Assembly (NCBI RefSeq): GCF_035989285.1
Contig: NZ_CP108513.1
Span: 1,550,001 to 1,614,000, forward strand
Origin: Streptomyces sp. NBC_01235
Lineage (GTDB): Bacteria; Actinomycetota; Actinomycetes; Streptomycetales; Streptomycetaceae
DNA length: 64,000 nt
Reading direction: 5' to 3'
A program made the translations under genes and the position numbers. This document shows positions 1 through 64,000 of the stretch, piece by piece. The number at the start of each line of letters is the position of its first letter. Position 1 is the first letter of the stretch. The notes beneath the pieces were generated by a model that saw only the letters and a program-made list of their open reading frames with translations, had not been told where the DNA came from and made no database searches.

Positions 1-3000
1 GCGTAGGACGCCAGGCGGCCCGCCTGACCGGCAAGACCCTCCCCGCCACGACCCGACACCACCCACGGCACCACACCACCGGCCACGAACACCGACACGG
101 TGTCCACATCCCCGGAAGCCGTCGCCGGGACCGCCGGGGCCTCTTCCAGCACCACATGCGCGTTCGTCCCGCTGATCCCGAAGGACGACACACCGGCCCG
201 GCGCGGACGCCCCTCGACCTCCGGCCAGTCCACCGCCTCGGTCAGCAAACACACCTCCCCCGCCGACCAGTCGACATGCGACGACGGCGCGTCGACGTGC
301 AGCGTGCCCGGCACGAGCCCGTGCCGCATGGCGAGCACCATCTTCATCACGCCGGCCATGCCGGACGCGGTCTGGGTGTGCCCGATGTTCGACTTGACCG
401 AGCCGATGAGCAGCGGCTGTTCGGACGGACGGTCCTGTCCGTACGTCGCCAGCAGGGCCTGCGCCTCGATCGGGTCGCCCAGCCGCGTGCCCGTGCCGTG
501 CGCCTCGACGACATCCACGTCACCGCCGGTGAGGCGGGCGTCGGCGAGGGCGGCGCGGATGACTCGTTGCTGCGAGGGGCCGTTGGGCGCGGTCAGGCCG
601 TTGCTCGCCCCATCCTGGTTGATCGCCGAACCGCGCACCACCGCCAGCACCGGATGGCCGTTGCGGCGGGCGTCCGACAGCCGCTCCAGCAGGAGCACCC
701 CCACGCCCTCGGCGAGGGAGAAGCCGTCGGCGGCCTCGGCGAAGGGCTTGCACCGGCCGTCGGGGGCGAGGCCCCGCTGCCGGCTGAAGCCCACGAACGG
801 CGCCGGATCGGCCATGACCATCGCCGCGCCCGCCAGCGCCATCGAGCACTCTCCGGACCGCAGGGCCCGTACCGCGAGATGCAGCGCGACCAGCGACGAG
901 GAGCACGCGGTGTCCACGGTCACCGCCGGTCCCTCCAGACCGAGGACGTAGGAGACCCGACCCGAGGCGACGGCGGTCGAGGCGCCGGTGACGAGGTAGC
1001 CCTCGGTGCCGTCGGTGCCACGGCTGAGCAGGGTGCCGTAGTTCTGGTCCGTCAGACCGGTGAAGACTCCGGTGCTGCTGCCGCGCAGGGTCCTCGGGTC
1101 GATGCCGGCCTGCTCGAACGCCTCCCAGGACGTCTCCAGGAGCAGTCGCTGCTGGGGATCCATCGCCGCCGCCTCGCGCGGGGAGATCCCGAAGAAGGCC
1201 GCGTCGAACTCCCCGGCATCGTGCAGGAAGCCGCCGTGCCGGACGTAGCTGGTGCCGGGCCGGTCGGGGTCGGGGTCGTAGAGCCGGGTCGTGTCCCAGC
1301 CCCGGTCGGCGGGGAAGCCGGTGATGACGTCCTGGCCGTCGGTGACGACCCGCCAGAGGTCCTCGGGGGACGTGACGCCGCCCGGGTAACGGCATCCCAT
1401 GCCGACGACCGCGATGAGGTCGTCGTCGGTGGAGGCCGCCCGTGAACCGGCCGCGACCACGGACGACTCCGAGTCCTGCCCTGGTGCGGCAAGGTCTCCG
1501 AGGGCCAGCCGGCGGAGGTGGGCGGCGAGGGCGAGCGGAGTGGGGTGGTCGAAGACGACCGTCGTCGGGATCTTCAGGCCCGTGCGGGCGGTGAGCCGGT
1601 TGCGCAGCTCGACGGCGCTGACCGAGTCGAAGCCCAACTCCTTGAAGGCATAGGCGGCGTCGACGGCGGCCGCCGAGGCATGACCCAGCACGACGGCCGC
1701 CTCGGACCGGACGAGGTCCTGTACGAAGCGGTCGTGTTCGGCGGCGGGCAGGGCTCCGAGCCGCTGCGTGAGGCTCGACACCGCTGTGTCCGTGCCCTGT
1801 GCGTCCCGTTCCCCGGCGCCTCGGCTCTTGTCCTGCGGTTCCAGTGCGGCGATGAGCGGGGAAGGCCGGGCAGCGCTGAAGACGGGCACGAAACGCGCCC
1901 AGTCGACGTCGGCGACCGCCACGACCGTGTCGTCGTGGTCGAGCGCCTCCTGCAGTGCGACCATCGCCGGTTCCGCCGCGATGACAGGGATGCCACGGCG
2001 GCGCAGCGGGTCGCGCATGTCCTCGGCGATCATGCCGCCGCCGTCCCAGGGGCCCCAGGCCACCGAGAGCACCGGAAGCCCGCTTGTGCGGCGCGCGCGC
2101 TCGGCGAGGGCGTCCAGGCAGGCGTTGGCGGCGGCGTACGCCGCGTGGTCGGCGACGCCCCAGACACCGGAGATCGAGGAGAAGAAGATCAGCGCGTCGG
2201 TCTCGGCCGGGTCGAGGACCTCGGTGAGGTGCCGTGCCCCTGCGACCTTGCCCACGGCGGCCTCGGCGAACTCCGCCATGCTGAGGTCGGCGAGCGTCCC
2301 GAGGGTGCCGACACCTGCGGCGTGCACGACGGTGCGGACCGTACGTCCGTCCGCGCGCAGGGAACTCAGCAGATCCCCGAGTGCCGCGACGTCGGCCACA
2401 TCGCACGCGGTGACGGTCAACCGGGCTCCCAGCGCTGCGACTTCCGCCTCCAGCTCCGCCAGGGCCGCGTCGTCGTTCCGGCCTCGCCGACTGACCAGCA
2501 CCACGTCCTCGGCACCGCCACGCGCCAGCCACCGGGCGACATGCGCGCCGAGCGCACCGGTTCCGCCGGTCACCAGGGCGGTACCGCGCGGCGACCAACG
2601 CCGACCGGACGATGGCCCGGACGATCGCCCGGCAGCCGACCGGGGGGCCGGCACCAGGCGCCGTACGAAGGTGCTGTTCGCCCGCAGGGCCACCTGATCC
2701 TCCGCGCTGTCGCCGTACGAGGCCAGAACGGCGCAGAGAGCACCGGTGTCCCGTGCGTCGAGCCGCTCGGGAAGGTCCACCAGCCCACCCCAGCGTTCCG
2801 GGAACTCCAGGGCCGCGACCCGGCCCAGCCCCCAGACGGCCGCCTGCGCCGGCCGGGCGACCGACTCCTGGTCCCCGACCGCCACGGCACCTTGCGTGAC
2901 ACACCACAGGGGCGCGTTCACCCCGTCCTGTCCCAGTGCCTGGAGGAGGGAGACGGTGAGTGCGGCCCCGGTGGACAGCACGGGATGGTCGGGCAACGGT

Positions 3001-6000
3001 TCCTCGTCCAGGCCCAGCAACGACAGCACGCCGCTGAGCGGCACCGCAGGATCGGCCGACGCCTCGTCGAGCACGGACTTCAGGACATCGCGGTCGGCGT
3101 GGCGCGACGTGAGTTCGAGGACGCGTACGTCGGCGCCGTGACGGGTCAGCGCATCGGAGAGGGAGGTGATGAGCTCGGTGTCGGGGTGTCCCTGCGGCAC
3201 GACGAGCAGCCAGGTACCGGTCAGGACGACGGCCCGAGTGTCCTGGGCGACCGGCTTCCAGACCACCTTGTACCGCCAGCCGTCCACCGCCGAGCGCGCC
3301 ACCTGCTCTTTGCGCCACCCCGACAGCACGGGAAGGACACCGGCCAGCGCCTCACTGTCGGACACCCGCAACGTCCCCGCCAGCGCCTCCAGATCCTCAC
3401 GCTCGACCGCCTCCCAGAAGCGGGCGTCCACCGCCTCCTGCCCGAAGACCGCAACACCCGCGGGAACCCTCTTCTCCAGCCAGTAACGGCGGCGCTGGAA
3501 GGCGTACGTCGGCAGCGGGACCGTGCGGGCATCGTGGCCGGCCAGGACCGCCGTCCAGTCCACCGGGATACCACGCACCCACGCCTCGGCCAGCGAAGTC
3601 AGGAAACGGTGCGCGTCACCCCTGTCACGCCGCAAAGTCCCGACCACCAGCGCGTCGGGTGCGGCCTCCTGGACCGCCATGCCGAGCACCGGATGGGAAC
3701 TCACCTCCACGAACGCCCCATAGCCCTGCTCCAGCAAACCTTCGACGGCGTCGGCGAAACGCACCCGCTGACGCAGATTCCGATACCAGTAACCCCCGTC
3801 CAGCCCAGCCGTGTCGATGACCTCCGCCTCCGTCGTCGAGAAGAACGGCACCTCACCAGGACGCGGCGCGACAGCCGCGAGGACCCGGGCCAGCTCGGCC
3901 TCGATGGCCTCCACATGCCAGGTGTGCGACGCGTAGTCCACCGGAACACGACGCGCCCGGATGTCACTGCTCTCGCAGTGCGCCATCAGCTCATCGAGGG
4001 CGTCCGCGTCCCCGGCCACCACCACCGAACCCGGACCATTCACCGCAGCAACATCAATACGGCCCCCCCAACCGACCAGCAACTCCTCCACATCAGCCAG
4101 TGCAAGAGGCACGGAGACCATGCCACCGCGCCCCGCGATCACACGGATCGCACGCGACCGCAACGCCACCACCCGCGCCCCGTCCTCCAACGACAGACCA
4201 CCCGCCACCACCGCAGCCGCGATCTCCCCCTGCGAATGACCCACCACCACCGACGGCTCAACCCCACACGCACGCCACACCGCCGCCAACGACACCATCA
4301 CCGCCCACGACACCGGCTGCACCACATCCACATCAACCAACTCACCCCCACCCCGCACCACCTCACTCAACGACCACCCCACAAACGGAGCCAGCGCGGC
4401 CTCGCACGCCTCCATCGACGCCGCGAACACCGGCGAGACACCCCACAACTCCCGCCCCATACCCACCCACTGCGCCCCCTGCCCCGGGAACACGAACACC
4501 ACGTCACCGGCAGCACGAGCAGCCCGCCCGCTCACCACGGAGGACGGCGTCACCCCGTCATCGGCTGCCAGTCCCCTGGCCCCGAGGATCAGGTCGGCCT
4601 GTTCAGCGCCCAGGACGACGGCGCGGTTCTCGAACGCTGTGCGCGTCGACGCCAACGACCACGCCACATCGACCGGGCGGACATCCTCGCCCGCCAGTTC
4701 CACGTACGACGCCAGCCGCCCCGCCTGACCGGCGAGCCCCTCTCCACCACGGCCCGACACCACCCACGGCACCACACCACCGGCCACGAACACCGGCACC
4801 GCATCCACGCGCCCCGAAGCACTCTCCGGCACCACCGGAGCCTCCTCCAGCACCACATGCGCATTCGTCCCGCTGATCCCGAAGGACGACACACCGGCCC
4901 GGCGCGGACGCCCCTCCGTCTCCGGCCACTCCACGGCCTCCGTCAGCAACGACACCTCCCCCGCCGACCAGTCGACATGCGGCGTCGGCTCGTCGACATG
5001 CAGGGTCCGGGGAAGCATCCCGTGCTGCAACGCCAGCACCATCTTCATCACACCGACCACGCCTGCGGCGGCCTGCGTGTGGCCGACGTTGGACTTCAAC
5101 GAGCCCAGCCACAGGGGCCGTTCCGGATCCCTGCCCCGCCCGTAGGTCGCCAGCAGCGCCTGCGCCTCGATCGGGTCGCCCAGCGTGGTGCCCGTACCGT
5201 GCGCCTCCACCGCGTCCACGTCCGCGGCGGACAGCCCGGCCTTGGCGAGGGCCGCCCGGATCACCCGCTCCTGCGAAGGACCGTTGGGCGCGGTCAGACC
5301 ATTGCTCGCACCGTCCTGGTTGACCGCCGAACCCCGCACCACCGCCAGCACCGGATGACCATTGCGCCGCGCATCCGACAACCGCTCCAGCAGCAGCACC
5401 CCCACACCCTCACCCCAGCCGGTGCCGTCCGCACCCGCCGCGAACGGCTTGCAACGACCGTCCGGCGCAAGCCCACGCTGCCTGCTGAACTCCACGAAGA
5501 TGCCGGGCTCGGCCATCACGGTCGCGCCTCCGGCGAGCGCGAACGAGCACTCGCCCGAGCGCAGCGCCTGGACCGCCAGATGCAGGGCCACCAGCGACGA
5601 GGAGCACGCCGTGTCCACCGTCACCGCCTGCCCACGCAGGCCGAGAAAATAGGAGATCCGCCCGCTGGCCACACTGCAGGAGGTGCCGGTCAGGAGATAT
5701 CCGTCGACGGACTCCGGGGCTCGGTGCAGTCCGGGGCCGTACTCCTGCTGCATGAGTCCTACGAACACTCCGCCGTCGCGCTCACGGAGTGTCTCCGGGT
5801 CGATCCCGGCCCGCTCAAGTGCCTCCCAGGAAACTTCCAGCAGCAGCCGCTGCTGCGGGTCCATGGCGGCGGCCTCGCGGGGCGAGATGCCGAAGAAGCC
5901 GGCGTCGAAGTCGCCCGCGTCGTAAAGGAACGAGCCCGAGCGTGCGTACGTGGTCCCGTGCTGCTGCGGGTCGGGATCGTACAGGTCGTCCAGGTCCCAT

Positions 6001-9000
6001 CCTCGGTCGGTGGGAAAGCCGGAGATGGTGTCAGCGCCGGCGGAGAGCAGTTCCCACAACTCTTCCGGTGTGCGGATGCCACCGGGCATACGGCAGCCCA
6101 TGGCCACGATGGCGATGCACTCGTCGTCGGTGGCGGGTGTCGAGTCCACGGAGGTCTCGGGGGCCGGGGCGCTGCCACCGTGCAGCAGACCGCCCACATG
6201 GCGGGCGAGAGCCTGGGGAGTGGGGTGATCGAAGAGAACCGAGGCCGGCAGGGAGAGCCCGGTGTCCGCGACCAGTCGGTTGCGCAGTTCGACGGAGGTC
6301 GCGGAATCGAAGCCCTGCGCCTTGAAAGTGAGCCCGGCGTCGACATCGGCGGCTGTGGCATGGCCCAGCACGGCGGCGGCATGGGTCCGGATCCGCTGCA
6401 CCCAGTCGTTACGCAGCTCAGGCTGCGTAAGGGCCTCGGCTTCCTCCGACTCGGCGGGTTCCCCGAAGGGAAGTGTGAGACGCCGGGTCGCGCCGCCGTC
6501 GAGCCAGTAACGGCGGCGCTGGAAGGCGTACGTCGGCAGCGGGACCGTGCGGGCATCGTGGCCGGCCAGGACCGCCGTCCAGTCCACCGGGATACCACGC
6601 ACCCACGCCTCGGCCAGCGAAGTCAGGAAACGGTGCGCGCCGCCCTTGTCACGCCGCAGAGTCCCCGTCACGACCGCGTCGGGTGCGGCCTCCTGGACCG
6701 CCATGCCGAGCACCGGATGGGAACTCACCTCCACGAACGCCCCATAGCCCTGCTCCAGCAAACCTTCGACGGCGTCGGCGAAACGCACCCGCTGACGCAG
6801 ATTCCGATACCAGTAACCCCCGTCCAGCCCAGCCGTGTCGATGACCTCCGCCTCCGTCGTCGAGAAGAACGGCACCTCACCAGGACGCGGCGCGACAGCC
6901 GCGAGGACCCGGGCCAGCTCGGCCTCGATGGCCTCCACATGCCAGGTGTGCGACGCGTAGTCCACCGGAACACGACGCGCCCGGATGTCACTGCTCTCGC
7001 AGTGCGCCATCAGCTCATCCAGCGCATCCGCGTCCCCGGCCACCACCACCGAACCAGGACCATTCACCGCAGCAACATCAATACGGCCCCCCCAACCGAC
7101 CAGCAACTCCTCCACATCAGCCAGTGCAAGAGGCACGGAGACCATGCCACCGCGCCCCGCGATCACACGGATCGCACGCGACCGCAACGCCACCACCCGC
7201 GCCCCGTCCTCCAACGACAGACCACCCGCCACCACCGCAGCCGCGATCTCCCCCTGCGAATGACCCACCACCACCGACGGCTCAACCCCACACGCACGCC
7301 ACACCGCCGCCAACGACACCATCACCGCCCACGACACCGGCTGCACCACATCCACATCAACCAGTTCGCAACCGCCCCGCACCACCTCACTCAACGACCA
7401 CCCCACAAACGGAGCCAGCGCGGCCTCGCACGCCTCCATCGACGCCGCGAACACCGGCGAGACACCCCACAACTCCCGCCCCATACCAACCCACTGCGCC
7501 CCCTGCCCCGGGAACACGAACACCACCCGATCAACACCACCCGTCACCGCACCCCGCACCACACCGGAGCCGACCACCCCACCCGCCGCCAACACACCCA
7601 GCCCGGCAACAAGTTCAGCCGACTCACCACCCAGGACAACAGCCCGGTTCTCGAACGCCGTACGCGTCGACGCCAACGACCACCCCACGTCCACCGACCG
7701 GACATCCTCGCCGACCGACCTCACATACGAGGCGAGGAGGCCGGCCTGACCCGCCAGCCCCTCCCCACCACGCCCCGACACCACCCACGGCACCACACCA
7801 CCAGCCACGAACACCGACACGGTGTCCACATCCCCGGAAGCCGTCGCCGGGACCGCCGGAGCCTCCTCCAGCACCACATGCGCATTCGTCCCACCCATCC
7901 CGAATGCACTCACCCCGGCCATGAGGGGCGTATCGGGGCGGGGCCAGGGGCTGTGGGCGTCCTGGACGCGGAGCCGGAGAGCGTCGAGGGGAATGTCGGG
8001 GTTGGGTGTCCGGTAGTTCAGGCTGGGCGGAAGTTCGCGGTGCTGGAGTGCCAGTACCGTCTTGACCAGGCCGGCGATTCCGGCCGCGCCCTCCAGGTGA
8101 CCCACGTTGGTCTTGACGGAGCCTACGCGCAGTGGCCCCTCGGGGGGCCTGCCCTCGCCCAGGGCCGCGCCGAGGGCGGCCGCCTCGACGGGGTCGCCGA
8201 CCGGAGTGCCGGTTCCGTGGAGTTCGACGTACTGGATGTCGTACGGGGCCGTCCCGGCGTTGCGCAGGGCACGGCGGATGACGTCTTCCTGGGCGTGCGG
8301 GTCGGGAGCGGTGAGCGTGTCACCACCGCCGTCGTTGTTGACGGCGCTGCCGCGGATGACGGCGCGGACGGGGTCGCCGTCGGCGAGCGCCCGGTCGAGC
8401 GGCTTGAGTACGACGAGGCCACCGCCCTCGCCACGGACGTACCCGTTGGCACGGGCGTCGAAGGTGTAGCAGCGGCCGTCGGGCGAGAGCGCGCCGAAAC
8501 GGTGCGGGTAGAGGCTGCTTTCCGGGGCGAGGTGCAGGTTGACGCCGCCCGCGAGGGCGAGGTCGCTGTCTCCGCTGCGCAGGCTCTCGCAGGCCAGGTG
8601 GACGGCGACGAGCGAGGACGACTGCGCCGAGTCGAGGGTGAGGCTGGGGCCGCACAGGCCGAGCAGGTAGGAAAGCCTGTTGGCGACGAGAGCGCGGTGG
8701 GTGCCGGTGAACGACTGGTGGGTGACGGCTTCGGGGCCGAACCCGTGAAGCAGGGTGGCGTAGTCGTCGTGGGCGGTCCCGATGAACACGCCCGTGCTGG
8801 TGGAGCGGAGGTGTCCAGGCAGGATGCGGGAGTCCTCCAGGGCCTCCCAGGCGAGTTCGAGGACGAGGCGCTGCTGGGGGTCCATGGCGTCCGCCTCGCG
8901 CGGCGAGACACCGAAGAAGCCGGCGTCGAAACGGTCGACCTCGTCGAGGAATCCGCCCCAGCCGGGTACGCCGTCCCCGGGCTCGTCCCCGTTCCCGGGC

Positions 9001-9236
9001 TCGGTCAAGCCTCCTGACCTGGACGCGGACTTGCCCCCAGGCCACCCGTCCCCCTCACCGAGCGACGGACGATCGGCGGGAGCAGCCGGACGCACGGCGC
9101 TCTCACCGTCGCGCAGCAGACGCCAGAGGCTGTCGGGGTCGGGCGCGCCGGGCAGGCGGCAGGCCAGGCCGACGACGGCGATGGCCCGGTGGGGCGCGGT
9201 GTTGAGCCCGTACCGTGTGCGTTCTGACTCGCTCAT
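1..9236 (-). CDS. Type I modular polyketide synthase, loading module to start of module 2 (3' end cut by window edge)
   Basis: About 3,078 codons are visible. The ATG at 9236 is preceded by a GGTGGAG-type ribosome site. Domain order by residue: KSQ 19-459, with the active-site Cys replaced by Gln205 (motif DSAQSSSL) and HGTGT kept; AT 575-910 (GHSQGE, Ser660; YASH from Tyr760); ACP with Ser978; KS1 about 1038-1455 (Cys1211, EAHGTGT); AT1 from 1583 (Ser1668, YASH from Tyr1768); KR with GGTGALG near 2220 and Tyr2367; ACP Ser2538; KS2 from about 2606 (Cys2778); then the start of an AT linker. All active-site codons checked are in one frame. Family knowledge: KSQ decarboxylates the extender loaded by its AT, and YASH/GHSQGE indicates methylmalonyl-CoA, so the predicted starter is propionyl. 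The KR lacks LDD and has Trp at Tyr-8 and His at Tyr-3, an A2-type signature. No DH or ER lies in module 1. The product is not identifiable from this part. Confidence 0.95.
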   Translation of the reverse strand, partial: MSESERTRYGLNTAPHRAIAVVGLACRLPGAPDPDSLWRLLRDGESAVRPAAPADRPSLGEGDGWPGGKSASRSGGLTEPGNGDEPGDGVPGWGGFLDEVDRFDAGFFGVSPREADAMDPQQRLVLELAWEALEDSRILPGHLRSTSTGVFIGTAHDDYATLLHGFGPEAVTHQSFTGTHRALVANRLSYLLGLCGPSLTLDSAQSSSLVAVHLACESLRSGDSDLALAGGVNLHLAPESSLYPHRFGALSPDGRCYTFDARANGYVRGEGGGLVVLKPLDRALADGDPVRAVIRGSAVNNDGGGDTLTAPDPHAQEDVIRRALRNAGTAPYDIQYVELHGTGTPVGDPVEAAALGAALGEGRPPEGPLRVGSVKTNVGHLEGAAGIAGLVKTVLALQHRELPPSLNYRTPNPDIPLDALRLRVQDAHSPWPRPDTPLMAGVSAFGMGGTNAHVVLEEAPAVPATASGDVDTVSVFVAGGVVPWVVSGRGGEGLAGQAGLLASYVRSVGEDVRSVDVGWSLASTRTAFENRAVVLGGESAELVAGLGVLAAGGVVGSGVVRGAVTGGVDRVVFVFPGQGAQWVGMGRELWGVSPVFAASMEACEAALAPFVGWSLSEVVRGGCELVDVDVVQPVSWAVMVSLAAVWRACGVEPSVVVGHSQGEIAAAVVAGGLSLEDGARVVALRSRAIRVIAGRGGMVSVPLALADVEELLVGWGGRIDVAAVNGPGSVVVAGDADALDELMAHCESSDIRARRVPVDYASHTWHVEAIEAELARVLAAVAPRPGEVPFFSTTEAEVIDTAGLDGGYWYRNLRQRVRFADAVEGLLEQGYGAFVEVSSHPVLGMAVQEAAPDAVVTGTLRRDKGGAHRFLTSLAEAWVRGIPVDWTAVLAGHDARTVPLPTYAFQRRRYWLDGGATRRLTLPFGEPAESEEAEALTQPELRNDWVQRIRTHAAAVLGHATAADVDAGLTFKAQGFDSATSVELRNRLVADTGLSLPASVLFDHPTPQALARHVGGLLHGGSAPAPETSVDSTPATDDECIAIVAMGCRMPGGIRTPEELWELLSAGADTISGFPTDRGWDLDDLYDPDPQQHGTTYARSGSFLYDAGDFDAGFFGISPREAAAMDPQQRLLLEVSWEALERAGIDPETLRERDGGVFVGLMQQEYGPGLHRAPESVDGYLLTGTSCSVASGRISYFLGLRGQAVTVDTACSSSLVALHLAVQALRSGECSFALAGGATVMAEPGIFVEFSRQRGLAPDGRCKPFAAGADGTGWGEGVGVLLLERLSDARRNGHPVLAVVRGSAVNQDGASNGLTAPNGPSQERVIRAALAKAGLSAADVDAVEAHGTGTTLGDPIEAQALLATYGRGRDPERPLWLGSLKSNVGHTQAAAGVVGVMKMVLALQHGMLPRTLHVDEPTPHVDWSAGEVSLLTEAVEWPETEGRPRRAGVSSFGISGTNAHVVLEEAPVVPESASGRVDAVPVFVAGGVVPWVVSGRGGEGLAGQAGRLASYVELAGEDVRPVDVAWSLASTRTAFENRAVVLGAEQADLILGARGLAADDGVTPSSVVSGRAARAAGDVVFVFPGQGAQWVGMGRELWGVSPVFAASMEACEAALAPFVGWSLSEVVRGGGELVDVDVVQPVSWAVMVSLAAVWRACGVEPSVVVGHSQGEIAAAVVAGGLSLEDGARVVALRSRAIRVIAGRGGMVSVPLALADVEELLVGWGGRIDVAAVNGPGSVVVAGDADALDELMAHCESSDIRARRVPVDYASHTWHVEAIEAELARVLAAVAPRPGEVPFFSTTEAEVIDTAGLDGGYWYRNLRQRVRFADAVEGLLEQGYGAFVEVSSHPVLGMAVQEAAPDALVVGTLRRDRGDAHRFLTSLAEAWVRGIPVDWTAVLAGHDARTVPLPTYAFQRRRYWLEKRVPAGVAVFGQEAVDARFWEAVEREDLEALAGTLRVSDSEALAGVLPVLSGWRKEQVARSAVDGWRYKVVWKPVAQDTRAVVLTGTWLLVVPQGHPDTELITSLSDALTRHGADVRVLELTSRHADRDVLKSVLDEASADPAVPLSGVLSLLGLDEEPLPDHPVLSTGAALTVSLLQALGQDGVNAPLWCVTQGAVAVGDQESVARPAQAAVWGLGRVAALEFPERWGGLVDLPERLDARDTGALCAVLASYGDSAEDQVALRANSTFVRRLVPAPRSAAGRSSGPSSGRRWSPRGTALVTGGTGALGAHVARWLARGGAEDVVLVSRRGRNDDAALAELEAEVAALGARLTVTACDVADVAALGDLLSSLRADGRTVRTVVHAAGVGTLGTLADLSMAEFAEAAVGKVAGARHLTEVLDPAETDALIFFSSISGVWGVADHAAYAAANACLDALAERARRTSGLPVLSVAWGPWDGGGMIAEDMRDPLRRRGIPVIAAEPAMVALQEALDHDDTVVAVADVDWARFVPVFSAARPSPLIAALEPQDKSRGAGERDAQGTDTAVSSLTQRLGALPAAEHDRFVQDLVRSEAAVVLGHASAAAVDAAYAFKELGFDSVSAVELRNRLTARTGLKIPTTVVFDHPTPLALAAHLRRLALGDLAAPGQDSESSVVAAGSRAASTDDDLIAVVGMGCRYPGGVTSPEDLWRVVTDGQDVITGFPADRGWDTTRLYDPDPDRPGTSYVRHGGFLHDAGEFDAAFFGISPREAAAMDPQQRLLLETSWEAFEQAGIDPRTLRGSSTGVFTGLTDQNYGTLLSRGTDGTEGYLVTGASTAVASGRVSYVLGLEGPAVTVDTACSSSLVALHLAVRALRSGECSMALAGAAMVMADPAPFVGFSRQRGLAPDGRCKPFAEAADGFSLAEGVGVLLLERLSDARRNGHPVLAVVRGSAINQDGASNGLTAPNGPSQQRVIRAALADARLTGGDVDVVEAHGTGTRLGDPIEAQALLATYGQDRPSEQPLLIGSVKSNIGHTQTASGMAGVMKMVLAMRHGLVPGTLHVDAPSSHVDWSAGEVCLLTEAVDWPEVEGRPRRAGVSSFGISGTNAHVVLEEAPAVPATASGDVDTVSVFVAGGVVPWVVSGRGGEGLAGQAGRLASY
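3478..4502 (-). repeat. PKS AT-domain long repeat, copy in module 1
   Basis: About 1,025 bp covering nearly the whole AT of module 1 and its C-terminal linker. It is almost identical to 6502-7526, at a constant offset of 3,024 bp (exactly 1,008 codons). Differences are few and clustered, for example near 3619-3650, 4018, 4035 and 4340. Flanking KS and KR/ACP sequence is much less alike. This looks like a recent duplication or gene conversion confined to the AT. Confidence 0.9.
6502..7526 (-). repeat. PKS AT-domain long repeat, copy in loading module
   Basis: Partner of the repeat at 3478-4502, carrying the loading AT. Both copies keep the same methylmalonyl signatures. Shorter KS-AT linker repeats around 54-180, 4750-4885 and 7775-7895 extend the homology to the third module. 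Confidence 0.9.
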
Positions 9237-9393
9237 TCCACTCCACCAGCTTGTTGGCCCAGCCCGTGTGGACCGCAGACGTCGGGTACGGCATGCGTAC
9301 GGCGCACGGCGTAGCCGGCGGACCGTCCCAGCCGGTCAGGGGTCGGACAGCGGATCGCGGACCGCCGGGCTACCCACGCTAGGGGCGCATGGA

Positions 9394-9409
9394 CTAGGGC
9401 GGCCCCTAG
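9394..9409. promoter_or_regulatory. Candidate PAS-LuxR (PimM-type) operator
   Basis: The 16-mer CTAGGGCGGCCCCTAG is an inverted repeat with CTAGGG and CCCTAG arms around CGGC. The published PimM consensus is CTVGGGAWWTCCCBAG; both six-base half-sites match exactly and only the central four bases differ. An extra half-site CTAGGG starts at 9379. The site lies 158 bp before the PKS start codon and 225 bp before the start of the divergent small ORF. A gene for a regulator of this family lies about 0.6 kb away. That it works here is inference. Confidence 0.65.
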
Positions 9410-9633
9410 ATTCATGCCGGTCCGCGGGGTGCGGGGGCGGGTCGTCGCCGGGGGGTGTTTTCAGGAAACGCCCAGACATGGCGCCGGGGAAGGCGTCGGG
9501 TGTTGCGCTCGTCGGGGTTCTGCCGACTGAATGAGGCGACACCGCCCGGGGGGGGCGGCGGTGATGTGTCCGGGTCCCGGGTCGGCATGCGCGACGAAGC
9601 CTTGGCCGGTCCGGAGGAGGCGGAGGGAAATCC

Positions 9634-9921
9634 ATGACGAACGCGGAACTCGCGGACCTGCGCGGCGCCCTGGTCAAGCTGCGCGGCAGCCTGCAGTCGC
9701 TACGGCTGGCCGATGGCGACTCGCCGTACGTCCGCAGGCTGATGAACGACCTCGACCGGTTCCAGTTGGACATGGAGGATGTCACCGGAGCCGGAGTTCG
9801 CCTGTCGGCGCTGCACGGAAGCTGGTGTGAGCGGGACGTCGTGCGGATCAACGACGGCCCGTACCAGCATCTGCCGTGGCAGGACGCGGACGACGAGGGT
9901 ATCGGCGGTCAGCGCCGCTGA
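9634..9921 (+). CDS. Small hypothetical protein divergent from the PKS
   Basis: A 95-aa ORF with a good ribosome site (GGAGG / GGAGGG shortly before the ATG). I do not recognise a family. The first half is Leu/Arg/Asp-rich and probably helical, with a heptad-like run (LRGALVKLRGSLQSL, then LMNDLDRFQLDMEDV), so a short coiled coil or helical hairpin is likely. The C-terminal third is acidic with aromatic residues (WCERDVV, PYQHLPWQD). No signal peptide or membrane segment is seen. It is transcribed away from the PKS across the shared 397-bp intergenic region with the PAS-LuxR-type palindrome, and is followed by two strong hairpins. A role in the polyketide pathway is inferred only from position. 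Confidence 0.7.
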   Translation: MTNAELADLRGALVKLRGSLQSLRLADGDSPYVRRLMNDLDRFQLDMEDVTGAGVRLSALHGSWCERDVVRINDGPYQHLPWQDADDEGIGGQRR

Positions 9922-9927
9922 GCATGC

Positions 9928-9971
9928 GGACTGCGGCCCCGGCCACGGTGACGTGACCGGGGCCGCAGTCC
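9928..9971. terminator. Strong hairpin terminator after the small ORF
   Basis: Perfect 15-bp stem (arms 9928-9942 and 9957-9971) with a 14-base loop, lying just after the stop at 9921 and between convergent genes. No T-run follows, as is usual in Streptomyces. Confidence 0.85.
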
Positions 9972-9981
9972 GAAAAGCACT

Positions 9982-10009
9982 GGACTCCCCTGGTGGGCCA
10001 GGGGAGTCC
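9982..10009. terminator. Second hairpin terminator, convergent side
   Basis: Perfect 12-bp stem (9982-9993 with 9998-10009), loop TGGG. It lies 25 bp beyond the stop codon of the minus-strand regulator, so it probably ends that transcript. Together with 9928-9971 it isolates the two convergent genes. Confidence 0.85.
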
Positions 10010-10034
10010 GGTGACAGTGCGTGGTGGCGCGAGG

Positions 10035-10721
10035 TCACTTCACGTACTCGGGCACGGCACGGGGCGGCCAGCTGCCGACCGTGAGGACACCCATCGAGTA
10101 GGCGCGGGAGACGAGCGCGGCGCGGTTGGGGGCCTTGAAGCGTCGCAGCATCAGACCGACGTGGTACTCCACGCCTTGGCGGCTGAGGTAGAGACGCGAG
10201 GCCAGCTGGATGGTCGAGGCGCCGGTGGCGACCCCTTCCAGGATGCGGGCGTCGAGGGCGGTGAGCATCGGCGTCGGTTTGGCTGGCCGCTCGGCCGCCT
10301 CGGCCGGCTCGTCCTCCGGGCTCATCAGGACGACGACACCCGACAGGTCGTCCCCCTCCCCCTTGACGGCTATGCCGGTGATCTCCGCGGAGAAGACGCG
10401 GTCGTGGCCGCGCATGGCGACCACTCGCTCGACGAAGCGGCTGCCTTGGCCGTTCGAGAGATGGGTGAAGTGCTTGGGGAGGATGTTGCGGGCGCTCGGA
10501 TGCAGGACGTCGTAGATGCTGCGTCCGCAGATCTCCGTGGACGGCCGGGCGACATGGCGGAAGAAGTCGGCGTTCGCCGCTTCGATCTTGAGACCGGCGT
10601 CCAGACTCGCCATGCAGGTGACGTGGTGCGGGGTGCTGTGCCGCCGGTCGCCACGACGGGTATTGCGCGATGCTTCGGGAAGGCCACTGACCATTGCCGA
10701 CCTGTCGGCGTAGGGGAGCAT
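10035..10721 (-). CDS. PAS-LuxR family transcriptional regulator (PimM type)
   Basis: The protein has an N-terminal PAS fold (from MASLDAGLKIEAANADFF to about the VVVLMSPED strand) and a C-terminal LuxR-type helix-turn-helix (LTALDARILEGVATGAS, then LASRLYLSRQGVEYHV). This is the layout of PimM, PteF and related regulators of polyene and other polyketide clusters. ATG 10721 has a strong ribosome site (GGAGAGGAA, about 5 bases away) and gives 228 aa. An internal ATG at 10613 would give 192 aa, the length I recall for PimM, but has no clear ribosome site; the true start is therefore open. A palindrome matching the PimM consensus arms sits at the PKS promoter. It is very likely the pathway activator of this cluster (inference). 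PAS domains may sense a ligand or redox state; no ligand can be named here. Confidence 0.9.
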   Translation of the reverse strand: MLPYADRSAMVSGLPEASRNTRRGDRRHSTPHHVTCMASLDAGLKIEAANADFFRHVARPSTEICGRSIYDVLHPSARNILPKHFTHLSNGQGSRFVERVVAMRGHDRVFSAEITGIAVKGEGDDLSGVVVLMSPEDEPAEAAERPAKPTPMLTALDARILEGVATGASTIQLASRLYLSRQGVEYHVGLMLRRFKAPNRAALVSRAYSMGVLTVGSWPPRAVPEYVK

Positions 10722-11397
10722 GAAATTCCTCTCCTGAACGTCAACCGGGAACTGTGAATTCGACAGCGGAGGCAGAGCAGAAAGCCGCTGCGATGAATGT
10801 TCCATTCCTTTTCTGCACCGCTGCCGGCGACAGTAGGTCGGCTGCGTACGAGGAGTCAACGACGGTCAGGGCCGTGGGGGAAATACTGCGGTGGCTCCGT
10901 ACGGCGGGTTCGGTCATCGCGCGTAGCTCTGTTCGGTCGACTGGTTCGGTACGGTCACTCGTGCACAGGGTGGCCGCGGTTGCACATTCGGAGCCCCGTG
11001 TTGCACGGGGGTGGCCCCGATGTGACACCGCCGGGGCGGGTACGGCCGATGCAACACTCCCGTCTGCGCTTTCAGGCGAAGATCGGACAACCGTAACGTG
11101 AGAACACACATGCGGAAGCGCCGGCCTCGCCGCCCGTCGACGCGTTCATGTCTCGACAGGACAACGATTTTGCGATCATGGTTTCAATGAGCGGGAACGA
11201 GGGAACCACGCGGCTCCACCTCGACGGACAACGACGCCTCCACGCCCCTCCACCACTATTCCGGGAAGCGAAGAAGCACCCCTGCGCAGACGCGATTCAT
11301 TTCGCGCACTCATGTGGAGCAGCAAGAATTCCGGCGGCTCGGATAAACGCCGTGAAGTCGCAGGAAAGCGAGAACACCCAGCGCAGGTGCGCCTTTC
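10722..11397. other. Intergenic region upstream of the PAS-LuxR gene
   Basis: About 675 bp. Short open frames occur on both strands, but none has a ribosome site with a credible protein. Base composition drops (AT-richer stretches near 10740-10830 and 11150-11200), as in promoter DNA. No clear second PimM-like palindrome was seen. It holds the promoter of the regulator gene. Confidence 0.6.
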
Positions 11398-11697
11398 TCG
11401 CCCATCGGGGCGGTCACGTACGAGCGGCTCCCGCCGGAGATGGTGGGCAGGGTTCGAGGTATCGGGCAGGCCCTCACCTGGGCCGGCATTTCTGTAGGAG
11501 GCCTGCTCGGCGGCGCCGCCGTGGCGGGCGTGGGTCTCGGACCGGTGCTGGTGGCCGCTGGTGTCGTGCACTTCCTCACGACCAATCTCGCGGGTCTGCG
11601 CCCGGAATGGCGTGAGATGGACCGCCACCGCGGGGAAGGACGAGCCAGGTCGGTCCATCCAGCCACCCCGGCAGACGCCACCCCATCGGCCTCGTAG
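11398..11697 (+). pseudogene. C-terminal remnant of an MFS efflux transporter
   Basis: Reading in the frame ending at the TAG at 11695-11697, the peptide contains AVTYERLPPEMVGRV, then ALTWAGISVGGLLGGAAV, then LVAAGVVHFLTTNLAGLRPEW and REMDR. This has the shape of the last two transmembrane helices and tail of a drug-type MFS permease (usual length about 400 aa). There is no start: the frame is closed by a TGA at 11353, and upstream sequence does not continue the permease. Only about 80 of about 400 residues remain, so it is a decayed gene. It may once have been an exporter of the adjacent polyketide cluster (inference). Confidence 0.65.
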
Positions 11698-12578
11698 GCC
11701 CCGGTGATCTGGTCGCCTGCTGACGTTCTACTCGCCCCTCCCCCGCCCGCACCGGATCGCGCAGCCGGCCGTGAGGACAGCGGAACTCAGGCACCGGCTA
11801 CCGAACATGGTGGTCGAGGAGCGGCTCGCGCGCCTCTCCGCCGGGCGGCCTGCCGGGCCGGCCGCTGTCATGCCCCCAGCGATTCCCTCGCCGGGGCGTG
11901 ACATGCGCCCATCACGGGGTTGGCCTCGCGCTTTCAACCGGCAGACCAGGCCCGCCCGGAGCAGGACACCGCGATCCCGCAGCAACCCGGCCTCACCCTC
12001 GTCGCAACACCGGGCACGCCGGTGGCGCCGACGTCCCAGACCACCTCACGCACGCCAGCCGGCCTCGACCGGCCGGTCGTGTTCTGTTGTCCTGTCTCTG
12101 CGATGTGCAGGCATTCCCACCCTCCTGTGGACATGTGCGGCTGCGCCCCGGTGATGCATAGGCAAGTTCCCGGGGAGCCGGCCTCGTACAGTCCGACGTC
12201 TGTTCTTGACGTCCTCGACGGCAGGGGCCCGATCACAGACCGCCTGGCCGCCTGGAGCGCGGACACCCTGACGGGCCGCGTCCGGTGAACAGCGCCCCGA
12301 TTGCTTGCCCCTGCGGCTCGGCCAGGACCTACTGAAGCAGCAGCATCACGGACTTCGCCGACACCTCCCGGCACCGGACGCCGCCCCTGCTACTCCCCGG
12401 CTTGCGCCAACCGCGACGCGGTACGCCGCCGCCGGGCCCGTACTGCGTAGCCGCACAGTCGGGCCTGCCCGAGTTCACGGGCGGGGTGGCGCCGGGCGGG
12501 TTCCGGCCGACTCAGTGGGTGGCGATGCCAACAGGGCCGACGCACACCGCGAAGCAGTTCCACCGGCCTGTCCGGACC
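11698..12578. other. Long region without a convincing gene
   Basis: About 880 bp with several overlapping short open frames on both strands, none with good codon bias, a ribosome site and a recognisable family together. Coding bias is weak and uneven. One frame near 12288-12335 spells ACPCGSARTY before a stop, recalling a SEC-C zinc motif, but it is too short to call. The region most likely holds decayed DNA at the cluster edge. Confidence 0.5.
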
Positions 12579-13277
12579 TCACCCCTGGACGTCCCGGCCA
12601 CGGGCCCTCTTCCTGGCCAGGGCCGCCAAGTGCGCGGGAACAGGTATGCCGCCGGCCAGGGCGGGGTCAGGCTCCGGAGAACCCCAAGCCGAATGAAGCG
12701 GCAGCACACCGGCCCACAGGCCAAGTGCGGCATCCGACCCGTCTCCGTCCTCCGGGGGCCCGGAGCGCAGCTTCACCGAGGCCTCCGCCAGCGACAGTGC
12801 GAGGAGGGCCGTGGCAGCCAGCTCTTTGCGGCTGGGCTGCCTCGCGTACTCCCACTGGCCGGGCGCGATGTGCTCGGTCAGCACTCGTAGGCCAGTGAGC
12901 TTCTCCTTGGGATCGGTCACCGCACGCGGTACGCCGTAGATCATCGCGCTGCGGTAGTTGACACCGTGCTCGAACACCGACCGGGCCAGCACCAGGCCGT
13001 CGACATGAGTGACCGTCACACAGACAACATCCTGAGGCGAGGCCACCATGCTCCGGCCGGCGACCGAGCCGTGCAGATACAGGGTGTTCCCATCGACCCC
13101 GTAGACGGTCGGTACGACCATGGGGCTGCCGTCCACCACCACGCCGAGGTGACACACGAAGCCCGCGGCCAAGACAGCGTCCAGGTCGGCACGGTTGAGA
13201 CTGCCTTGCTCGCGCAGGCGGCGGTGACGGGTGCGGGGGGTATCGGACAGGACAGGGGCAGACGTCTGCTCCGTCAT
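12579..13277 (-). CDS. Pyridoxamine 5'-phosphate oxidase family protein (FMN-binding split barrel)
   Basis: 232 aa. The N-terminal part (RRLREQGSLNRADLDAVLAA, GFVCHLGVVVDGSPMVVPTV, DGNTLYLHGSVAGRSM) is the split-barrel flavin-binding fold of the Pyridox_ox_2 group, and VCVTVTHVDGLVLARSVFEH plus YRSAMIYGVPRAV is typical of it. Proteins of this group bind FMN or related cofactors and are often of unknown substrate. The C-terminal third (VKLRSGPPEDGDGSD onward) is the usual tail. No signal peptide; cytoplasmic. It is the last gene of a minus-strand run, 15 bp after the stop end of 13293-13775, but functional linkage to that pair is not evident. Confidence 0.85.
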   Translation of the reverse strand: MTEQTSAPVLSDTPRTRHRRLREQGSLNRADLDAVLAAGFVCHLGVVVDGSPMVVPTVYGVDGNTLYLHGSVAGRSMVASPQDVVCVTVTHVDGLVLARSVFEHGVNYRSAMIYGVPRAVTDPKEKLTGLRVLTEHIAPGQWEYARQPSRKELAATALLALSLAEASVKLRSGPPEDGDGSDAALGLWAGVLPLHSAWGSPEPDPALAGGIPVPAHLAALARKRARGRDVQG

Positions 13278-13292
13278 GGGTACCAGTGACTC

Positions 13293-13775
13293 TCAGCCGT
13301 ACGCCGCCGTGTCCCACTCCCGCCCCGGGGCAGTTCCCGACAGCCAGGACAGGTCGGCCAGCAGGATCTCCAGCACCGCGTACGGGACCCGGTCGGGGTC
13401 CTGCCACAGTGCGCGCCAGGCGTCCATGAAGGCGGCCTGCCAGGCGGTGGCGTCGGCCGGGTCGACGCCGCGTGCGCGCAGTTCGGCCTCGACGGCCCGC
13501 CGAGCCGCGCCCTCGTCGAAGGGCAGACGGCGCCGGTCGGTCACGGAGACCGCCGCGATCACCCGGTCCGCGTACGCGGCGAGGGCGACCGGGTCCCAGT
13601 ACGCTCCCGGCCCAGCCTCGCGGTCCAGCCGTTCGGGGTCGGTGTCGGCCAGCAGCCGCATCGCGAAGGCGGCGGACTCGGACGGCTCCCCGGCGTCGGG
13701 GTGGATCGCCGACAGGGTCAGCTCGACGGTGTCGTCGCTCACGCGCGTGACCCGCACCCGCCACAGACTCGCCAA
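13293..13775 (-). CDS. Hypothetical protein, possible partner or immunity protein of the DUF4157 gene
   Basis: 160 aa, no family recognised. It starts MASLWRVRVTRVSDDTVELT with a short beta-rich N-terminus, followed by an acidic helical body (AAFAMRLLADTDPERLD, WQAAFMDAWRALWQD) and the tail REWDTAAYG. There is no signal peptide or membrane helix, so it is probably cytoplasmic. It lies 55 bp downstream of the DUF4157 gene on the same strand and is probably co-transcribed. The position right behind a protein with a nuclease-like C-terminus is what an immunity protein would occupy, but it could equally be a chaperone or unrelated. That role is inference only. Confidence 0.75.
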   Translation of the reverse strand: MASLWRVRVTRVSDDTVELTLSAIHPDAGEPSESAAFAMRLLADTDPERLDREAGPGAYWDPVALAAYADRVIAAVSVTDRRRLPFDEGAARRAVEAELRARGVDPADATAWQAAFMDAWRALWQDPDRVPYAVLEILLADLSWLSGTAPGREWDTAAYG

Positions 13776-13830
13776 CGAAGGCTCCCTTCTTCGTGAGTGC
13801 CGCCGCCCTTCCTGTGCGGGCGGCCGCCCG

Positions 13831-15423
13831 TCAGGTGGTGATTCTGCCGGTGGCGATCAGAGTGGCCAGGGTGGCCAGCTGCGCATCGCTGTTGATGCGC
13901 TCGGCGAACGTTACGGCACCTCGCTGCTGGCCCCGGCCGCCCTGCCGGGGCGGCCGGAACGGCATCTGCGAGAACGTGTGGATCACGGACTCCGTGGCCC
14001 CCAGGGCACCCGCCTGGTCCACCAGGCGCCGGAACTCCCCGTTGCGGGCGCCGCCCGCGCCGATCGACTGGAGGAAGACGACGTCGTCCGCGTTCCATCC
14101 GCGGTTCGCGGTGACCTGAATCAGATCCTGGAGGGTCATGGTGGCGGCGGCCAGCGCCTGGCCGAAGTAGGTCGGCTGGGGGTCCGTGAAGACGAACGGG
14201 GCCGCGGCGGCCAGGACCTGCCAGCCCCCGGCCGTGGGGTCGTACCGCTTGAAGTTGATCGTGAGAGACCGGACGAAGTACGGGGCGAAGGACTGCTGGT
14301 ACGGCGTGGTCTGGGGGTTGGCCGCCCCGTAGTCCACGTCGACGCCGAAGTAGACGTAGTGGCGCGCAGCGTTCGCCGCCAGAGCGGCGTTCGCGGTCTC
14401 CACGGTGTTCAGCTCCCTCTTCAGCACGCTCTCGACGCTGGCCTCGTACCGGCTGTTGTCGCGCTTGGAGGCGGGCACCAGGTTGTTCTGCGTTCCGGGA
14501 CCGCCCGCCTGCATGTTGATGAGATGAAAACGGATCCAGAAGTTCGTAAGACCGAGCTGGCGGATGTAGGTGTAGCCGGTGGGGTCGACGGCCGGCGGCG
14601 AGCCGATCAGCGAACCGTCACTGATCATCTCGATGGACGTCGTCCGGCCCAAGGAGTCCACGACGGGGTACATGAACGAGCTCTGCGGAACGGCGTTCGT
14701 GTTGTAGGCGACGCGCTGGACCTGCCGCCGCCGGCCGGAACCCTCGCCCGTCCGCCCCTGTTCGGAAGCGTGCGCCGCTCCCTCCCCGGCTTCGGCGCTC
14801 CGCTGCACGGGGGCGGGCCCCGACATCACCCGGGCGGCGTTGGCCTCGGCGGCCCGCTCGAAGGAGTCGCCGGGGTCGCTGACCCGCAGTCCGTCGCCGG
14901 TGTCGGTGCCCGCGACCGGGCCGCTTCGCTGCTGGATCACATGGGTGAGCTCATGGGCCAGGGTGTGCTTGTCACCGCCGCCCTCGCCGATGACCACATG
15001 GCTGCCGGAGGTGTAGGCGCGGGCCCCGAGCTGCGCGGCCGACCGGCGGGCGGCGCTGTCGTCGTGCAGACGTACGTCGCCGAAGTCGGCGTCGAGCCGG
15101 GCCTCCATCTCCTGCCGCAGCGGCGCCTCCAGCGGACGGCCCCCGCTGCGCAGCACCGCGTCGACCTCGGGGGCGCGCTGGACGGCCGTGCCGTCCGAGT
15201 GTCCGCAGCCCGGACCGTGTTCGTGCCGTTCGTCGGCGACGAGCTGGGCCAGCGCCCGGTTGCCCACCGTGCGCTGGAGGACGGCGAGGGCGGCGGGTGA
15301 CAGCCCGCCGGTACGACCCAAGGCGGCGGCGGTGTGCACAGCGGCCGACCGGGCGGCCGCCGGACGCCGGTCCCGTCCCTGCTGCGGGCCCTGAGCCTGC
15401 GTGTCCTGCTCCCGCGCCCGCAT
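13831..15423 (-). CDS. eCIS-core (DUF4157) metalloprotease-like protein with nuclease-like C-terminal domain
   Basis: 530 aa from ATG 15423 (ribosome site GGGAGAG). A disordered N-terminus holds the motif SPAALAVLQRTVGNRALAQL usual before this domain. DUF4157 spans about residues 95-175, with DADFGDVRLHDDSAA and the zinc motif HELTH at 157-161 (HTLAHELTHVIQQRSG). A linker rich in Ala/Gly/Arg follows. The C-terminal part contains HLINMQAGGPG (His300), NNLVPASKRDN and a helix with VE, resembling the DNA/RNA non-specific endonuclease-like modules of polymorphic toxins (from memory, moderate). DUF4157 is tied to extracellular contractile injection systems, but none is in this window, so the gene is an orphan. 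A small ORF follows 55 bp downstream. An upstream in-frame extension to 15555 lacks a ribosome site and looks non-coding. Confidence 0.85.
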   Translation of the reverse strand: MRAREQDTQAQGPQQGRDRRPAAARSAAVHTAAALGRTGGLSPAALAVLQRTVGNRALAQLVADERHEHGPGCGHSDGTAVQRAPEVDAVLRSGGRPLEAPLRQEMEARLDADFGDVRLHDDSAARRSAAQLGARAYTSGSHVVIGEGGGDKHTLAHELTHVIQQRSGPVAGTDTGDGLRVSDPGDSFERAAEANAARVMSGPAPVQRSAEAGEGAAHASEQGRTGEGSGRRRQVQRVAYNTNAVPQSSFMYPVVDSLGRTTSIEMISDGSLIGSPPAVDPTGYTYIRQLGLTNFWIRFHLINMQAGGPGTQNNLVPASKRDNSRYEASVESVLKRELNTVETANAALAANAARHYVYFGVDVDYGAANPQTTPYQQSFAPYFVRSLTINFKRYDPTAGGWQVLAAAAPFVFTDPQPTYFGQALAAATMTLQDLIQVTANRGWNADDVVFLQSIGAGGARNGEFRRLVDQAGALGATESVIHTFSQMPFRPPRQGGRGQQRGAVTFAERINSDAQLATLATLIATGRITT

Positions 15424-15686
15424 CGCTGCTCTCCCTCGCCCTCGGCCGTGCACAGTCCCCACCACGCTTCCGTCCGCACGGCACGTACACCAGGTCCGTA
15501 CGGGCAGACTTGGGGGCAGCGTGTTCCGTCCGGGGGATGGCGCGGCGCATGGCACGGGAGGGCTTGCGTGAAAGGGAGCTGTGCTGTCTCCGTGATGCCC
15601 AGACGGTCTCCGAGATCTCTTGCCAAGTGTGCTGACGTCTCAGTCATGTTCGCGTGCTTACCCCCACCAACGAGATAAGCAAGTAG

Positions 15687-17409
15687 CCCGACTGGCTCGC
15701 CCTGCTGACGGTTGCCGCGCAAGTTGCAGGCCAACTACAGGCCCTGGCAGACGACTTGGTCGAGGACTACGTCGAGCACTGCCGAATGCACGGCTCCTCA
15801 TGGACGGACATCGGCACCGCCCTGGAAGTGACCCGGCAAGCGGTCCAGCAGCGTTTCCACGCCCCGCACAAGCGCTACAGCCCCGAGATGACGACCGACG
15901 ACCTCCGCCAGGCGATGGTCCACGTCAAGCAAGCGGCCGTACAGCATCGCAACAACTACATCGGCACAGAGCACCTGCTGCGGGGCCTTACCGCAGAGGA
16001 CAACAGCGCCTCGCGGGCCGGGAGCCTGGGACCGGTGCCGCACGCGTTGGCGGTCGCGCCGCAGGACCAGCCCGAACTGTGGGAACAGGTGCGCGCCGCC
16101 GCCGAGGTGACAGGGCAACGCCCGCCGGACGAGCTCTACCTGGTTGCGGAGGTCAACGCAGGCGTCGCCGAACAGAGCCGCCTGCTGGGACTGCTGCCCG
16201 GACGGCGCCGTATGCTCCTGGGCCTGCCGCTGCTCGCCGGACCGACCGTCCCGCGACTGCGCGCCGTCCTCGCCCACGAGTTCGGGCACTACGCCAATCT
16301 CGATACCCGGCTCGGCGGCGTGACCATGCGCGGCCAGAAGGCGGTGCTGCACACGGTGGACGTGTTCAGCCAGGGCAGCACCCCGCTGCACCACACAATC
16401 GGTGCCCTGTACCTCGGCTATGCCCGCATGTTTCTGCGGACCTCGCAGTCCGTGGCCCGCCACCAGGAACTTGCTGCCGATCAGGTGGCCGCCCGGCACG
16501 CGGGGCCTGACGCGACGGCAGCCGCGATGCGTGCCCTCCCGGTCCTCGATGCCGCGTACTCCCATTACCTGCAGACGTACGCCGAGATGGGCAGGCCGCT
16601 GGGGGCTCTGCCGCCGGTGGGCGAAGTGCACGGCGGATTCCTGCGGCTGCTCGCCGCGCGGCCGGGGGAGCGCCTCGCTGCCCTCTGCGCCGGGCGGCGT
16701 CCACCGCGGCCACACCCGTACGACTCGCACCCGCCGACCGCCGAACGGATCGCCCTGCTCGAAGAACTCTCTGCCGACGAGTGGGCCGACGAGGCGGCCG
16801 ACGCACCGACTGCGTTCACCCTGCTGCGCGATCCGGACCGCGTCTTCGCCGCGCTGGAGGCGCGCACGCTGCCGCACGAGGCAACGCAGCAGCGGCGCAT
16901 GAGCTGGGACGACCTCGTCACGGCCCGCGCGGTCCTCGATGCCGAGGGCTGGTCCCGCCCGCTGCGACTCGCCGTCGCCAGAGCGCTCCGTTCCGAGGCG
17001 CAAGGCGCCGGCGCGACGGTGCGCGCGCCGGGGCACCCCGGAGGAGAAAGAGGACGCCAAGTTGCCCGGTCTGGAGGAGGTACTCGACGCATTCGACCGC
17101 GGCCTGCTGTGGATGGCGGTCGCCGACCGCATACCAAAGCCCCCGCAAGCGACACGGCTGGTTGGGCCGTCGGCCCGCAACTTCATCCGGCCCAGGGTCT
17201 TCGACGGGCTCGCGGGCATGGTCCATCTGCACCTCTCCGAGGCCGGACACGCCGCCCCCGACATCGCGTGGTCGGGGAGCCCCGGACTCGCCCTGCCCGA
17301 GGAGTGGGAAAAGTCCATGGACGACGCCCTCGACGCAGCCGTCGCCGACACCCCCGACACCGCGCCCCTGCGCGCCCTGCTCGCCGGCAGCGACCGCGTA
17401 TCCGCATAA
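15687..17409 (+). pseudogene. Clp-N-like / M48 metalloprotease chimera with frameshift
   Basis: The frame opens after a TAG at 15684 with no good start (TTG at 15756 possible). Residues up to about 15995 resemble a Clp-N-type stress protein (SWTDIGTALEVTRQAVQQRF, HRNNYIGTEHLLRGLTAEDN). The frame then runs straight into the middle of an M48 peptidase: PELWEQVRAAAEVTGQRPPD, the zinc motif HEFGH near 16275 and the distal AADQ Glu near 16478. The N-terminal membrane segments usual in M48 proteins are missing. Around 17000-17034 the reading must shift by one base to continue the conserved C-terminus (GTPEEKEDAKLPGLEEVLDA, stop at 17409). Two separate lesions, a fusion deletion and a frameshift, argue for a dead gene. 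A sequencing error could explain the frameshift alone. Confidence 0.7.
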
Positions 17410-17491
17410 CCGCCGCTCGATGCGTCCAGCCTCGTCGTGCGGGGTGACAGCTGCTTGCGCGGCTTCGGCCAGACGGACTCCATGGCCGCCG

Positions 17492-17619
17492 CTGATCGCC
17501 TCCGAACAGCAGATCGCCGACACGTTCACCGAGCTGAAGCTCATCCCGCGCAAGGTGGACTTCGGTGCCTTCGCGGACTCGCGCCACAACGGCGACCTGC
17601 CCCCTTCCACCACTCCCGC
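17492..17619 (+). pseudogene. C-terminal fragment resembling a sulfonate ABC-transporter binding protein (SsuA-like)
   Basis: A short stretch, EQQIADTFTELKLIP then RKVDFGAFADSRHNGDLPPS, looks like the extreme C-terminus of aliphatic-sulfonate/taurine periplasmic binding proteins (about 330 aa when intact). Nothing upstream in this frame continues the family. It sits between the M48 remnant and the FAD oxidoreductase, consistent with one deletion removing the ends of neighbouring genes. The match is from memory and short, so moderate confidence. Confidence 0.45.
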
Positions 17620-17694
17620 GCGCGTGTCCTCGTCATCACACCCGCCCACAGCCGACTCGGGAAGATCCACGCCCACCACTCCGTTGGTAGAAGT

Positions 17695-18771
17695 GTGAAC
17701 AACTTGCGTGAGGTCGAGGTGGTCGTCATAGGCGCCGGTCAGGCAGGTCTGGCCGGCGCCTATCACCTGCTGCGCACCGGTTTCGAGCCGGAGCGCGACT
17801 TCGTGGTGCTCGACCACGCTCCCGCCCCAGGGGGTGCCTGGCAGTTCCGGTGGCCCTCGCTGACGTACGGCAAGGTGCACGGGATGCACGCCCTGCCCGG
17901 CATGGAGCTGACGGGCGCGGATCCCGGCCGGCCGTCCTCCGAGGTCGTCGGGGAGTACTTCGACGCCTACGAGCGCACGTTCGACCTGCGGGTGCGGCGG
18001 CCGGTCGACGTGAAGGCCGTACGGGAAGGCACCGGTGGGCGGCTGCTCGTCGAGACCTCCGCCGGTATGTGGTCCACGCGGGCCGTGCTCAACGCCACCG
18101 GCACCTGGGACCGGCCGTTCTGGCCGCGCTATCCCGGCCAGGAGACCTTCCGTGGACGGCAGTTGCACACCGCGCGGTACCCGGGTCCTGAGGCGTTCGC
18201 CGGACTGCGGGTGATCGTGGTGGGCGGTGGTGCGTCCGGTACGCAGCACCTGCTGGAGATCGCGCCGTACGCGGCCGACACCACCTGGGTGACCCGGCGA
18301 CCTCCCGTCTTTCGCGAGGGCCCCTTCGACGAGGGCGCGGGCCGCGCGGCGGTCGCGCTCGTGGAGGAGCGGGTGCGGCAGGGGCTGCCGCCGAAGAGCG
18401 TGGTGTCCGTGACGGGGCTGCCGCTCAACGACGCGATCCGGCAGGGGCTGGCCGACGGGGTGCTGGACCGGCTGCCCATGTTCGACCGTGTCACTCCGGA
18501 CGGCGTGGAGTGGGACGACGGGCGGCGGGTGGACGCCGACGTCATCCTGTGGGCGACCGGTTTCCGGGCCGCCGTCGACCATCTCGCGCCGCTGCGGCTG
18601 CGTGAGCCGGGCGGCGGGATCCGGGTCGAGGGAACGCGTGCGGTCGCCGATCCACGCATCCACCTCGTCGGCTATGGGCCGTCGGCCAGCACCATCGGCG
18701 CCAACCGGGCCGGACGTGCGGCCGTACGGGACATCAGGCGGCTGCTGGCCGAAGCGACCGTCCCCGCCTGA
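17695..18771 (+). CDS. FAD-dependent oxidoreductase / flavin monooxygenase-like
   Basis: 358 aa from GTG 17695 (weak site GGTAGAAG). FAD-binding Rossmann motif VVIGAGQAGLAGAYHL at about residues 9-24. A central FMO-like segment includes LNATGTWDRPFWPRYPGQ. A second NAD(P)H-binding motif VIVVGGGASGTQHLLEI starts near 173. The late motif ILWATGFRAAVDHLAPL is typical of class B flavoproteins. It fits the group of putative flavin monooxygenases that oxidise small molecules with NADPH and oxygen; the substrate is unknown. An upstream in-frame extension covers the SsuA-like fragment region and is not favoured. The gene is convergent with mltG, with only 12 bp between stop codons. Confidence 0.85.
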   Translation: MNNLREVEVVVIGAGQAGLAGAYHLLRTGFEPERDFVVLDHAPAPGGAWQFRWPSLTYGKVHGMHALPGMELTGADPGRPSSEVVGEYFDAYERTFDLRVRRPVDVKAVREGTGGRLLVETSAGMWSTRAVLNATGTWDRPFWPRYPGQETFRGRQLHTARYPGPEAFAGLRVIVVGGGASGTQHLLEIAPYAADTTWVTRRPPVFREGPFDEGAGRAAVALVEERVRQGLPPKSVVSVTGLPLNDAIRQGLADGVLDRLPMFDRVTPDGVEWDDGRRVDADVILWATGFRAAVDHLAPLRLREPGGGIRVEGTRAVADPRIHLVGYGPSASTIGANRAGRAAVRDIRRLLAEATVPA

Positions 18772-18783
18772 TGTCCCGCCAGG

Positions 18784-19638
18784 TCACTTCGCCGCCGAGG
18801 ACGTGCTCTTCGGGGCCTTCTGGTTCCGGTTGAACTCGGCGACGTTGCGCTGGTGCTCCGCGTAGCTCGCCGTGAAGCGCGTGTCGCCCGGCCTGACCGT
18901 GACGAAGTAGAGCCAGTCACCAGGGGCGGGGCTGATCGCGGCGCGCATCGCATCCTCGCCGGGGTTGTCGATCGGCGTCGGCGGCAGGCCCATGCGCTGG
19001 TAGGAGTTGTAGGGGCTCTCGAGGCGGGTGTCGTTCTCCGTCGTCCTCAGTGTGGAGCGGTTCAGCGCGTAGTTGATGGTGGAGTCCATCTGCAACGGCA
19101 TCCCGCGCTCCAGGCGGTTGAACACGACCCGGGCCACCTTGCCCATGTCCGCCTTGGTGGCGGCCTCGGCCTGGACGAGGCTGGCGATGGTGACCGCCTG
19201 ATAGACGTTCATGGCGTTGCGCTGGGCGCCTGCCGCGATCGGCGCCCCGTTGAACTTCTTGTTCGCCGTGTCGACCATGTACGACAGCATCCTCTGCGGC
19301 GTCGCCTTCTTGCCCAGCGGATACGTCGCCGGGAAGAGGTAGCCCTCCGGGTTGCCCTCGGCGTCGTTCGGCAGTTTCAGACCGGCCTTCGGCAGCGTCT
19401 TCCTGGTGGTGCCGGGCGGCAGGGCGAGCGCCTTGTCGACGGCCTCGTAGATCTGGCTCGCGCGCCAGCCCTCCGGGATGACCAGGGCCATCGGCTTCGG
19501 CTTCTCCTTCGCGTGCTCCAGGCTCAGCAGCGGCACCGCCACGGCGGTGCCGGCCACGACGGCTCCGGTCGCGATGAGGACGAGACGGCCCCGGCGCGTC
19601 AGTCGAATCGTGCTCCGTGGCGGAGTGTTCATCTGCAT
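18784..19638 (-). CDS. mltG: Endolytic transglycosylase MltG-like (YceG) protein
   Basis: 284 aa with a single N-terminal membrane anchor (about residues 18-40, LVLIATGAVVAGTAVAVPLL). The body carries the YceG hallmarks: EGYLFPATYPLG, ASLVQAEA, KVARVVFNRLERGMPLQMDS, SPYNSYQRMGLPPTPIDNPG and YFVTVRPGDTRF. MltG cleaves nascent peptidoglycan strands at the membrane and may act as a chain-length terminase. At the catalytic segment this protein has ASLVQAEA where the E. coli type has ASIVEKET, so one of the two Glu positions is Gln. It is much shorter than the main actinomycete MltG, which has a long cytoplasmic N-terminus and sits beside aroE/ruvX-type genes, so this is probably a stand-alone paralogue. 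Confidence 0.88.
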   Translation of the reverse strand: MQMNTPPRSTIRLTRRGRLVLIATGAVVAGTAVAVPLLSLEHAKEKPKPMALVIPEGWRASQIYEAVDKALALPPGTTRKTLPKAGLKLPNDAEGNPEGYLFPATYPLGKKATPQRMLSYMVDTANKKFNGAPIAAGAQRNAMNVYQAVTIASLVQAEAATKADMGKVARVVFNRLERGMPLQMDSTINYALNRSTLRTTENDTRLESPYNSYQRMGLPPTPIDNPGEDAMRAAISPAPGDWLYFVTVRPGDTRFTASYAEHQRNVAEFNRNQKAPKSTSSAAK

Positions 19639-19691
19639 GCGGGCACGGTAACCCCCATACCATCACAAACCCGGCACAACTTGCCATACTG

Positions 19692-21494
19692 TCATCTTGT
19701 CGGCTCCAGGCTGGCGTCTCGCCTCACGAGGGCCGCGTACCGCGCGTCCCGCTCCAACAGCTCGTCGTGCGTGCCCCGTTCGGCCACCTGACCGGAGTCG
19801 AGGACCACGATCTGGTCGGCGCCCCGAATGGTGGACAGGCGGTGGGCGATGGTGAGTGTGGTGCGGTTGGCCGACAGCGCGTCGATGGCCTCCTGGACGG
19901 CCCGTTCCGTACGGGTGTCCAGGGCACTGGTCGCCTCGTCGAGGATCAGTACCGGCGGGTCGCGCAGGATGGTGCGGGCGATGGCCAGCCGCTGCTTCTC
20001 GCCCCCGGAGAACCGGTGGCCGCGCTCGCCGACGACCGTGTCGTAGCCGTCGGGCAGGGCGGCGATGTGGTCGTGGATCTGCGCCGCCCGCGCCGCCGTG
20101 TGCAGTTCCTCGTCGGTGGCGTCCGGCTTGGCGAAGCGCAGGTTGTCGGCGACCGTGGCGTGGAAGAGGTACGTCTCCTGCGAGACGACGCCGACCGCCC
20201 GGGCGAGGGTGTCGAAGTCGAGGTCGCGGACGTCGACGCCGTCGAGGGTGACCCGGCCGCCCGTCACGTCGTACAGGCGCGGCACCAGGTAGCCCAGCGT
20301 GGACTTGCCGGCGCCGGTCGGGCCGACCACGGCGAGGCTGCCGCCGGCGGGGACGGTGACGTCGATGCCGTCGAGGACGGGCCCACCCTTGTCGTCGTAC
20401 CGGAAGGCGACGTCCTCGAAGCGGACCTCGCCCTTTATCTGGTCGAGGTGGACCGGGTTGTCGCGCTCGGTGATGTCGATGGGAAGGTCGAGGTACTCGA
20501 AGATGCGCTGGAAGAGCGCGAGAGAGGTCTGGATCTGCACACCGGTCGCCAGGAGGCTGACGGCGGGGCGGAACAGGCCCTGCTGGAGCGAGACGAAGGC
20601 GACGATCGTGCCGAGGGAGACGTCGGGACCGCCGAGCCGGAGGGCCATGCCCGCCGCCCAGTAGATGACCGCCGGCATGGCGGCCATGACGATCCCGATC
20701 ACGGCCATCCGCCAGCGGCCGGCCATGTTCGACCTCACTTCGAGGTCGACCAACTGCTCGGACTCCTCGGAGAAGGACCGCGTGAGGGAGTCGGCGCGGC
20801 CCATGGTGCGGCCGAGCAGGATGCCGCTGACCGACAGCGACTCGGTGACCGTGGCGGCCATCGCGGCCATCTGCTTCTGACGCTGGGTGGTGATCTTCTT
20901 GCGTTCGTTGCCGACGCGGCGGCTGATCCACACGAAGACCGGCAGCAGGAGCAGTGAGACGACAGTCAGCCGCCAGTCGAGGGCGACCATCGCGATGATC
21001 GTGGCGACCACGCTGGTGAAGTTGGAGACCAGGGAGGTGGCGGTGGAGGTGACGGTGGCCTGCATGCCGCCGATGTCGTTGGCGATGCGGGACTGCACCT
21101 CACCGGTACGCGTGCGCGTGAAGAAGGCGAGGGACATGCGCTGCAGACGGCCGTAGACGGCCGTGCGCAGGTCGTGCATGACGCGCTGGCCCACCGTCGT
21201 GGAGATCAGCGTCTGCAGGACGCCGAAGACGCCGCCGAGGACGGCACTGAGGATCATGCCGAGGGCGAGAAGGCTCAGCAGGCCGGTGCGCCCCTCGGGG
21301 ATGGCGACGTCCAGCGTCTCCTTCAGCAGGAACGGGGTGGCCACGGTGACCAGCGACGAGGCGGCGACGAGCACGCCGACGACCGCGAGCCGGGCACGGT
21401 AGGGCTTGAAGAGGGTGAGGATACGGCGCACCTGCCGGGGTTGGTCGGTCGAGGTGCCGGGCGAAGGGGTCCAGTCGATGTGGTCGCGGGGCAT
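19692..21494 (-). CDS. ABC exporter half-transporter (permease-ATPase fusion)
   Basis: 600 aa from ATG 21494 (GGAG ribosome site; a longer open frame to 21542 lacks one). N-terminal six-helix exporter domain (about residues 25-320), then an ATPase with Walker A GPTGAGKST, Q-loop VVSQETYLFHATV, signature FSGGEKQRLA, Walker B LILDEATSALD and switch IAHRLSTI. All catalytic residues are intact, so it probably works as a homodimer exporting lipids or drugs. A MarR-family gene is divergent 93 bp away, with an inverted repeat between them, which suggests local repression relieved by a ligand (inference). A TM protein-fold start at MPRDHIDW fits the family. Confidence 0.93.
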   Translation of the reverse strand: MPRDHIDWTPSPGTSTDQPRQVRRILTLFKPYRARLAVVGVLVAASSLVTVATPFLLKETLDVAIPEGRTGLLSLLALGMILSAVLGGVFGVLQTLISTTVGQRVMHDLRTAVYGRLQRMSLAFFTRTRTGEVQSRIANDIGGMQATVTSTATSLVSNFTSVVATIIAMVALDWRLTVVSLLLLPVFVWISRRVGNERKKITTQRQKQMAAMAATVTESLSVSGILLGRTMGRADSLTRSFSEESEQLVDLEVRSNMAGRWRMAVIGIVMAAMPAVIYWAAGMALRLGGPDVSLGTIVAFVSLQQGLFRPAVSLLATGVQIQTSLALFQRIFEYLDLPIDITERDNPVHLDQIKGEVRFEDVAFRYDDKGGPVLDGIDVTVPAGGSLAVVGPTGAGKSTLGYLVPRLYDVTGGRVTLDGVDVRDLDFDTLARAVGVVSQETYLFHATVADNLRFAKPDATDEELHTAARAAQIHDHIAALPDGYDTVVGERGHRFSGGEKQRLAIARTILRDPPVLILDEATSALDTRTERAVQEAIDALSANRTTLTIAHRLSTIRGADQIVVLDSGQVAERGTHDELLERDARYAALVRRDASLEPTR

Positions 21495-21539
21495 GGCTCC
21501 TACGGAGGGTGAGACGGTGAGGACTGACGGAGCATAGCT

Positions 21540-21562
21540 CATTGTTACCTATACTCACAATG
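21540..21562. promoter_or_regulatory. Candidate MarR operator between ABC exporter and marR gene
   Basis: Inverted repeat CATTGT-N11-ACAATG in the AT-rich 93-bp divergent intergenic region, with a TATACT-like -10 element inside it. A further ATTGTT half-site lies at 21577-21582. The symmetry, spacing and location fit a MarR dimer site controlling both genes. No direct proof. Confidence 0.5.
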
Positions 21563-21587
21563 AACGGCGTCCTGATATTGTTCCCGT

Positions 21588-22061
21588 ATGACCACCCCCG
21601 ATTCCGACGGCCTGCTCGCCGAGCAACTGCTGCGGCTCACGCGCCGGGTGCACCGCATCCAGAAGCGTCACCTGGAGCAGCGCGGGCTGGGCGTCACGCC
21701 CGCTCAGGCCCGGTTGCTGCGTACGCTGGCGCACTGCGACGCACCGCCGCGCATGGCGGACCTCGCCGAACGGCTGGAGGTGGTGCCCCGGGCCGTGACG
21801 ACCCTGGTCGACGGGCTGGAGGCGAGCGGCAAGGTCCGGCGGGTGCCCGACCCCACCAACCGGCGGGTGATCCGGATCGAGCTCACGGAGGACGGCGGCA
21901 AGGCCTTGCGGGAGCTGCGCGGCGCCCGGGTGTCCGCCGCCAAGGAGATTCTGGATCCGCTGACGGACCTGGAGCGCGAGGTGCTGAGCGGGCTGCTGGA
22001 CGCGCTGGTGGACGGGACACCGGAGCGGGAGCGGAAGCAGGGCCAGGGGCGGACCTGCTGA
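21588..22061 (+). CDS. MarR family transcriptional regulator
   Basis: 157 aa winged-helix protein. The HTH region VTPAQARLLRTLAHCDAPPR followed by MADLAERLEVVPRAVTTLVD and GLEASGKVRRVPDPTNRR (the wing with DPTNRR) is classic MarR. Dimerisation helices occupy both ends. It is divergent from the ABC exporter and probably represses it and itself. No clear ribosome site precedes the ATG at 21588, so the transcript may be leaderless or start close to it. The regulated ligand is unknown. Confidence 0.92.
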   Translation: MTTPDSDGLLAEQLLRLTRRVHRIQKRHLEQRGLGVTPAQARLLRTLAHCDAPPRMADLAERLEVVPRAVTTLVDGLEASGKVRRVPDPTNRRVIRIELTEDGGKALRELRGARVSAAKEILDPLTDLEREVLSGLLDALVDGTPERERKQGQGRTC

Positions 22062-22073
22062 ACCACGTGAGAG

Positions 22074-22121
22074 CGGGCCGTGGCCGCCCCTCCGTACTGC
22101 TGGAGGGGCGGCCACGGCCCG
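22074..22121. terminator. Bidirectional hairpin terminator (marR / dctA)
   Basis: Perfect 20-bp GC-rich stem (22074-22093 with 22102-22121) and 8-base loop, between the convergent stops at 22061 and 22139. Confidence 0.93.
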
Positions 22122-22138
22122 TTGCGTAGTCGCGTGCG

Positions 22139-23611
22139 TCAACTGGCCTCGGGGGCCGCCTCCTTGGCGAGCTGAGCGGGAACCGCAGCCGGAGTCCTGG
22201 CCGTTGCCGGGCTCTCGGTGCCTGCCGACCGGTCAGCGCCTACCGGCTGCTCGGCGCCTGCCGACTGCTCGGCGCCCTCCGGCTTCGCGGGACTTTCCGG
22301 CCCCTCCTCCGCCGCGGCGACGTCCTCGCCGTCCAGGACCTTCTTGGCCCGCTCCAGGTCCAGCGCGCCCTCCCAGCGCGAGACGGCGAAGACCGCCACG
22401 CAGTTGCCGAGGAGGTTGGTGACGACGCGCATCGAGTCCATGATGCGGTCCACGCCCAGCAGCAGGGCCACGGCGCCGGCGGGAATGGCCCCCAGCGAGG
22501 AGGCGGTCGCGGACAGGGCGAGGAAGGCCGAGCCGGGGATGCCGGCCATGCCCTTGCTGGTGAGCATGAGCACCAGGACCACGGTGATCTGCTGGCCCAG
22601 GCTGAGGTCCACGCCGACCGCCTGGGCGATGAACAGCGTGCCGATGGACAGGTACAGCGAGGCACCATCGAGGTTGAAGGAGTACCCGGTCGGCAACACC
22701 AGGCCCACGGCGTCGTCGCGGGCGCCGGCCTTGCGCAGCTTCTGCATCACGCGCGGCATGACGGACTCGGTGGAGGCGGTGCCGAGTGCGAGGAGCATCT
22801 CCTCGCGGATGTAGCGCAGGAACTTCCACAGGCTCAGCCCGGTGACCAGCCGCAGGGCGACGGCGAGCAGCGCGACGAACAGGGCCGCGGCCACGTAGCA
22901 CAGGATGATCAGCTTGCCGTAGGTCTCGATCACGCCGAGCCCGTAGTTGCCGATCAGGACGGCCATCGCACCGAACACCGCGATCGGCGCCAGCCGCATC
23001 ACGAAGCCGACGATCGCGAAGATGATCTCCTGAGCCTGCTCGACGGCGGGCAGCACCTTCGGCACCTTGGTGTGGCCTAGGTGCAGCAGCGCGGCGCCCA
23101 CCAGGCAGGCCAGGACGAGCACCTGGAGCAGGGAGTTCTCCGCGAAGGCGCCGATGAAACTGGTGGGCAGCGCGTTCACGATGAACTCGGTCGTCGAAGG
23201 CAGCGACCCGCCGCCCGTCTTCGCGTCGACAGCCGAGGTGTCGAGCGTGGACGGGTCGACGTTCATCCCCGAGCCGGGCTGAACGATGTTGGCGGCCAGG
23301 AGACCGATGATCAGGGCGAGCGTGCTCGCGACCTCGAACCAGATCAGGGCCTTGAGCCCGATGCGGCCGAAGGCCTTCAGGTCACCGGCCTTGGCGATGC
23401 CGACGACCACCACACAGAACACCAGGGGCGAGATGATCGTCTTGATGAGCCGGGTGAACCCGTCGCCGAGCGGCTGGAGATCCGTGGCCACGTCGGGCCA
23501 CAGCTTGCCGACGACGATGCCGAGGACGAGCGCGCAGGCGACCTGCGCGAAGAGTGAGGTACGCAGTATGCGTGCGACGCGTCGCGGCAGGGACGGGGCG
23601 GACGGCGGCAC
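22139..23611 (-). CDS. dctA: C4-dicarboxylate:cation symporter (DctA / DAACS family)
   Basis: 490 aa. GTG 23611 follows AAGGAG by 5 bases; a longer frame to 23776 has no ribosome site. It is a multi-helix membrane carrier with the DAACS signatures GVIETYGKL, ALGTASTESVMPRVMQ, SFNLDGASLYLSIGTLFIAQ and MLTSKGMAGIPGSAFLALSA. The family imports succinate, fumarate and malate with protons or sodium; some members move glutamate, so the exact substrate is open. The last 70 residues are an added hydrophilic tail of Glu/Ala/Pro repeats (GAEQSAGAEQPVGADRSAG), not part of the carrier core and likely cytoplasmic. The gene is monocistronic, ended by the hairpin at 22074-22121. Confidence 0.92.
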   Translation of the reverse strand: MPPSAPSLPRRVARILRTSLFAQVACALVLGIVVGKLWPDVATDLQPLGDGFTRLIKTIISPLVFCVVVVGIAKAGDLKAFGRIGLKALIWFEVASTLALIIGLLAANIVQPGSGMNVDPSTLDTSAVDAKTGGGSLPSTTEFIVNALPTSFIGAFAENSLLQVLVLACLVGAALLHLGHTKVPKVLPAVEQAQEIIFAIVGFVMRLAPIAVFGAMAVLIGNYGLGVIETYGKLIILCYVAAALFVALLAVALRLVTGLSLWKFLRYIREEMLLALGTASTESVMPRVMQKLRKAGARDDAVGLVLPTGYSFNLDGASLYLSIGTLFIAQAVGVDLSLGQQITVVLVLMLTSKGMAGIPGSAFLALSATASSLGAIPAGAVALLLGVDRIMDSMRVVTNLLGNCVAVFAVSRWEGALDLERAKKVLDGEDVAAAEEGPESPAKPEGAEQSAGAEQPVGADRSAGTESPATARTPAAVPAQLAKEAAPEAS

Positions 23612-23782
23612 GGGCACTCCTTGGGGGGCGGGTGGCACACAGAAATCGGGGACGGGGACTTCTGCGATACGGAAAGCAACTTCCGTGTCGATTACTTTGA
23701 AGGCGCTGTTGATCGCGCACAAGACCGCCGCGTTTCCGCCGTGTAAATCCCGCCATGAGTGGCGGATCGCACGCACTCCGTC

Positions 23783-25435
23783 TCAGCAGCCGCCGCGGTC
23801 CTCGGTCAGCGCCCCCTGAACGGTGGTCAGCCTGCGGTCGTGACAGCCCTGCGAGCCGTACAGCCGGTAGCGCTCGCTCGTGGTGCCGACGGCGTGGCGC
23901 TGGTCGCGGGGCACGTTGACGGTGAAGGTCGCCTCACCCGTATAGGTGTCGTCGAGCCGCGACCACCAGGTGCGTCGGCCGTTTCGCGTCGTGACGGCGT
24001 CGGCTCGGTCGCCGAGGGTCAGCACGGTGCGCAACCGGTCGTCCGCGCCGACGGTGGTGGTGCCGTTGATCGTGTAGGTGCGGTGGGTGCGCGTGGTACG
24101 GGCCGACCCGCGGGCGTCGACGGTGACCGACTCGTCGTCCGTCCAGCGGGCGTCGAGGCCGTCCACGGTCTCGCCGTCGGTCCAGCGGTGCGTGGAGGTG
24201 TTCGCGAGGGTGCGGGTGACGGTGGTTCGCACGCGTCCGTGCGAGGTGTCGAGGTATCCGGCGACGGTCAGGCGGTGCCCGCCCCGGGTGTCGACGCGGT
24301 GCTCCGTGCCAGGCGTGTAGGCGGTGGAGTCGGTGAGCTCGTCCGCCTCGTGCGTGACGAGTTTCCCGCCGACGACGGTCTTGCCCGGGTCCTGCCAGAC
24401 CAGCACGTTGACCGGCGTGCTCCAGCCACTCTGCCCCGCGGGCACACCGACGACGGACACCTCGACGCGGTGCGGGCGGCCGTCGTCGAGGACCCCGGCG
24501 AAGGGGGTCAGGTCGTATTCGATCGGCTTGATGTCGAAGGCACGGGGGCCCGGGATCACGTACCAGAGGAAGGGGTTGGACCAGCCGCCGGTCCAGACGG
24601 TCGGGAAGGGAGTGGCGATCCCGGCCAGTCGTCCGTCGACCTCGACCTGCACCTCCCGGTAGGGGCCGTTGTCGGCATGGCAGGAATAGGGGGCTGCAGC
24701 CGGCACGGCCAGATACCAGTACTCCTCGCACCCGCCGCCCGAACCGGTGGCGTACACCTCGGCAACGACGCGTTCGCTGTTGCGGGGCGTGGTGAGGGTC
24801 GTACCGTCGGGACCGTCGGCCAGGGTGAGCACGCGGTCGGGGGCGGCGGCCGGCTTCCCCTCGTAGAAGGTGAGGGTCACCTTGACGTCGATCACGCCCG
24901 TGTAGGTGTCGTCGACGACGTTGCCGATGAGCATCTCGACGCCCTGGGCCGAGCGGAACGTGTCGCTGTAGCGGGTGACGTCCTTCTCGACGGACCACTC
25001 GATCCCGTCCGGCGACGGCTCGGGGGTCGAGGTACGGAACACCTCCACCCCGCCGACGTGCAGATAGCCGAGCCGGTCGAACTGCCGTCCCTTGACCTTG
25101 CCGTCGAGCCGCAGCACCACCTTGCTCCAGCGGTCGCCGCAGCCGTCAGGCGGGGTGTACGAGCCCCGGTACGGCGTGAAGTCGCGGAACCGCGCCTCGG
25201 CAAGGGTGACCTGGCAGGACCGGGCGTCGGGCCTGGTCACGGGCGGGGCGGCGGTGAGGGGGTCGTGCCAGTCGGTGCCGAACTCGGCGGGCACCTCGGC
25301 CGAAGCGGCCATGGAGGCGGACGCGGAGGCGGCAGTGGAGGCGGAGGCGGACGCCTGCGCTGTGCCGCCCCCGAATACGGCGCCCGCCAGGAGGATCGTT
25401 CCGGTGAGCATGGACATGATGATCCGACTTCTCAT
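23783..25435 (-). CDS. Secreted peptide-N-glycosidase A-like protein (PNGase A family)
   Basis: 550 aa. The signal peptide MRSRIIMSMLTGTILLAGAV ends near AQASA, followed by a low-complexity Ala/Ser stretch. The body matches the PNGase A (peptide-N4-(N-acetyl-beta-glucosaminyl)asparagine amidase A) pattern: CGDRWSKVVLRLDGKVKGRQ, FDRLGYLHVGGVEVFRTSTP, WSVEKDVTRYSDTF and IGNVVDDTYTGVIDVKVTLT. Eukaryotic members remove N-glycans from glycoproteins. Several Cys (CQ, CGD, CEEYW, SCH, GCHD, final C) suggest disulphides in an exported protein. In a soil actinomycete it probably helps attack plant or fungal glycoproteins (inference). It appears to be a single-gene unit. Confidence 0.8.
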   Translation of the reverse strand: MRSRIIMSMLTGTILLAGAVFGGGTAQASASASTAASASASMAASAEVPAEFGTDWHDPLTAAPPVTRPDARSCQVTLAEARFRDFTPYRGSYTPPDGCGDRWSKVVLRLDGKVKGRQFDRLGYLHVGGVEVFRTSTPEPSPDGIEWSVEKDVTRYSDTFRSAQGVEMLIGNVVDDTYTGVIDVKVTLTFYEGKPAAAPDRVLTLADGPDGTTLTTPRNSERVVAEVYATGSGGGCEEYWYLAVPAAAPYSCHADNGPYREVQVEVDGRLAGIATPFPTVWTGGWSNPFLWYVIPGPRAFDIKPIEYDLTPFAGVLDDGRPHRVEVSVVGVPAGQSGWSTPVNVLVWQDPGKTVVGGKLVTHEADELTDSTAYTPGTEHRVDTRGGHRLTVAGYLDTSHGRVRTTVTRTLANTSTHRWTDGETVDGLDARWTDDESVTVDARGSARTTRTHRTYTINGTTTVGADDRLRTVLTLGDRADAVTTRNGRRTWWSRLDDTYTGEATFTVNVPRDQRHAVGTTSERYRLYGSQGCHDRRLTTVQGALTEDRGGC

Positions 25436-25492
25436 GGCCGGTGTTCTACGGCGAGTTGCCCGCTCCCCGCAATGACGCCTCCGCCGGAAGTG

Positions 25493-26266
25493 CTAGCCCT
25501 TCAGCGCGGCCCGGTCCCCCATGACCACCACGGGATGCTGATCCGGGTCGAGCGTGCGCAGCAGGTATTCCATCGCCGCCCTGGACAGGCTGACGCAGGC
25601 CGACGTGCCGCTGCCGTGGTCCATGTGCAGCCAGATCCCGCCGCCCTTCGCCTCGCCCAGCGGCTGCTCCGCGTCGTCGGGCGGCGTGCCTTCGACGCGG
25701 TTGTAGTCGATGGCGATGACGTAGTCGAAGTCGTGCCAGTGCGACCGGCCCCACCAGCGCGGCGCCGCGTAGTCCTCCGACTGTGTGTACGGCAGCCGGG
25801 TCCCGGGGTCGTCCAGGACGCCACCCGCCGCAGTGAGCGTGAACACGCCGACGGGGCTGCGGTTGTCGCCGAGGTAGTGGTCGGCGGTCCAGCCCTTCTT
25901 GCCGTTGTGCCCCGGCCAGCTCCGGACCCGCTCCCAGGTCGGGCCACGTTTTGCGTAGAACACGACGGTGGCGTCCGCGGAGTCCTTTCCGTCGCCGTAC
26001 ACCGCCAGAACCTGGCGCGACACAGCGGGAATCCGCCGTTGCACCCGCTCTCCGACGCCCGGGACGCGGGTCGCCGCAGCCGCGCTCGGCGGGCTGCCGT
26101 GGCCCTCGGCACCCGCTCCCGCCGTGCCGTCACGCACATGTCCCGCGCCCGAACCGCCGCACGCGGCCAAGGCCGCGGACAGAAGAGCGCTGGTCACCAT
26201 CGCGGCACCGACGCGCCGCACCTCGCCATGTCGCATCGGGCCATGCTCGCATCGCTTTCCAGTCAT
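25493..26266 (-). CDS. L,D-transpeptidase (YkuD-type) lipoprotein
   Basis: 257 aa from ATG 26266; ATG 26236 is an alternative (247 aa) and neither has a strong ribosome site. The signal segment MVTSALLSAALAAC gives a lipobox LAAC, so it is a lipoprotein on the outer face of the membrane. The catalytic domain has GDNRSPVGVFTLTAAGG, YAAPRWWGRSHWHDFDYVIA, the substrate-side His in GIWLHMDHGSGTSACVSLSR and the nucleophilic Cys in SACVSL, a variant of the SHGCxN motif. Such enzymes make 3-3 peptidoglycan cross-links or process wall precursors. It stands alone on the minus strand, with a C-rich 228-bp leader region before the next plus-strand operon. Confidence 0.88.
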   Translation of the reverse strand: MTGKRCEHGPMRHGEVRRVGAAMVTSALLSAALAACGGSGAGHVRDGTAGAGAEGHGSPPSAAAATRVPGVGERVQRRIPAVSRQVLAVYGDGKDSADATVVFYAKRGPTWERVRSWPGHNGKKGWTADHYLGDNRSPVGVFTLTAAGGVLDDPGTRLPYTQSEDYAAPRWWGRSHWHDFDYVIAIDYNRVEGTPPDDAEQPLGEAKGGGIWLHMDHGSGTSACVSLSRAAMEYLLRTLDPDQHPVVVMGDRAALKG

Positions 26267-26494
26267 TTCCGTCAGATTCCGGACATCCGGGCCGCGTCGG
26301 GCGGCTGCCGGATCCGGCCCCCGCCGTGGAAAACAGGTTGATTTTGACCACGCTGCGACGCGAACCTTGCACGGTTTGTTGCCGCTCCCCATGGTGCCGC
26401 TCCCCGCGGCCTTCCCGCCCATCCGCTCCCCTGCTTCCCCCTCCCCCCCCACCCCGTCTATCCCCCCTCCCCTGACTCGAGCCACTGGGACGTC

Positions 26495-28312
26495 ATGCAG
26501 ATCCAAGACCTTCCGTACCTCGACCCGGGTGTGCCGGACGCACGCTCGGGCCCCCGCTTCCTGTGGTGGCTCGGCCGCAATCAGTTGGGCGGCCAGCTCA
26601 AGTCCCTGGCCTGGGGGCTGCTGCACTTCGTCGCCGTCTCGGCGCAGCCGTTCTGCGTCGGGTTCGCCATCGAGGCCGTCGTGAACCGCTCCGGTACCCG
26701 GCTCGCCCTCGCCGGCGGGCTGATGGCCCTGTGCGGTGCCGCCACCGCGATCGGGGACACCTTCCTGCACCGCGCCGCCGTCACCAACTGGATCACCGCC
26801 GCCGCCCGGGTCCAGCAACTGCTGGCTCGAAAGGCCTCGCAGCTCGGCTCCGCGCTGACCCGGCGGGTCGCCGCAGGCGAGGTGGTGGCCGTCTCCACGG
26901 GCGACGTCGAGAAGATCGGCTGGTTCGTGGAGGCCGTGTCCCGCTTCACCGCCGCGGCCGTGACGGTCCTGCTGGTCTGCGTCGGCCTGGTCGTCTACCA
27001 GCCGGACCTCGGCATCGTGGTCGCCGTCGGCCTGCCCGTCCTCGCGCTCGCGGTGCTGCCCCTGCTGCCCCGGGCGACGCGCCGCGCCGACTTCCAGCGC
27101 GAGAAGGCCGGACGCGCCACCGAACTCGCCTCGGACACCGTGGCGGGCCTGCGGGTGCTGCGCGGGATCGGCGGCGAGGAACTGTTCCTCGACCGCTACC
27201 GCAGCGCCTCGCAGGAGGTCCGGCACGCGGCCGTGCGCAGCGCCCGCATGTGGTCCCTGATCAGTGCCATCCAGGTACTGCTGCCCGGCCTGCTGCTGAT
27301 CGCGGTCGTCTGTTACGGCGTTCACCTGGCCCGCGAGGGCCGCATCACCGTCGGCGAACTGGTCACGGTCTACAGCTCCGTCATGGTCCTGGCCTATCCC
27401 CTCCGGCACTTCGAGGAGATCGCGATGGCCTACTCCTTCTCGCGTCCGTCGGCCAAACGGGCCGCAGGCGTGCTGTCTCTGGAGCGGGTCACCGACATAG
27501 GCGGGTCGCGCGCGGCCGACGCCCCCTCGGGCGACCTGTACGACCCCGCCACCGGCCTGCTCGCCCCGGCCGCCCGGCTCACCGCCGTGGTGTGCGGCGA
27601 CCCGGACGCGGCCGGGCAGCTGGCGGAACGGCTGGGCGGGCACCCCCCGGAGGACAGCCCGTCGGTGCTGCTCGGCGGCGTCCCTCTGGACGAACTGCCA
27701 CTGGACTGCGCGCGCACGGCGGTCCTCGTCCAGGACAAGGACCCGGTGCTGCTGTCCGGTTCCCTGCGCGACCTGCTCGACGTGCCCGCCTCGGGTGCGG
27801 TCGACGCCGGTGCGGCGCTGGCCGCCGCCCAGTGCGGGGACGTCCTCGACGCGCTCGTCCAGGGCTCGCTGGACGCCGACGACCCGCTGGACGCCCGCAT
27901 CACCGAACGCGGGCGCTCCCTCTCCGGCGGCCAGCGGCAACGGCTCGCGCTGGCCCGCTCCCTGTACACGGATCCCGAGGTCCTCGTCCTGGACGAGCCC
28001 ACCTCCGCCGTCGACTCGCACACCGAGGCACGGATCGCCGAGGGACTGCGCGAACTGCGCGCGGGGCGCACGACGGTCGTGTTCACCTCGTCCCCGCTGC
28101 TGCTGGACCGGGCCGACCGGGTCGTCCTCGTGCACGAGAGCGAGGCCGTCGCGGTCGGTGTGCACCGCGAACTGCTGCACACCGAGCCCCGGTACCGGGC
28201 CGTGGTGACCAGGGAGACCGACGAGGAGGCCGCCCTGAGCGGCGTGTTGAACGACCTGGAAGACAACGAACTCGACGAGATCGAGCGCGAAGAGATCGAG
28301 GAGACCGCATGA
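26495..28312 (+). CDS. ABC exporter subunit 1 (degenerate Walker A)
   Basis: 605 aa half-transporter. The exporter membrane domain spans about residues 35-310. In the ATPase domain the Walker A position reads VVCGDPDAAGQLAERL (about 364-381), with no GKS/T lysine. The Q-loop is VLVQDKDPVLL, the signature LSGGQRQRLA (from Leu476) is canonical, and Walker B VLVLDEPTSAVD is intact. The H-switch reads FTSSP instead of having His. The tail is acidic (LEDNELDEIEREEIEE). It is translationally coupled (ATGA overlap) to the next gene, whose defects are complementary. This is the structural partner of a heterodimeric exporter. Substrate unknown. Confidence 0.92.
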   Translation: MQIQDLPYLDPGVPDARSGPRFLWWLGRNQLGGQLKSLAWGLLHFVAVSAQPFCVGFAIEAVVNRSGTRLALAGGLMALCGAATAIGDTFLHRAAVTNWITAAARVQQLLARKASQLGSALTRRVAAGEVVAVSTGDVEKIGWFVEAVSRFTAAAVTVLLVCVGLVVYQPDLGIVVAVGLPVLALAVLPLLPRATRRADFQREKAGRATELASDTVAGLRVLRGIGGEELFLDRYRSASQEVRHAAVRSARMWSLISAIQVLLPGLLLIAVVCYGVHLAREGRITVGELVTVYSSVMVLAYPLRHFEEIAMAYSFSRPSAKRAAGVLSLERVTDIGGSRAADAPSGDLYDPATGLLAPAARLTAVVCGDPDAAGQLAERLGGHPPEDSPSVLLGGVPLDELPLDCARTAVLVQDKDPVLLSGSLRDLLDVPASGAVDAGAALAAAQCGDVLDALVQGSLDADDPLDARITERGRSLSGGQRQRLALARSLYTDPEVLVLDEPTSAVDSHTEARIAEGLRELRAGRTTVVFTSSPLLLDRADRVVLVHESEAVAVGVHRELLHTEPRYRAVVTRETDEEAALSGVLNDLEDNELDEIEREEIEETA

Positions 28313-30090
28313 TCGGCGTGGCGCCGCCCGCGTACGACCCGGCGGCACCGACGACGGCGAACACCCTGCCCGTCGGCGCCCCCGCGACCGTACGCGCCTA
28401 TGTGGCCGAACTCCTGCGCCGGCACCGCCGCGCCTTCCTGCTGCTCCTCCTCGTCAACACGGTCGCCACGGTCGCCTCGATGGTGGGTCCTTGGCTGCTC
28501 GGCGATCTCGTGGAGCGGCTGTCGGACGAAGCGCGCGAACTCCATCTCGGGCTCACCGCCTCGCTGTTCGTACTCGCCCTGCTCGTCCAGGCCGCCTTCG
28601 TACGCCAGGTGCGGCTGCGGGGCGCGATGCTCGGCGAGCGGATGCTGGCCGACCTGCGCGAGGACTTCCTCGTACGGTCGGTCCGGCTGCCGCCGGGCGT
28701 ACTGGAGCGGGCCGGGACGGGCGATCTGCTGTCCCGCATCACAACGGACATCGACCGGCTGGCCAACGCGATGCGGGAGGCCGTGCCCCAGCTGACGATC
28801 GGCGTGATGTGGACCCTGCTGCTCCTCGGCGGGCTCGTCGTCACGGCGCCGCCGCTGGCGCCTGCCGTGCTGGTCGCGGTACCGCTGCTGGTGGTCGTGT
28901 GCCGGTGGTACTTCAGACGGGCGTCGGCCGGCTACCGCTCGGAGGCCGCCGGGTACGCCGCCGTGGCCGCGGCCCTCGCCGAGACCGTGGACGCCGGCCG
29001 CACCGTCGAGGCCCATCGCCTCGGCGACCGCCGCATCGCGCTCTCGGAGCAGCGCATCCAGCAGTGGACCGCCTGGGAGCGCTACACACTGTGGCTGCGG
29101 TCGGTGCTCTTCCCGGTCATCAACCTCGTGCACGTCACGGTGCTCGGCTCGGTCCTCATGCTCGGCGGGGTGTTCGTCCTGCAGGGCTGGATCGGGGTCG
29201 GTCAGCTGACGACGGGCGCGCTCCTGGCCCAGATGCTCGTCGACCCGGTGAACCTGATCCTGCGCTGGTACGACGAGCTGCAGGTGGCCCAGGTGTCGCT
29301 GGCCCGCCTGGTCGGAGTGCGCGACATCGAGCCGGACGGTGGGGACTCCGGGCTGGCTCCGGACGGCCGCGACGTCCTCGCCGACCGGGTCCACTTCGGC
29401 TACCGCGCGGGCGTCGACGTGCTGCGCAAGGTGTCCCTGGAGGTCTCGCCCGGGACCCGGCTGGCCCTGGTCGGCCCTTCGGGCGCGGGCAAGTCCACGC
29501 TGGGGCGGCTGCTCGCCGGGATCTACGCGCCGCGCGACGGCCGGATCACCCTCGGCGGCGCGGAGCTGTCGCGGATGACGGCCGAACGGGTCCGCTCCCA
29601 TGTGGCGCTCGTCAACCAGGAGCACCACGTCTTTGTCGGCTCCCTGCGCGACAATCTCCGGCTCGCCCGCACCGGCGCGGAGGACGCCGAGCTGTGGGCG
29701 GCCCTGGTCGCGGTCGACGCGGACGGCTGGGCACGGGCGCTTGACGACGGCCTGGACACCGAGGTCGGCTCCGGCGGTGTGGCGCTCACCCCGGCGCAGG
29801 CCCAGCAGATCGCGTTGGCCCGCCTGGTGCTGGCCGACCCGCACACGCTGGTCCTGGACGAGGCGACCTCGCTGCTCGACCCGCGTGCCGCCCGCCATCT
29901 GGAACGGTCCCTCGCACGGGTCCTGGACGGCCGCACCGTTGTCGCCATCGCCCACCGCCTGCACACCGCCCACGACGCCGACGTCATCGCCGTCGTCGAG
30001 AACGGCCGCATCAGCGAGCTGGGCAGCCATGCGGAGCTGGTCGCGGCGGACGGAGCGTACGCGGCACTCTGGCGGTCGTGGCACGGGTGA
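28309..30090 (+). CDS. ABC exporter subunit 2 (intact Walker A, degenerate signature)
   Basis: 593 aa. Membrane domain about residues 35-320. In the ATPase, Walker A GPSGAGKST starts at about 389 with Lys395, the Q-loop is VALVNQEHHVF, and Walker B TLVLDEATSLLD and the H-switch IAHRL are intact. The ABC signature is LTPAQAQQIALAR instead of LSGGQ (from about 493). Pairing its Walker A with the canonical signature of subunit 1 gives one competent ATP site. The other site combines a missing lysine, a missing His and a wrong signature, so it should be non-hydrolytic. The ATG overlaps the previous stop. A hairpin follows at 30104-30119. Confidence 0.92.
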   Translation: MIGVAPPAYDPAAPTTANTLPVGAPATVRAYVAELLRRHRRAFLLLLLVNTVATVASMVGPWLLGDLVERLSDEARELHLGLTASLFVLALLVQAAFVRQVRLRGAMLGERMLADLREDFLVRSVRLPPGVLERAGTGDLLSRITTDIDRLANAMREAVPQLTIGVMWTLLLLGGLVVTAPPLAPAVLVAVPLLVVVCRWYFRRASAGYRSEAAGYAAVAAALAETVDAGRTVEAHRLGDRRIALSEQRIQQWTAWERYTLWLRSVLFPVINLVHVTVLGSVLMLGGVFVLQGWIGVGQLTTGALLAQMLVDPVNLILRWYDELQVAQVSLARLVGVRDIEPDGGDSGLAPDGRDVLADRVHFGYRAGVDVLRKVSLEVSPGTRLALVGPSGAGKSTLGRLLAGIYAPRDGRITLGGAELSRMTAERVRSHVALVNQEHHVFVGSLRDNLRLARTGAEDAELWAALVAVDADGWARALDDGLDTEVGSGGVALTPAQAQQIALARLVLADPHTLVLDEATSLLDPRAARHLERSLARVLDGRTVVAIAHRLHTAHDADVIAVVENGRISELGSHAELVAADGAYAALWRSWHG

Positions 30091-30558
30091 GGGGAGAAGG
30101 CGCCGGCACCGCGGTGCCGCGTCGGCGCCGGGCTTGAAGGCGCCGACGCTGGTTCCGGTGCGGGTATCACGGCCGGTAACGGTGCCCATGTCCCGGCCGC
30201 CCCCGCAGCCGGTTGCCCTGGTGCTGGTGCTGGTGGCAGCACCCTCGGCAGAATCCGGGCGGCCGACGGGACACGGGCCGGGAGCGGAGCGGGCGCCCGT
30301 TCTCGGGGCGACGCGCGGGGGAACGCGGGCAGCCCCAGGTCGCGGGCCCGGCGCCATGACCGAGGCACCCCGGCCCCACTCCCGTGCGTCCTTTGGCGTT
30401 GCGCGGTCCCGAAGCGGGGTGGAACGCTGGATAGCGGCACCCGCGCGGGAGGCACCCGGAATCCATCCGGAAGACGCCGCGCCCGGCCGGTGCTCCGTCC
30501 GGCGGTATCCCACCGCCGACCGCGGAGAGTACGGGCCCGTCACCCCCTGGAGGTACCC
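30091..30558. other. Intergenic region after the ABC exporter operon
   Basis: About 470 bp without a convincing gene on either strand. It contains the self-complementary CGGCACCGCGGTGCCG at 30104-30119, inside further GGCGCC repeats, a likely terminator for the ABC operon. The right part holds the promoter and leader of the DUF5709 gene; its ribosome site is TGGAGG before GTG 30559. Confidence 0.6.
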
Positions 30559-31029
30559 GTGAACAGCGCCGACGGATGGGGAGACGACGTCTACCAGCCC
30601 GACGCGTCCGACATCCAGGAGGACGCGGGACTGCTCGACGCGGAGGACACGCTGGAGAACGACGGAGTCGAGGACCCCCTCGACCGCGGCTGGTCCCCTC
30701 CGGACCGCCCCTGGGCCGTGGAACACACCGGTGTGACGGCCGCGGAGCGCCAACAGGGGGAGAGCCTGGACCAGCGGCTCGCGGAGGAGGTGCCGGACCT
30801 CGATGTGCCCGACGGTGACGGCCTCGGCGACTGCGACGGCTCCGACGGGGAACTCCTCGACAACGAGGTCGGCGCCGCCCGCTCCGGCCGGCTCGTGGCG
30901 CCGGACGAGGGAGTCCACGAGGATGAGGAGAGCGCGCTGATCGCCACGGATGTGGGCATCGACGGCGCGGCCGCCTCCGCCGAGGAGGCCGCGATGCACA
31001 TAGTCGACGACGACGCCCTGTCCGGTTGA
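30559..31029 (+). CDS. DUF5709 family protein
   Basis: 156 aa, very acidic (many Asp/Glu), from GTG 30559 with a TGGAGG ribosome site. It matches the Streptomyces DUF5709 pattern: DVYQPDASDIQEDAGLLDAE, WSPPDRPWAVEHTGVTAAER, LDQRLAEEVPDLDVPDGDG, ARSGRLVAPDEGVHEDEES and IDGAAASAEEAAMHIVDDDA. No membrane helix, no signal; a soluble, probably disordered cytoplasmic protein. Function unknown in the family. It precedes rpmE2 by 66 bp on the same strand and could share a transcript. Confidence 0.88.
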   Translation: MNSADGWGDDVYQPDASDIQEDAGLLDAEDTLENDGVEDPLDRGWSPPDRPWAVEHTGVTAAERQQGESLDQRLAEEVPDLDVPDGDGLGDCDGSDGELLDNEVGAARSGRLVAPDEGVHEDEESALIATDVGIDGAAASAEEAAMHIVDDDALSG

Positions 31030-31095
31030 CCCTCCTGCGGCCGGCCCGGCCGTTCCCGGCCCGTCGCCGCCGCCTCCACCGTACGAGGAGCACGC

Positions 31096-31353
31096 ATGCA
31101 GCAGAACAAGCAGCCCGACTACCACCCGGTCGTCTTCCGCGACCGCACCGCCGGTTACGCCTTCCTGACCCGGTCCACCGCGACCAGCGACCAGACCATC
31201 GAGTGGGACGACGGCGAGACCTACCCGGTCGTGGACGTGGAGATCTCTTCGGAGAGCCACCCCTTCTACACCGGCAAGGCGCGCACCGTGGACACGGAGG
31301 GCCGCGTCGCCCGCTTCGAGCGGCGCTACGGCGACGGCGGGGCGACGGCCTGA
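31096..31353 (+). CDS. rpmE2: 50S ribosomal protein L31 type B
   Basis: 85 aa, the normal length for type B L31. Sequence marks include [20 protein letters not shown], the segment [20 protein letters not shown] and [20 protein letters not shown]. There is no CxxC zinc pair, so it is the zinc-independent paralogue that replaces the zinc form of L31 under zinc limitation. In other Streptomyces such genes are often Zur-controlled; I found no obvious Zur box in the 66 bp upstream. Ribosome site GAGGAG before the ATG. Confidence 0.95.
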
Positions 31354-31409
31354 ACCGGCGCCGTCACGGCTCCTGTCGCACCAGCCGACCGTAGCCGTCG
31401 CGGCGCCCG

Positions 31410-32204
31410 TCAGATGTAGTTGAGGGCGGCCGCCCCGCCCACTCCCCCGAGCAGCATGAACACGGGCATCAGCACCTTCAGCTCCACCCAGCTGCCCGCA
31501 CGGAACCGCATCGCCTTGGGCGGACCGATCGGATACCAGCGCTTGCGTCCGATCGGGATGGGCCACAGGACCGGGCAGCCGGAGACGGTCAGCGCGTCCC
31601 CGATGTCGTGCACCAGGGCGCCCAGCACGATCGGCAGCCCCAGCCACAGGTACTCCCGGCCCGGGTCCGTGAACAGCCAGTCCGAGCCGTTGCCGGGCTT
31701 GTCCAGCACACCGGCGAGGATCCACGCGCTGGTCGCGGCCAGCAGCCACACCAGCACATCGCTGCTGGAACCTCGGGCCGCCCGCCACAGCAGGCCCTCG
31801 ATCGCCAGCACCATGTGCACGAAGAGGATCGCCAGCACGGCCCACCGGCCACCGGCGATCGCCAGCGCCGAGCTGCCCGCGCCGATCATGACCGCCCACA
31901 GCCAGGTGTGCGTGAGCGTGCGGTGACCTCCGGAGCGGCGCGGGTCGCCCTGCTTCTTCGTGCCCTTGTAGACGGCGTAGGAGAGCTTGTCGACGATCTC
32001 GCAGAGCCAGCGCGAGACAGGGCCGAAGGCCCGGGAGATGGTAGCGGCCTTGTGGTCGAGGTCCGGGGCGAGTGCCGCACCGGCGCAGATCAGCGCACCG
32101 GCGAGCAGGACCGGCCAGGGCATCGTGTGCCCGGCCGCGGCGGCGGCCGCACCGACGCCGAGCCAGGCGGCGGCGCCCGACAGTGAGTGTGCTGGTCCCA
32201 TCAT
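31410..32204 (-). CDS. Metal-dependent hydrolase, YdjM-like membrane protein
   Basis: 264 aa from ATG 32204 (AGGGCGGG upstream; the longer frame to 32360 is not supported). The N-terminus MMGPAHSLSGAAAWLGVG and the pair APDLDHKAATISRAFGP and GGHRTLTHTWLW carry the conserved His/Asp residues (PDLDHK, HRTLTH) of the LexA-binding inner-membrane hydrolase group YdjM. Four to six membrane helices are visible (VLLAGALICAGAALAP, AVLAILFVHMVLAIEGLL, VLVWLLAATSAWILAGVL, VLMPVFMLLGGVGG). Function is unclear in the family; E. coli YdjM is SOS-induced. It is convergent with rpmE2 across 56 bp. Confidence 0.85.
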   Translation of the reverse strand: MMGPAHSLSGAAAWLGVGAAAAAAGHTMPWPVLLAGALICAGAALAPDLDHKAATISRAFGPVSRWLCEIVDKLSYAVYKGTKKQGDPRRSGGHRTLTHTWLWAVMIGAGSSALAIAGGRWAVLAILFVHMVLAIEGLLWRAARGSSSDVLVWLLAATSAWILAGVLDKPGNGSDWLFTDPGREYLWLGLPIVLGALVHDIGDALTVSGCPVLWPIPIGRKRWYPIGPPKAMRFRAGSWVELKVLMPVFMLLGGVGGAAALNYI

Positions 32205-32349
32205 GGCCGTTGCCCGCCCTATTCCTCGTGTGTCGCTGTCCAGTTGACCGGGTGCGATGACGCTCCGTCGGCGACACAGCGTAGCGGTCGTGATCTTCGG
32301 GCCGGCAGCCGATTCCCCCCTCAAGGGCGCGGGCAGGCAAGATGGGGGC

Positions 32350-34863
32350 GTGACCCTCATCGATCAGTTGCCGCCGACCGCAGATCCCGACGCCCTGTAC
32401 GAAGCCTTCGAGTCCTGGGCGCAGGAGCGTGGTCTGACGCTCTACCCCCATCAGGAGGAGGCGCTGATCGAGGTGGTCTCCGGGGCGAACGTGATCGTGT
32501 CGACGCCCACCGGGTCCGGCAAGAGCATGATCGCGGCGGCCGCGCACTTCGCGGCCCTCGCCCGGGACGAGGTCACCTTCTACACGGCCCCGATCAAGGC
32601 GCTCGTGTCGGAGAAGTTCTTCGAACTGTGCAAGATCTTCGGCACGGAGAACGTCGGCATGCTGACCGGCGACGCGTCCGTGAACTCCGACGCCCCGGTC
32701 ATCTGCTGCACCGCCGAGGTGCTCGCGTCGATCGCGCTGCGCGACGGCAAGGACGCGGACGTCGGCCAGGTCGTCATGGACGAGTTCCACTTCTACGCGG
32801 AGGGCGACCGCGGCTGGGCGTGGCAGATCCCCATCCTGGAGCTGCCGCAGGCGCAGTTCGTCCTCATGTCGGCCACGCTCGGCGACGTGTCCTTCTTCGA
32901 GAAGGACCTCAATCGGCGCACCGGCCGTCCCACGGCGGTGGTCCGCTCGGCGACCCGGCCCGTGCCGCTGTCCTACGAGTACCAGTACACGCCGATGACG
33001 GAGACGCTCACCGACCTGCTGGCGACGAAGCAGGCGCCCGTCTACATCGTGCACTTCACTCAGGCGCAGGCGGTGGAGCGGGCGCAGGCGCTGATGAGCA
33101 TCAACATGTGCTCGCGCGCCGAGAAGGAGCAGATCGCCGAGCTGATCGGCAACTTCCGCTTCACCACGAAGTTCGGCAGCAACCTCTCGCGTTACGTGCG
33201 GCACGGCATCGGGGTCCACCACGCGGGCATGCTGCCCAAGTACCGACGGCTGGTGGAGAAGCTCGCCCAGGCCGGTCTGCTGAAGGTGATCTGCGGTACG
33301 GACACACTGGGCGTCGGCGTCAACGTGCCCATCCGCACCGTGCTGTTCACGGCACTGACCAAGTACGACGGCAACCGCGTGCGCACGCTGCGGGCCCGTG
33401 AGTTCCACCAGATCGCGGGCCGGGCCGGGCGGGCCGGCTTCGACACTGCGGGCTACGTGGTCGCCCAGGCGCCCGAGCACGTCATCGAGAACGAGAAGGC
33501 GCTGGCGAAGGCCGGCGAAGACCCGAAGAAGCGCCGCAAGGTGGTGCGCAAGAAGGCGCCGGAAGGCTTCGTGGGCTGGACGGAGAACACCTTCGACAAA
33601 CTCATCGAGTCGGAACCGGAACCGCTGACCTCCCGCTTCCGGGTCACGCACACGATGCTGCTGTCGGTGATCGCCCGGCCCGGCAACGCCTTCGAGGCGA
33701 TGCGCCACCTGTTGGAGGACAACCACGAGCCGCGCAAGCAGCAGCTGCGGCACATCCGGCGCGCCATCGCGATCTACCGCTCCCTGCTGGACGGCGGGAT
33801 CGTCGAGAAGCTCGACGAACCCGACGCCACGGGCCGCGTCGTCCGGCTCACCGTGGACCTTCAGCAGGACTTCGCGCTGAACCAGCCGCTGTCCACCTTC
33901 GCGCTGGCCGCGTTCGAACTGCTCGACCCGGAGTCGCCGTCCTACGCTCTCGACATGGTCTCCGTCGTGGAGTCCACGTTGGACGATCCGCGCCAGATCC
34001 TGGCCGCTCAGCAGAACAAGGCGCGCGGTGAGGCGGTGGCCGCGATGAAGGCGGACGGCGTCGAGTACGAGGAGCGCATGGAGCGCCTCCAGGACATCTC
34101 GTACCCGAAGCCGCTGGAGGAGCTGCTCTTCCACGCGTACAACACCTACCGCAAGAGCCACCCGTGGGTCGGCGACCATCCGTTGTCGCCGAAGTCCGTC
34201 ATCCGCGACATGTACGAGCGGGCGATGTCCTTCACCGAGCTGGTGTCCCACTACGAGCTGGCCCGCACCGAGGGCATCGTGCTGCGCTACCTGGCCAGCG
34301 CCTACAAGGCCCTCGACCACACCGTCCCGGACGACCTCAAGTCCGAGGATCTGCAGGATCTGATCGAGTGGCTGGGCGAGATGGTGCGCCAGGTCGACTC
34401 GAGCCTGCTGGACGAGTGGGAGCAGCTCGCCAACCCGGAGGAGATGACCGCCGAGGAGGCCCAGGAGAAGGCCGACGAGGTCAAGCCGGTCACCGCCAAC
34501 GCCCGTGCCTTCCGGGTCCTGGTCCGCAACGCGATGTTCCGCCGCGTCGAACTCGCCGCTCTCGACCACGTCGACGAGCTGGGCGAGATGGACGGCGAGT
34601 CCGGCTGGGACGCCGAAGCGTGGGGCGAGGCCATGGACAAGTACTGGGACGAGTACGACGACCTCGGCACCGGTCCCGACGCCCGGGGCCCCAAGCTGCT
34701 CGTCATCCAGGAGGAGCCGCAGAACGCCCTGTGGCGCGTCCGCCAGATCTTCGACGACCCGAACGACGATCACGACTGGGGTATCAGTGCGGAGGTCGAC
34801 CTCACGGCCTCCGACGCCGAGGGCCGCGCGGTCGTTCGCGTGACCGCCGTCGGTCAGTTGTGA
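32350..34863 (+). CDS. DEAD/DEAH-box RNA helicase, Ski2-like, with DUF3516-like C-terminus
   Basis: 837 aa from GTG 32350; an upstream in-frame extension to 32257 is unlikely. Helicase motifs: Walker A TPTGSGKSM, motif II VVMDEFHFY (DEFH), motif III MSATLGD, helicase C with HHAGMLPKYRR, TDTLGVGVNVP and motif VI QIAGRAGRAGFDTAG. The C-terminal 400 residues are a helical DUF3516-like region that ends in an acidic segment. Proteins of this kind are superfamily 2 helicases related to HelY/Ski2 and probably unwind structured RNA. It is soluble and cytoplasmic. The next gene, tesB, starts 55 bp after its stop, so the two may form an operon. Confidence 0.93.
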   Translation: MTLIDQLPPTADPDALYEAFESWAQERGLTLYPHQEEALIEVVSGANVIVSTPTGSGKSMIAAAAHFAALARDEVTFYTAPIKALVSEKFFELCKIFGTENVGMLTGDASVNSDAPVICCTAEVLASIALRDGKDADVGQVVMDEFHFYAEGDRGWAWQIPILELPQAQFVLMSATLGDVSFFEKDLNRRTGRPTAVVRSATRPVPLSYEYQYTPMTETLTDLLATKQAPVYIVHFTQAQAVERAQALMSINMCSRAEKEQIAELIGNFRFTTKFGSNLSRYVRHGIGVHHAGMLPKYRRLVEKLAQAGLLKVICGTDTLGVGVNVPIRTVLFTALTKYDGNRVRTLRAREFHQIAGRAGRAGFDTAGYVVAQAPEHVIENEKALAKAGEDPKKRRKVVRKKAPEGFVGWTENTFDKLIESEPEPLTSRFRVTHTMLLSVIARPGNAFEAMRHLLEDNHEPRKQQLRHIRRAIAIYRSLLDGGIVEKLDEPDATGRVVRLTVDLQQDFALNQPLSTFALAAFELLDPESPSYALDMVSVVESTLDDPRQILAAQQNKARGEAVAAMKADGVEYEERMERLQDISYPKPLEELLFHAYNTYRKSHPWVGDHPLSPKSVIRDMYERAMSFTELVSHYELARTEGIVLRYLASAYKALDHTVPDDLKSEDLQDLIEWLGEMVRQVDSSLLDEWEQLANPEEMTAEEAQEKADEVKPVTANARAFRVLVRNAMFRRVELAALDHVDELGEMDGESGWDAEAWGEAMDKYWDEYDDLGTGPDARGPKLLVIQEEPQNALWRVRQIFDDPNDDHDWGISAEVDLTASDAEGRAVVRVTAVGQL

Positions 34864-34918
34864 GCGGCGAACCACGTACAGAACCACGCATGGCAGAGGG
34901 CACAGGAGAAGCGCACCG

Positions 34919-35785
34919 ATGACGAATCCGGCCGAGAGGCTCGTCGACCTGCTGGACCTGGAGCAGATCGAGGTCAACATCTTCCGTGGCCGCAGCCCGC
35001 TCGAGTCCCTGCAGCGGGTCTTCGGCGGCCAGGTGGCGGGCCAGGCGCTGGTCGCGGCCGGGCGGACCACCGACGGCGACCGGCCCGTGCACTCGTTGCA
35101 CGCGTACTTCCTGCGCCCGGGCCGGCCGGGTGTGCCCATCGTGTACCAGGTCGAACGGGTGCGGGACGGGCGGTCCTTCACCACCCGCCGGGTCACCGCC
35201 GTGCAGCAGGGGCGCACGATCTTCAATCTCACCGCTTCCTTTCACAAACCTGAGGAAGGTCCCTTCGAGCACCAGCTGCCGCCGGCCCGCGAGGTTCCGG
35301 ACCCGGAGTCCCTGCCGACGGTCGTGGAAGAGGTCCGGGAGCATCTGGGCGCGTTGCCGGAACAGTTGGAGCGCATGGCGCGCCGTCAGCCCTTCGACAT
35401 CCGGTACGCGGACCGGCTGCGCTGGAACACCGAGGACGTCAAGGAAGCCGAGCCGCGCAGCGCGGTGTGGATGCGCGCGGTCGGGCCGCTCGGCGACGAT
35501 CCGCTCGTCCACACCTGCGCGCTCACGTACGCCAGCGACATGACCCTCCTGGACGCCGTTCGCCTTCCGGTCGAACCCCTGTGGGGTCCGCGGAACTTCG
35601 ACATGGCGTCGCTGGACCACGCGATGTGGTTCCATCGGCCGTTTCGTGCGGACGAGTGGTTCCTGTACGACCAGGAATCACCCATTGCCACCGGCGGACG
35701 AGGACTGGCCCGCGGGCGCATCTACGACCTGGAAGGGCGCCTGCTGGTTTCTGTCGTCCAGGAGGGCCTTTTCCGGGCGCTGTAG
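34919..35785 (+). CDS. tesB: Acyl-CoA thioesterase II
   Basis: 288 aa, the usual length for TesB. Double hot-dog fold marks: IFRGRSPLESLQRVFGGQVA, GQALVAAGRTT, RPGRPGVPIVYQVERVRDGR, SFTTRRVTAVQQGR and the late segment YASDMTLLDAVRLPV with the catalytic Asp. ASLDHAMWFHRPFRADEWFL and ARGRIYDLEGRLLVSVVQEG follow with the remaining active-site Thr/Gln region. It hydrolyses medium- and long-chain acyl-CoA esters. Cytoplasmic. A weak GGAG-type site precedes the ATG, and the gene follows the helicase closely. Confidence 0.95.
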   Translation: MTNPAERLVDLLDLEQIEVNIFRGRSPLESLQRVFGGQVAGQALVAAGRTTDGDRPVHSLHAYFLRPGRPGVPIVYQVERVRDGRSFTTRRVTAVQQGRTIFNLTASFHKPEEGPFEHQLPPAREVPDPESLPTVVEEVREHLGALPEQLERMARRQPFDIRYADRLRWNTEDVKEAEPRSAVWMRAVGPLGDDPLVHTCALTYASDMTLLDAVRLPVEPLWGPRNFDMASLDHAMWFHRPFRADEWFLYDQESPIATGGRGLARGRIYDLEGRLLVSVVQEGLFRAL

Positions 35786-35801
35786 CTCCCGTTCGGGTAC
35801 G

Positions 35802-36746
35802 TCACGCGCTGCGGCGGCGCAGTCGGCTCAGCAGGCCACGAGTCGGTCGGCCGGACTCGTCGGCCATGTCCGGTTGCGGCGCCGAGTGCGTCAGGGCCGG
35901 TTCGGGGAGGGGACTCGACGCGTCCGGCTTCGACGGAACAGGCGTCGACCGGAACGGTTTCGGCGAGGGACGCGGCGCGGGCTGGTCGGCACGGGCCTCG
36001 TCCAGGGTGCGTTCCAGGTCGGACCTCAGCCAGTGGATCTCGTCGGGGGCATCCGCCGTCATGATCTTCTCGATGAGGTGCGCGCCGGGCGTGCCCGGGG
36101 TGCCGTGGGCCGGCGGTCCGGGCCGGAACCTGTTCAGGTGGGAGCGCTCGTAGGGGTCCTTGACGATCTCCGCGACCTGGAGGGGGTCGAGAAGCCCGGC
36201 AAGAACCCCGGCGCGCTGCCAGGGGCCGTCGGCCTGTCGGAACAGGAAGCCCAGGTGGCGCCCCCGCCAGTTCCGGGCCCGCAGGTCAACGCCTGCGACC
36301 AGCTGGCTCCGCAGCACCTCTGGTGTACGACCGGTGAGCAGCGACGAGTTGGTCTTGTCGGCGGCGAACTGCCGCAGTTCGTCGGCGAGATACAGCCAGA
36401 CGACGGCACGGTACCTGTTCAGATAGAACCTGACGGGCACCACCAGTCCCAGCCGCGCGAGGCGGGTGAACCGGGCGGCAGGCACGTCCATGATGGCGGC
36501 GCCTTCGCTGGTGCCCACGGCCAGCACGCTCTCGCGCAGCGCCTCGGGGAAGCCGGGTTCCGAGCGCAGACGGTCGATCTCCGCGCGGGCCACCCGACGG
36601 CCGCCTCCCCCTTCGTCGGGCATGGTCCTGATGCGCCCGAGGTGCACGGCGAGGTCGAACTCACTTCGCTTCAGGTCCAGTTCACGAGCCGCCCGACTCG
36701 GCGTGCAGGAAACGGAATGTGGTTGCGTGACGGTGTTGCCGAACAT
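35802..36746 (-). CDS. Hypothetical protein of the DUF6397 type
   Basis: 314 aa. The N-terminus (TPSRAARELDLKRSEFDLAV, then HLGRIRTMPDEGGGGRRVAR and EIDRLRSEPGFPEALR) looks like a MerR- or excisionase-like helix-turn-helix deciding region with two repeats. The middle is mainly helical (RFTRLARLGLVVPVRFYLNR). The last 70 residues are Pro/Ser/Asp-rich and disordered, ending in basic SRLRRRSA. I recall this as a Streptomyces-restricted family (DUF6397), moderate. Function unknown; DNA binding is possible. It is convergent with tesB (16 bp between stops). Confidence 0.75.
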   Translation of the reverse strand: MFGNTVTQPHSVSCTPSRAARELDLKRSEFDLAVHLGRIRTMPDEGGGGRRVARAEIDRLRSEPGFPEALRESVLAVGTSEGAAIMDVPAARFTRLARLGLVVPVRFYLNRYRAVVWLYLADELRQFAADKTNSSLLTGRTPEVLRSQLVAGVDLRARNWRGRHLGFLFRQADGPWQRAGVLAGLLDPLQVAEIVKDPYERSHLNRFRPGPPAHGTPGTPGAHLIEKIMTADAPDEIHWLRSDLERTLDEARADQPAPRPSPKPFRSTPVPSKPDASSPLPEPALTHSAPQPDMADESGRPTRGLLSRLRRRSA

Positions 36747-36885
36747 GGTCGATCTCCCCCGTGGAGTGAAGTGGAGTGAAGCAGGCCCGCGCTGTCCGCG
36801 GTGGCCCCGGAAAAAACCGTAGCCGGAATCGCCGATCTCGTGGCGAGCCTGTGGATAACTCCACGGAGGAGAATAAAAGCGCAGG

Positions 36886-37299
36886 TCAGAGGTCTTTCAG
36901 TGGTGCGCGCTCGGGCTGCCGGGCGTCCACGGTGAGGTGTTCGCCGACCCGGCTGACCAGCAGGGTCATCTCGTAGGCGATCTGGCCCATGTCGGCCTCG
37001 GCCCCGCTGAGCACGCACAGACAACTGCCGGTACCCGCCGCGGTGACGAACAGCACCGCGTCGTCGAACTCGATCATCGTCTGGCGGACTCGGCCCGCGC
37101 TGAAGTGGCGTCCTGATCCCTTGGCCAGGCTGTGCAGCCCGGACGAGACGGCGGCGAGGTGCTCCGCGTCCTCCCGGCGCAGTCCCGTGCTCGCGCCCGC
37201 CACCAGCCCGTCGTTGGACAGGACCAGTGCGTGCCGCACGTGGTCGACGCGCTCGGTCAGGTCGTCCAGCAACCAGCCCAGCCCCTGGTTCTGCACCAT
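36886..37299 (-). CDS. Roadblock/LC7 domain protein (stand-alone)
   Basis: 137 aa from ATG 37299 (GGGGAG site). It is a CvnB-like roadblock domain: GLGWLLDDLTERVDHVRHAL, VLSNDGLVAGASTGLRREDA, EHLAAVSSGLHSLAKGSGRH, QTMIEFDDAVLFVTAAGTGS and QIAYEMTLLVSRVGEHL. In conservons such proteins help regulate a Ras-like GTPase. This copy lies 0.6 kb downstream of cvnD, separated by the plus-strand F420-type oxidase gene, and is about as long as the conservon CvnB at 39099. It is probably a paralogous partner for the neighbouring GTPase (inference). Confidence 0.9.
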   Translation of the reverse strand: MVQNQGLGWLLDDLTERVDHVRHALVLSNDGLVAGASTGLRREDAEHLAAVSSGLHSLAKGSGRHFSAGRVRQTMIEFDDAVLFVTAAGTGSCLCVLSGAEADMGQIAYEMTLLVSRVGEHLTVDARQPERAPLKDL

Positions 37300-37416
37300 G
37301 TGCCACTCCCCGTGTGACGTTCCCCGTGTGTTTCCCCATGTGATCCTCCGCCTCGCCGGAGAATCTGTCCGCCACCCTTCCCCAGGACCGGCCGCCGGAG
37401 CAAGGAGGATGGCGGC

Positions 37417-37845
37417 ATGGCACAGAAGATGACCGATGAGGAATGGCGGGCCTTCGTCACGTACGGAACCCGCACCGGAAAACTGTCGACCGTGCGGCCC
37501 GACGGAAGTCCGCACGTGGCGCCGATCTGGTTCCTGCTCGACGGGGACGACGTGGTGTTCAACACCGGCAGGGACACGGTGAAGGGACGCAATCTGGCGC
37601 GGGACGGCCGGATCGCCCTGTGCGTGGACGACGACCGGCCGCCGTTCGACTACGTGGTGCTGCAGGGCCGGGCCCGGCTCTCGGAGGACCTCGACGAGGT
37701 CCGGCACTGGGCGGCTCGTATCGCGGCACGGTACATGGGTGAGGAGCGCGCCGAGGAGTTCGGAGCCCGCAACGGCGTTCCCGGGGAGCTGCTCGTCCGT
37801 GTCCGGATCGACAAGGTCCTGGCGCAGAAGGCCATCGCGGACTGA
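37417..37845 (+). CDS. PPOX-class F420-dependent oxidoreductase
   Basis: 142 aa split-barrel protein. Marks: WRAFVTYGTRTGKLSTVRPD, GSPHVAPIWFLLDGDDVVFN, TGRDTVKGRNLARDGRIALC, VDDDRPPFDYVVLQGRARL. This fits the PPOX-class family whose actinobacterial members use F420 or FMN. An AAGGAGG site lies before the ATG. The gene is on the plus strand between the stand-alone roadblock gene and cvnD, which are both on the minus strand. Substrate unknown. Confidence 0.88.
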   Translation: MAQKMTDEEWRAFVTYGTRTGKLSTVRPDGSPHVAPIWFLLDGDDVVFNTGRDTVKGRNLARDGRIALCVDDDRPPFDYVVLQGRARLSEDLDEVRHWAARIAARYMGEERAEEFGARNGVPGELLVRVRIDKVLAQKAIAD

Positions 37846-37866
37846 CCCGGAACTACGCCGCCACGC

Positions 37867-38472
37867 TCAGCCCACCGAGTCGAGCAGCCGGGCGGTGTGC
37901 ATCCGCCCGGCATACTCGACCAGCCGGATCAGCACCTCCTTCCCCGAGTCGCGGTCACGGGCGTCACACAGGACGACCGGGGTCCCTCCGTCGAGGTCGA
38001 GGGCGCGCGAGACGTCCTGGGCGCCGTACGTCCGTGTGCCCGTGAAGCAGTTGACGGCCACCACGAACGGGATGTGCCGGTGCTCGAAGTAGTCGACCGC
38101 GGGAAAGCAGTCCTCCAGGCGCCTGGTGTCGGCCAGGACCACCGCGCCGAGAGCTCCCTGCGACAGTTCGTCCCACAGAAACCAGAAGCGGTCCTGCCCC
38201 GGCGTGCCGAACAGGTAGAGGGAGAGGCCGGAACGGATGGTGATCCGGCCGAAGTCCATGGCGACGGTCGTCGTGACCTTCTGGTCCACACCGTCGGTGT
38301 CGTCCACCAACTGCCCGGCCTCGCTGAGCAGTTCCTCGGTGCGCAGCGGCTTGATCTCACTGACCGCGCCCACCATGGTGGTCTTGCCCACGCCGAACCC
38401 GCCGGCGACCAGTATCTTCAACGCCAGGGGGGCCGTCTCGCCGCCCGTGGCATCGGAGTGCTCGGAGACCAT
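37867..38472 (-). CDS. cvnD: Conservon ATP/GTP-binding protein (CvnD)
   Basis: 201 aa Ras/Arf-like small GTPase. P-loop LVAGGFGVGKTTMVGAVSEI, a switch-2-like segment YLFGTPGQDRFWFLWDELSQ, and VVAVNCFTGTRTYGAQD in place of NKxD. In conservons CvnD is activated through CvnA and regulated by CvnB/CvnC. Its gene is separated from cvnC by 193 bp, which is unusual since conservon genes usually overlap; it may have its own promoter. Ribosome site GAGAGAAG before ATG 38472. Confidence 0.93.
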   Translation of the reverse strand: MVSEHSDATGGETAPLALKILVAGGFGVGKTTMVGAVSEIKPLRTEELLSEAGQLVDDTDGVDQKVTTTVAMDFGRITIRSGLSLYLFGTPGQDRFWFLWDELSQGALGAVVLADTRRLEDCFPAVDYFEHRHIPFVVAVNCFTGTRTYGAQDVSRALDLDGGTPVVLCDARDRDSGKEVLIRLVEYAGRMHTARLLDSVG

Positions 38473-38665
38473 GGATCACTTCTCTCGGGGGAGTACGGCT
38501 TCGGCATGTGCGCGAAGCCAGCATCATGACAACTCGGTTCTTTTTCCGATGGGTTCGACCGCAATCCGCCCGATCTGACCGGCTCCTGAGCGTTCGGTGT
38601 CCGACTGCGTGCACGAGTCGGTGCGGGGTGGGTCCGTACGCGTCCGGGTCGGGCCGGGCGTTCCG

Positions 38666-39076
38666 CTACAGCGCCCTCAGCCCCTCGATCACCTCGCGCA
38701 GAATCCGTTCGTCGGGCAACTGCGCGGGCGGGACCGGACGGCTGACGGTGACACAGCCGAGTTCCAGCAGGTCTCCGAGGAGCACCCTGACCACGCCCAC
38801 GGGAAGATCCGCGCCCGCCGCGAGTTCGGCGACGGACTGGGTCTCCGTACGGCAGAGGCCTATGAGGGTGCGGTGTTCCGGCCCGAGCGCCATGCCGTCC
38901 GTGCCGGGCGCTCCCGGGTCCAGGGTGACCAGGGCGATCAGGTCGAAGAGCACTCCGGTGGGGCCCGGTCTCGTGCGTCCGCCCGTCATGGCGTACGGGC
39001 GGACGAGCGGACCGGCCTCGTTGTCGTACCACTGGCTGCCCGGCTCGCGCGGGGGGCCGGTCATGTCCTCGGTCAT
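38666..39076 (-). CDS. cvnC: Conservon DUF742 protein (CvnC)
   Basis: 136 aa from ATG 39076 (GTG 39082 is an alternative start). DUF742 pattern: PLVRPYAMTGGRTRPGP, FDLIALVTLDPGAPG, LGPEHRTLIGLCRTETQSVA, ELAAGADLPVGVVRVLLGDL and ELGCVTVSRPVPP. It contains a winged-helix-like centre. It follows cvnB by 22 bp in the same transcript. Role in the conservon GTPase module is not fully defined. Confidence 0.93.
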   Translation of the reverse strand: MTEDMTGPPREPGSQWYDNEAGPLVRPYAMTGGRTRPGPTGVLFDLIALVTLDPGAPGTDGMALGPEHRTLIGLCRTETQSVAELAAGADLPVGVVRVLLGDLLELGCVTVSRPVPPAQLPDERILREVIEGLRAL

Positions 39077-39098
39077 CTGCACGGGTCGCTCTCTCGCC

Positions 39099-39536
39099 TC
39101 ATCCGGCGGCGGGCGGCCGCGCGCCGAGGCGTGGCGGCGTATAGAGGTGCTCTCCGACCCGCTTGACCAGCCGCGCCATCTCATAGGCGACCAGGCCGAT
39201 GTCGGCGGTCACGGCGGTGAGGACGGCCAGGCAGGAGCCGTCGCCCGCGGCGGCCACGAACAGGAAGCCGTCGTCCATCTCCACCATGGTCTGACGCACC
39301 CCGCCTGCGCCGAAGTGCCGGCCCGCGCCCTTGGCAAGGCTGTGGAAGCCGGAGGCGACGGCGGCGAGGTGTTCGGCGTCCTCACGCCTGAGGTCGGTCG
39401 AGGCGCCGACGGCGAGGCCGTCGTTGGACAGCACCACGGCATGCCGTACCTCGCTCACGCGCATCACCAAGTCGTCCAGCAGCCAGTCGAGTTCGCCGGA
39501 CCGCGGGGTCGACCTCGTGCTCGGGTCCTGGATCAT
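39099..39536 (-). CDS. cvnB: Conservon roadblock/LC7 protein (CvnB)
   Basis: 145 aa. Roadblock fold: ELDWLLDDLVMRVSEVRHAV, VLSNDGLAVGASTDLRREDA, EHLAAVASGFHSLAKGAGRH, QTMVEMDDGFLFVAAAGDGS and LVAYEMARLVKRVGEHL. The ATG overlaps the stop of cvnA (ATGA at 39533-39536), so the two are translationally coupled. It is closely similar in layout to the stand-alone roadblock protein at 36886-37299. Confidence 0.94.
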   Translation of the reverse strand: MIQDPSTRSTPRSGELDWLLDDLVMRVSEVRHAVVLSNDGLAVGASTDLRREDAEHLAAVASGFHSLAKGAGRHFGAGGVRQTMVEMDDGFLFVAAAGDGSCLAVLTAVTADIGLVAYEMARLVKRVGEHLYTPPRLGARPPAAG

Positions 39537-42097
39537 GCGGGGTCTCCTTCGCTGCTGTCGCTGCCCGGTGCGGGGTCCGGGGTGGCTCCGCGGCCGGGTT
39601 GCCTGCCGCCGCCCCGGGCCCAGCCGTCCCGGTACGCGGCCATCCGGTCCCGTACGAGTTCGGGGGTACGCCCCTCGTCGCCGCGCGCCCCGGGCGCCCG
39701 GTCCGGTTCGTCGGGGAGCGGGCGGCGCAGTTGCGGGGCGAGATTGGCCTGCCGCACCCGGCGCGGGAGGTCGTCCGAGCCATCGAAGTCGTCCGGGGGA
39801 CGGTGCAGGCGCAAGGCGGTGACTCCGGGAGGCGGGGGGTCGGCTGCCGCCGGTTCCGAGGCACCCCGTACGGGGGCCACCAGCGCGGGGCGGTCGGCGG
39901 ACGCGGGGACGGCCTCCTGATGCCGGTCGGAGGCACGGCGGTCCGGGGCATGGCGGTCGGAGGCATTGTGGTCGGCTGCGGGGACGCGCGCGTACTCGCG
40001 TTCCGCGGGCTGCTGCGCCTGCGCGACCTCACGGGCGGAACGTTCCGGCTTGCCGCTGTGCAGCAGGGCCGTCGGCAGCAGGACGACCGCTGTGGTGCCG
40101 CCGTAGGGCGAGGTCCGCAGGTGCACCTTGACGCCATGACGGGCAGCGAGCCTGCTGACCACGAACAGGCCGAGCCGGTCGCTGTCGAAGAGGTCGAGGG
40201 CCTCGGACTGCGCGATGCGCCGGTTGGCCTCGGTGAGGGTCTCTTTGCCCATGCCCAGGCCCCGGTCCTCGACCTCGACGGCGTATCCGTTGCCCACGGG
40301 TTCGCCGGTGACCCGCACACGCGTGTGCGGCGGCGAGAACTGGGCGGCGTTCTCGACGAGTTCGGCGAGCAGGTGGGTGAGGTCCGCGACGGCGGTGCCG
40401 ATGACGGCCGCCTCCGGGAGCTGCCGTACCTCCACGCGCGCGTAGTCCTCGACCTCGGAGACGGCGGCGCGGACCACGTTGGTGAGGGACACCGGCATGC
40501 GCCAGGCCCGGCCCGGCGCCGCCCCGGACAGGATGATCAGGCTCTCGGCGTGGCGCCGCATACGGGTGGTGAGGTGGTCGAGCCGGAAGAGGTCGCTCAG
40601 TTCGTTCGGGTCGTCGGAGCGGCGCTCCATGCTGTCCAGGAGGCTCAACTGGCGGTGCACGAGGACCTGGCTGCGGCGGGCGAGGTTGACGAACACCCCG
40701 GAGATGCCGCTCGCGAGTTCGGCACGCTCCACGGCGGCGCGCAGCGCGGCGCGGTGCACGGTGTCCAGAGCCTCGGCGACCTGGCCGGTCTCGTCCTCGG
40801 AGGGAGGCCCGGGCGGGGCCTCCGCGTGGACGTCGATCTCCTCGCCGGCGCGCAGCTTCCGCATGGCCTCCGGGAGTTTGCGCCGGGCGATCTCCAGGGC
40901 GCTGTTGCGCAGACTGACCAGCTCGACGACGAGTGCGCGGCCGATGCGCACGGAGATGACGAGCGAGGCGACGACAGCGGCGAGGCCCAGCAGAACCGCG
41001 GCGCCGGCCGCGGTGAGCAGACCGCGGGTGAACGGGTCGGCTCGGTCGGCGACACCGCGTCCCGCGTCCGTCTCGATGGTCCGCATCCCGTTCTGCACGC
41101 GCGCGTGGGACTTGTCCCAGGTGCTCGCCGGGGCGGCGGAGATCGCCTTCGCGCCGGGGCCGTTGGCGAGCACCTTGTCCTCTGCGGCGTCCAGGGCGGC
41201 GTAGGCGCTGCCGGCGGCGAGGCGCTGCCATGCGGTGCGTTCGGGGCCGCGCAGGTCCGCCACGGCCGATTCCGTCAGGGTGCGGCGCGTGGCGACGGCG
41301 CCGGTGAACAGTCGCAGGCGCTCTCCGTCGAGGCGTCCGGCCCCGCGCGCGCCGGCGAGCACGACATCCTCCTGGGAGAGGGCCTCTCCCGCGCGGGAGA
41401 ATTCGAGCAGCACGCGCGCGTCGGAGCCCAGTTCGGCGTCCTGGATGCCGGAGAGGGCGCCGCCGACCGAGAAGGCCGTGGAGATCGTGCTCGTGTACCG
41501 GCCGTACGTCTCCTCCCAGCCGGCGCTGCCGTCGAGCACCGCGGTCCGGAGCGAGGGGAGCCTCTCGGCGCGGGAGACGAACATCTCGAGCCGCTGGGCC
41601 ACTCCCTTGGGCAGGTCCTGGCCGTCGGCGACGGTGCTGTCGTTGCCGAGCCGCAGCTTGGCCACCGCGCGGTCCGTTCGTTGCGTGAGCTCCTTCAGGT
41701 CGCCGTCCTGACCTGGGACGGGGGCGGTCGCGTACCGCACGGCGGCCGACCGCTCGGTCTGCAGGGCGGCCACCGCTGCCGCGACGGGGGCGCGGACCTG
41801 GGAGTCCACGCGCTGCAACCGGCGCAGTCCGGAGACGTCCTGGGCGGTACTGACGGTGGCGTACGCCCACAGGGCTAGCAGGGAGACGACCGGCACCATC
41901 AGCAGGCAGACGATCTTGGCGCGGACGGTGCGCGGCCGGATGCGCCAGCGTTCCGCGCGCGGGGGTATCGCGTCCGCAGGTGTGTCCGTCTGCTCGTCCG
42001 GCCCCTCGTCGGCGGGGGGCCCGGCATGGGCGCGGCGCCCGCGCGTGGGGGGCGGCGCGTCGGCGCCTGCCGTGGGGGTCCTACGGGGTGTACGCAT
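39533..42097 (-). CDS. cvnA: Conservon sensor histidine kinase-like protein (CvnA)
   Basis: 854 aa from ATG 42097 (GAGGAGG site). A basic, Pro-rich cytoplasmic N-terminus is followed by TM1 (VCLLMVPVVSLLALWAYATV), a large extracellular nitrate-sensor-like helical domain of about 280 residues, TM2 (LLTAAGAAVLLGLAAVVASL), a HAMP-like linker, then the conservon kinase core. The latter has VFVNLARRSQVLVHRQLSLL, DHLTTRMRRHAESLIILSG, N-box ELVENAAQFSPPHTRVRV and G-box EDRGLGMGKETL. The last 180 residues are disordered and charged. It is the membrane input of the Cvn GTPase system. The MHYT-protein gene lies 47 bp upstream in the same direction. Confidence 0.94.
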   Translation of the reverse strand: MRTPRRTPTAGADAPPPTRGRRAHAGPPADEGPDEQTDTPADAIPPRAERWRIRPRTVRAKIVCLLMVPVVSLLALWAYATVSTAQDVSGLRRLQRVDSQVRAPVAAAVAALQTERSAAVRYATAPVPGQDGDLKELTQRTDRAVAKLRLGNDSTVADGQDLPKGVAQRLEMFVSRAERLPSLRTAVLDGSAGWEETYGRYTSTISTAFSVGGALSGIQDAELGSDARVLLEFSRAGEALSQEDVVLAGARGAGRLDGERLRLFTGAVATRRTLTESAVADLRGPERTAWQRLAAGSAYAALDAAEDKVLANGPGAKAISAAPASTWDKSHARVQNGMRTIETDAGRGVADRADPFTRGLLTAAGAAVLLGLAAVVASLVISVRIGRALVVELVSLRNSALEIARRKLPEAMRKLRAGEEIDVHAEAPPGPPSEDETGQVAEALDTVHRAALRAAVERAELASGISGVFVNLARRSQVLVHRQLSLLDSMERRSDDPNELSDLFRLDHLTTRMRRHAESLIILSGAAPGRAWRMPVSLTNVVRAAVSEVEDYARVEVRQLPEAAVIGTAVADLTHLLAELVENAAQFSPPHTRVRVTGEPVGNGYAVEVEDRGLGMGKETLTEANRRIAQSEALDLFDSDRLGLFVVSRLAARHGVKVHLRTSPYGGTTAVVLLPTALLHSGKPERSAREVAQAQQPAEREYARVPAADHNASDRHAPDRRASDRHQEAVPASADRPALVAPVRGASEPAAADPPPPGVTALRLHRPPDDFDGSDDLPRRVRQANLAPQLRRPLPDEPDRAPGARGDEGRTPELVRDRMAAYRDGWARGGGRQPGRGATPDPAPGSDSSEGDPA

Positions 42098-42144
42098 GGC
42101 CTCCTCGCTCGGAAGTCGTTTCGGGGCGTGCCGTGCCGGTCGCG

Positions 42145-42939
42145 TCAGACGGTCCCGGCCTGCTGTCGGCCGGCGTGGTTCTCCACCGGTTGTTGTGCCG
42201 TGGCGGACGCCTGGCGCTCCCCCGTGGTGGGCGACAGCGCGACGAAGGCCGAAGTCAGGAAGAGGTAGGACCCGAGGCCGACGGCGAGGGGGAAGATGAA
42301 CTGCATCGCCGTGGCCCCGGGCAGTGCCTCCCCCGAGGGCGTGACGTGGACGCTCACCGCGAACATCGCGGTGTAGTGCATGCTGCTCACCGCCGCACCC
42401 ATGACGAGGGAGGCGATGGTGACCGCGATCGGCGACTTGATGTTGAGTGCCGCCCAGAGGGCCGCGGTGGCCGCGACGACGGCGATCAGGACGGAGAGTC
42501 CGACGCGGACCGGATCGTAGGTCACGTCGCCGTGCAGCCGGACCGCGGCCATGCCCAGGTAGTGCATGCTCGCCACCCCCAGGCCGGTGGTGAGCCCGCC
42601 GATCAGCAACGCGCGCGTGCGGTCGCGGCTGTAACCGACGGCGAAGACGCCGACGCAGACGACGACCATGGCCACGAGGAGGCTGAGCACGGTCAGCGGA
42701 ACGTCGTAGCGGATGTCGGTGCCGCTGACGCCGAAGCCGAGCATGGCCACGAAGTGCATGGTCCAGATGCCTGTGCCGATCGCCGACGCCGCGGTGATCA
42801 GCCAGTTGCGGCGCGAGCGTCCGGTGGCGCCGAGGGCGCGCACCGTGCAGCGCAGCCCGAGGGCGGCGCCGATGCAGGCCATCACGTACGACAGCACGGG
42901 GGTCAGCCAGCCGAAGGCGGCGTGGTCCAGGTGTCCCAT
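42145..42939 (-). CDS. MHYT-domain integral membrane protein
   Basis: 264 aa from ATG 42939 (GTG 42945 is possible; no clear ribosome site). Seven membrane helices. Three MHYT-like motifs are visible: IWTMHFVAMLGFG, ASMHYLGMAAVRL and SSMHYTAMFAVSV. The MHYT domain is proposed to bind a metal, perhaps copper, and sense oxygen, CO or NO. Most MHYT proteins carry an output domain such as GGDEF or HTH; this one has only a short disordered tail (SPTTGERQASATAQQPVENH), so it must act through a partner. It lies 47 bp before cvnA in the same direction, which makes CvnA a candidate (inference). Confidence 0.9.
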   Translation of the reverse strand: MGHLDHAAFGWLTPVLSYVMACIGAALGLRCTVRALGATGRSRRNWLITAASAIGTGIWTMHFVAMLGFGVSGTDIRYDVPLTVLSLLVAMVVVCVGVFAVGYSRDRTRALLIGGLTTGLGVASMHYLGMAAVRLHGDVTYDPVRVGLSVLIAVVAATAALWAALNIKSPIAVTIASLVMGAAVSSMHYTAMFAVSVHVTPSGEALPGATAMQFIFPLAVGLGSYLFLTSAFVALSPTTGERQASATAQQPVENHAGRQQAGTV

Positions 42940-43082
42940 GGCCACGGGACGCTAGTCGGAGCACGGGAGCACAAAGGGGGCGCATTTCGAAAGGTGTTGG
43001 AATATGACACAGAAGTGCGCCGGATCGATCGGGTCACGCTCGAACATGTGCACTGAGACGTCGTCCGTGTCGGTGAGGGATC

Positions 43083-43691
43083 ATGCGGAACATGAGCTAC
43101 GACCACACACACGTTCAGGAGTTCTTCACGGCGCGCGCCGCGGACTGGGACAGCCGGTTCCCCGACGACGGTCCCGCCTACGCGGCCGCGGTCCGCGACC
43201 TCGGTCTGCGCGAAGGGGACCGCGTACTGGACGCCGGCTGCGGCACCGGACGGGCCCTGACGCCGCTGCGTGCGGCCGTGGGGCCCTCGGGAGTGGTCGT
43301 CGGGGCCGATCTGACCCCGGCCATGCTCGAGGCCGCCGTACGGGCCGGACGCGACCGCCACGGGCAACTGGTGCTCGCGGACGTAGCCGCGCTTCCCCTG
43401 CGCTCCGAGTCGCTCGACGCCGTGTTCGGGGCGGGCCTCATCGCCCATCTGCCTCGGCCGGCCGAGAATTTGCGGGAGCTGGCACGGGTGGTACGCCCGG
43501 GCGGCACGCTGGCGCTGTTCCACCCCATCGGCAGGGCGGCGCTCGCGGCCCGGCAGGGCCGACAGATCACGCCGGAGGACCTGCGCGCGGAGCCCAACCT
43601 CCGCCCGCTGCTGGCCGGTTCTGGGTGGCGCATGACGTCCTACGTCGACGAGAACGACCGCTTCCTGGCCCTGGCCGTCCGCGAGTCCTGA
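43083..43691 (+). CDS. Class I SAM-dependent methyltransferase
   Basis: 202 aa from ATG 43083 (GGGATC before it; ATG 43092 possible). SAM motif I VLDAGCGTGRALTPLRAA, motif II region VVVGADLTPAMLEAAVRAGR, LPLRSESLDAVFGAGLIAHL (motif for type 11 enzymes), LRELARVVRPGGTLALFHPI. It is of the small UbiE/type 11 class. Substrate unknown. Monocistronic, followed closely by a convergent hydrolase gene (4 bp gap). Confidence 0.9.
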   Translation: MRNMSYDHTHVQEFFTARAADWDSRFPDDGPAYAAAVRDLGLREGDRVLDAGCGTGRALTPLRAAVGPSGVVVGADLTPAMLEAAVRAGRDRHGQLVLADVAALPLRSESLDAVFGAGLIAHLPRPAENLRELARVVRPGGTLALFHPIGRAALAARQGRQITPEDLRAEPNLRPLLAGSGWRMTSYVDENDRFLALAVRES

Positions 43692-43695
43692 GGGC

Positions 43696-44454
43696 TCACG
43701 CCACTCCGGCGACCGCCCGCGCGAACGCGTCGGGGTTGTCGAACATGACGTTGTGCCCGGCACCCGGCACCGTCACCACGAGCACGCCCGCTGCCTCCAA
43801 GGCGTCCGCCCCGTCGAGCTCGCCGGTGAGCCCACCTTGAAGGTAGACCCGCTCGACCGCCTCGAGCCCGGCCAGGATGTCGCGCATGACCGGGTCGGAT
43901 CCGCGCCTGAGTCCGACCGCGCTGCGGTGCAGAGCGCGCGGATCGGCCAGCCGCATGGTCGCGGCCCACAGGAGCCCGACCTTGGCCAGCACGCGCGCGT
44001 ACCCGTCGTCCACGAACTCGTCCTCCGTGTACGAGGCGATGCCGCTGCTGCCCGCGGTGGGCGGCGGGAAGGCGTCGAGATTGGCCTCCGTCAGCACGAG
44101 CCGCGCGACCAGGTCGGGCCGGCGGTGGGCGAGGACGATGGCCACGGAGCCGCCCATGCTGTGGGCGACCAGCTCGGCACCGGTCACGTCCGCCGCGTCC
44201 AGCGCGGCCGCCAGGGCGTCGGCGTGCTCTTCGAGCGTGTAGCCGAAGTCCACGGGGCGGTCACTGATGCCGTGCCCCGGCAGGTCGACGAACAGGCTGC
44301 GTCGGCTCGCGAGTTCGGGACGGGCCGCGATATGCGCGTGGTAGACGGCCGAGGCCGCCCCCAGCCCGTGCACGTACACGCGCGCGGGTTCCGAGCCCGG
44401 TGTCTCGGTCCAGCGCACATGGCCGCCTCGGCCGTCGAACTCTGCCTGCCGCAT
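43696..44454 (-). CDS. Alpha/beta hydrolase
   Basis: 252 aa. Oxyanion motif VYVHGLGAASAVYHAHIAAR, FVDLPGHGISDRPVDFGYTL, nucleophile elbow VAHSMGGSVAIVLAHRRPDL (Ser in HSMGG), and catalytic His in VPGAGHNVMFDNPDAFAR. No signal peptide; cytoplasmic esterase or lactonase-like enzyme. It is divergent from a PadR regulator with paired repeats in the intergenic region, so it is probably controlled by that regulator (inference). Substrate unknown. Confidence 0.9.
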   Translation of the reverse strand: MRQAEFDGRGGHVRWTETPGSEPARVYVHGLGAASAVYHAHIAARPELASRRSLFVDLPGHGISDRPVDFGYTLEEHADALAAALDAADVTGAELVAHSMGGSVAIVLAHRRPDLVARLVLTEANLDAFPPPTAGSSGIASYTEDEFVDDGYARVLAKVGLLWAATMRLADPRALHRSAVGLRRGSDPVMRDILAGLEAVERVYLQGGLTGELDGADALEAAGVLVVTVPGAGHNVMFDNPDAFARAVAGVA

Positions 44455-44549
44455 CGTCTCCCCCTCGGGTCACACCACCGCCGTCGATTCCGGCCCGACT
44501 GAAGATACATCGGAAGCGAGGTATGAAGTCAACGAAGTATCGAGTACCA

Positions 44550-44603
44550 GATGTACACAGCGATCGACATATTCCACTGTCGATGTATACAGCGGTCGGC
44601 ATA
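44550..44603. promoter_or_regulatory. Paired operator-like direct repeats between hydrolase and padR
   Basis: Two 22-bp copies at 44550-44571 and 44582-44603 agree at 19 of 22 positions and are 32 bp apart, about three helical turns. The core is GATGTAYACAGCG. The region is AT-rich compared with the rest of the window, and related ATACATCG and GTATCGAGT words lie at 44504-44545. This fits a double binding site for the adjacent PadR protein (inference). Confidence 0.6.
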
Positions 44604-44662
44604 CATAGAGGACTCAGGTACCCCCGCAGCGAGGTACTGCTGTCCTGCGGCAGAATGCGGGC

Positions 44663-45187
44663 ATGCTGGAGCTCGCCATCCTCGGTTTCCTGTACGACGC
44701 CCCGTTGCACGGCTACGAGCTGCGCAAACGCATCACGGCATTGACGGGACACGTACGCCCCGTGGCCGAGAGCACCCTGTACCCGGCGATCAAGCGTCTG
44801 GAGAAGGCAGGCTTCCTGGTGCGCGCCACGGAGCCCGGTGCCGTGGCGGCTCCGCGCCATGTCCTGAGCCTCACCGACGCGGGCAGGGGCGAACTGCGCC
44901 GACGGCTCGCGGAGCCCGATCAGCGCGACGTCACCGACGAGAACCGCTGGTTCACCGTGCTCGCCTTCCTCCGCCATCTGGACGACACCGCCGCCCAGGC
45001 GGCCGTACTGCGCCGTCGGCTGGCCTTCCTGGAGGAGCCTGCGAGCTTCTTCTACGACGACGACCGGCCGCTGGGTGCAGAAGAGTTGGCGGATCCGTTC
45101 CGGCGCGGCGTCCTGACCATCGCGCGGGCCACGTCCCGGGCCGAGCTCGGCTGGCTGCGCGACACGCTCGACTCACTGGGCGGCTGA
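44663..45187 (+). CDS. PadR family transcriptional regulator
   Basis: 174 aa. N-terminal winged helix: LELAILGFLYDAPLHGYELR, ITALTGHVRPVAESTLYPAI, KRLEKAGFLVRATEPG. The C-terminal half is the helical Vir_act_alpha_C-type dimerisation domain (ENRWFTVLAFLRHLDDTAAQ, FFYDDDRPLGAEELADPFRR). ATG 44663. Divergent from an alpha/beta hydrolase with paired repeats between them. Its 3' end overlaps the convergent DUF2236 gene by 15 bp. Confidence 0.92.
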   Translation: MLELAILGFLYDAPLHGYELRKRITALTGHVRPVAESTLYPAIKRLEKAGFLVRATEPGAVAAPRHVLSLTDAGRGELRRRLAEPDQRDVTDENRWFTVLAFLRHLDDTAAQAAVLRRRLAFLEEPASFFYDDDRPLGAEELADPFRRGVLTIARATSRAELGWLRDTLDSLGG

Positions 45188-46069
45188 CCCGTCCGCGTGC
45201 CGTACAGGGCAGCCGCCTGCGCCGGGCACCGGGCGGGTGCCCAGCTCGCCCAGTCGGTAGCCGTTCGGGTAGCCCTTGATCTCCCGGTTCTGTCGCGCGT
45301 AGTGGGGTGCGCGGCGCGGCGGCATCAGCCGCACCGCGCGTCCACGCGCGCGTACCGCCCCGCGCACCAGGGCACGCGTGACGCGGTCCGGAGAGGGGTA
45401 TCGGAAGGCCTTCAGGAGCGGTTCGTCGAGAAGGGCGAGCGTTGCACCGCGCAGGACGGGCGCCAGCGGCCTCGGGTACCAGGAGGCCATCAGGTCGAGC
45501 GTGGCGTCCGAAACCCGTCGCCCACCCTCGTCCCACGCGAAGTGCGCCTCTTCGTAGGCGTCGAGGCAGGCCTCGAACTCCTCGTAGGTCTCGGGGATGT
45601 CCTTGATGCCCATGCGATGCCCCAGGGTGCGGTAGTGCACCGTGCAGGCGACGATCTCGTGGCGTGACAGCCTGCGCCATCCATAGGCGTCGATCCAGCG
45701 CTTGGGCACCACGACGAACGTGCACAGCACGTACCGCATGTCGTCGTTGCTGATGTCGTAACTGCGATGCATCTGGTTGATGCGACGGACGGCCGTACGC
45801 CCCTTCTCGCTGTCGAAGCCGTGCTCGACGACGGCGTCGAGCAGCAGCGAGGTGTCGTCGTAGCGCTTCTGGGCGCGATCCGTGAGTTCCGCTGTTTCCG
45901 CGAGCAGACGCCCGATGCTCGGCACCGCGTAGGTGCGGTACAGGGCCAGTTCCAGGGCGCGGGTGACGTCCCAGGGGAACTCGTACGCCGCCGTGAGTCG
46001 GTAGATCTCGAACGCGTCCTCGTACGGGTCCAGCCGTCGGATCTGTTCGAGTCGCTCGAAGCGCTTCAC
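45173..46069 (-). CDS. MpaB/DUF2236 family oxygenase-like protein
   Basis: 298 aa from GTG 46069 with a GGGGG/GGAG ribosome region; the family I recall begins with a KRxERLxxIxRLDP segment, as here (VKRFERLEQIRRLDPYEDAF). Marks: EIYRLTAAYEFPWDVTRALE, YRTYAVPSIGRLLAETAEL, RRINQMHRSYDISNDDMRYV, LCTFVVVPKRWIDAYGWRRL and VHYRTLGHRMGIKDIPETYE. The family includes rubber oxygenase-like and mycophenolic-acid MpaB-like heme proteins; the His positions (QMHRS, VHYRTLGHRM) fit heme or metal binding. The frame stays open up to 46507, but the extension would fully cover an opposite-strand gene. Function in this organism unknown. Confidence 0.8.
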   Translation of the reverse strand: MKRFERLEQIRRLDPYEDAFEIYRLTAAYEFPWDVTRALELALYRTYAVPSIGRLLAETAELTDRAQKRYDDTSLLLDAVVEHGFDSEKGRTAVRRINQMHRSYDISNDDMRYVLCTFVVVPKRWIDAYGWRRLSRHEIVACTVHYRTLGHRMGIKDIPETYEEFEACLDAYEEAHFAWDEGGRRVSDATLDLMASWYPRPLAPVLRGATLALLDEPLLKAFRYPSPDRVTRALVRGAVRARGRAVRLMPPRRAPHYARQNREIKGYPNGYRLGELGTRPVPGAGGCPVRHADGSAAQ

Positions 46070-46123
46070 CGCTCCGTCCCCCTTCTGCTGCCGGAACTCC
46101 AACCCTAGGTTGAACAGCAGGAG

Positions 46124-46498
46124 ATGAACGATCAGTTGCAGGAACCACGCAGGGGGAAGGTGGTCGACGTGTTTGACAGGATCCGCCAGGCCTACCGGAG
46201 ATTCCTCGAGGCGCCGCGCGCACGGTCGCGTCCTGACGGGGAAGGACGTCCGGACGGGGCACCGCGTGCCGGTGGGAAACGCGCGCACAATCTGTTTGAG
46301 GCGGCCGCAGCGTATGTCTCGGCCTGTGCCGAGGACGACCAGGACGGGATCGACGAGGCGGCGGGCTGGGTGTCGCCGGAGGCCCTGTCCTTCGGGGTCA
46401 ACGAACTGGCCTGTCGCGCCGTCATCGCGCTCGCGCGGGAGCGCGACGAGTCGCCGCGGGCCGTGGCTCGTGCGCTCCTCGGACTGCCGACGGCGTGA
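46124..46498 (+). CDS. Hypothetical protein
   Basis: 124 aa from ATG 46124; the start is uncertain because an AGGAG abuts the ATG and later GTG codons (near 46160-46172) have comparable sites. The middle is charged (RRFLEAPRARSRPDGEGRPD) and the C-terminus is helical and acidic (NLFEAAAAYVSACAEDDQDG, VSPEALSFGVNELACRAVIA). No signal or membrane helix; soluble. Divergent from the DUF2236 gene with a small palindrome AACCTAGGTT-like (near 46101-46111) in between. No family recognised. Confidence 0.7.
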   Translation: MNDQLQEPRRGKVVDVFDRIRQAYRRFLEAPRARSRPDGEGRPDGAPRAGGKRAHNLFEAAAAYVSACAEDDQDGIDEAAGWVSPEALSFGVNELACRAVIALARERDESPRAVARALLGLPTA

Positions 46499-46635
46499 CG
46501 CATCCAAGGGCCGGAGGTGGTCGATTCGCCCCGTCCGGCCGGAAAGCTGCAGCTCCGGGTATCGGGGAGTCGTGACAAGCGCCTTCCCGCAGCACTAGGG
46601 TGCGCGCCGTTGGACGAACCGATGGGGAGGCTGGG

Positions 46636-47550
46636 ATGGCCGGGACGGACGAGGACGCCGTCGCCGCCGCGGACGACGCGCTCTATGTGCTGACGGCGGT
46701 GCTGCTGACGCCGGCGAAGTTCCCGAGCGCGCTGGGCGACGACTACCCGGAGGCCTGTGCGGCGCTCGGCCTCCCGCCGCTCGCCGACGGGTATGGCCTG
46801 GTGCTGGGCCAGGACGGCGAGGGCGCGCGGTGGACTGTCGTCATCGACGACGTGTCGCTGGTGGCTGTCGCTATCGCGTCGTGGGACTGCGGCATGGAGT
46901 ACGACCTGTCGCCCGACGAGCGGACGGTCGTCGCCGCGCTGCCCGGCTGGCCGTTGGCGGTCGCCGTCGCGGCTCCGGGTGTACCCGCTCCGCACGATCC
47001 AGCCCCCGAGGTCGTGGACAGCCCTGCGCTGTGCCCTCCGGACACGACCACCTGGGGTCCGGCCCAGCGACGACTCGGGGCCGACGAGATCGCGCTCCAG
47101 TGGGCCCTGTGGCGCGAACAGATCGACGACACGGAGTTCGCGCCTCCGCGGGAGGGCACTGCCGCGGACCCGGCCACCGACGAGGGAGACAGGTCCAAGA
47201 CTGGCGAGGCCGAGGTGGGTGACGGGTCCGACGGTTCCGAAACCAACGGGGTTGACAGGGCCGAGAAGGACGCGCCGAAGGGGCCCAGCGGTGTCCGACG
47301 GGTCCTGGAAGAGGTGCGCGCCTACGTGGACACCCCGCCTCCCCTCGGCCGCGTGCGTTCTTCGTTCGCTCCCGGTGACGCGCGCACGCTGCGCGCCGAC
47401 GGCCCTGGCTGGTCACTGGTGGCCAGGACCGACGACATCGCGTTCGTCCTCCTCGACGACCAGCCCGGCGAGGTGCTGCCGGTCGGCCGCGGACCCGAAC
47501 TGCCCGGGCTCCTGGAGGCGCTCGACAAGATGGCCGTACGACCCCTGTGA
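46636..47550 (+). CDS. Hypothetical protein, two-lobed
   Basis: 304 aa from ATG 46636, with GGGGAGG upstream (the in-frame GTG 46600 lacks a site). Two globular parts, LTAVLLTPAKFPSALGDDYP / WTVVIDDVSLVAVAIASWDC and WSLVARTDDIAFVLLDDQPG, flank an acidic, low-complexity linker (TGEAEVGDGSDGSETNGVDR). No signal peptide or membrane helix. I do not recognise the family. The repeated D-x-A/V-x-V-x-L-x-D pattern suggests two related beta-rich lobes. A convergent hairpin follows. Confidence 0.75.
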   Translation: MAGTDEDAVAAADDALYVLTAVLLTPAKFPSALGDDYPEACAALGLPPLADGYGLVLGQDGEGARWTVVIDDVSLVAVAIASWDCGMEYDLSPDERTVVAALPGWPLAVAVAAPGVPAPHDPAPEVVDSPALCPPDTTTWGPAQRRLGADEIALQWALWREQIDDTEFAPPREGTAADPATDEGDRSKTGEAEVGDGSDGSETNGVDRAEKDAPKGPSGVRRVLEEVRAYVDTPPPLGRVRSSFAPGDARTLRADGPGWSLVARTDDIAFVLLDDQPGEVLPVGRGPELPGLLEALDKMAVRPL

Positions 47551-47624
47551 CCTTCTGGGACGGGACGGTTCCTGCCGGCCGCGCGACGCCCGCGTGCCCC
47601 GACGGCTTGGGTGTGCCGGACGGC

Positions 47625-47645
47625 GGGGACCGCGGCGCGGTCCCC
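47625..47645. terminator. Hairpin terminator between convergent genes
   Basis: Stem GGGGACCG at 47625-47632 with CGGTCCCC at 47638-47645, loop of 5. It lies between the stops at 47550 (+) and 47651 (-). Confidence 0.8.
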
Positions 47646-47650
47646 GTCAC

Positions 47651-47833
47651 TCACCGGCCGAGCTCCTTGCGTGTGGCGCGGCGCAGCCTGCGCCGTTGTG
47701 AGGGATCCAGCGTGAGGTAGGCCGCCGCCGGAACTCCCAGCACGATCAGCAGGGCAGCCCACCAGGGCAGCCAGATCAGCAGGAGGAGCCCAGCCGCCAC
47801 ACCTCCTGCGGCGATCTTCGCGTTCTTCGACAT
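47651..47833 (-). CDS. Small membrane protein
   Basis: 60 aa from ATG 47833 with an AAGGAGG site. A short Lys-containing N-terminus (MSKNAKIAAGG) is followed by one long hydrophobic hairpin (VAAGLLLLIWLPWWAALLIV, LGVPAAAYLTL) and a very basic C-terminus (QRRRLRRATRKELGR). Probably two short membrane segments with both ends cytoplasmic. Function unknown. Confidence 0.85.
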   Translation of the reverse strand: MSKNAKIAAGGVAAGLLLLIWLPWWAALLIVLGVPAAAYLTLDPSQRRRLRRATRKELGR

Positions 47834-48074
47834 GTGCGTCGCCTCCTTCGCGGCCAATGCCGCTCTCTGCCATGAAAACGGGTCCGCGCCGCCCGTGGTT
47901 CCGGACACGACCCTGAGACGTCCCTGAGGTACATCCCCGAGACGCCCCTGAGGAACCCCTCACCCCGGGTTCGCGGACGGCCGGATCCAAAGTTGGCAGG
48001 CGTTTCGCGCCGAAGTGCTGTACCCTCGGCGACCCCGACCCCGGTAGTCAAATTTGAGGAGCAGACTCATCACC

Positions 48075-51000
48075 GTGCAGAGGGTTCCCGTGGAAGCATC
48101 GTCCGAGTTCTCCGAACTGTCCCGTTGCTGCGCCGTGTTCGTGCCCGGCACCCCGGCCCGCACCGGCAGCGTCGCCTTCTGGCGCCCCGACGGTGACGCA
48201 CCTCCCGTCGTCGCATCGGGGACCGTTCAGGATCTGGCCGTCGTCCGGCCTGCCGACGCCGGTGTGGCGCTCGCGCGCGTGCCCGCCGTGCTGCTGCCTG
48301 TGCGGGACGCCCTGCCCGTCCTCACACACTCGCGTGTCACGCCGGACGCGCACCGGGCCATCGCTTTCTGGGATGCGGCCGCCCTGTTGGCCCTGCGCTG
48401 CGTGGCACGTGGACTGCTGCTGCCCGGCCTGTCCCAGGAAGACCACGACGCCTGGAGGATCGGCCCCCTGGGCCCGGAGGACATCGAGCAGGTGCGCCGG
48501 CTGGCTGCCGCGATGCCGCCCGAGGCACACGCCGTGCCGGTGGACGAAACGCTGCCACTGCGGCTCCCCGGCCCCGAACGACTGCTGCGTGCCTTCTTGG
48601 ACGCCGTCGCGGACACGCTGCCCCGTACGCCCGCAGCACCGCTCGTGACGGGCGGGCCGGCCTACGCGGCATCACAGCCCCAGCACGTCCCGGAGCTGCG
48701 CGCATGGGCGACCGGTGTCGCCGCAGGTCACGACGCCGGCGTACGGATCTCGCTGCGGATCGAGGTCTCGGGGATCGACGACGTGTCAGGGCTCGACGTG
48801 TCGGAGCTCGCCGTGTCCGGGGCCGATGGGGCACGTGCGGATGTGGAGAGGGCCAGGGACGAGGGATCCGGGGCTGATGAGCTGCGGGCTGATGAGCTGC
48901 GGGTGGATGAGTCCCGATCGGATGGCTCCCTGGCGCCTGTCCACGGGCGCCGTGCCGTCGGGATCGCGGACGCCGCGGCAGGCCGGACGGTGCCGAGGTT
49001 CCGGGCCGTCCCGCAGGTGCACAGCGTGAGCGATCCCGCGCTGCTCGCGGACGCCGCCGAGATCTGGGGAGATCCCGGCGTCACGCAGGGGGCGTTCGGG
49101 CCGCGCGCGCGGATGGACGCCCTGCTCGCCCTGCGCCGGGCGGCCCGGGCCTGGCCCGCGCTGACGCCCCTGTTGTCGGCGACCGTCCCGCACGCCGTCG
49201 ATCTCCTGGACGAAGAGGTCGCCGAGCTGCTGGGCGAGGGTTCGCGGGCGCTCGCGAGCGCGGGGGTCGAGGTGCACTGGCCACGGGAACTGGCCCGCAC
49301 CCTGACCGCCCGCGCGGTCGTGGGGCCGCCGCAGGAGGCGACGGGACCGGACCGCACCGGCTCGGACACGCCGTCCTTCCTGTCCGCGGACGCGCTCCTC
49401 ACCTTCACCTGGTGGTTCGGAGTGGGCGACCACCAGCTGACGCGCGAGGAACTGGACCGTCTGGCCGAGGCCAACCGGCCTCTGGTGCGACTGCGCGACC
49501 AGTGGGTCCTGATCGACCCACGAGAACTGCGCCGTGCCCGCGCGCAGCAGGACCACAAGATGACACCCGTGGAGGCCCTGGGCGCCGCTCTGACGGGCTC
49601 CACTGAGGTGGACGGCCGCAGGGTCGACGTAGAGCCCACCGGGTGGCTGGCGGCCCTGCGGGAGCGGCTGACGCGGCCCGAGGCGCAGGAGCCGGTGGAG
49701 CAGCCCGCCGCGCTCGACGCCACACTGCGCGACTACCAGCGGCGCGGCTTGGACTGGCTGGCCCGGATCACGTCCCTGGGGCTGGGCTGTTGTCTGGCGG
49801 ACGACATGGGGCTCGGCAAGACCGTCACGTTGATCGCCCTGCACCTGCACCGCCAGACGGAGCCCTCGGCGGCAGGTCCGACCCTCGTGGTCTGTCCGAC
49901 GTCCCTGATGGGCAACTGGCAGCGGGAGATCGAGCGGTTCGCGCCGGGCACGCCGGTGCGCCGCTTCCATGGGACGCGTCGTGACCTGGAGGCCCTGGCC
50001 GACGGGGAGTTCGTGCTCACCACCTACGGCACGCTGCGGCTGGACCCGGGCCGGCTCCGTGAGGTGCCGTGGGGCCTGGTCGTCGCGGATGAGGCGCAGC
50101 ACGTGAAGAACCCGTACTCGGAGACCGCGCGGTCGCTGCGCGCCATCGGCGCACGCGCGCGTGTCGCGCTCACGGGCACCCCGGTGGAGAACAACCTCTC
50201 CGAGCTGTGGGCAATCCTGGACTGGACGACACCAGGGCTGCTGGGCCGGCTCGGTGCCTTCCGTACGCGGTACGCGCGAGCCGTCGAGGACGGCGGGGAT
50301 CCGGCCGCAGCAAAGCGCCTCGCCCGGCTCGTGGGACCGTTCCTGCTGCGTCGCCGCAAGTCGGACCCGGGGATCGCCCCCGAGCTGCCGCCGAAGACCG
50401 AGACCGATCGCCCAGTGTCCCTCACCAAGGAACAGGCGGGCCTGTACGAGGCCGTGGTGCGCGAGACGCTCGAGGCGATCGCCGAAGCCGACGACATGGC
50501 GCGACGCGGGCTGATCGTGAAGCTCCTGACCGGCCTCAAGCAGATCTGCAACCATCCGGCGCAGTACCTGAAGGAGGAGCGGCCGAGGACCGCCGGGCGC
50601 TCGGGGAAACTTGAGCTTCTGGACGAGCTGCTCGACACCCTCCTCTCCGAGGGGGCGAGCGTGCTGGTCTTCACGCAGTACGTGCGTTTGGCGCGTCTCC
50701 TGGAACAACATCTGGCAGCGCGTGGCGTGCGCACGCAGTTCCTGCACGGCGGCACGTCCGTCGCCGAGCGCGAGGCCATGGTCCGGCGCTTCCAGGGGGG
50801 TGAGGTCCCGGTGTTCCTGCTGTCGCTCAGGGCGGCCGGCACAGGCCTCAACCTCACGCGCGCGGAGCACGTCGTGCACTACGACCGCTGGTGGAATCCG
50901 GCCGTCGAGGCGCAGGCCACCGACCGGGCGTACCGCATCGGCCAGACCCGGCCCGTTCAGGTGCACCGGCTGATCGCCGAGGGCACGATCGAGGATCGCA

Positions 51001-51128
51001 TCGCCGGCATGCTGCGCCGCAAACGAGACCTGGCCGACGCCGTTCTCGGGGCCGGCGAGGCGGCGCTCACGGAACTGACGGATGCCGAGCTGGCCGATCT
51101 GGTGGAGCTGCGAGGGGGCACGCGATGA
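48075..51128 (+). CDS. SNF2-family DEAD/DEAH helicase/translocase
   Basis: 1,017 aa from GTG 48075; the start is uncertain (GTG 48090 or TTG 48054 are alternatives). The first 500 residues are an extension with an acidic low-complexity insert and a SNF2-associated bacterial domain (FTWWFGVGDHQLTREELDRL). The SNF2 core follows: YQRRGLDWLARITSLGLGCC, Walker A DDMGLGKTVT, VCPTSLMGNWQREIERFAP, motif II VADEAQHVKNP, LTGTPVENNLSELWAILDW. Helicase C has VLVFTQYVRLARLLEQHLAA, SLRAAGTGLNLTRAEHVVHY, DRWWNPAVEAQATDRAYRIG. It probably moves along DNA to strip proteins (RapA/HepA-like). It overlaps the SWIM-protein gene by an ATGA. Confidence 0.93.
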   Translation: MQRVPVEASSEFSELSRCCAVFVPGTPARTGSVAFWRPDGDAPPVVASGTVQDLAVVRPADAGVALARVPAVLLPVRDALPVLTHSRVTPDAHRAIAFWDAAALLALRCVARGLLLPGLSQEDHDAWRIGPLGPEDIEQVRRLAAAMPPEAHAVPVDETLPLRLPGPERLLRAFLDAVADTLPRTPAAPLVTGGPAYAASQPQHVPELRAWATGVAAGHDAGVRISLRIEVSGIDDVSGLDVSELAVSGADGARADVERARDEGSGADELRADELRVDESRSDGSLAPVHGRRAVGIADAAAGRTVPRFRAVPQVHSVSDPALLADAAEIWGDPGVTQGAFGPRARMDALLALRRAARAWPALTPLLSATVPHAVDLLDEEVAELLGEGSRALASAGVEVHWPRELARTLTARAVVGPPQEATGPDRTGSDTPSFLSADALLTFTWWFGVGDHQLTREELDRLAEANRPLVRLRDQWVLIDPRELRRARAQQDHKMTPVEALGAALTGSTEVDGRRVDVEPTGWLAALRERLTRPEAQEPVEQPAALDATLRDYQRRGLDWLARITSLGLGCCLADDMGLGKTVTLIALHLHRQTEPSAAGPTLVVCPTSLMGNWQREIERFAPGTPVRRFHGTRRDLEALADGEFVLTTYGTLRLDPGRLREVPWGLVVADEAQHVKNPYSETARSLRAIGARARVALTGTPVENNLSELWAILDWTTPGLLGRLGAFRTRYARAVEDGGDPAAAKRLARLVGPFLLRRRKSDPGIAPELPPKTETDRPVSLTKEQAGLYEAVVRETLEAIAEADDMARRGLIVKLLTGLKQICNHPAQYLKEERPRTAGRSGKLELLDELLDTLLSEGASVLVFTQYVRLARLLEQHLAARGVRTQFLHGGTSVAEREAMVRRFQGGEVPVFLLSLRAAGTGLNLTRAEHVVHYDRWWNPAVEAQATDRAYRIGQTRPVQVHRLIAEGTIEDRIAGMLRRKRDLADAVLGAGEAALTELTDAELADLVELRGGTR

Positions 51129-52432
51129 ACCGGCACGACAGCATCGAGGAACGAACCTTTGCGGCGTTGCCTCCCGCGCGCGGGAGGGGGTTCGCGCAGA
51201 CGTGGTGGGGCCGGGCTTGGCTGGCCGCGTTGGAGGACGGAGCGCTGGACGGGGAGCAGGTGAGGACCGGCCGTCGGCTCGCGCGCGCGGGCGCCGTGGG
51301 CGCGGTGTCGGTGCGGCCGGGGCGCATCACGGCCGTCGTCGAGGACCGCGATCGCACGCCGCACCGGGCCGACGTCTTGCTCGACACGCTTTCGGACGCG
51401 CACTGGGACCGTTTCCTGGACCTGGCGGTCGAGCGGGCAGGACACGTCGCCGCGCTGCTGGACCGCGAGATGCCGCCGCACCTGGTCGAGGACGCCGAGA
51501 CGGCCGGCATCGACCTGCTGCCCGGGCTCGGCGACCTGGAGGCGGAGTGCGACTGCGGTGCCTGGGACCACTGCGGTCACACGGCGGCGGTCTGCTACCA
51601 GGTGGCAAGGCTGCTCGACCAGGATCCGTTCGTCCTGCTGCTGCTCCGGGGACGCGCCGAACAGGTCCTGCTGGACGACCTCCAGGCGCGCGGCACCGCC
51701 GCTCGGGCCGGATCGGAACCGCCCCAGGCCGAAGGGGTGGACGCGGCGGAGGCGTACGAGGCAGGGAGCATCCTGCCTCCGCTGCCCGCCGCGCCCGAAC
51801 TCCCGGAAGAACCAGGCGTTCCGCCCTCGTTGGACACGGAGGCCCCGTCCCCGCCCGGGGTTGATCCGGCAGCACTGGAGATCCTGGCCGCCCGGACGGC
51901 CGCCACGGCGCACCTGATGCTCGCGGAGGCGCTCCGCGAGAGGTCCGGACGGCGTGCGTCCACGGCCGAGCTGACGGTCGGCCAGGACGCGGCACGGCTG
52001 GCGGAAGGCATCCCCGAAGGCTCTCAGACAGCGGATCGACCTGCGATGGCCGCCGCCGCCCGACTCGCCGCCGGGTCGGGGCGCAGTCCGGAGCAACTGG
52101 CGTCGGCCGCACGCGCCTGGCGACATGGAGGGGCGGCCGCACTGTCGGTGTTCGAGGAGGAGTGGTTCGTGGAGGGCGAGGCGCTCGCACGCGCGCGTGC
52201 CGCGCTGGATGCGGCCTGGGAGGAGGACGAGCGGCCGGTGCTGCGGGCGCGGGGAAACCGGTGGACGGTCGTCGGAGCGGCCTGCCAACTGCGGTTGGGG
52301 CGAGACGGCCGTTGGTGGCCGTACCGCAAGGAGGGTGGACGCTGGATGCCGGCCGGGGACGCGGCCCACGATCCAGCGACGGCCCTGGCCATTGCCCGAC
52401 CCGACGGCGAGGAAGCGCTTTCCCGAACGTGA
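51125..52432 (+). CDS. SWIM zinc-finger protein paired with the SNF2 helicase
   Basis: 435 aa. N-terminus FAQTWWGRAWLAALEDGALD typical of this group. The SWIM motif CxCx(n)CxH is visible as CDCGAWDHCGHTAAVCY near residue 142. A helical region and then a C-terminal lobe (ALSVFEEEWFVEGEALARAR, RWTVVGAACQLRLGRDGRWW) follow. SWIM domains bind zinc and may contact DNA or protein. The start ATG at 51125 overlaps the helicase stop, so the two proteins are coupled and probably act as a complex (inference). Confidence 0.92.
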   Translation: MNRHDSIEERTFAALPPARGRGFAQTWWGRAWLAALEDGALDGEQVRTGRRLARAGAVGAVSVRPGRITAVVEDRDRTPHRADVLLDTLSDAHWDRFLDLAVERAGHVAALLDREMPPHLVEDAETAGIDLLPGLGDLEAECDCGAWDHCGHTAAVCYQVARLLDQDPFVLLLLRGRAEQVLLDDLQARGTAARAGSEPPQAEGVDAAEAYEAGSILPPLPAAPELPEEPGVPPSLDTEAPSPPGVDPAALEILAARTAATAHLMLAEALRERSGRRASTAELTVGQDAARLAEGIPEGSQTADRPAMAAAARLAAGSGRSPEQLASAARAWRHGGAAALSVFEEEWFVEGEALARARAALDAAWEEDERPVLRARGNRWTVVGAACQLRLGRDGRWWPYRKEGGRWMPAGDAAHDPATALAIARPDGEEALSRT

Positions 52433-52572
52433 GGTCGTTCCCGTGGCTCGGGTGCGTCGGTCTGACGGGCGGCCGACGCACCGCGTTCACCCGGAGGTCG
52501 TACGACGTTCGGCGCGTACCCCAACTCTGGCCGCTGTCACCGAACTTGCCGAGCTGCCCCTCAGGAGGCCCG

Positions 52573-53925
52573 ATGTCCCCGCACGCCACCGGTCGACGCC
52601 GCGTCCGTCGTTCCGTCGCCGCGGGCGTACCGCTCGCTGTGCTGGCCGCGCTCGCCACCGCCGGACCGGCCGCCGCGGGTACGCCGTCTCAGGAGGCGCG
52701 GGAGGCACAGGTCACCAGGATCGCGACGCTCGGCGACATCCCGCTCGGGGCGTTCAGCAACGCGCTGCTGCCCGGGACGGTGGACGACGACCGCGGCGTG
52801 GACCTCGGCGGCATCGGCAGCGACATCTGTCCGACGGGCCGCAAGGGCGAGTTCTGGACGGTCACGGACCGTGGGCCCAACGGACAGATCAAGGTGGGCG
52901 GCACGAAGCGCCGGACGTTCCCCGTACCCGGGTTCGATCCGGCGATCGTGCGGATCCGGGTGTCCGGGGACACGGTGAAGGTGTTGCAGGCGATCCCGGT
53001 CACCACGTCGTCGGGGAAGCCCGTGACGGGGCTGTCGAACCAGGCGGGACGCGACGAGGCTCCGTACTCCTACAACGCACTGACACCCCTGTCCTACAAC
53101 CCCAACGGGCTGGACACGGAAGGCGTCGTCCAGGCGGCGGACGGGAGTTTCTGGCTCATCGACGAGTACGGGCCCTCGCTGGTGCACGTCTCCACGCGTG
53201 GGAAGGTGCTGACGCGTTACGTTCCTCAGGGGCTGAACCTGACGGGTACGGACTACCCGGTGGTGGAGGCACTGCCCTCGGTCCTGCTGCACCGGAAGAT
53301 CAACCGTGGCTTCGAGGGGCTCGCCCAACTTCCGGGCGGCGACCTCGTGCTGGCGATGCAGAGCCCGCTGTCGCTCCCGGACACGGCCGCGGGAGAGGGC
53401 TCGCGGACCGCGCGTCTGCTGCGTTTCTCACCGAAGAAGAAGGCCGTCACCGCCGAGTACGCATACCGCTTCGACCCGGTCGACGTGGTCGACCCGAGCG
53501 AGGACGACACCTCCGAGCTCAAGATCTCCTCGGTGGTCGCCGTGGGCGGTGACCGGCTGCTGGTGGAGGAGCGCACGGACAAAGCCGCACGGCTCCAGCT
53601 GGTACGCCTGGGCCGGGAGGCGAACATCCTCGGCAGCCGCTGGGACGACGATGCGACGTCACCGTCGTTGGAGCAGCTCGACGACCCCGCCGCCTCGGGG
53701 GTTCCGGAACTGTCCAAGCGGCTTGTCGTCGACCTGGGCAGGGTCGCCGGGGTGCCCGGGAAGATCGAGGGCGTCGCGCTCGTCGACCACGACACGCTGG
53801 CCCTCGTCAACGACAATGACTTCGGGATGACGGACGGCGCGGGCGCCTTCGACGCGCAGGGCCGACTGATCGACAGCGGCATCGAGACGACGGTCACCTA
53901 TGTGCGGCTGCCGCGGCGCATTTGA
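52573..53925 (+). CDS. Secreted esterase-like phytase-family protein
   Basis: 450 aa from ATG 52573 with an AGGAGG site. Tat/Sec-like signal peptide (RRRVRRSVAAGVPLAVLAAL, cleavage near PAAAG). The body is a beta-propeller-like phytase esterase domain: RIATLGDIPLGAFSNALLPG, VDLGGIGSDICPTGRKGEFW, TVTDRGPNGQIK, DTEGVVQAADGSFWLIDEYG, FEGLAQLPGGDLVLAMQSPL. The family is extracellular and may act on phosphate esters or other substrates. Single-gene unit. Confidence 0.88.
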   Translation: MSPHATGRRRVRRSVAAGVPLAVLAALATAGPAAAGTPSQEAREAQVTRIATLGDIPLGAFSNALLPGTVDDDRGVDLGGIGSDICPTGRKGEFWTVTDRGPNGQIKVGGTKRRTFPVPGFDPAIVRIRVSGDTVKVLQAIPVTTSSGKPVTGLSNQAGRDEAPYSYNALTPLSYNPNGLDTEGVVQAADGSFWLIDEYGPSLVHVSTRGKVLTRYVPQGLNLTGTDYPVVEALPSVLLHRKINRGFEGLAQLPGGDLVLAMQSPLSLPDTAAGEGSRTARLLRFSPKKKAVTAEYAYRFDPVDVVDPSEDDTSELKISSVVAVGGDRLLVEERTDKAARLQLVRLGREANILGSRWDDDATSPSLEQLDDPAASGVPELSKRLVVDLGRVAGVPGKIEGVALVDHDTLALVNDNDFGMTDGAGAFDAQGRLIDSGIETTVTYVRLPRRI

Positions 53926-53955
53926 GACGGACGGCGCCCCACACGCGCGTGCACG

Positions 53956-54405
53956 CTAGGGCAGCAGCTCGCTCAGGGACGGCAGCAGAGACTCGAGGTC
54001 ACTCGGTATCTCGGACGGCAGCTCGGTGGGGAACTGCGACGGCAGTTCGGTCGGCAGGCCGCTGGGCAGCTCCACCGGAAGGCTGAAGGACGGGGCGGGG
54101 GTGGAGACACCGCCGGTGCTGCTCCCGGCCGTCGGATCGTCGTCCGGTGAGTCGTCGCCTCCGGAGGCCATCACCACGACGGCGAGGACGGCTCCGGCGG
54201 CGACGAGCAGCGCGAGAACGACGAAGAGGGGGTTCCTGCGCCTCCGAAGGCCGCCCGGCGGTTCCGACGGCGGAGGCGGCGACCAGCCACCCCCTCCCGT
54301 CCCGTCGCCGGGTCCGAAGCCGGAGTGAGGCGGTCCGAAGCCACCCGGAGGTGGCGTGTCACCCGGCGGTCCGGGCGGCTGGGGCGGTACGGGCGGCATG
54401 GCCAT
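53956..54405 (-). CDS. Pro-rich membrane-anchored protein with LPSE repeats
   Basis: 149 aa from ATG 54405. A Gly/Pro-rich cytoplasmic N-terminus (PPVPPQPPGPPGDTPPPGGF) precedes a single membrane helix (NPLFVVLALLVAAGAVLAVV) and an extracellular tail. The tail holds a repeated LPxELPS-type motif (LPVELPSGLPTELPSQFPTE, LPSEIPSDLESLLPSLSELL). No catalytic domain. Function unknown; such proteins often act as wall or division spacers. The start has only a weak ribosome site. Confidence 0.75.
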   Translation of the reverse strand: MAMPPVPPQPPGPPGDTPPPGGFGPPHSGFGPGDGTGGGGWSPPPPSEPPGGLRRRRNPLFVVLALLVAAGAVLAVVVMASGGDDSPDDDPTAGSSTGGVSTPAPSFSLPVELPSGLPTELPSQFPTELPSEIPSDLESLLPSLSELLP

Positions 54406-54583
54406 ACCGTCCAGCGTCGCGGCGGACCGCTCGCCGCGCGACCCCCGCACGGAAGTTGATACGGACCCATGCCATGGACCGCATCATTCCGGCGCACTCC
54501 GCACGGAAACCGCTTGAACATCGACCGTCCGACGGCACGCGCGTGTGCACGCTCACCGGCGCACACGCGCGTTGCGTTCGGCT
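54406..54583. other. Short intergenic stretch between Pro-rich protein gene and xylA
   Basis: About 180 bp with no gene. It contains a GCGCGTGTGCACGC / GCGCACACGCGCG type inverted repeat around 54539-54573 that could end the xylA transcript. Confidence 0.4.
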
Positions 54584-55878
<1,295 letters not shown>

Positions 55879-57324
55879 ATGTCAGCAGCCGAGGGTCCGC
55901 TCGTCGTCGGCGTGGACACGTCCACCCAGTCCACTAAGGCGCTCGTCGTCGACGCGGCCACCGGCGAGGTCGTCGCGAGTGGCCAGGCGCCGCACACCGT
56001 GTCCTCCGGGGCCGGCCGCGAGAGCGACCCGCGTCAGTGGTGGGACGCCCTGCGCGAGGCGCTGCACCAGTGTGGTGACGCGGCGCGCGAGGCCGCGGCG
56101 GTGTCGATCGGCGGGCAGCAGCACGGGCTCGTCACGCTGGACGAGCACGGTGAGCCGGTGCGCCCGGCACTGCTGTGGAACGACGTGCGCTCGGCCCCGC
56201 AGGCCCGGCGGCTGACCGAGGAGCTGGGCGGCGCGAAGTTCTGGGCGGAGCGCACCGGGTCCGTCCCGGCCGCGTCCTTCACGGTCACGAAGTGGGCCTG
56301 GCTGGCCGAACACGAGCCGCAGGCCGTGCGCGCGACGAAGGCAGTGCGCCTCCCCCACGACTACCTCACCGAGCGCCTCACGGGCGAGGGCACCACCGAC
56401 CGCGGCGACGCCTCCGGCACCGGATGGTGGGCGTCCGGGACCGAGACCTACGACGAGGAGATCCTCGCGCACGTGGGACTCGACCCGGCGCTGCTGCCCC
56501 GCGTGGTGCGGCCCGGGGAGGTGGCGGGGACCGTCCGCGACAGTCACGACCTGCCCTTCGCCAAGGGGACGCTGGTCGCCCCGGGGACCGGTGACAACGC
56601 CGCCGCGGCGCTGGGACTCGGGCTGCGCCCCGGCACGCCCGTGCTGAGCCTGGGCACTTCGGGCACGGTCTACGCGGTGGCCAAGCGCCGCCCCACCGAC
56701 CCCACCGGCACCGTGGCCGGCTTCGCCGACGCCCACGGCGACTGGCTGCCGCTGGCCTGCACCCTGAACTGCACGCTCGCCGTCGACCGCGTCGCCGCCC
56801 TGCTGGGCCTGGACCGCGAGGCCGTGGAGCCCACCGCGGACCTCACGCTCCTGCCCTACCTGGACGGCGAGCGCACCCCGAACCTGCCGAACGCCTCGGG
56901 CCTCCTGCACGGCCTGCGCCACGACACGACCGCCGGCCAGCTGCTCCAGGCCGCCTACGACGGTGCCGTGCACTCGCTGCTCGGCGCGCTCGACCTGGTC
57001 CTCGACGAGGACGCGGACCGCTCGGCTCCCCTGCTGCTGATCGGGGGCGGCGCCCGCGGCACGGCCTGGCAGCAGACCGTGCGCCGGCTGTCCGGGCGGC
57101 CGGTCCAGGTGCCCGAGGCCAAGGAACTCGTCGCGCTGGGGGCCGCGGCGCAGGCGGCGGGTCTGCTGACCGGGGAGGACCCGGCCGCCGTCGCCCGCCG
57201 CTGGAACACCACGCGGGGTCCGGTGCTCGACGCAGTCGAGCGGGACGAGGCGACGCTGGCCAGGATCGCCGGGGTACTCTCCGACGCGGCCCCGCTGCTG
57301 GAACGGAGCACGGACGCCCGCTGA
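55879..57324 (+). CDS. xylB: Xylulokinase
   Basis: 481 aa from ATG 55879 with GAGGGAGAG. FGGY kinase marks: [38 protein letters not shown] segment, [30 protein letters not shown] and [20 protein letters not shown]. It phosphorylates D-xylulose to xylulose 5-phosphate for the pentose phosphate pathway. Divergent from xylA and followed 22 bp later by a ROK regulator. No xylose ABC transporter is in the window. Confidence 0.97.
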
Positions 57325-57346
57325 GCATCGACGAATCGAGGGAGGC

Positions 57347-58555
57347 ATGACCGCACCGCTGCACGAGGCCCGGCCGGCCGGCCCCGGGCGTGCGCTGCCC
57401 GACACCCAGCAGGGCATGCGCCGCCGCAACCTGGCCCGGGTGATGCACGCCGTCAGCGCCGAGGGACCGCTCTCGCGGGCGGCGGTCGCCTCGCGCATCG
57501 GCCTGACCCGGGCGGCGGTGTCTACCCTCGTCGACGAGCTCATACGCACCGGACTGCTCGAAGAGCTGGGCCCCGAGCGGCCGGGCCGGGTGGGTCGGCC
57601 CGGGTCGGCACTGGCGGTCAGTGGACGCGGCCCGGCCGGGATAGGCGCCGAGATCGGCGTGGACCACCTGGCGGTCTGCGCCGTCGATCTGCGTGGCGAG
57701 GTGCGGGCGCGGGCCGTGCGGCACGGCGCGAACCGGGACCGCTCCCCCGAGCCGGTGGTCGCGGAGCTGACCGGACTCGTGCGCCGGGTCGTCGCCGAGG
57801 CGGAGCGCGAGGGGCTGTGGCCGGCCGGGCTCGCCGTGGCCGTCCCCGGACTCGTCGCCCGCGACGCCCGTACGGTCGTCCGCGCGCCGAACCTCGACTG
57901 GCAGGACGTCGACCTCGGCGCGCTGCTGCCCGGGGAGTTCCCGCTGACCGTGGACAACGAGGCCAACTTCGGCGGGTTGGCCGAACTCTGGCTCGGCGCG
58001 GACGCGCCTGGAGACTTCCTCCATGTCTCGGCCGAGATCGGCATCGGCGCCGCGCTGGTCGTGGACGGCAGCCTGCTGCGCGGCACGCGCGGCTTCGCGG
58101 GCGAACTGGGCCATGTGCCGGTCCATCCCGACGGGCCGGAGTGCGGGTGCGGCGGGCGGGGATGTCTGGAGCAGTACGCCGGTGAGGAGGCGGTGCTGCG
58201 AGCGGCGGGGCTGGAACCGGGTGAGGACCGTGTAGGACTCCTCGCGGGACGCGCCGCGGACGGCGATCCGGACGTACGACGCGCTCTGCACGAGGCGGGA
58301 ACGGCTCTCGGTATCGCCCTGACCGGGGCGCTCAATCTGCTGGACCCCGAAGGCGTCGTGCTCGGTGGCGCCCTGGCCGGGCTCGCGCCGTGGCTGCTGC
58401 CGTCCCTCGAGACCGAACTCTCCCGGCGTACGGCGGGTCCCGCCTGCCCCGTGTCCGTCTCGCGACTGGGCCCCGAGGGACCGTTGCTCGGGGCCGCGCA
58501 CTCGGTGGTACGGGCCGTGCTGGACGACCCGGCGGCGGTGGCCGAGCGGGCCTGA
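57347..58555 (+). CDS. ROK family transcriptional regulator of the xyl locus (XylR-like)
   Basis: 402 aa. N-terminal winged HTH (RRRNLARVMHAVSAEGPLSR, ASRIGLTRAAVSTLVDELIR). The ROK domain has DNEANFGGLAELWLGADA, GIGAALVVDGSLLRGTRGFA, GELGHVPVHPDG and the zinc cluster CGCGGRGCLEQY. Such proteins repress sugar operons and are released by the sugar. Its 22-bp spacing from xylB and the neighbouring xylA make control of xylose genes very likely. Confidence 0.94.
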   Translation: MTAPLHEARPAGPGRALPDTQQGMRRRNLARVMHAVSAEGPLSRAAVASRIGLTRAAVSTLVDELIRTGLLEELGPERPGRVGRPGSALAVSGRGPAGIGAEIGVDHLAVCAVDLRGEVRARAVRHGANRDRSPEPVVAELTGLVRRVVAEAEREGLWPAGLAVAVPGLVARDARTVVRAPNLDWQDVDLGALLPGEFPLTVDNEANFGGLAELWLGADAPGDFLHVSAEIGIGAALVVDGSLLRGTRGFAGELGHVPVHPDGPECGCGGRGCLEQYAGEEAVLRAAGLEPGEDRVGLLAGRAADGDPDVRRALHEAGTALGIALTGALNLLDPEGVVLGGALAGLAPWLLPSLETELSRRTAGPACPVSVSRLGPEGPLLGAAHSVVRAVLDDPAAVAERA

Positions 58556-58748
58556 ACTGCCGCCCCACACCGCCTGATCGAGCCGGAACTCCCCGTTCGG
58601 GTGAGCGAGTTGTCCACAATTCCGCGCTCGTCCACCGAACCCCGGTATCTCCTTCAGCCGGACCGGCCCGCGCCGTAACGTGATCCGTGCTGGTTCAGCC
58701 GTCGAGTCGTGACGGCTCAAGCACCGACGCGTGCGAGGGGGATTCGGA

Positions 58749-58955
58749 ATGCCGGGGAAAAACGTTGAGGGGCTGCGGCGCGATGCCGTGGGACTGGCCG
58801 AGGTGTTGTCCCGGAGTGTGACGGCCGTGGCGCCGGCCGCCGCGGTCGCCGCGTCGATTCCGGAGACGTATCCCGTCGGCCTGAGGTGGCCGTGGTCGCT
58901 CCGCCGCCTCCACCTCCACACCGACCTGCCCCAGAACGGAGCCGTGCAGCAATGA
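58749..58955 (+). pseudogene. N-terminal remnant of an APC-type amino-acid permease
   Basis: The first 38 residues, PGKNVEGLRRDAVGLAEVL then SRSVTAVAPAAAVAASIPE, resemble the start of an APC permease (usual length about 480-520 aa). The frame then leaves the family (TYPVGLRWPWSLRRL) and ends at 58955. The rest of the permease is missing, so this is a deletion remnant. Such permeases are often next to acetamidase genes, as here. Confidence 0.6.
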
Positions 58956-59239
58956 GCGACCCCCGGATCCTGACCGTGCGTCCGGAACAGGGCGAGTACG
59001 CCTGGACGTTCGGTGGTGCGCCGCCCGTGGCGCGCATCGCACCCGGCACGATTCTCGACCTGTTCACGGAGGACTGCTTCGCCGGTCGGGTGCGGTCCGA
59101 GAAGGACTTGGTGTCCGAGGTGTGCGACACCAACTACACGTGTGTGGCCAAGCTCCGCAAGGAATGGCTGCCCACCCGCGAGTCCCACCGGGGCATTGAC
59201 GCGCGGCTGCGCGAGACCGCGGCGGCGCTGTGCGACTGA
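58952..59239 (+). pseudogene. Acetamidase/formamidase with large internal deletion
   Basis: 95 aa in one frame. The first 58 residues (ILTVRPEQGEYAWTFGGAPP, then GTILDLFTEDCFAGRVRSEK, DLVSEVC) match the start of FmdA/AmdA-type acetamidases (about 310-340 aa). The remaining 37 (DTNYTCVAKLRKEWLPTRES, GIDARLRETAAAL) look like the C-terminal end of the same family. About 220 central residues, including the catalytic core, are gone, without a frameshift. A functional small protein cannot be excluded, but the simplest reading is an in-frame deletion product. It overlaps the stop of the permease remnant (ATGA at 58952-58955). Confidence 0.55.
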
Positions 59240-59301
59240 CCCACCCGAACCGGGCCGGTGCCGCTCTCCCCACGTCGAACACCCCTGAAAGACAACACTC
59301 C

Positions 59302-59901
59302 GTGGAACGAGCAAGACCCCTCCCCGGACGACGACGCATCCTGAAGGGCGCCGCCCTGGCCGCGCTTCCGTACACGCTGCTCCCGGACGCACGGGCGGGC
59401 GCGCAGCCTCAAACCGTCGACTACCCGCTCGCCGAGTGGCAGCCCGCAACCGCTTCCAACTACACGGCGTCGAACCGCCCCGCCACCCACACCATCGACC
59501 GGGTCGTCATCCACGTCACGCAGACCGAGTATGTCAAGGCACTGACCATCTTCCAGAACCCGCAGAAGAAAGTGTCCGCGCACTACGTCGTGCGGTCCAT
59601 GGACGGTCATGCGGCGCAGTGCGTGCGCGAGTCCGACGTCGCCTGGCACGCGGGGAACTGGGACTACAACACGCACAGCATCGGAGTCGAACACGAAGGG
59701 TGGGTGGATCAACCGGGATACTTCACCGACGCCCTCTACGAGCGGTCCGCTCGGCTGACGGCATCGGTCTGCGACCGGTACGGCATCCCGAAGGACCGGG
59801 CGCACATCATCGGCCACCACGAGGTCCCCGGCACCGATCACACCGATCCCGGTCCGAACTGGGACTGGGGGCGCTACTTGCGGCTCGTCAACACCGTCTG
59901 A
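59302..59901 (+). CDS. N-acetylmuramoyl-L-alanine amidase (Amidase_2), exported
   Basis: 199 aa from GTG 59302; no strong ribosome site, and an upstream frame to 59230 is possible. The N-terminus RARPLPGRRRILKGAALAAL is a twin-arginine-type signal. The catalytic domain has zinc ligands in VVIHVTQTEYVKA (His), GHHEVPGTDHTDPGPNWDW (His, Asp), and the substrate groove SAHYVVRSMDGHAAQCVRES, VAWHAGNWDYNTHSIGVEHE. It cleaves the amide between muramic acid and the stem peptide, outside the cell. Single-gene unit. Confidence 0.9.
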   Translation: MERARPLPGRRRILKGAALAALPYTLLPDARAGAQPQTVDYPLAEWQPATASNYTASNRPATHTIDRVVIHVTQTEYVKALTIFQNPQKKVSAHYVVRSMDGHAAQCVRESDVAWHAGNWDYNTHSIGVEHEGWVDQPGYFTDALYERSARLTASVCDRYGIPKDRAHIIGHHEVPGTDHTDPGPNWDWGRYLRLVNTV

Positions 59902-60018
59902 GGGGAACCGGTCCGAAACCGGATGCCCGCCTTTCTGGCGAGCACCGTCCAAACGGTTGTCCGTCCACGCACCCGGCGTGACGATGTCCCCAGCCGTATC
60001 GCCTTCCGGGAGGACGAG

Positions 60019-61287
60019 TTGACCGATCCCTGGGTGGCCCTGGAGCCAGGGGCCGACCCTGCCGAGCGGGTACGGATCCTGCGACGGGCGCACGAGACGT
60101 TCACCGCGGCGGGCACCGTGGCGCGGCCGGTGCGCGCCGTCGTGGCCGATTCGTGGCGGCGCTCCGCACGGGCCGGCGTCGGTCCCGACGGCACCGCGAG
60201 CGTGGAGTTGACCGACGGTCAGCTCGGCGCCTACCGGTCCGAGCATCCGCTGGCGCGGGTGATGCCGCTGTTCCGAGAGTTGATGGGCACGTTCGCCGCC
60301 GACGGAGAACATCTGCTGGCGGTGTGCGACGCGCACAGCAGACTGCTGTGGGTCGAGGGCCACGCGGCGACACGGCGGCAGGCGGGGCGGATGAACTTCG
60401 TGCCGGGTGCGCGCTGGGCGGAGAGCGCGGTCGGGACGAACGCACCGGGCACGGCCGTCGCCCTGGACCGGCCGGTGCAGGTGTTCGCTGCCGAGCACTT
60501 CATCCGGCGGGTGCAGCCGTGGACGTGCGCCGCCGCCCCGGTGCACGATCCGCGGACCGGACGGGTGCTGGGTGCCGTGGACATCACGGGCGGGGACGGA
60601 CTGGCGCATCCGCACAGCCTGGGCTTCGTGCAGGCGGTCGCGCGGGCGGCCGAGGCCCACCTGGCGCTGCTCGCCCCCGCACGGCCTGCAGCCGACACGC
60701 CGCGGCTGACGGTGCTGGGCCGGGACGAGGCGCGTCTGGTCACCGGCGGCCGGGGCATCAGGCTGAGCCGTCGGCACAGCGAGATCCTGGTGTTGCTGGC
60801 CCGTCACCCCGAGGGCCTGACGGGCGACGAGCTACTGTGCGCGCTGTACCGGGACGAGTCGGTGACACCGGTGACGCTGCGGGCCGAACTCGCCCGACTG
60901 CGCGGGGTGCTGGGCCCCGGGCTGCTGGCCTCGCGCCCCTACCGGCTCACCGTTCCGTTCGAGTCGGACGTGGCGGTCGTCGAACGACGGCTGGCGGCCG
61001 GTGCGGTCACTGCGGCCGTGACGGCGTACGCCGGGCCGCCGCTGCCGGCATCTCAGGCACCGGCGGTGGTGCGGCTCAGGCGCCGCCTCGCCGACGGCCT
61101 GCGCGCCGCGCTGATCGCCTGCGGCGACCCCGATCTGCTGGCGGACTGGGCGCACGCGCCGTGGGGCGAGGACGACCTCGACGTGTGGCGGGCGCTGGCG
61201 GCATCCCGCCCGACAGCGGCGATACGAGCGCGCCTCGCCTCACTGGAAACAGAGCTGACAGCCCCGGCCGGCCGGCCACATCCATAG
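60019..61287 (+). CDS. GAF-domain transcriptional regulator (aldehyde dehydrogenase-linked)
   Basis: 422 aa. TTG 60019 has an excellent GGGAGG site 5 bases away, better than any earlier start (frame open from 59923). N-terminus ADPAERVRILRRAHETFTAA and VVADSWRRSARAGVGPDG as in AcoR/GAF regulators. GAF domain (LAVCDAHSRLLWVEGHAATR, FVPGARWAESAVGTNAPGTA). The C-terminal part is a winged-helix-like output (RHSEILVLLARHPEGLTGDE). There is no sigma-54 AAA domain. It precedes the aldehyde dehydrogenase by 1 kb, on the same strand, and probably controls it (inference). Confidence 0.85.
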   Translation: MTDPWVALEPGADPAERVRILRRAHETFTAAGTVARPVRAVVADSWRRSARAGVGPDGTASVELTDGQLGAYRSEHPLARVMPLFRELMGTFAADGEHLLAVCDAHSRLLWVEGHAATRRQAGRMNFVPGARWAESAVGTNAPGTAVALDRPVQVFAAEHFIRRVQPWTCAAAPVHDPRTGRVLGAVDITGGDGLAHPHSLGFVQAVARAAEAHLALLAPARPAADTPRLTVLGRDEARLVTGGRGIRLSRRHSEILVLLARHPEGLTGDELLCALYRDESVTPVTLRAELARLRGVLGPGLLASRPYRLTVPFESDVAVVERRLAAGAVTAAVTAYAGPPLPASQAPAVVRLRRRLADGLRAALIACGDPDLLADWAHAPWGEDDLDVWRALAASRPTAAIRARLASLETELTAPAGRPHP

Positions 61288-61307
61288 ACCAATGCACCAC
61301 ACCTGCC

Positions 61308-61646
61308 GACCGGGACACCACACCCGCTTGGCGGAGCACCACACCTACCGACCGGCGCACCGCACCCGCCTGCTGGAGCACCACACCTACCAACCGGCGC
61401 ACCGCACCCGCCTGCTGGAGCACCACACCTACCAACCGGCGCACCGCACCCGCCTGCTGGAGCACCACACCTACCGACCGGGACCACCGCACCCGCCTGC
61501 TGGAGCACCACACATGCCGGCCGGGACCACCGCACCCGCTTGGCGGAGCACCACACATGCCGGCCGGGACCACCGCACCCGCTTGGCGGAGCACCACACA
61601 TGCCGGCCGGGACACCACAGCCGCCTGCCGGGGCTTCGCGCATGCC
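61308..61646. repeat. Tandem repeat array, 42/43-bp units, about eight copies
   Basis: Units begin at 61308, 61350, 61392, 61434 (42 bp) and from 61476 are 43 bp (three copies), then a last 42-bp divergent unit. Core words are GGAGCACCACAC and CCGCACCCGC. A partial unit precedes the array. Mixed unit lengths break any reading frame, so this is not a repeat protein. There are no unique spacers, so it is not CRISPR. Confidence 0.9.
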
Positions 61647-62305
61647 GGAGGGAGGCACCGCGCTTGCCGGCCGGGGCACCGCGATGCGTGTGTCGGCCAG
61701 GGCGGCGCCCATCGCCGGCACGACGCGTTCATGCCCCCGTAGCAGCGCCTGTCGACCCTGCGGACGCACGCGCCCGGGGCCTGCGAGAGGCGCCCGTAAA
61801 CCAGTGGCCGCATCCGTCTGCCCGGCAAACGCTCCCGCGGCTCTGGCGGACACACCCGTCGCCCGCCACCCCAGTGGCCGCATCCGTCGACCCGGCCCAC
61901 ACGCTCCTCGACCCGACGAGCGCACCCCTTCAAACCGAACGACGCGCCCGCCGACGCGCCTGTCGCCCCGCACCCCTCAACCTGACCGACATGCCCGCCG
62001 ACCCGCGCGCTCCTCTCAACCCGATCTCAACCCGATCTCAACCCGACCGAGGCGCCCGTCGCGCCGACCGACGCTCTCCTCGCCCGTCGACCCTCGCCCT
62101 GCCCCGCCCCTCTCTTGCCCCGCCCCCCTGCCCCTCCCCCTCCCGTCCCTCCTTGCCCCTCCGCCCCCAACAGCCTCACCCGTCGCCCAGGGAAGCGGTC
62201 ACCTCCTCCGACCAGCGCCGCAACGTAACTGCAACGTCCGCGTCTCTAGCCTCGCGCGGAGAGCTGTCCAATGGCGGGCAGCGCTGCTGAGGGAGGCAGA
62301 ACAGG
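61647..62305. other. Repeat-rich, C-rich non-coding region before the aldehyde dehydrogenase
   Basis: About 660 bp without a gene. It holds an 18-bp direct repeat (CCAGTGGCCGCATCCGTC at 61801 and 61871), a triple CTCAACCCGAT repeat near 62014-62050, and a 78-base adenine-free, mostly pyrimidine tract at 62091-62168. The promoter of the dehydrogenase must lie in the last 130 bp, which are less skewed. Confidence 0.75.
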
Positions 62306-63829
62306 ATGACCCGTTACGCGGCGCCCGGCACCGAGGGCGCGATCGTCTCCTACCAGGCGCGGTACGACCACTACATCGGCGGCGAGTACGTGCCCCCGGC
62401 TCGGGGGCAGTACTTCGAGAACCCGTCACCGGTGAACGGGGAGACGTTCACGGAGGTGGCACGCGGCACGGCGGAGGACGTGGAGCGGGCGCTCGACGCG
62501 GCGCACGCGGCCGCGCCGAGCTGGGGCCGCGCCTCGGCGACCGAGCGCTCCGACATCCTGCTGAAGATCGCCGACCGCATGGAGGCGTACCTGGAGCCCC
62601 TCGCCGTCGCGGAGAGCTGGGAGAACGGCAAGCCGGTCCGCGAGACGCTGGCGGCGGACATCCCGTTGGCCATCGACCACTTCCGCTACTTCGCCGGCGC
62701 GGTCCGCTCCCAGGAGGGTTCGCTCAGCGAGGTCGACGACGACACAGTGGCATACCACTTCCACGAGCCGCTCGGTGTCGTCGCGCAGATCATCCCGTGG
62801 AACTTCCCCATCCTGATGGCCACATGGAAGCTCGCACCCGCCCTCGCCGCGGGCAACACAGTGGTCATCAAGCCCGCCGAGCAGACCCCGGTCTCCCTGC
62901 ACTACTGGATGAGCCTGGTCGCGGACCTGCTGCCGCCGGGCGTGGTGAACATCGTCAACGGCTTCGGCGAGGAGGCGGGCAAGCCGCTGGCGTCCAGCCC
63001 GCGGGTGGCGAAGGTCGCGTTCACGGGCGAGACGTCCACCGGGAGGCTGATCATGCAGTACGCCGCGGAGAACCTGAAGCCTGTCACGCTGGAACTGGGC
63101 GGCAAGTCGCCGAATCTCTTCTTCGACGACGTGTGGGACAAGGACGACGACCTGCGCGACAAAGCCCTCGAAGGCTTCACCATGTTCGCGCTGAACCAGG
63201 GCGAGGTGTGCACCTGCCCCTCGCGCGGTCTGATCCAGCGCGGCAACTACGGCGACTTCCTCCGGGCGGCCGTCGCCCGCACCGAGCTCATCAAACCCGG
63301 CCACCCCCTCGACACGGACACGATGATCGGCGCGCAGGCGTCCGGCGAACAGCTCGCGAAGATCCTCTCTTACATCGACATCGGCCGGAAGGAGGGCGCC
63401 AAGATCCTCACGGGCGGCGAACGCGCCGAGTACGACGGCGAGTTGAAGGGCGGCTACTACGTCCGGCCGACGATCTTCGAGGGTGACAACCGCATGCGGA
63501 TCTTCCAGGAGGAGATCTTCGGTCCGGTCGTTTCGGTGGCCTCGTTCGACGACTTCGACGACGCCATCAAGATCGCCAACGACACGTCGTACGGCCTCGG
63601 GGCCGGGGTGTGGACACGGGACATCAACACGGCGTACCGCGCGGGCCGGGCGATCCAGGCGGGCCGGGTGTGGACGAACTGCTACCACGCGTACCCGGCA
63701 CATGCCGCGTTCGGCGGCTACAAGCAGTCGGGGATCGGCCGCGAGACGCACAAGATGATGCTGGAGCACTACCAGCAGACGAAGAACCTGCTGGTCAGCT
63801 ACTCGCCGAAGAAGCTGGGCTTCTTCTAG
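62306..63829 (+). CDS. NAD-dependent aldehyde dehydrogenase
   Basis: 507 aa, ALDH superfamily, class close to the ExaC/acetaldehyde dehydrogenases. Marks: [74 protein letters not shown], catalytic Glu in [14 protein letters not shown], catalytic Cys in [18 protein letters not shown], late [17 protein letters not shown]. It oxidises short-chain aldehydes to acids. A GAF-type regulator gene lies 1 kb upstream. A hairpin terminator follows. Confidence 0.96.
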
Positions 63830-63840
63830 ACACAGAAAAG

Positions 63841-63876
63841 GGGCGCCTGACCAGGCAAGATGCCCGTCAGGCGCCC
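63841..63876. terminator. Hairpin terminator after aldehyde dehydrogenase
   Basis: Perfect 11-bp stem, GGGCGCCTGAC at 63841-63851 with GTCAGGCGCCC at 63866-63876, 14-base loop, 12 bp after the stop codon. The remaining 124 bases to the window end show no gene. Confidence 0.9.
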
Positions 63877-64000
63877 TCCACAGAGTACGGCTGAGCAGTA
63901 AGCCGAAACGCTCCCTTACTTCCGATATACCCCACTCGTAGCCCAGCTCTGACCAGCAGTTCCGGGACATATCCGGGCCAAGGTCCCGCTTATAGGGCCG

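Follow-up and report, generated by a model that had tools for sequence, protein, structure and literature searches.

The window, a stretch of 64,000 nucleotides of the Streptomyces sp. NBC_01235 genome, covers one end of a giant PKS cluster, which we took to span ~193 kb (window coordinates about -182 kb to +11 kb), limits that are assumed. The first PKS gene lies on the minus strand at 1 to 9236, extends 3,531 bp past the left window edge (4,255 amino acids in all) and starts with a KSQ-type loading ketosynthase (DSAQSSS). To its right follow a divergent small open reading frame (ORF) on the plus strand (9634 to 9921, 95 amino acids), a PAS-LuxR regulator gene on the minus strand (10035 to 10721) and, right of the regulator, an ORF with an eCIS core domain (PF13699) at 13831 to 15555. 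The cluster contains 26 ketosynthase motifs, 1 KSQ and 25 DTACSSS (a 27th pattern match was spurious); ketosynthase motifs were counted, the patterns for KR, TE and DH motifs being too crude for use. It also encodes P450s, ABC transporters, a thioesterase, a histidine kinase and LAL-type regulators. A literature search for the name of its product found none.

The second PKS gene is split at about G000:C1 1539429 to 1539459, 10.5 kb left of the window, into overlapping frames of 2,292 and 2,769 amino acids. In genome G117 the same gene is a single open frame of 5,046 amino acids, and the split is either a sequencing error or a real frameshift. It falls inside one of the repeated acyltransferase stretches that, judged by eye, recur almost identically from module to module in the first two PKS genes (G000:C1:1539429 to 1559236).

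Between the PKS start codon (9234 to 9236, minus strand) and the divergent small ORF, the sequence contains at 9394 to 9409 the palindrome CTAGGG-CGGC-CCCTAG, CTAGGGCGGCCCCTAG, exactly as the initial annotation had described it. In PKS-sense reading, on the minus strand, this predicted operator is CTAGGGGCCGCCCTAG, with arms CTAGGG and CCCTAG around a GCCG centre, and it lies 158 bp upstream of the PKS ATG. The canonical operator of PimM from S. natalensis is given as the 16-bp sequence CTVGGGAWWTCCCBAG in passages of PMC6448028 and PMC9774167; the consensus is also quoted for relatives such as PteF and FscRI. Both 6-bp arms at 9394, 4 bp apart, fit CTVGGG and CCCBAG at 12 of 12 positions, and the centre matches AWWT at 0 of 4 (12/16 over the whole 16-mer). 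The annotation was thus right both in recognizing two PimM-consensus half-sites and in pointing to a centre other than AWWT.

On the PKS side, 12 nt downstream of the operator, lies a -10-like hexamer, TAGCGT (9376 to 9381, minus strand), which is exact in 11 of 13 species and replaced by AAGCGT and TACCGT in the remaining two; in the alignment the 12-nt spacing is fixed. With a -10-like element at this distance, the operator would cover the -35 region, and no -35 hexamer is recognizable at the operator position, nor was a sigma-70-like pair found there. A placement at -35 of the PKS promoter would fit these features. The hexamer overlaps a second CTAGGG at 9379 to 9384, which had been suggested to extend the binding region. 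CCCTAG is kept there in only 6 of 13 species (counted by eye) and TAGCGT is the conserved part, so the region is best read as a -10-like element plus chance bases, and we rejected the extension.

The regulator ORF ends 626 bp from the palindrome, in agreement with the 0.6 kb initially reported; given the conserved ATG at 10719 to 10721, from which the protein has 228 amino acids, the regulator start lies 1.3 kb away. The open frame reaches 10859, and some relatives are recorded with 190 to 193 amino acids. The protein carries a C-terminal LuxR-type helix-turn-helix (PF00196; GerE, E = 2.4e-8, 33.9 bits vs a cut-off of 23.5) and an N-terminal PAS domain with a PAS fold. Its helix-turn-helix segment SRQGVEYHVG is identical in 23 aligned sequences. 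The regulator gene adjoins the first PKS gene in the window and in 12 operator-bearing relatives. About 850 to 870 bp before the regulator gene end, the window clade has no CTAGGG. Site-like 16-mers were observed at that distance from the gene end, upstream of more distant PAS-LuxR genes (L093, L094, L096, L098, L099 and L103), with 9 to 11 of 12 arm matches, e.g., CTAGGCATATCCCTAG in L099.

Relatives of the PAS-LuxR protein (E up to 1e-20) were found in 64 of 295 genus genomes and on 38 contigs of the species collection. Scanning of the 38 contigs detected the strict palindrome in the expected place in 10 and a palindrome with one arm mismatch in 4 (L074, with TTAGGG in one arm, L078 and L081 in place; L083 across the regulator), and 24 had no palindrome in the expected place. 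When the KSQ motif was sought in these contigs, 20 further regulator-centred loci and the window, each genome being counted once, a KSQ-type loading PKS was found beside a PAS-LuxR relative in 14 genomes (the window, L068 to L077, L080, L090 and G117). The predicted operator is present in 13 of them; the exception, L090, has a regulator only about 60% identical and a weak candidate at its PKS promoter (CTAGAAGTTCCCCCAG, 12/16).

In these 13 species 15 to 16 of the 16 operator bases are identical to the window, whereas some 40 upstream alignment columns are only 39 to 79% identical in the 12 others, so that the initially noticed element at the PKS promoter is indeed conserved. The conserved core spans 9393 to 9413; GAAT precedes the operator in 12 of 13 species (GATT in L080) and T follows it in all 13. 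Read in PKS sense, 10 species have a GCCG centre and 3 have GGCG, and the orientation is constant. Since the 13 species share one ancestral cluster, they do not represent independent events. In L078 (S. lasiicapitis) the PKS start is reduced to fragments and in L081 a single short PKS match is left; both have the operator version CTAGGGGTCGCCTTAG and TGGCGT or TGACGT as -10. Neither a PKS match nor the operator was found at the L082 locus (S. zinciresistens), which keeps the small ORF, and the L082 and L079 loci, with regulators 74% and 86% identical, have no such site and no detectable KSQ PKS. Degradation or absence of the operator where the PKS gene has decayed or was not found indicates that the operator follows the PKS gene.

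Motif frequency is less informative. The pattern CTVGGGN4CCCBAG has 1 exact match in the window vs 0.14 per shuffle, with at least one match in 14 of 100 shuffles; by window statistics alone the palindrome is mildly unusual. Throughout the genome (11.09 Mb) this degenerate pattern occurs 11 times, fewer than its reversed control (24), so that the pattern alone proves little. CTAGGG is scarce (405 in 11.09 Mb vs 7,208 for the reversed word, which lacks CTAG), and from 405 independent half-sites 0.004 strict palindromes per genome would be expected. Of 295 genus genomes, 22 contain the strict form CTAGGGN4CCCTAG, with 23 copies in all; the host, one of the 22, has a single copy.

The comparison of cluster and genome proposed in the initial annotation came out divided. 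No clear enrichment was seen for the loose pattern (1 of 11 genomic matches in the cluster) or for the published 16-mer when up to 2 mismatches were allowed (2 of the 26 sites in the genome fall in the cluster, P ~0.07; the control gave 14), a set that misses 9394 because all four of its centre bases mismatch. CTAGGGAWW, a pattern picked after the sites had been seen, is enriched (9 in the genome, 3 in the cluster, which makes up 1.7% of the genome; P ~4e-4). Enrichment of the loose consensus, not being significant, was rejected as main evidence; it is conservation rather than frequency that argues strongly for the site. The surroundings of 17 of the 23 strict genus palindromes were checked, 4 being at the PKS and 13 elsewhere; the signature SRQ-[GS]-V-x-YHV was absent from 12 to 15 kb around all 13. 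An exact GCCG-centred copy in G091 lies among unrelated genes, so we did not take it as evidence of a wider regulon.

CTAGGG occurs 13 times in the host cluster and 11 times in 220 kb of G117, 10 occurrences having counterparts in the other genome; those at -132228, -27227 and 9379 in the host and at -56947 in G117 have none. Conservation is informative at seven sites besides 9394 (-181911, -166459, -113770, -112121, -27229, -27019 and -22652). The site at -3688 is uninformative, since the two species do not differ at all in the block around it, which includes the next PKS start. The AATT-centred site -112121 (G000:C1:1437879) reads CTAGGGAATTCCAAAG and site -27019 CTAGGGATTTGCCGGT. At several sister sites the conserved block stops within a few bases of the motif, and at -27229, -113770 and -166459 conservation reaches further on one or both sides. 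Three sister sites sought in 16 genomes were present in 3, 4 and 4 of them, all among G000, G117, G014 and G125. Sister sites mostly combine one good arm with an AT-containing centre, in contrast to the two perfect arms and GC centre at 9394.

In the intergenic alignment of the 13 species, a block on the small-ORF side at 9460 to 9481 (CATGTCTGGGCGTTTCCTGAAA on the minus strand) ranks second in conservation. Its 16-mer at 9460 to 9475 is a degenerate palindrome that matches the PimM consensus at 12 of 16 positions (13 of 16 in G117), and L082 keeps a 14/16 version of the block. The small ORF itself has no Pfam or NCBIfam match. Similar small ORFs adjoin the PAS-LuxR gene in relatives both with and without the PKS; the product ends in DADDEGIGGQRR in the window and in DADDEGIGGHRR in the five relatives read.

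Taken from the sequence data, it is quite probable that 9394 to 9409 is the operator of a PimM-type PAS-LuxR activator encoded at 10035 to 10721. This reading draws on the presence and conservation of the element, its fixed distance to the -10-like hexamer, its degradation or absence where the PKS gene has decayed or was not found, the regulator's PAS fold and unvarying recognition segment, and the conserved sister sites. We infer from these features binding by a dimer, activation rather than repression, and the transcription start. A regulator dimer would grip both CTAGGG arms via two LuxR-type recognition helices. Placed over the -35 region, at a promoter with the -10-like TAGCGT and no recognizable -35, it would bring RNA polymerase to the first PKS operon. 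CTAGGG half-sites at other promoters of the ~193-kb cluster would be read by this regulator as well. Against this reading stand the four centre bases that all differ from AWWT, the lack of genome-wide enrichment of the loose motif, the LAL-type LuxR-HTH proteins of the cluster, which could recognize a similar site, the common ancestry of the 13 clusters, the L082 and L079 loci without a site (and with no KSQ PKS found) and the exact copy in an unrelated place in G091. Because its centre falls outside the AWWT definition, 9394 is not a canonical PimM operator but PimM-type in its likely role; most likely it represents a variant of this operator kind with a GC centre differing at 4 of 4 AWWT positions.

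It is tempting to speculate, albeit tentatively, that this PAS-LuxR clade uses two operator classes in one cluster, a perfect-armed, oriented G-S-C-G-centred site at the promoter of the first PKS operon and, at the other promoters, CTAGGG sites with one arm and in most cases an AT-containing centre. Since the regulator keeps its recognition segment constant, the centre might then rank the promoters by setting affinity or DNA bending.

It appears unlikely that a different regulator of the cluster, most plausibly a LAL-type LuxR-HTH protein, reads the site, with the PAS-LuxR protein confined to AT-centred sites. Three open frames ~170 to 180 kb to the left do carry an AAA_16 domain, two of them together with a GerE domain, and none of the PAS-LuxR consensus sequences given in the passages covered has the centre of 9394. 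However, both arms fit the PimM consensus as quoted there (PMC6448028, PMC9774167), the element adjoins a PAS-LuxR gene in 13 species, and the covered passages of PMC3367932 and PMC10100954 contain no LAL or LuxR site of this sequence. We regard it as very improbable that the operator serves the small ORF instead of the PKS, or both equally: the site does lie in the shared divergent region, but it always faces the same way and stays 12 nt from the conserved -10-like element on the PKS side, the small ORF of L082 has no operator, and L071 keeps the operator where, judging from coordinates, there would be room for a truncated small ORF only. That the palindrome arose by chance, as the loose matches in 14 of 100 shuffles might suggest, or is a structural element without a regulator is hardly credible, since its retention in 13 species amid diverged flanks already contradicts chance and no terminator-like site is found at 9394.

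The predicted operator of the PimM-type activator resembles known PAS-LuxR operators in several respects. It shares with the PimM operator the arms (12/12), the 4-bp spacing, the inferred -35 position and a PAS-LuxR gene in the same PKS cluster; it differs in its centre (GCCG or GGCG, 0/4 to AWWT), in the asymmetry of this centre, kept in one orientation, and in its association with a giant PKS cluster. The literature, as far as the passages covered extend, places the consensus at -35, describes a hierarchy with SARP-LAL regulators and reports that CfaR and PimM do not regulate themselves (PMC6448028, PMC9774167, PMC5143413, PMC9394381, PMC4380410, PMC4700089, PMC9942304, PMC5930380, PMC3367932, PMC10100954). 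Like the CfaR site at the cfa1 promoter of S. scabies, 9394 is a palindrome before the first biosynthetic operon that would lie beside -35, and the regulator's own promoter lacks a site. CfaR is reported to use one site in its cluster; several conserved half-sites are distributed across the host cluster. TtmRIV, another PAS-LuxR protein with a variant of the PimM consensus, YVSGGAWWTCCSBR (PMC9774167, in the passage covered), represents the opposite case, with variable arms and the AWWT centre kept, as against perfect arms and a different centre at 9394. The text passages covered contain no GC-centred PAS-LuxR site and no report of the 9394 sequence.

If the proposed role of 9394 is true, the PimM operator rule would be extended. 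This conserved site, in which four of four centre bases differ, escapes a scan with the published 16-mer at up to 2 mismatches, and consensus-predicted PAS-LuxR regulons may therefore be incomplete. The regulator gene, together with its predicted sites, would offer a practical means of activating this PKS assembly line and its 26 ketosynthase motifs.
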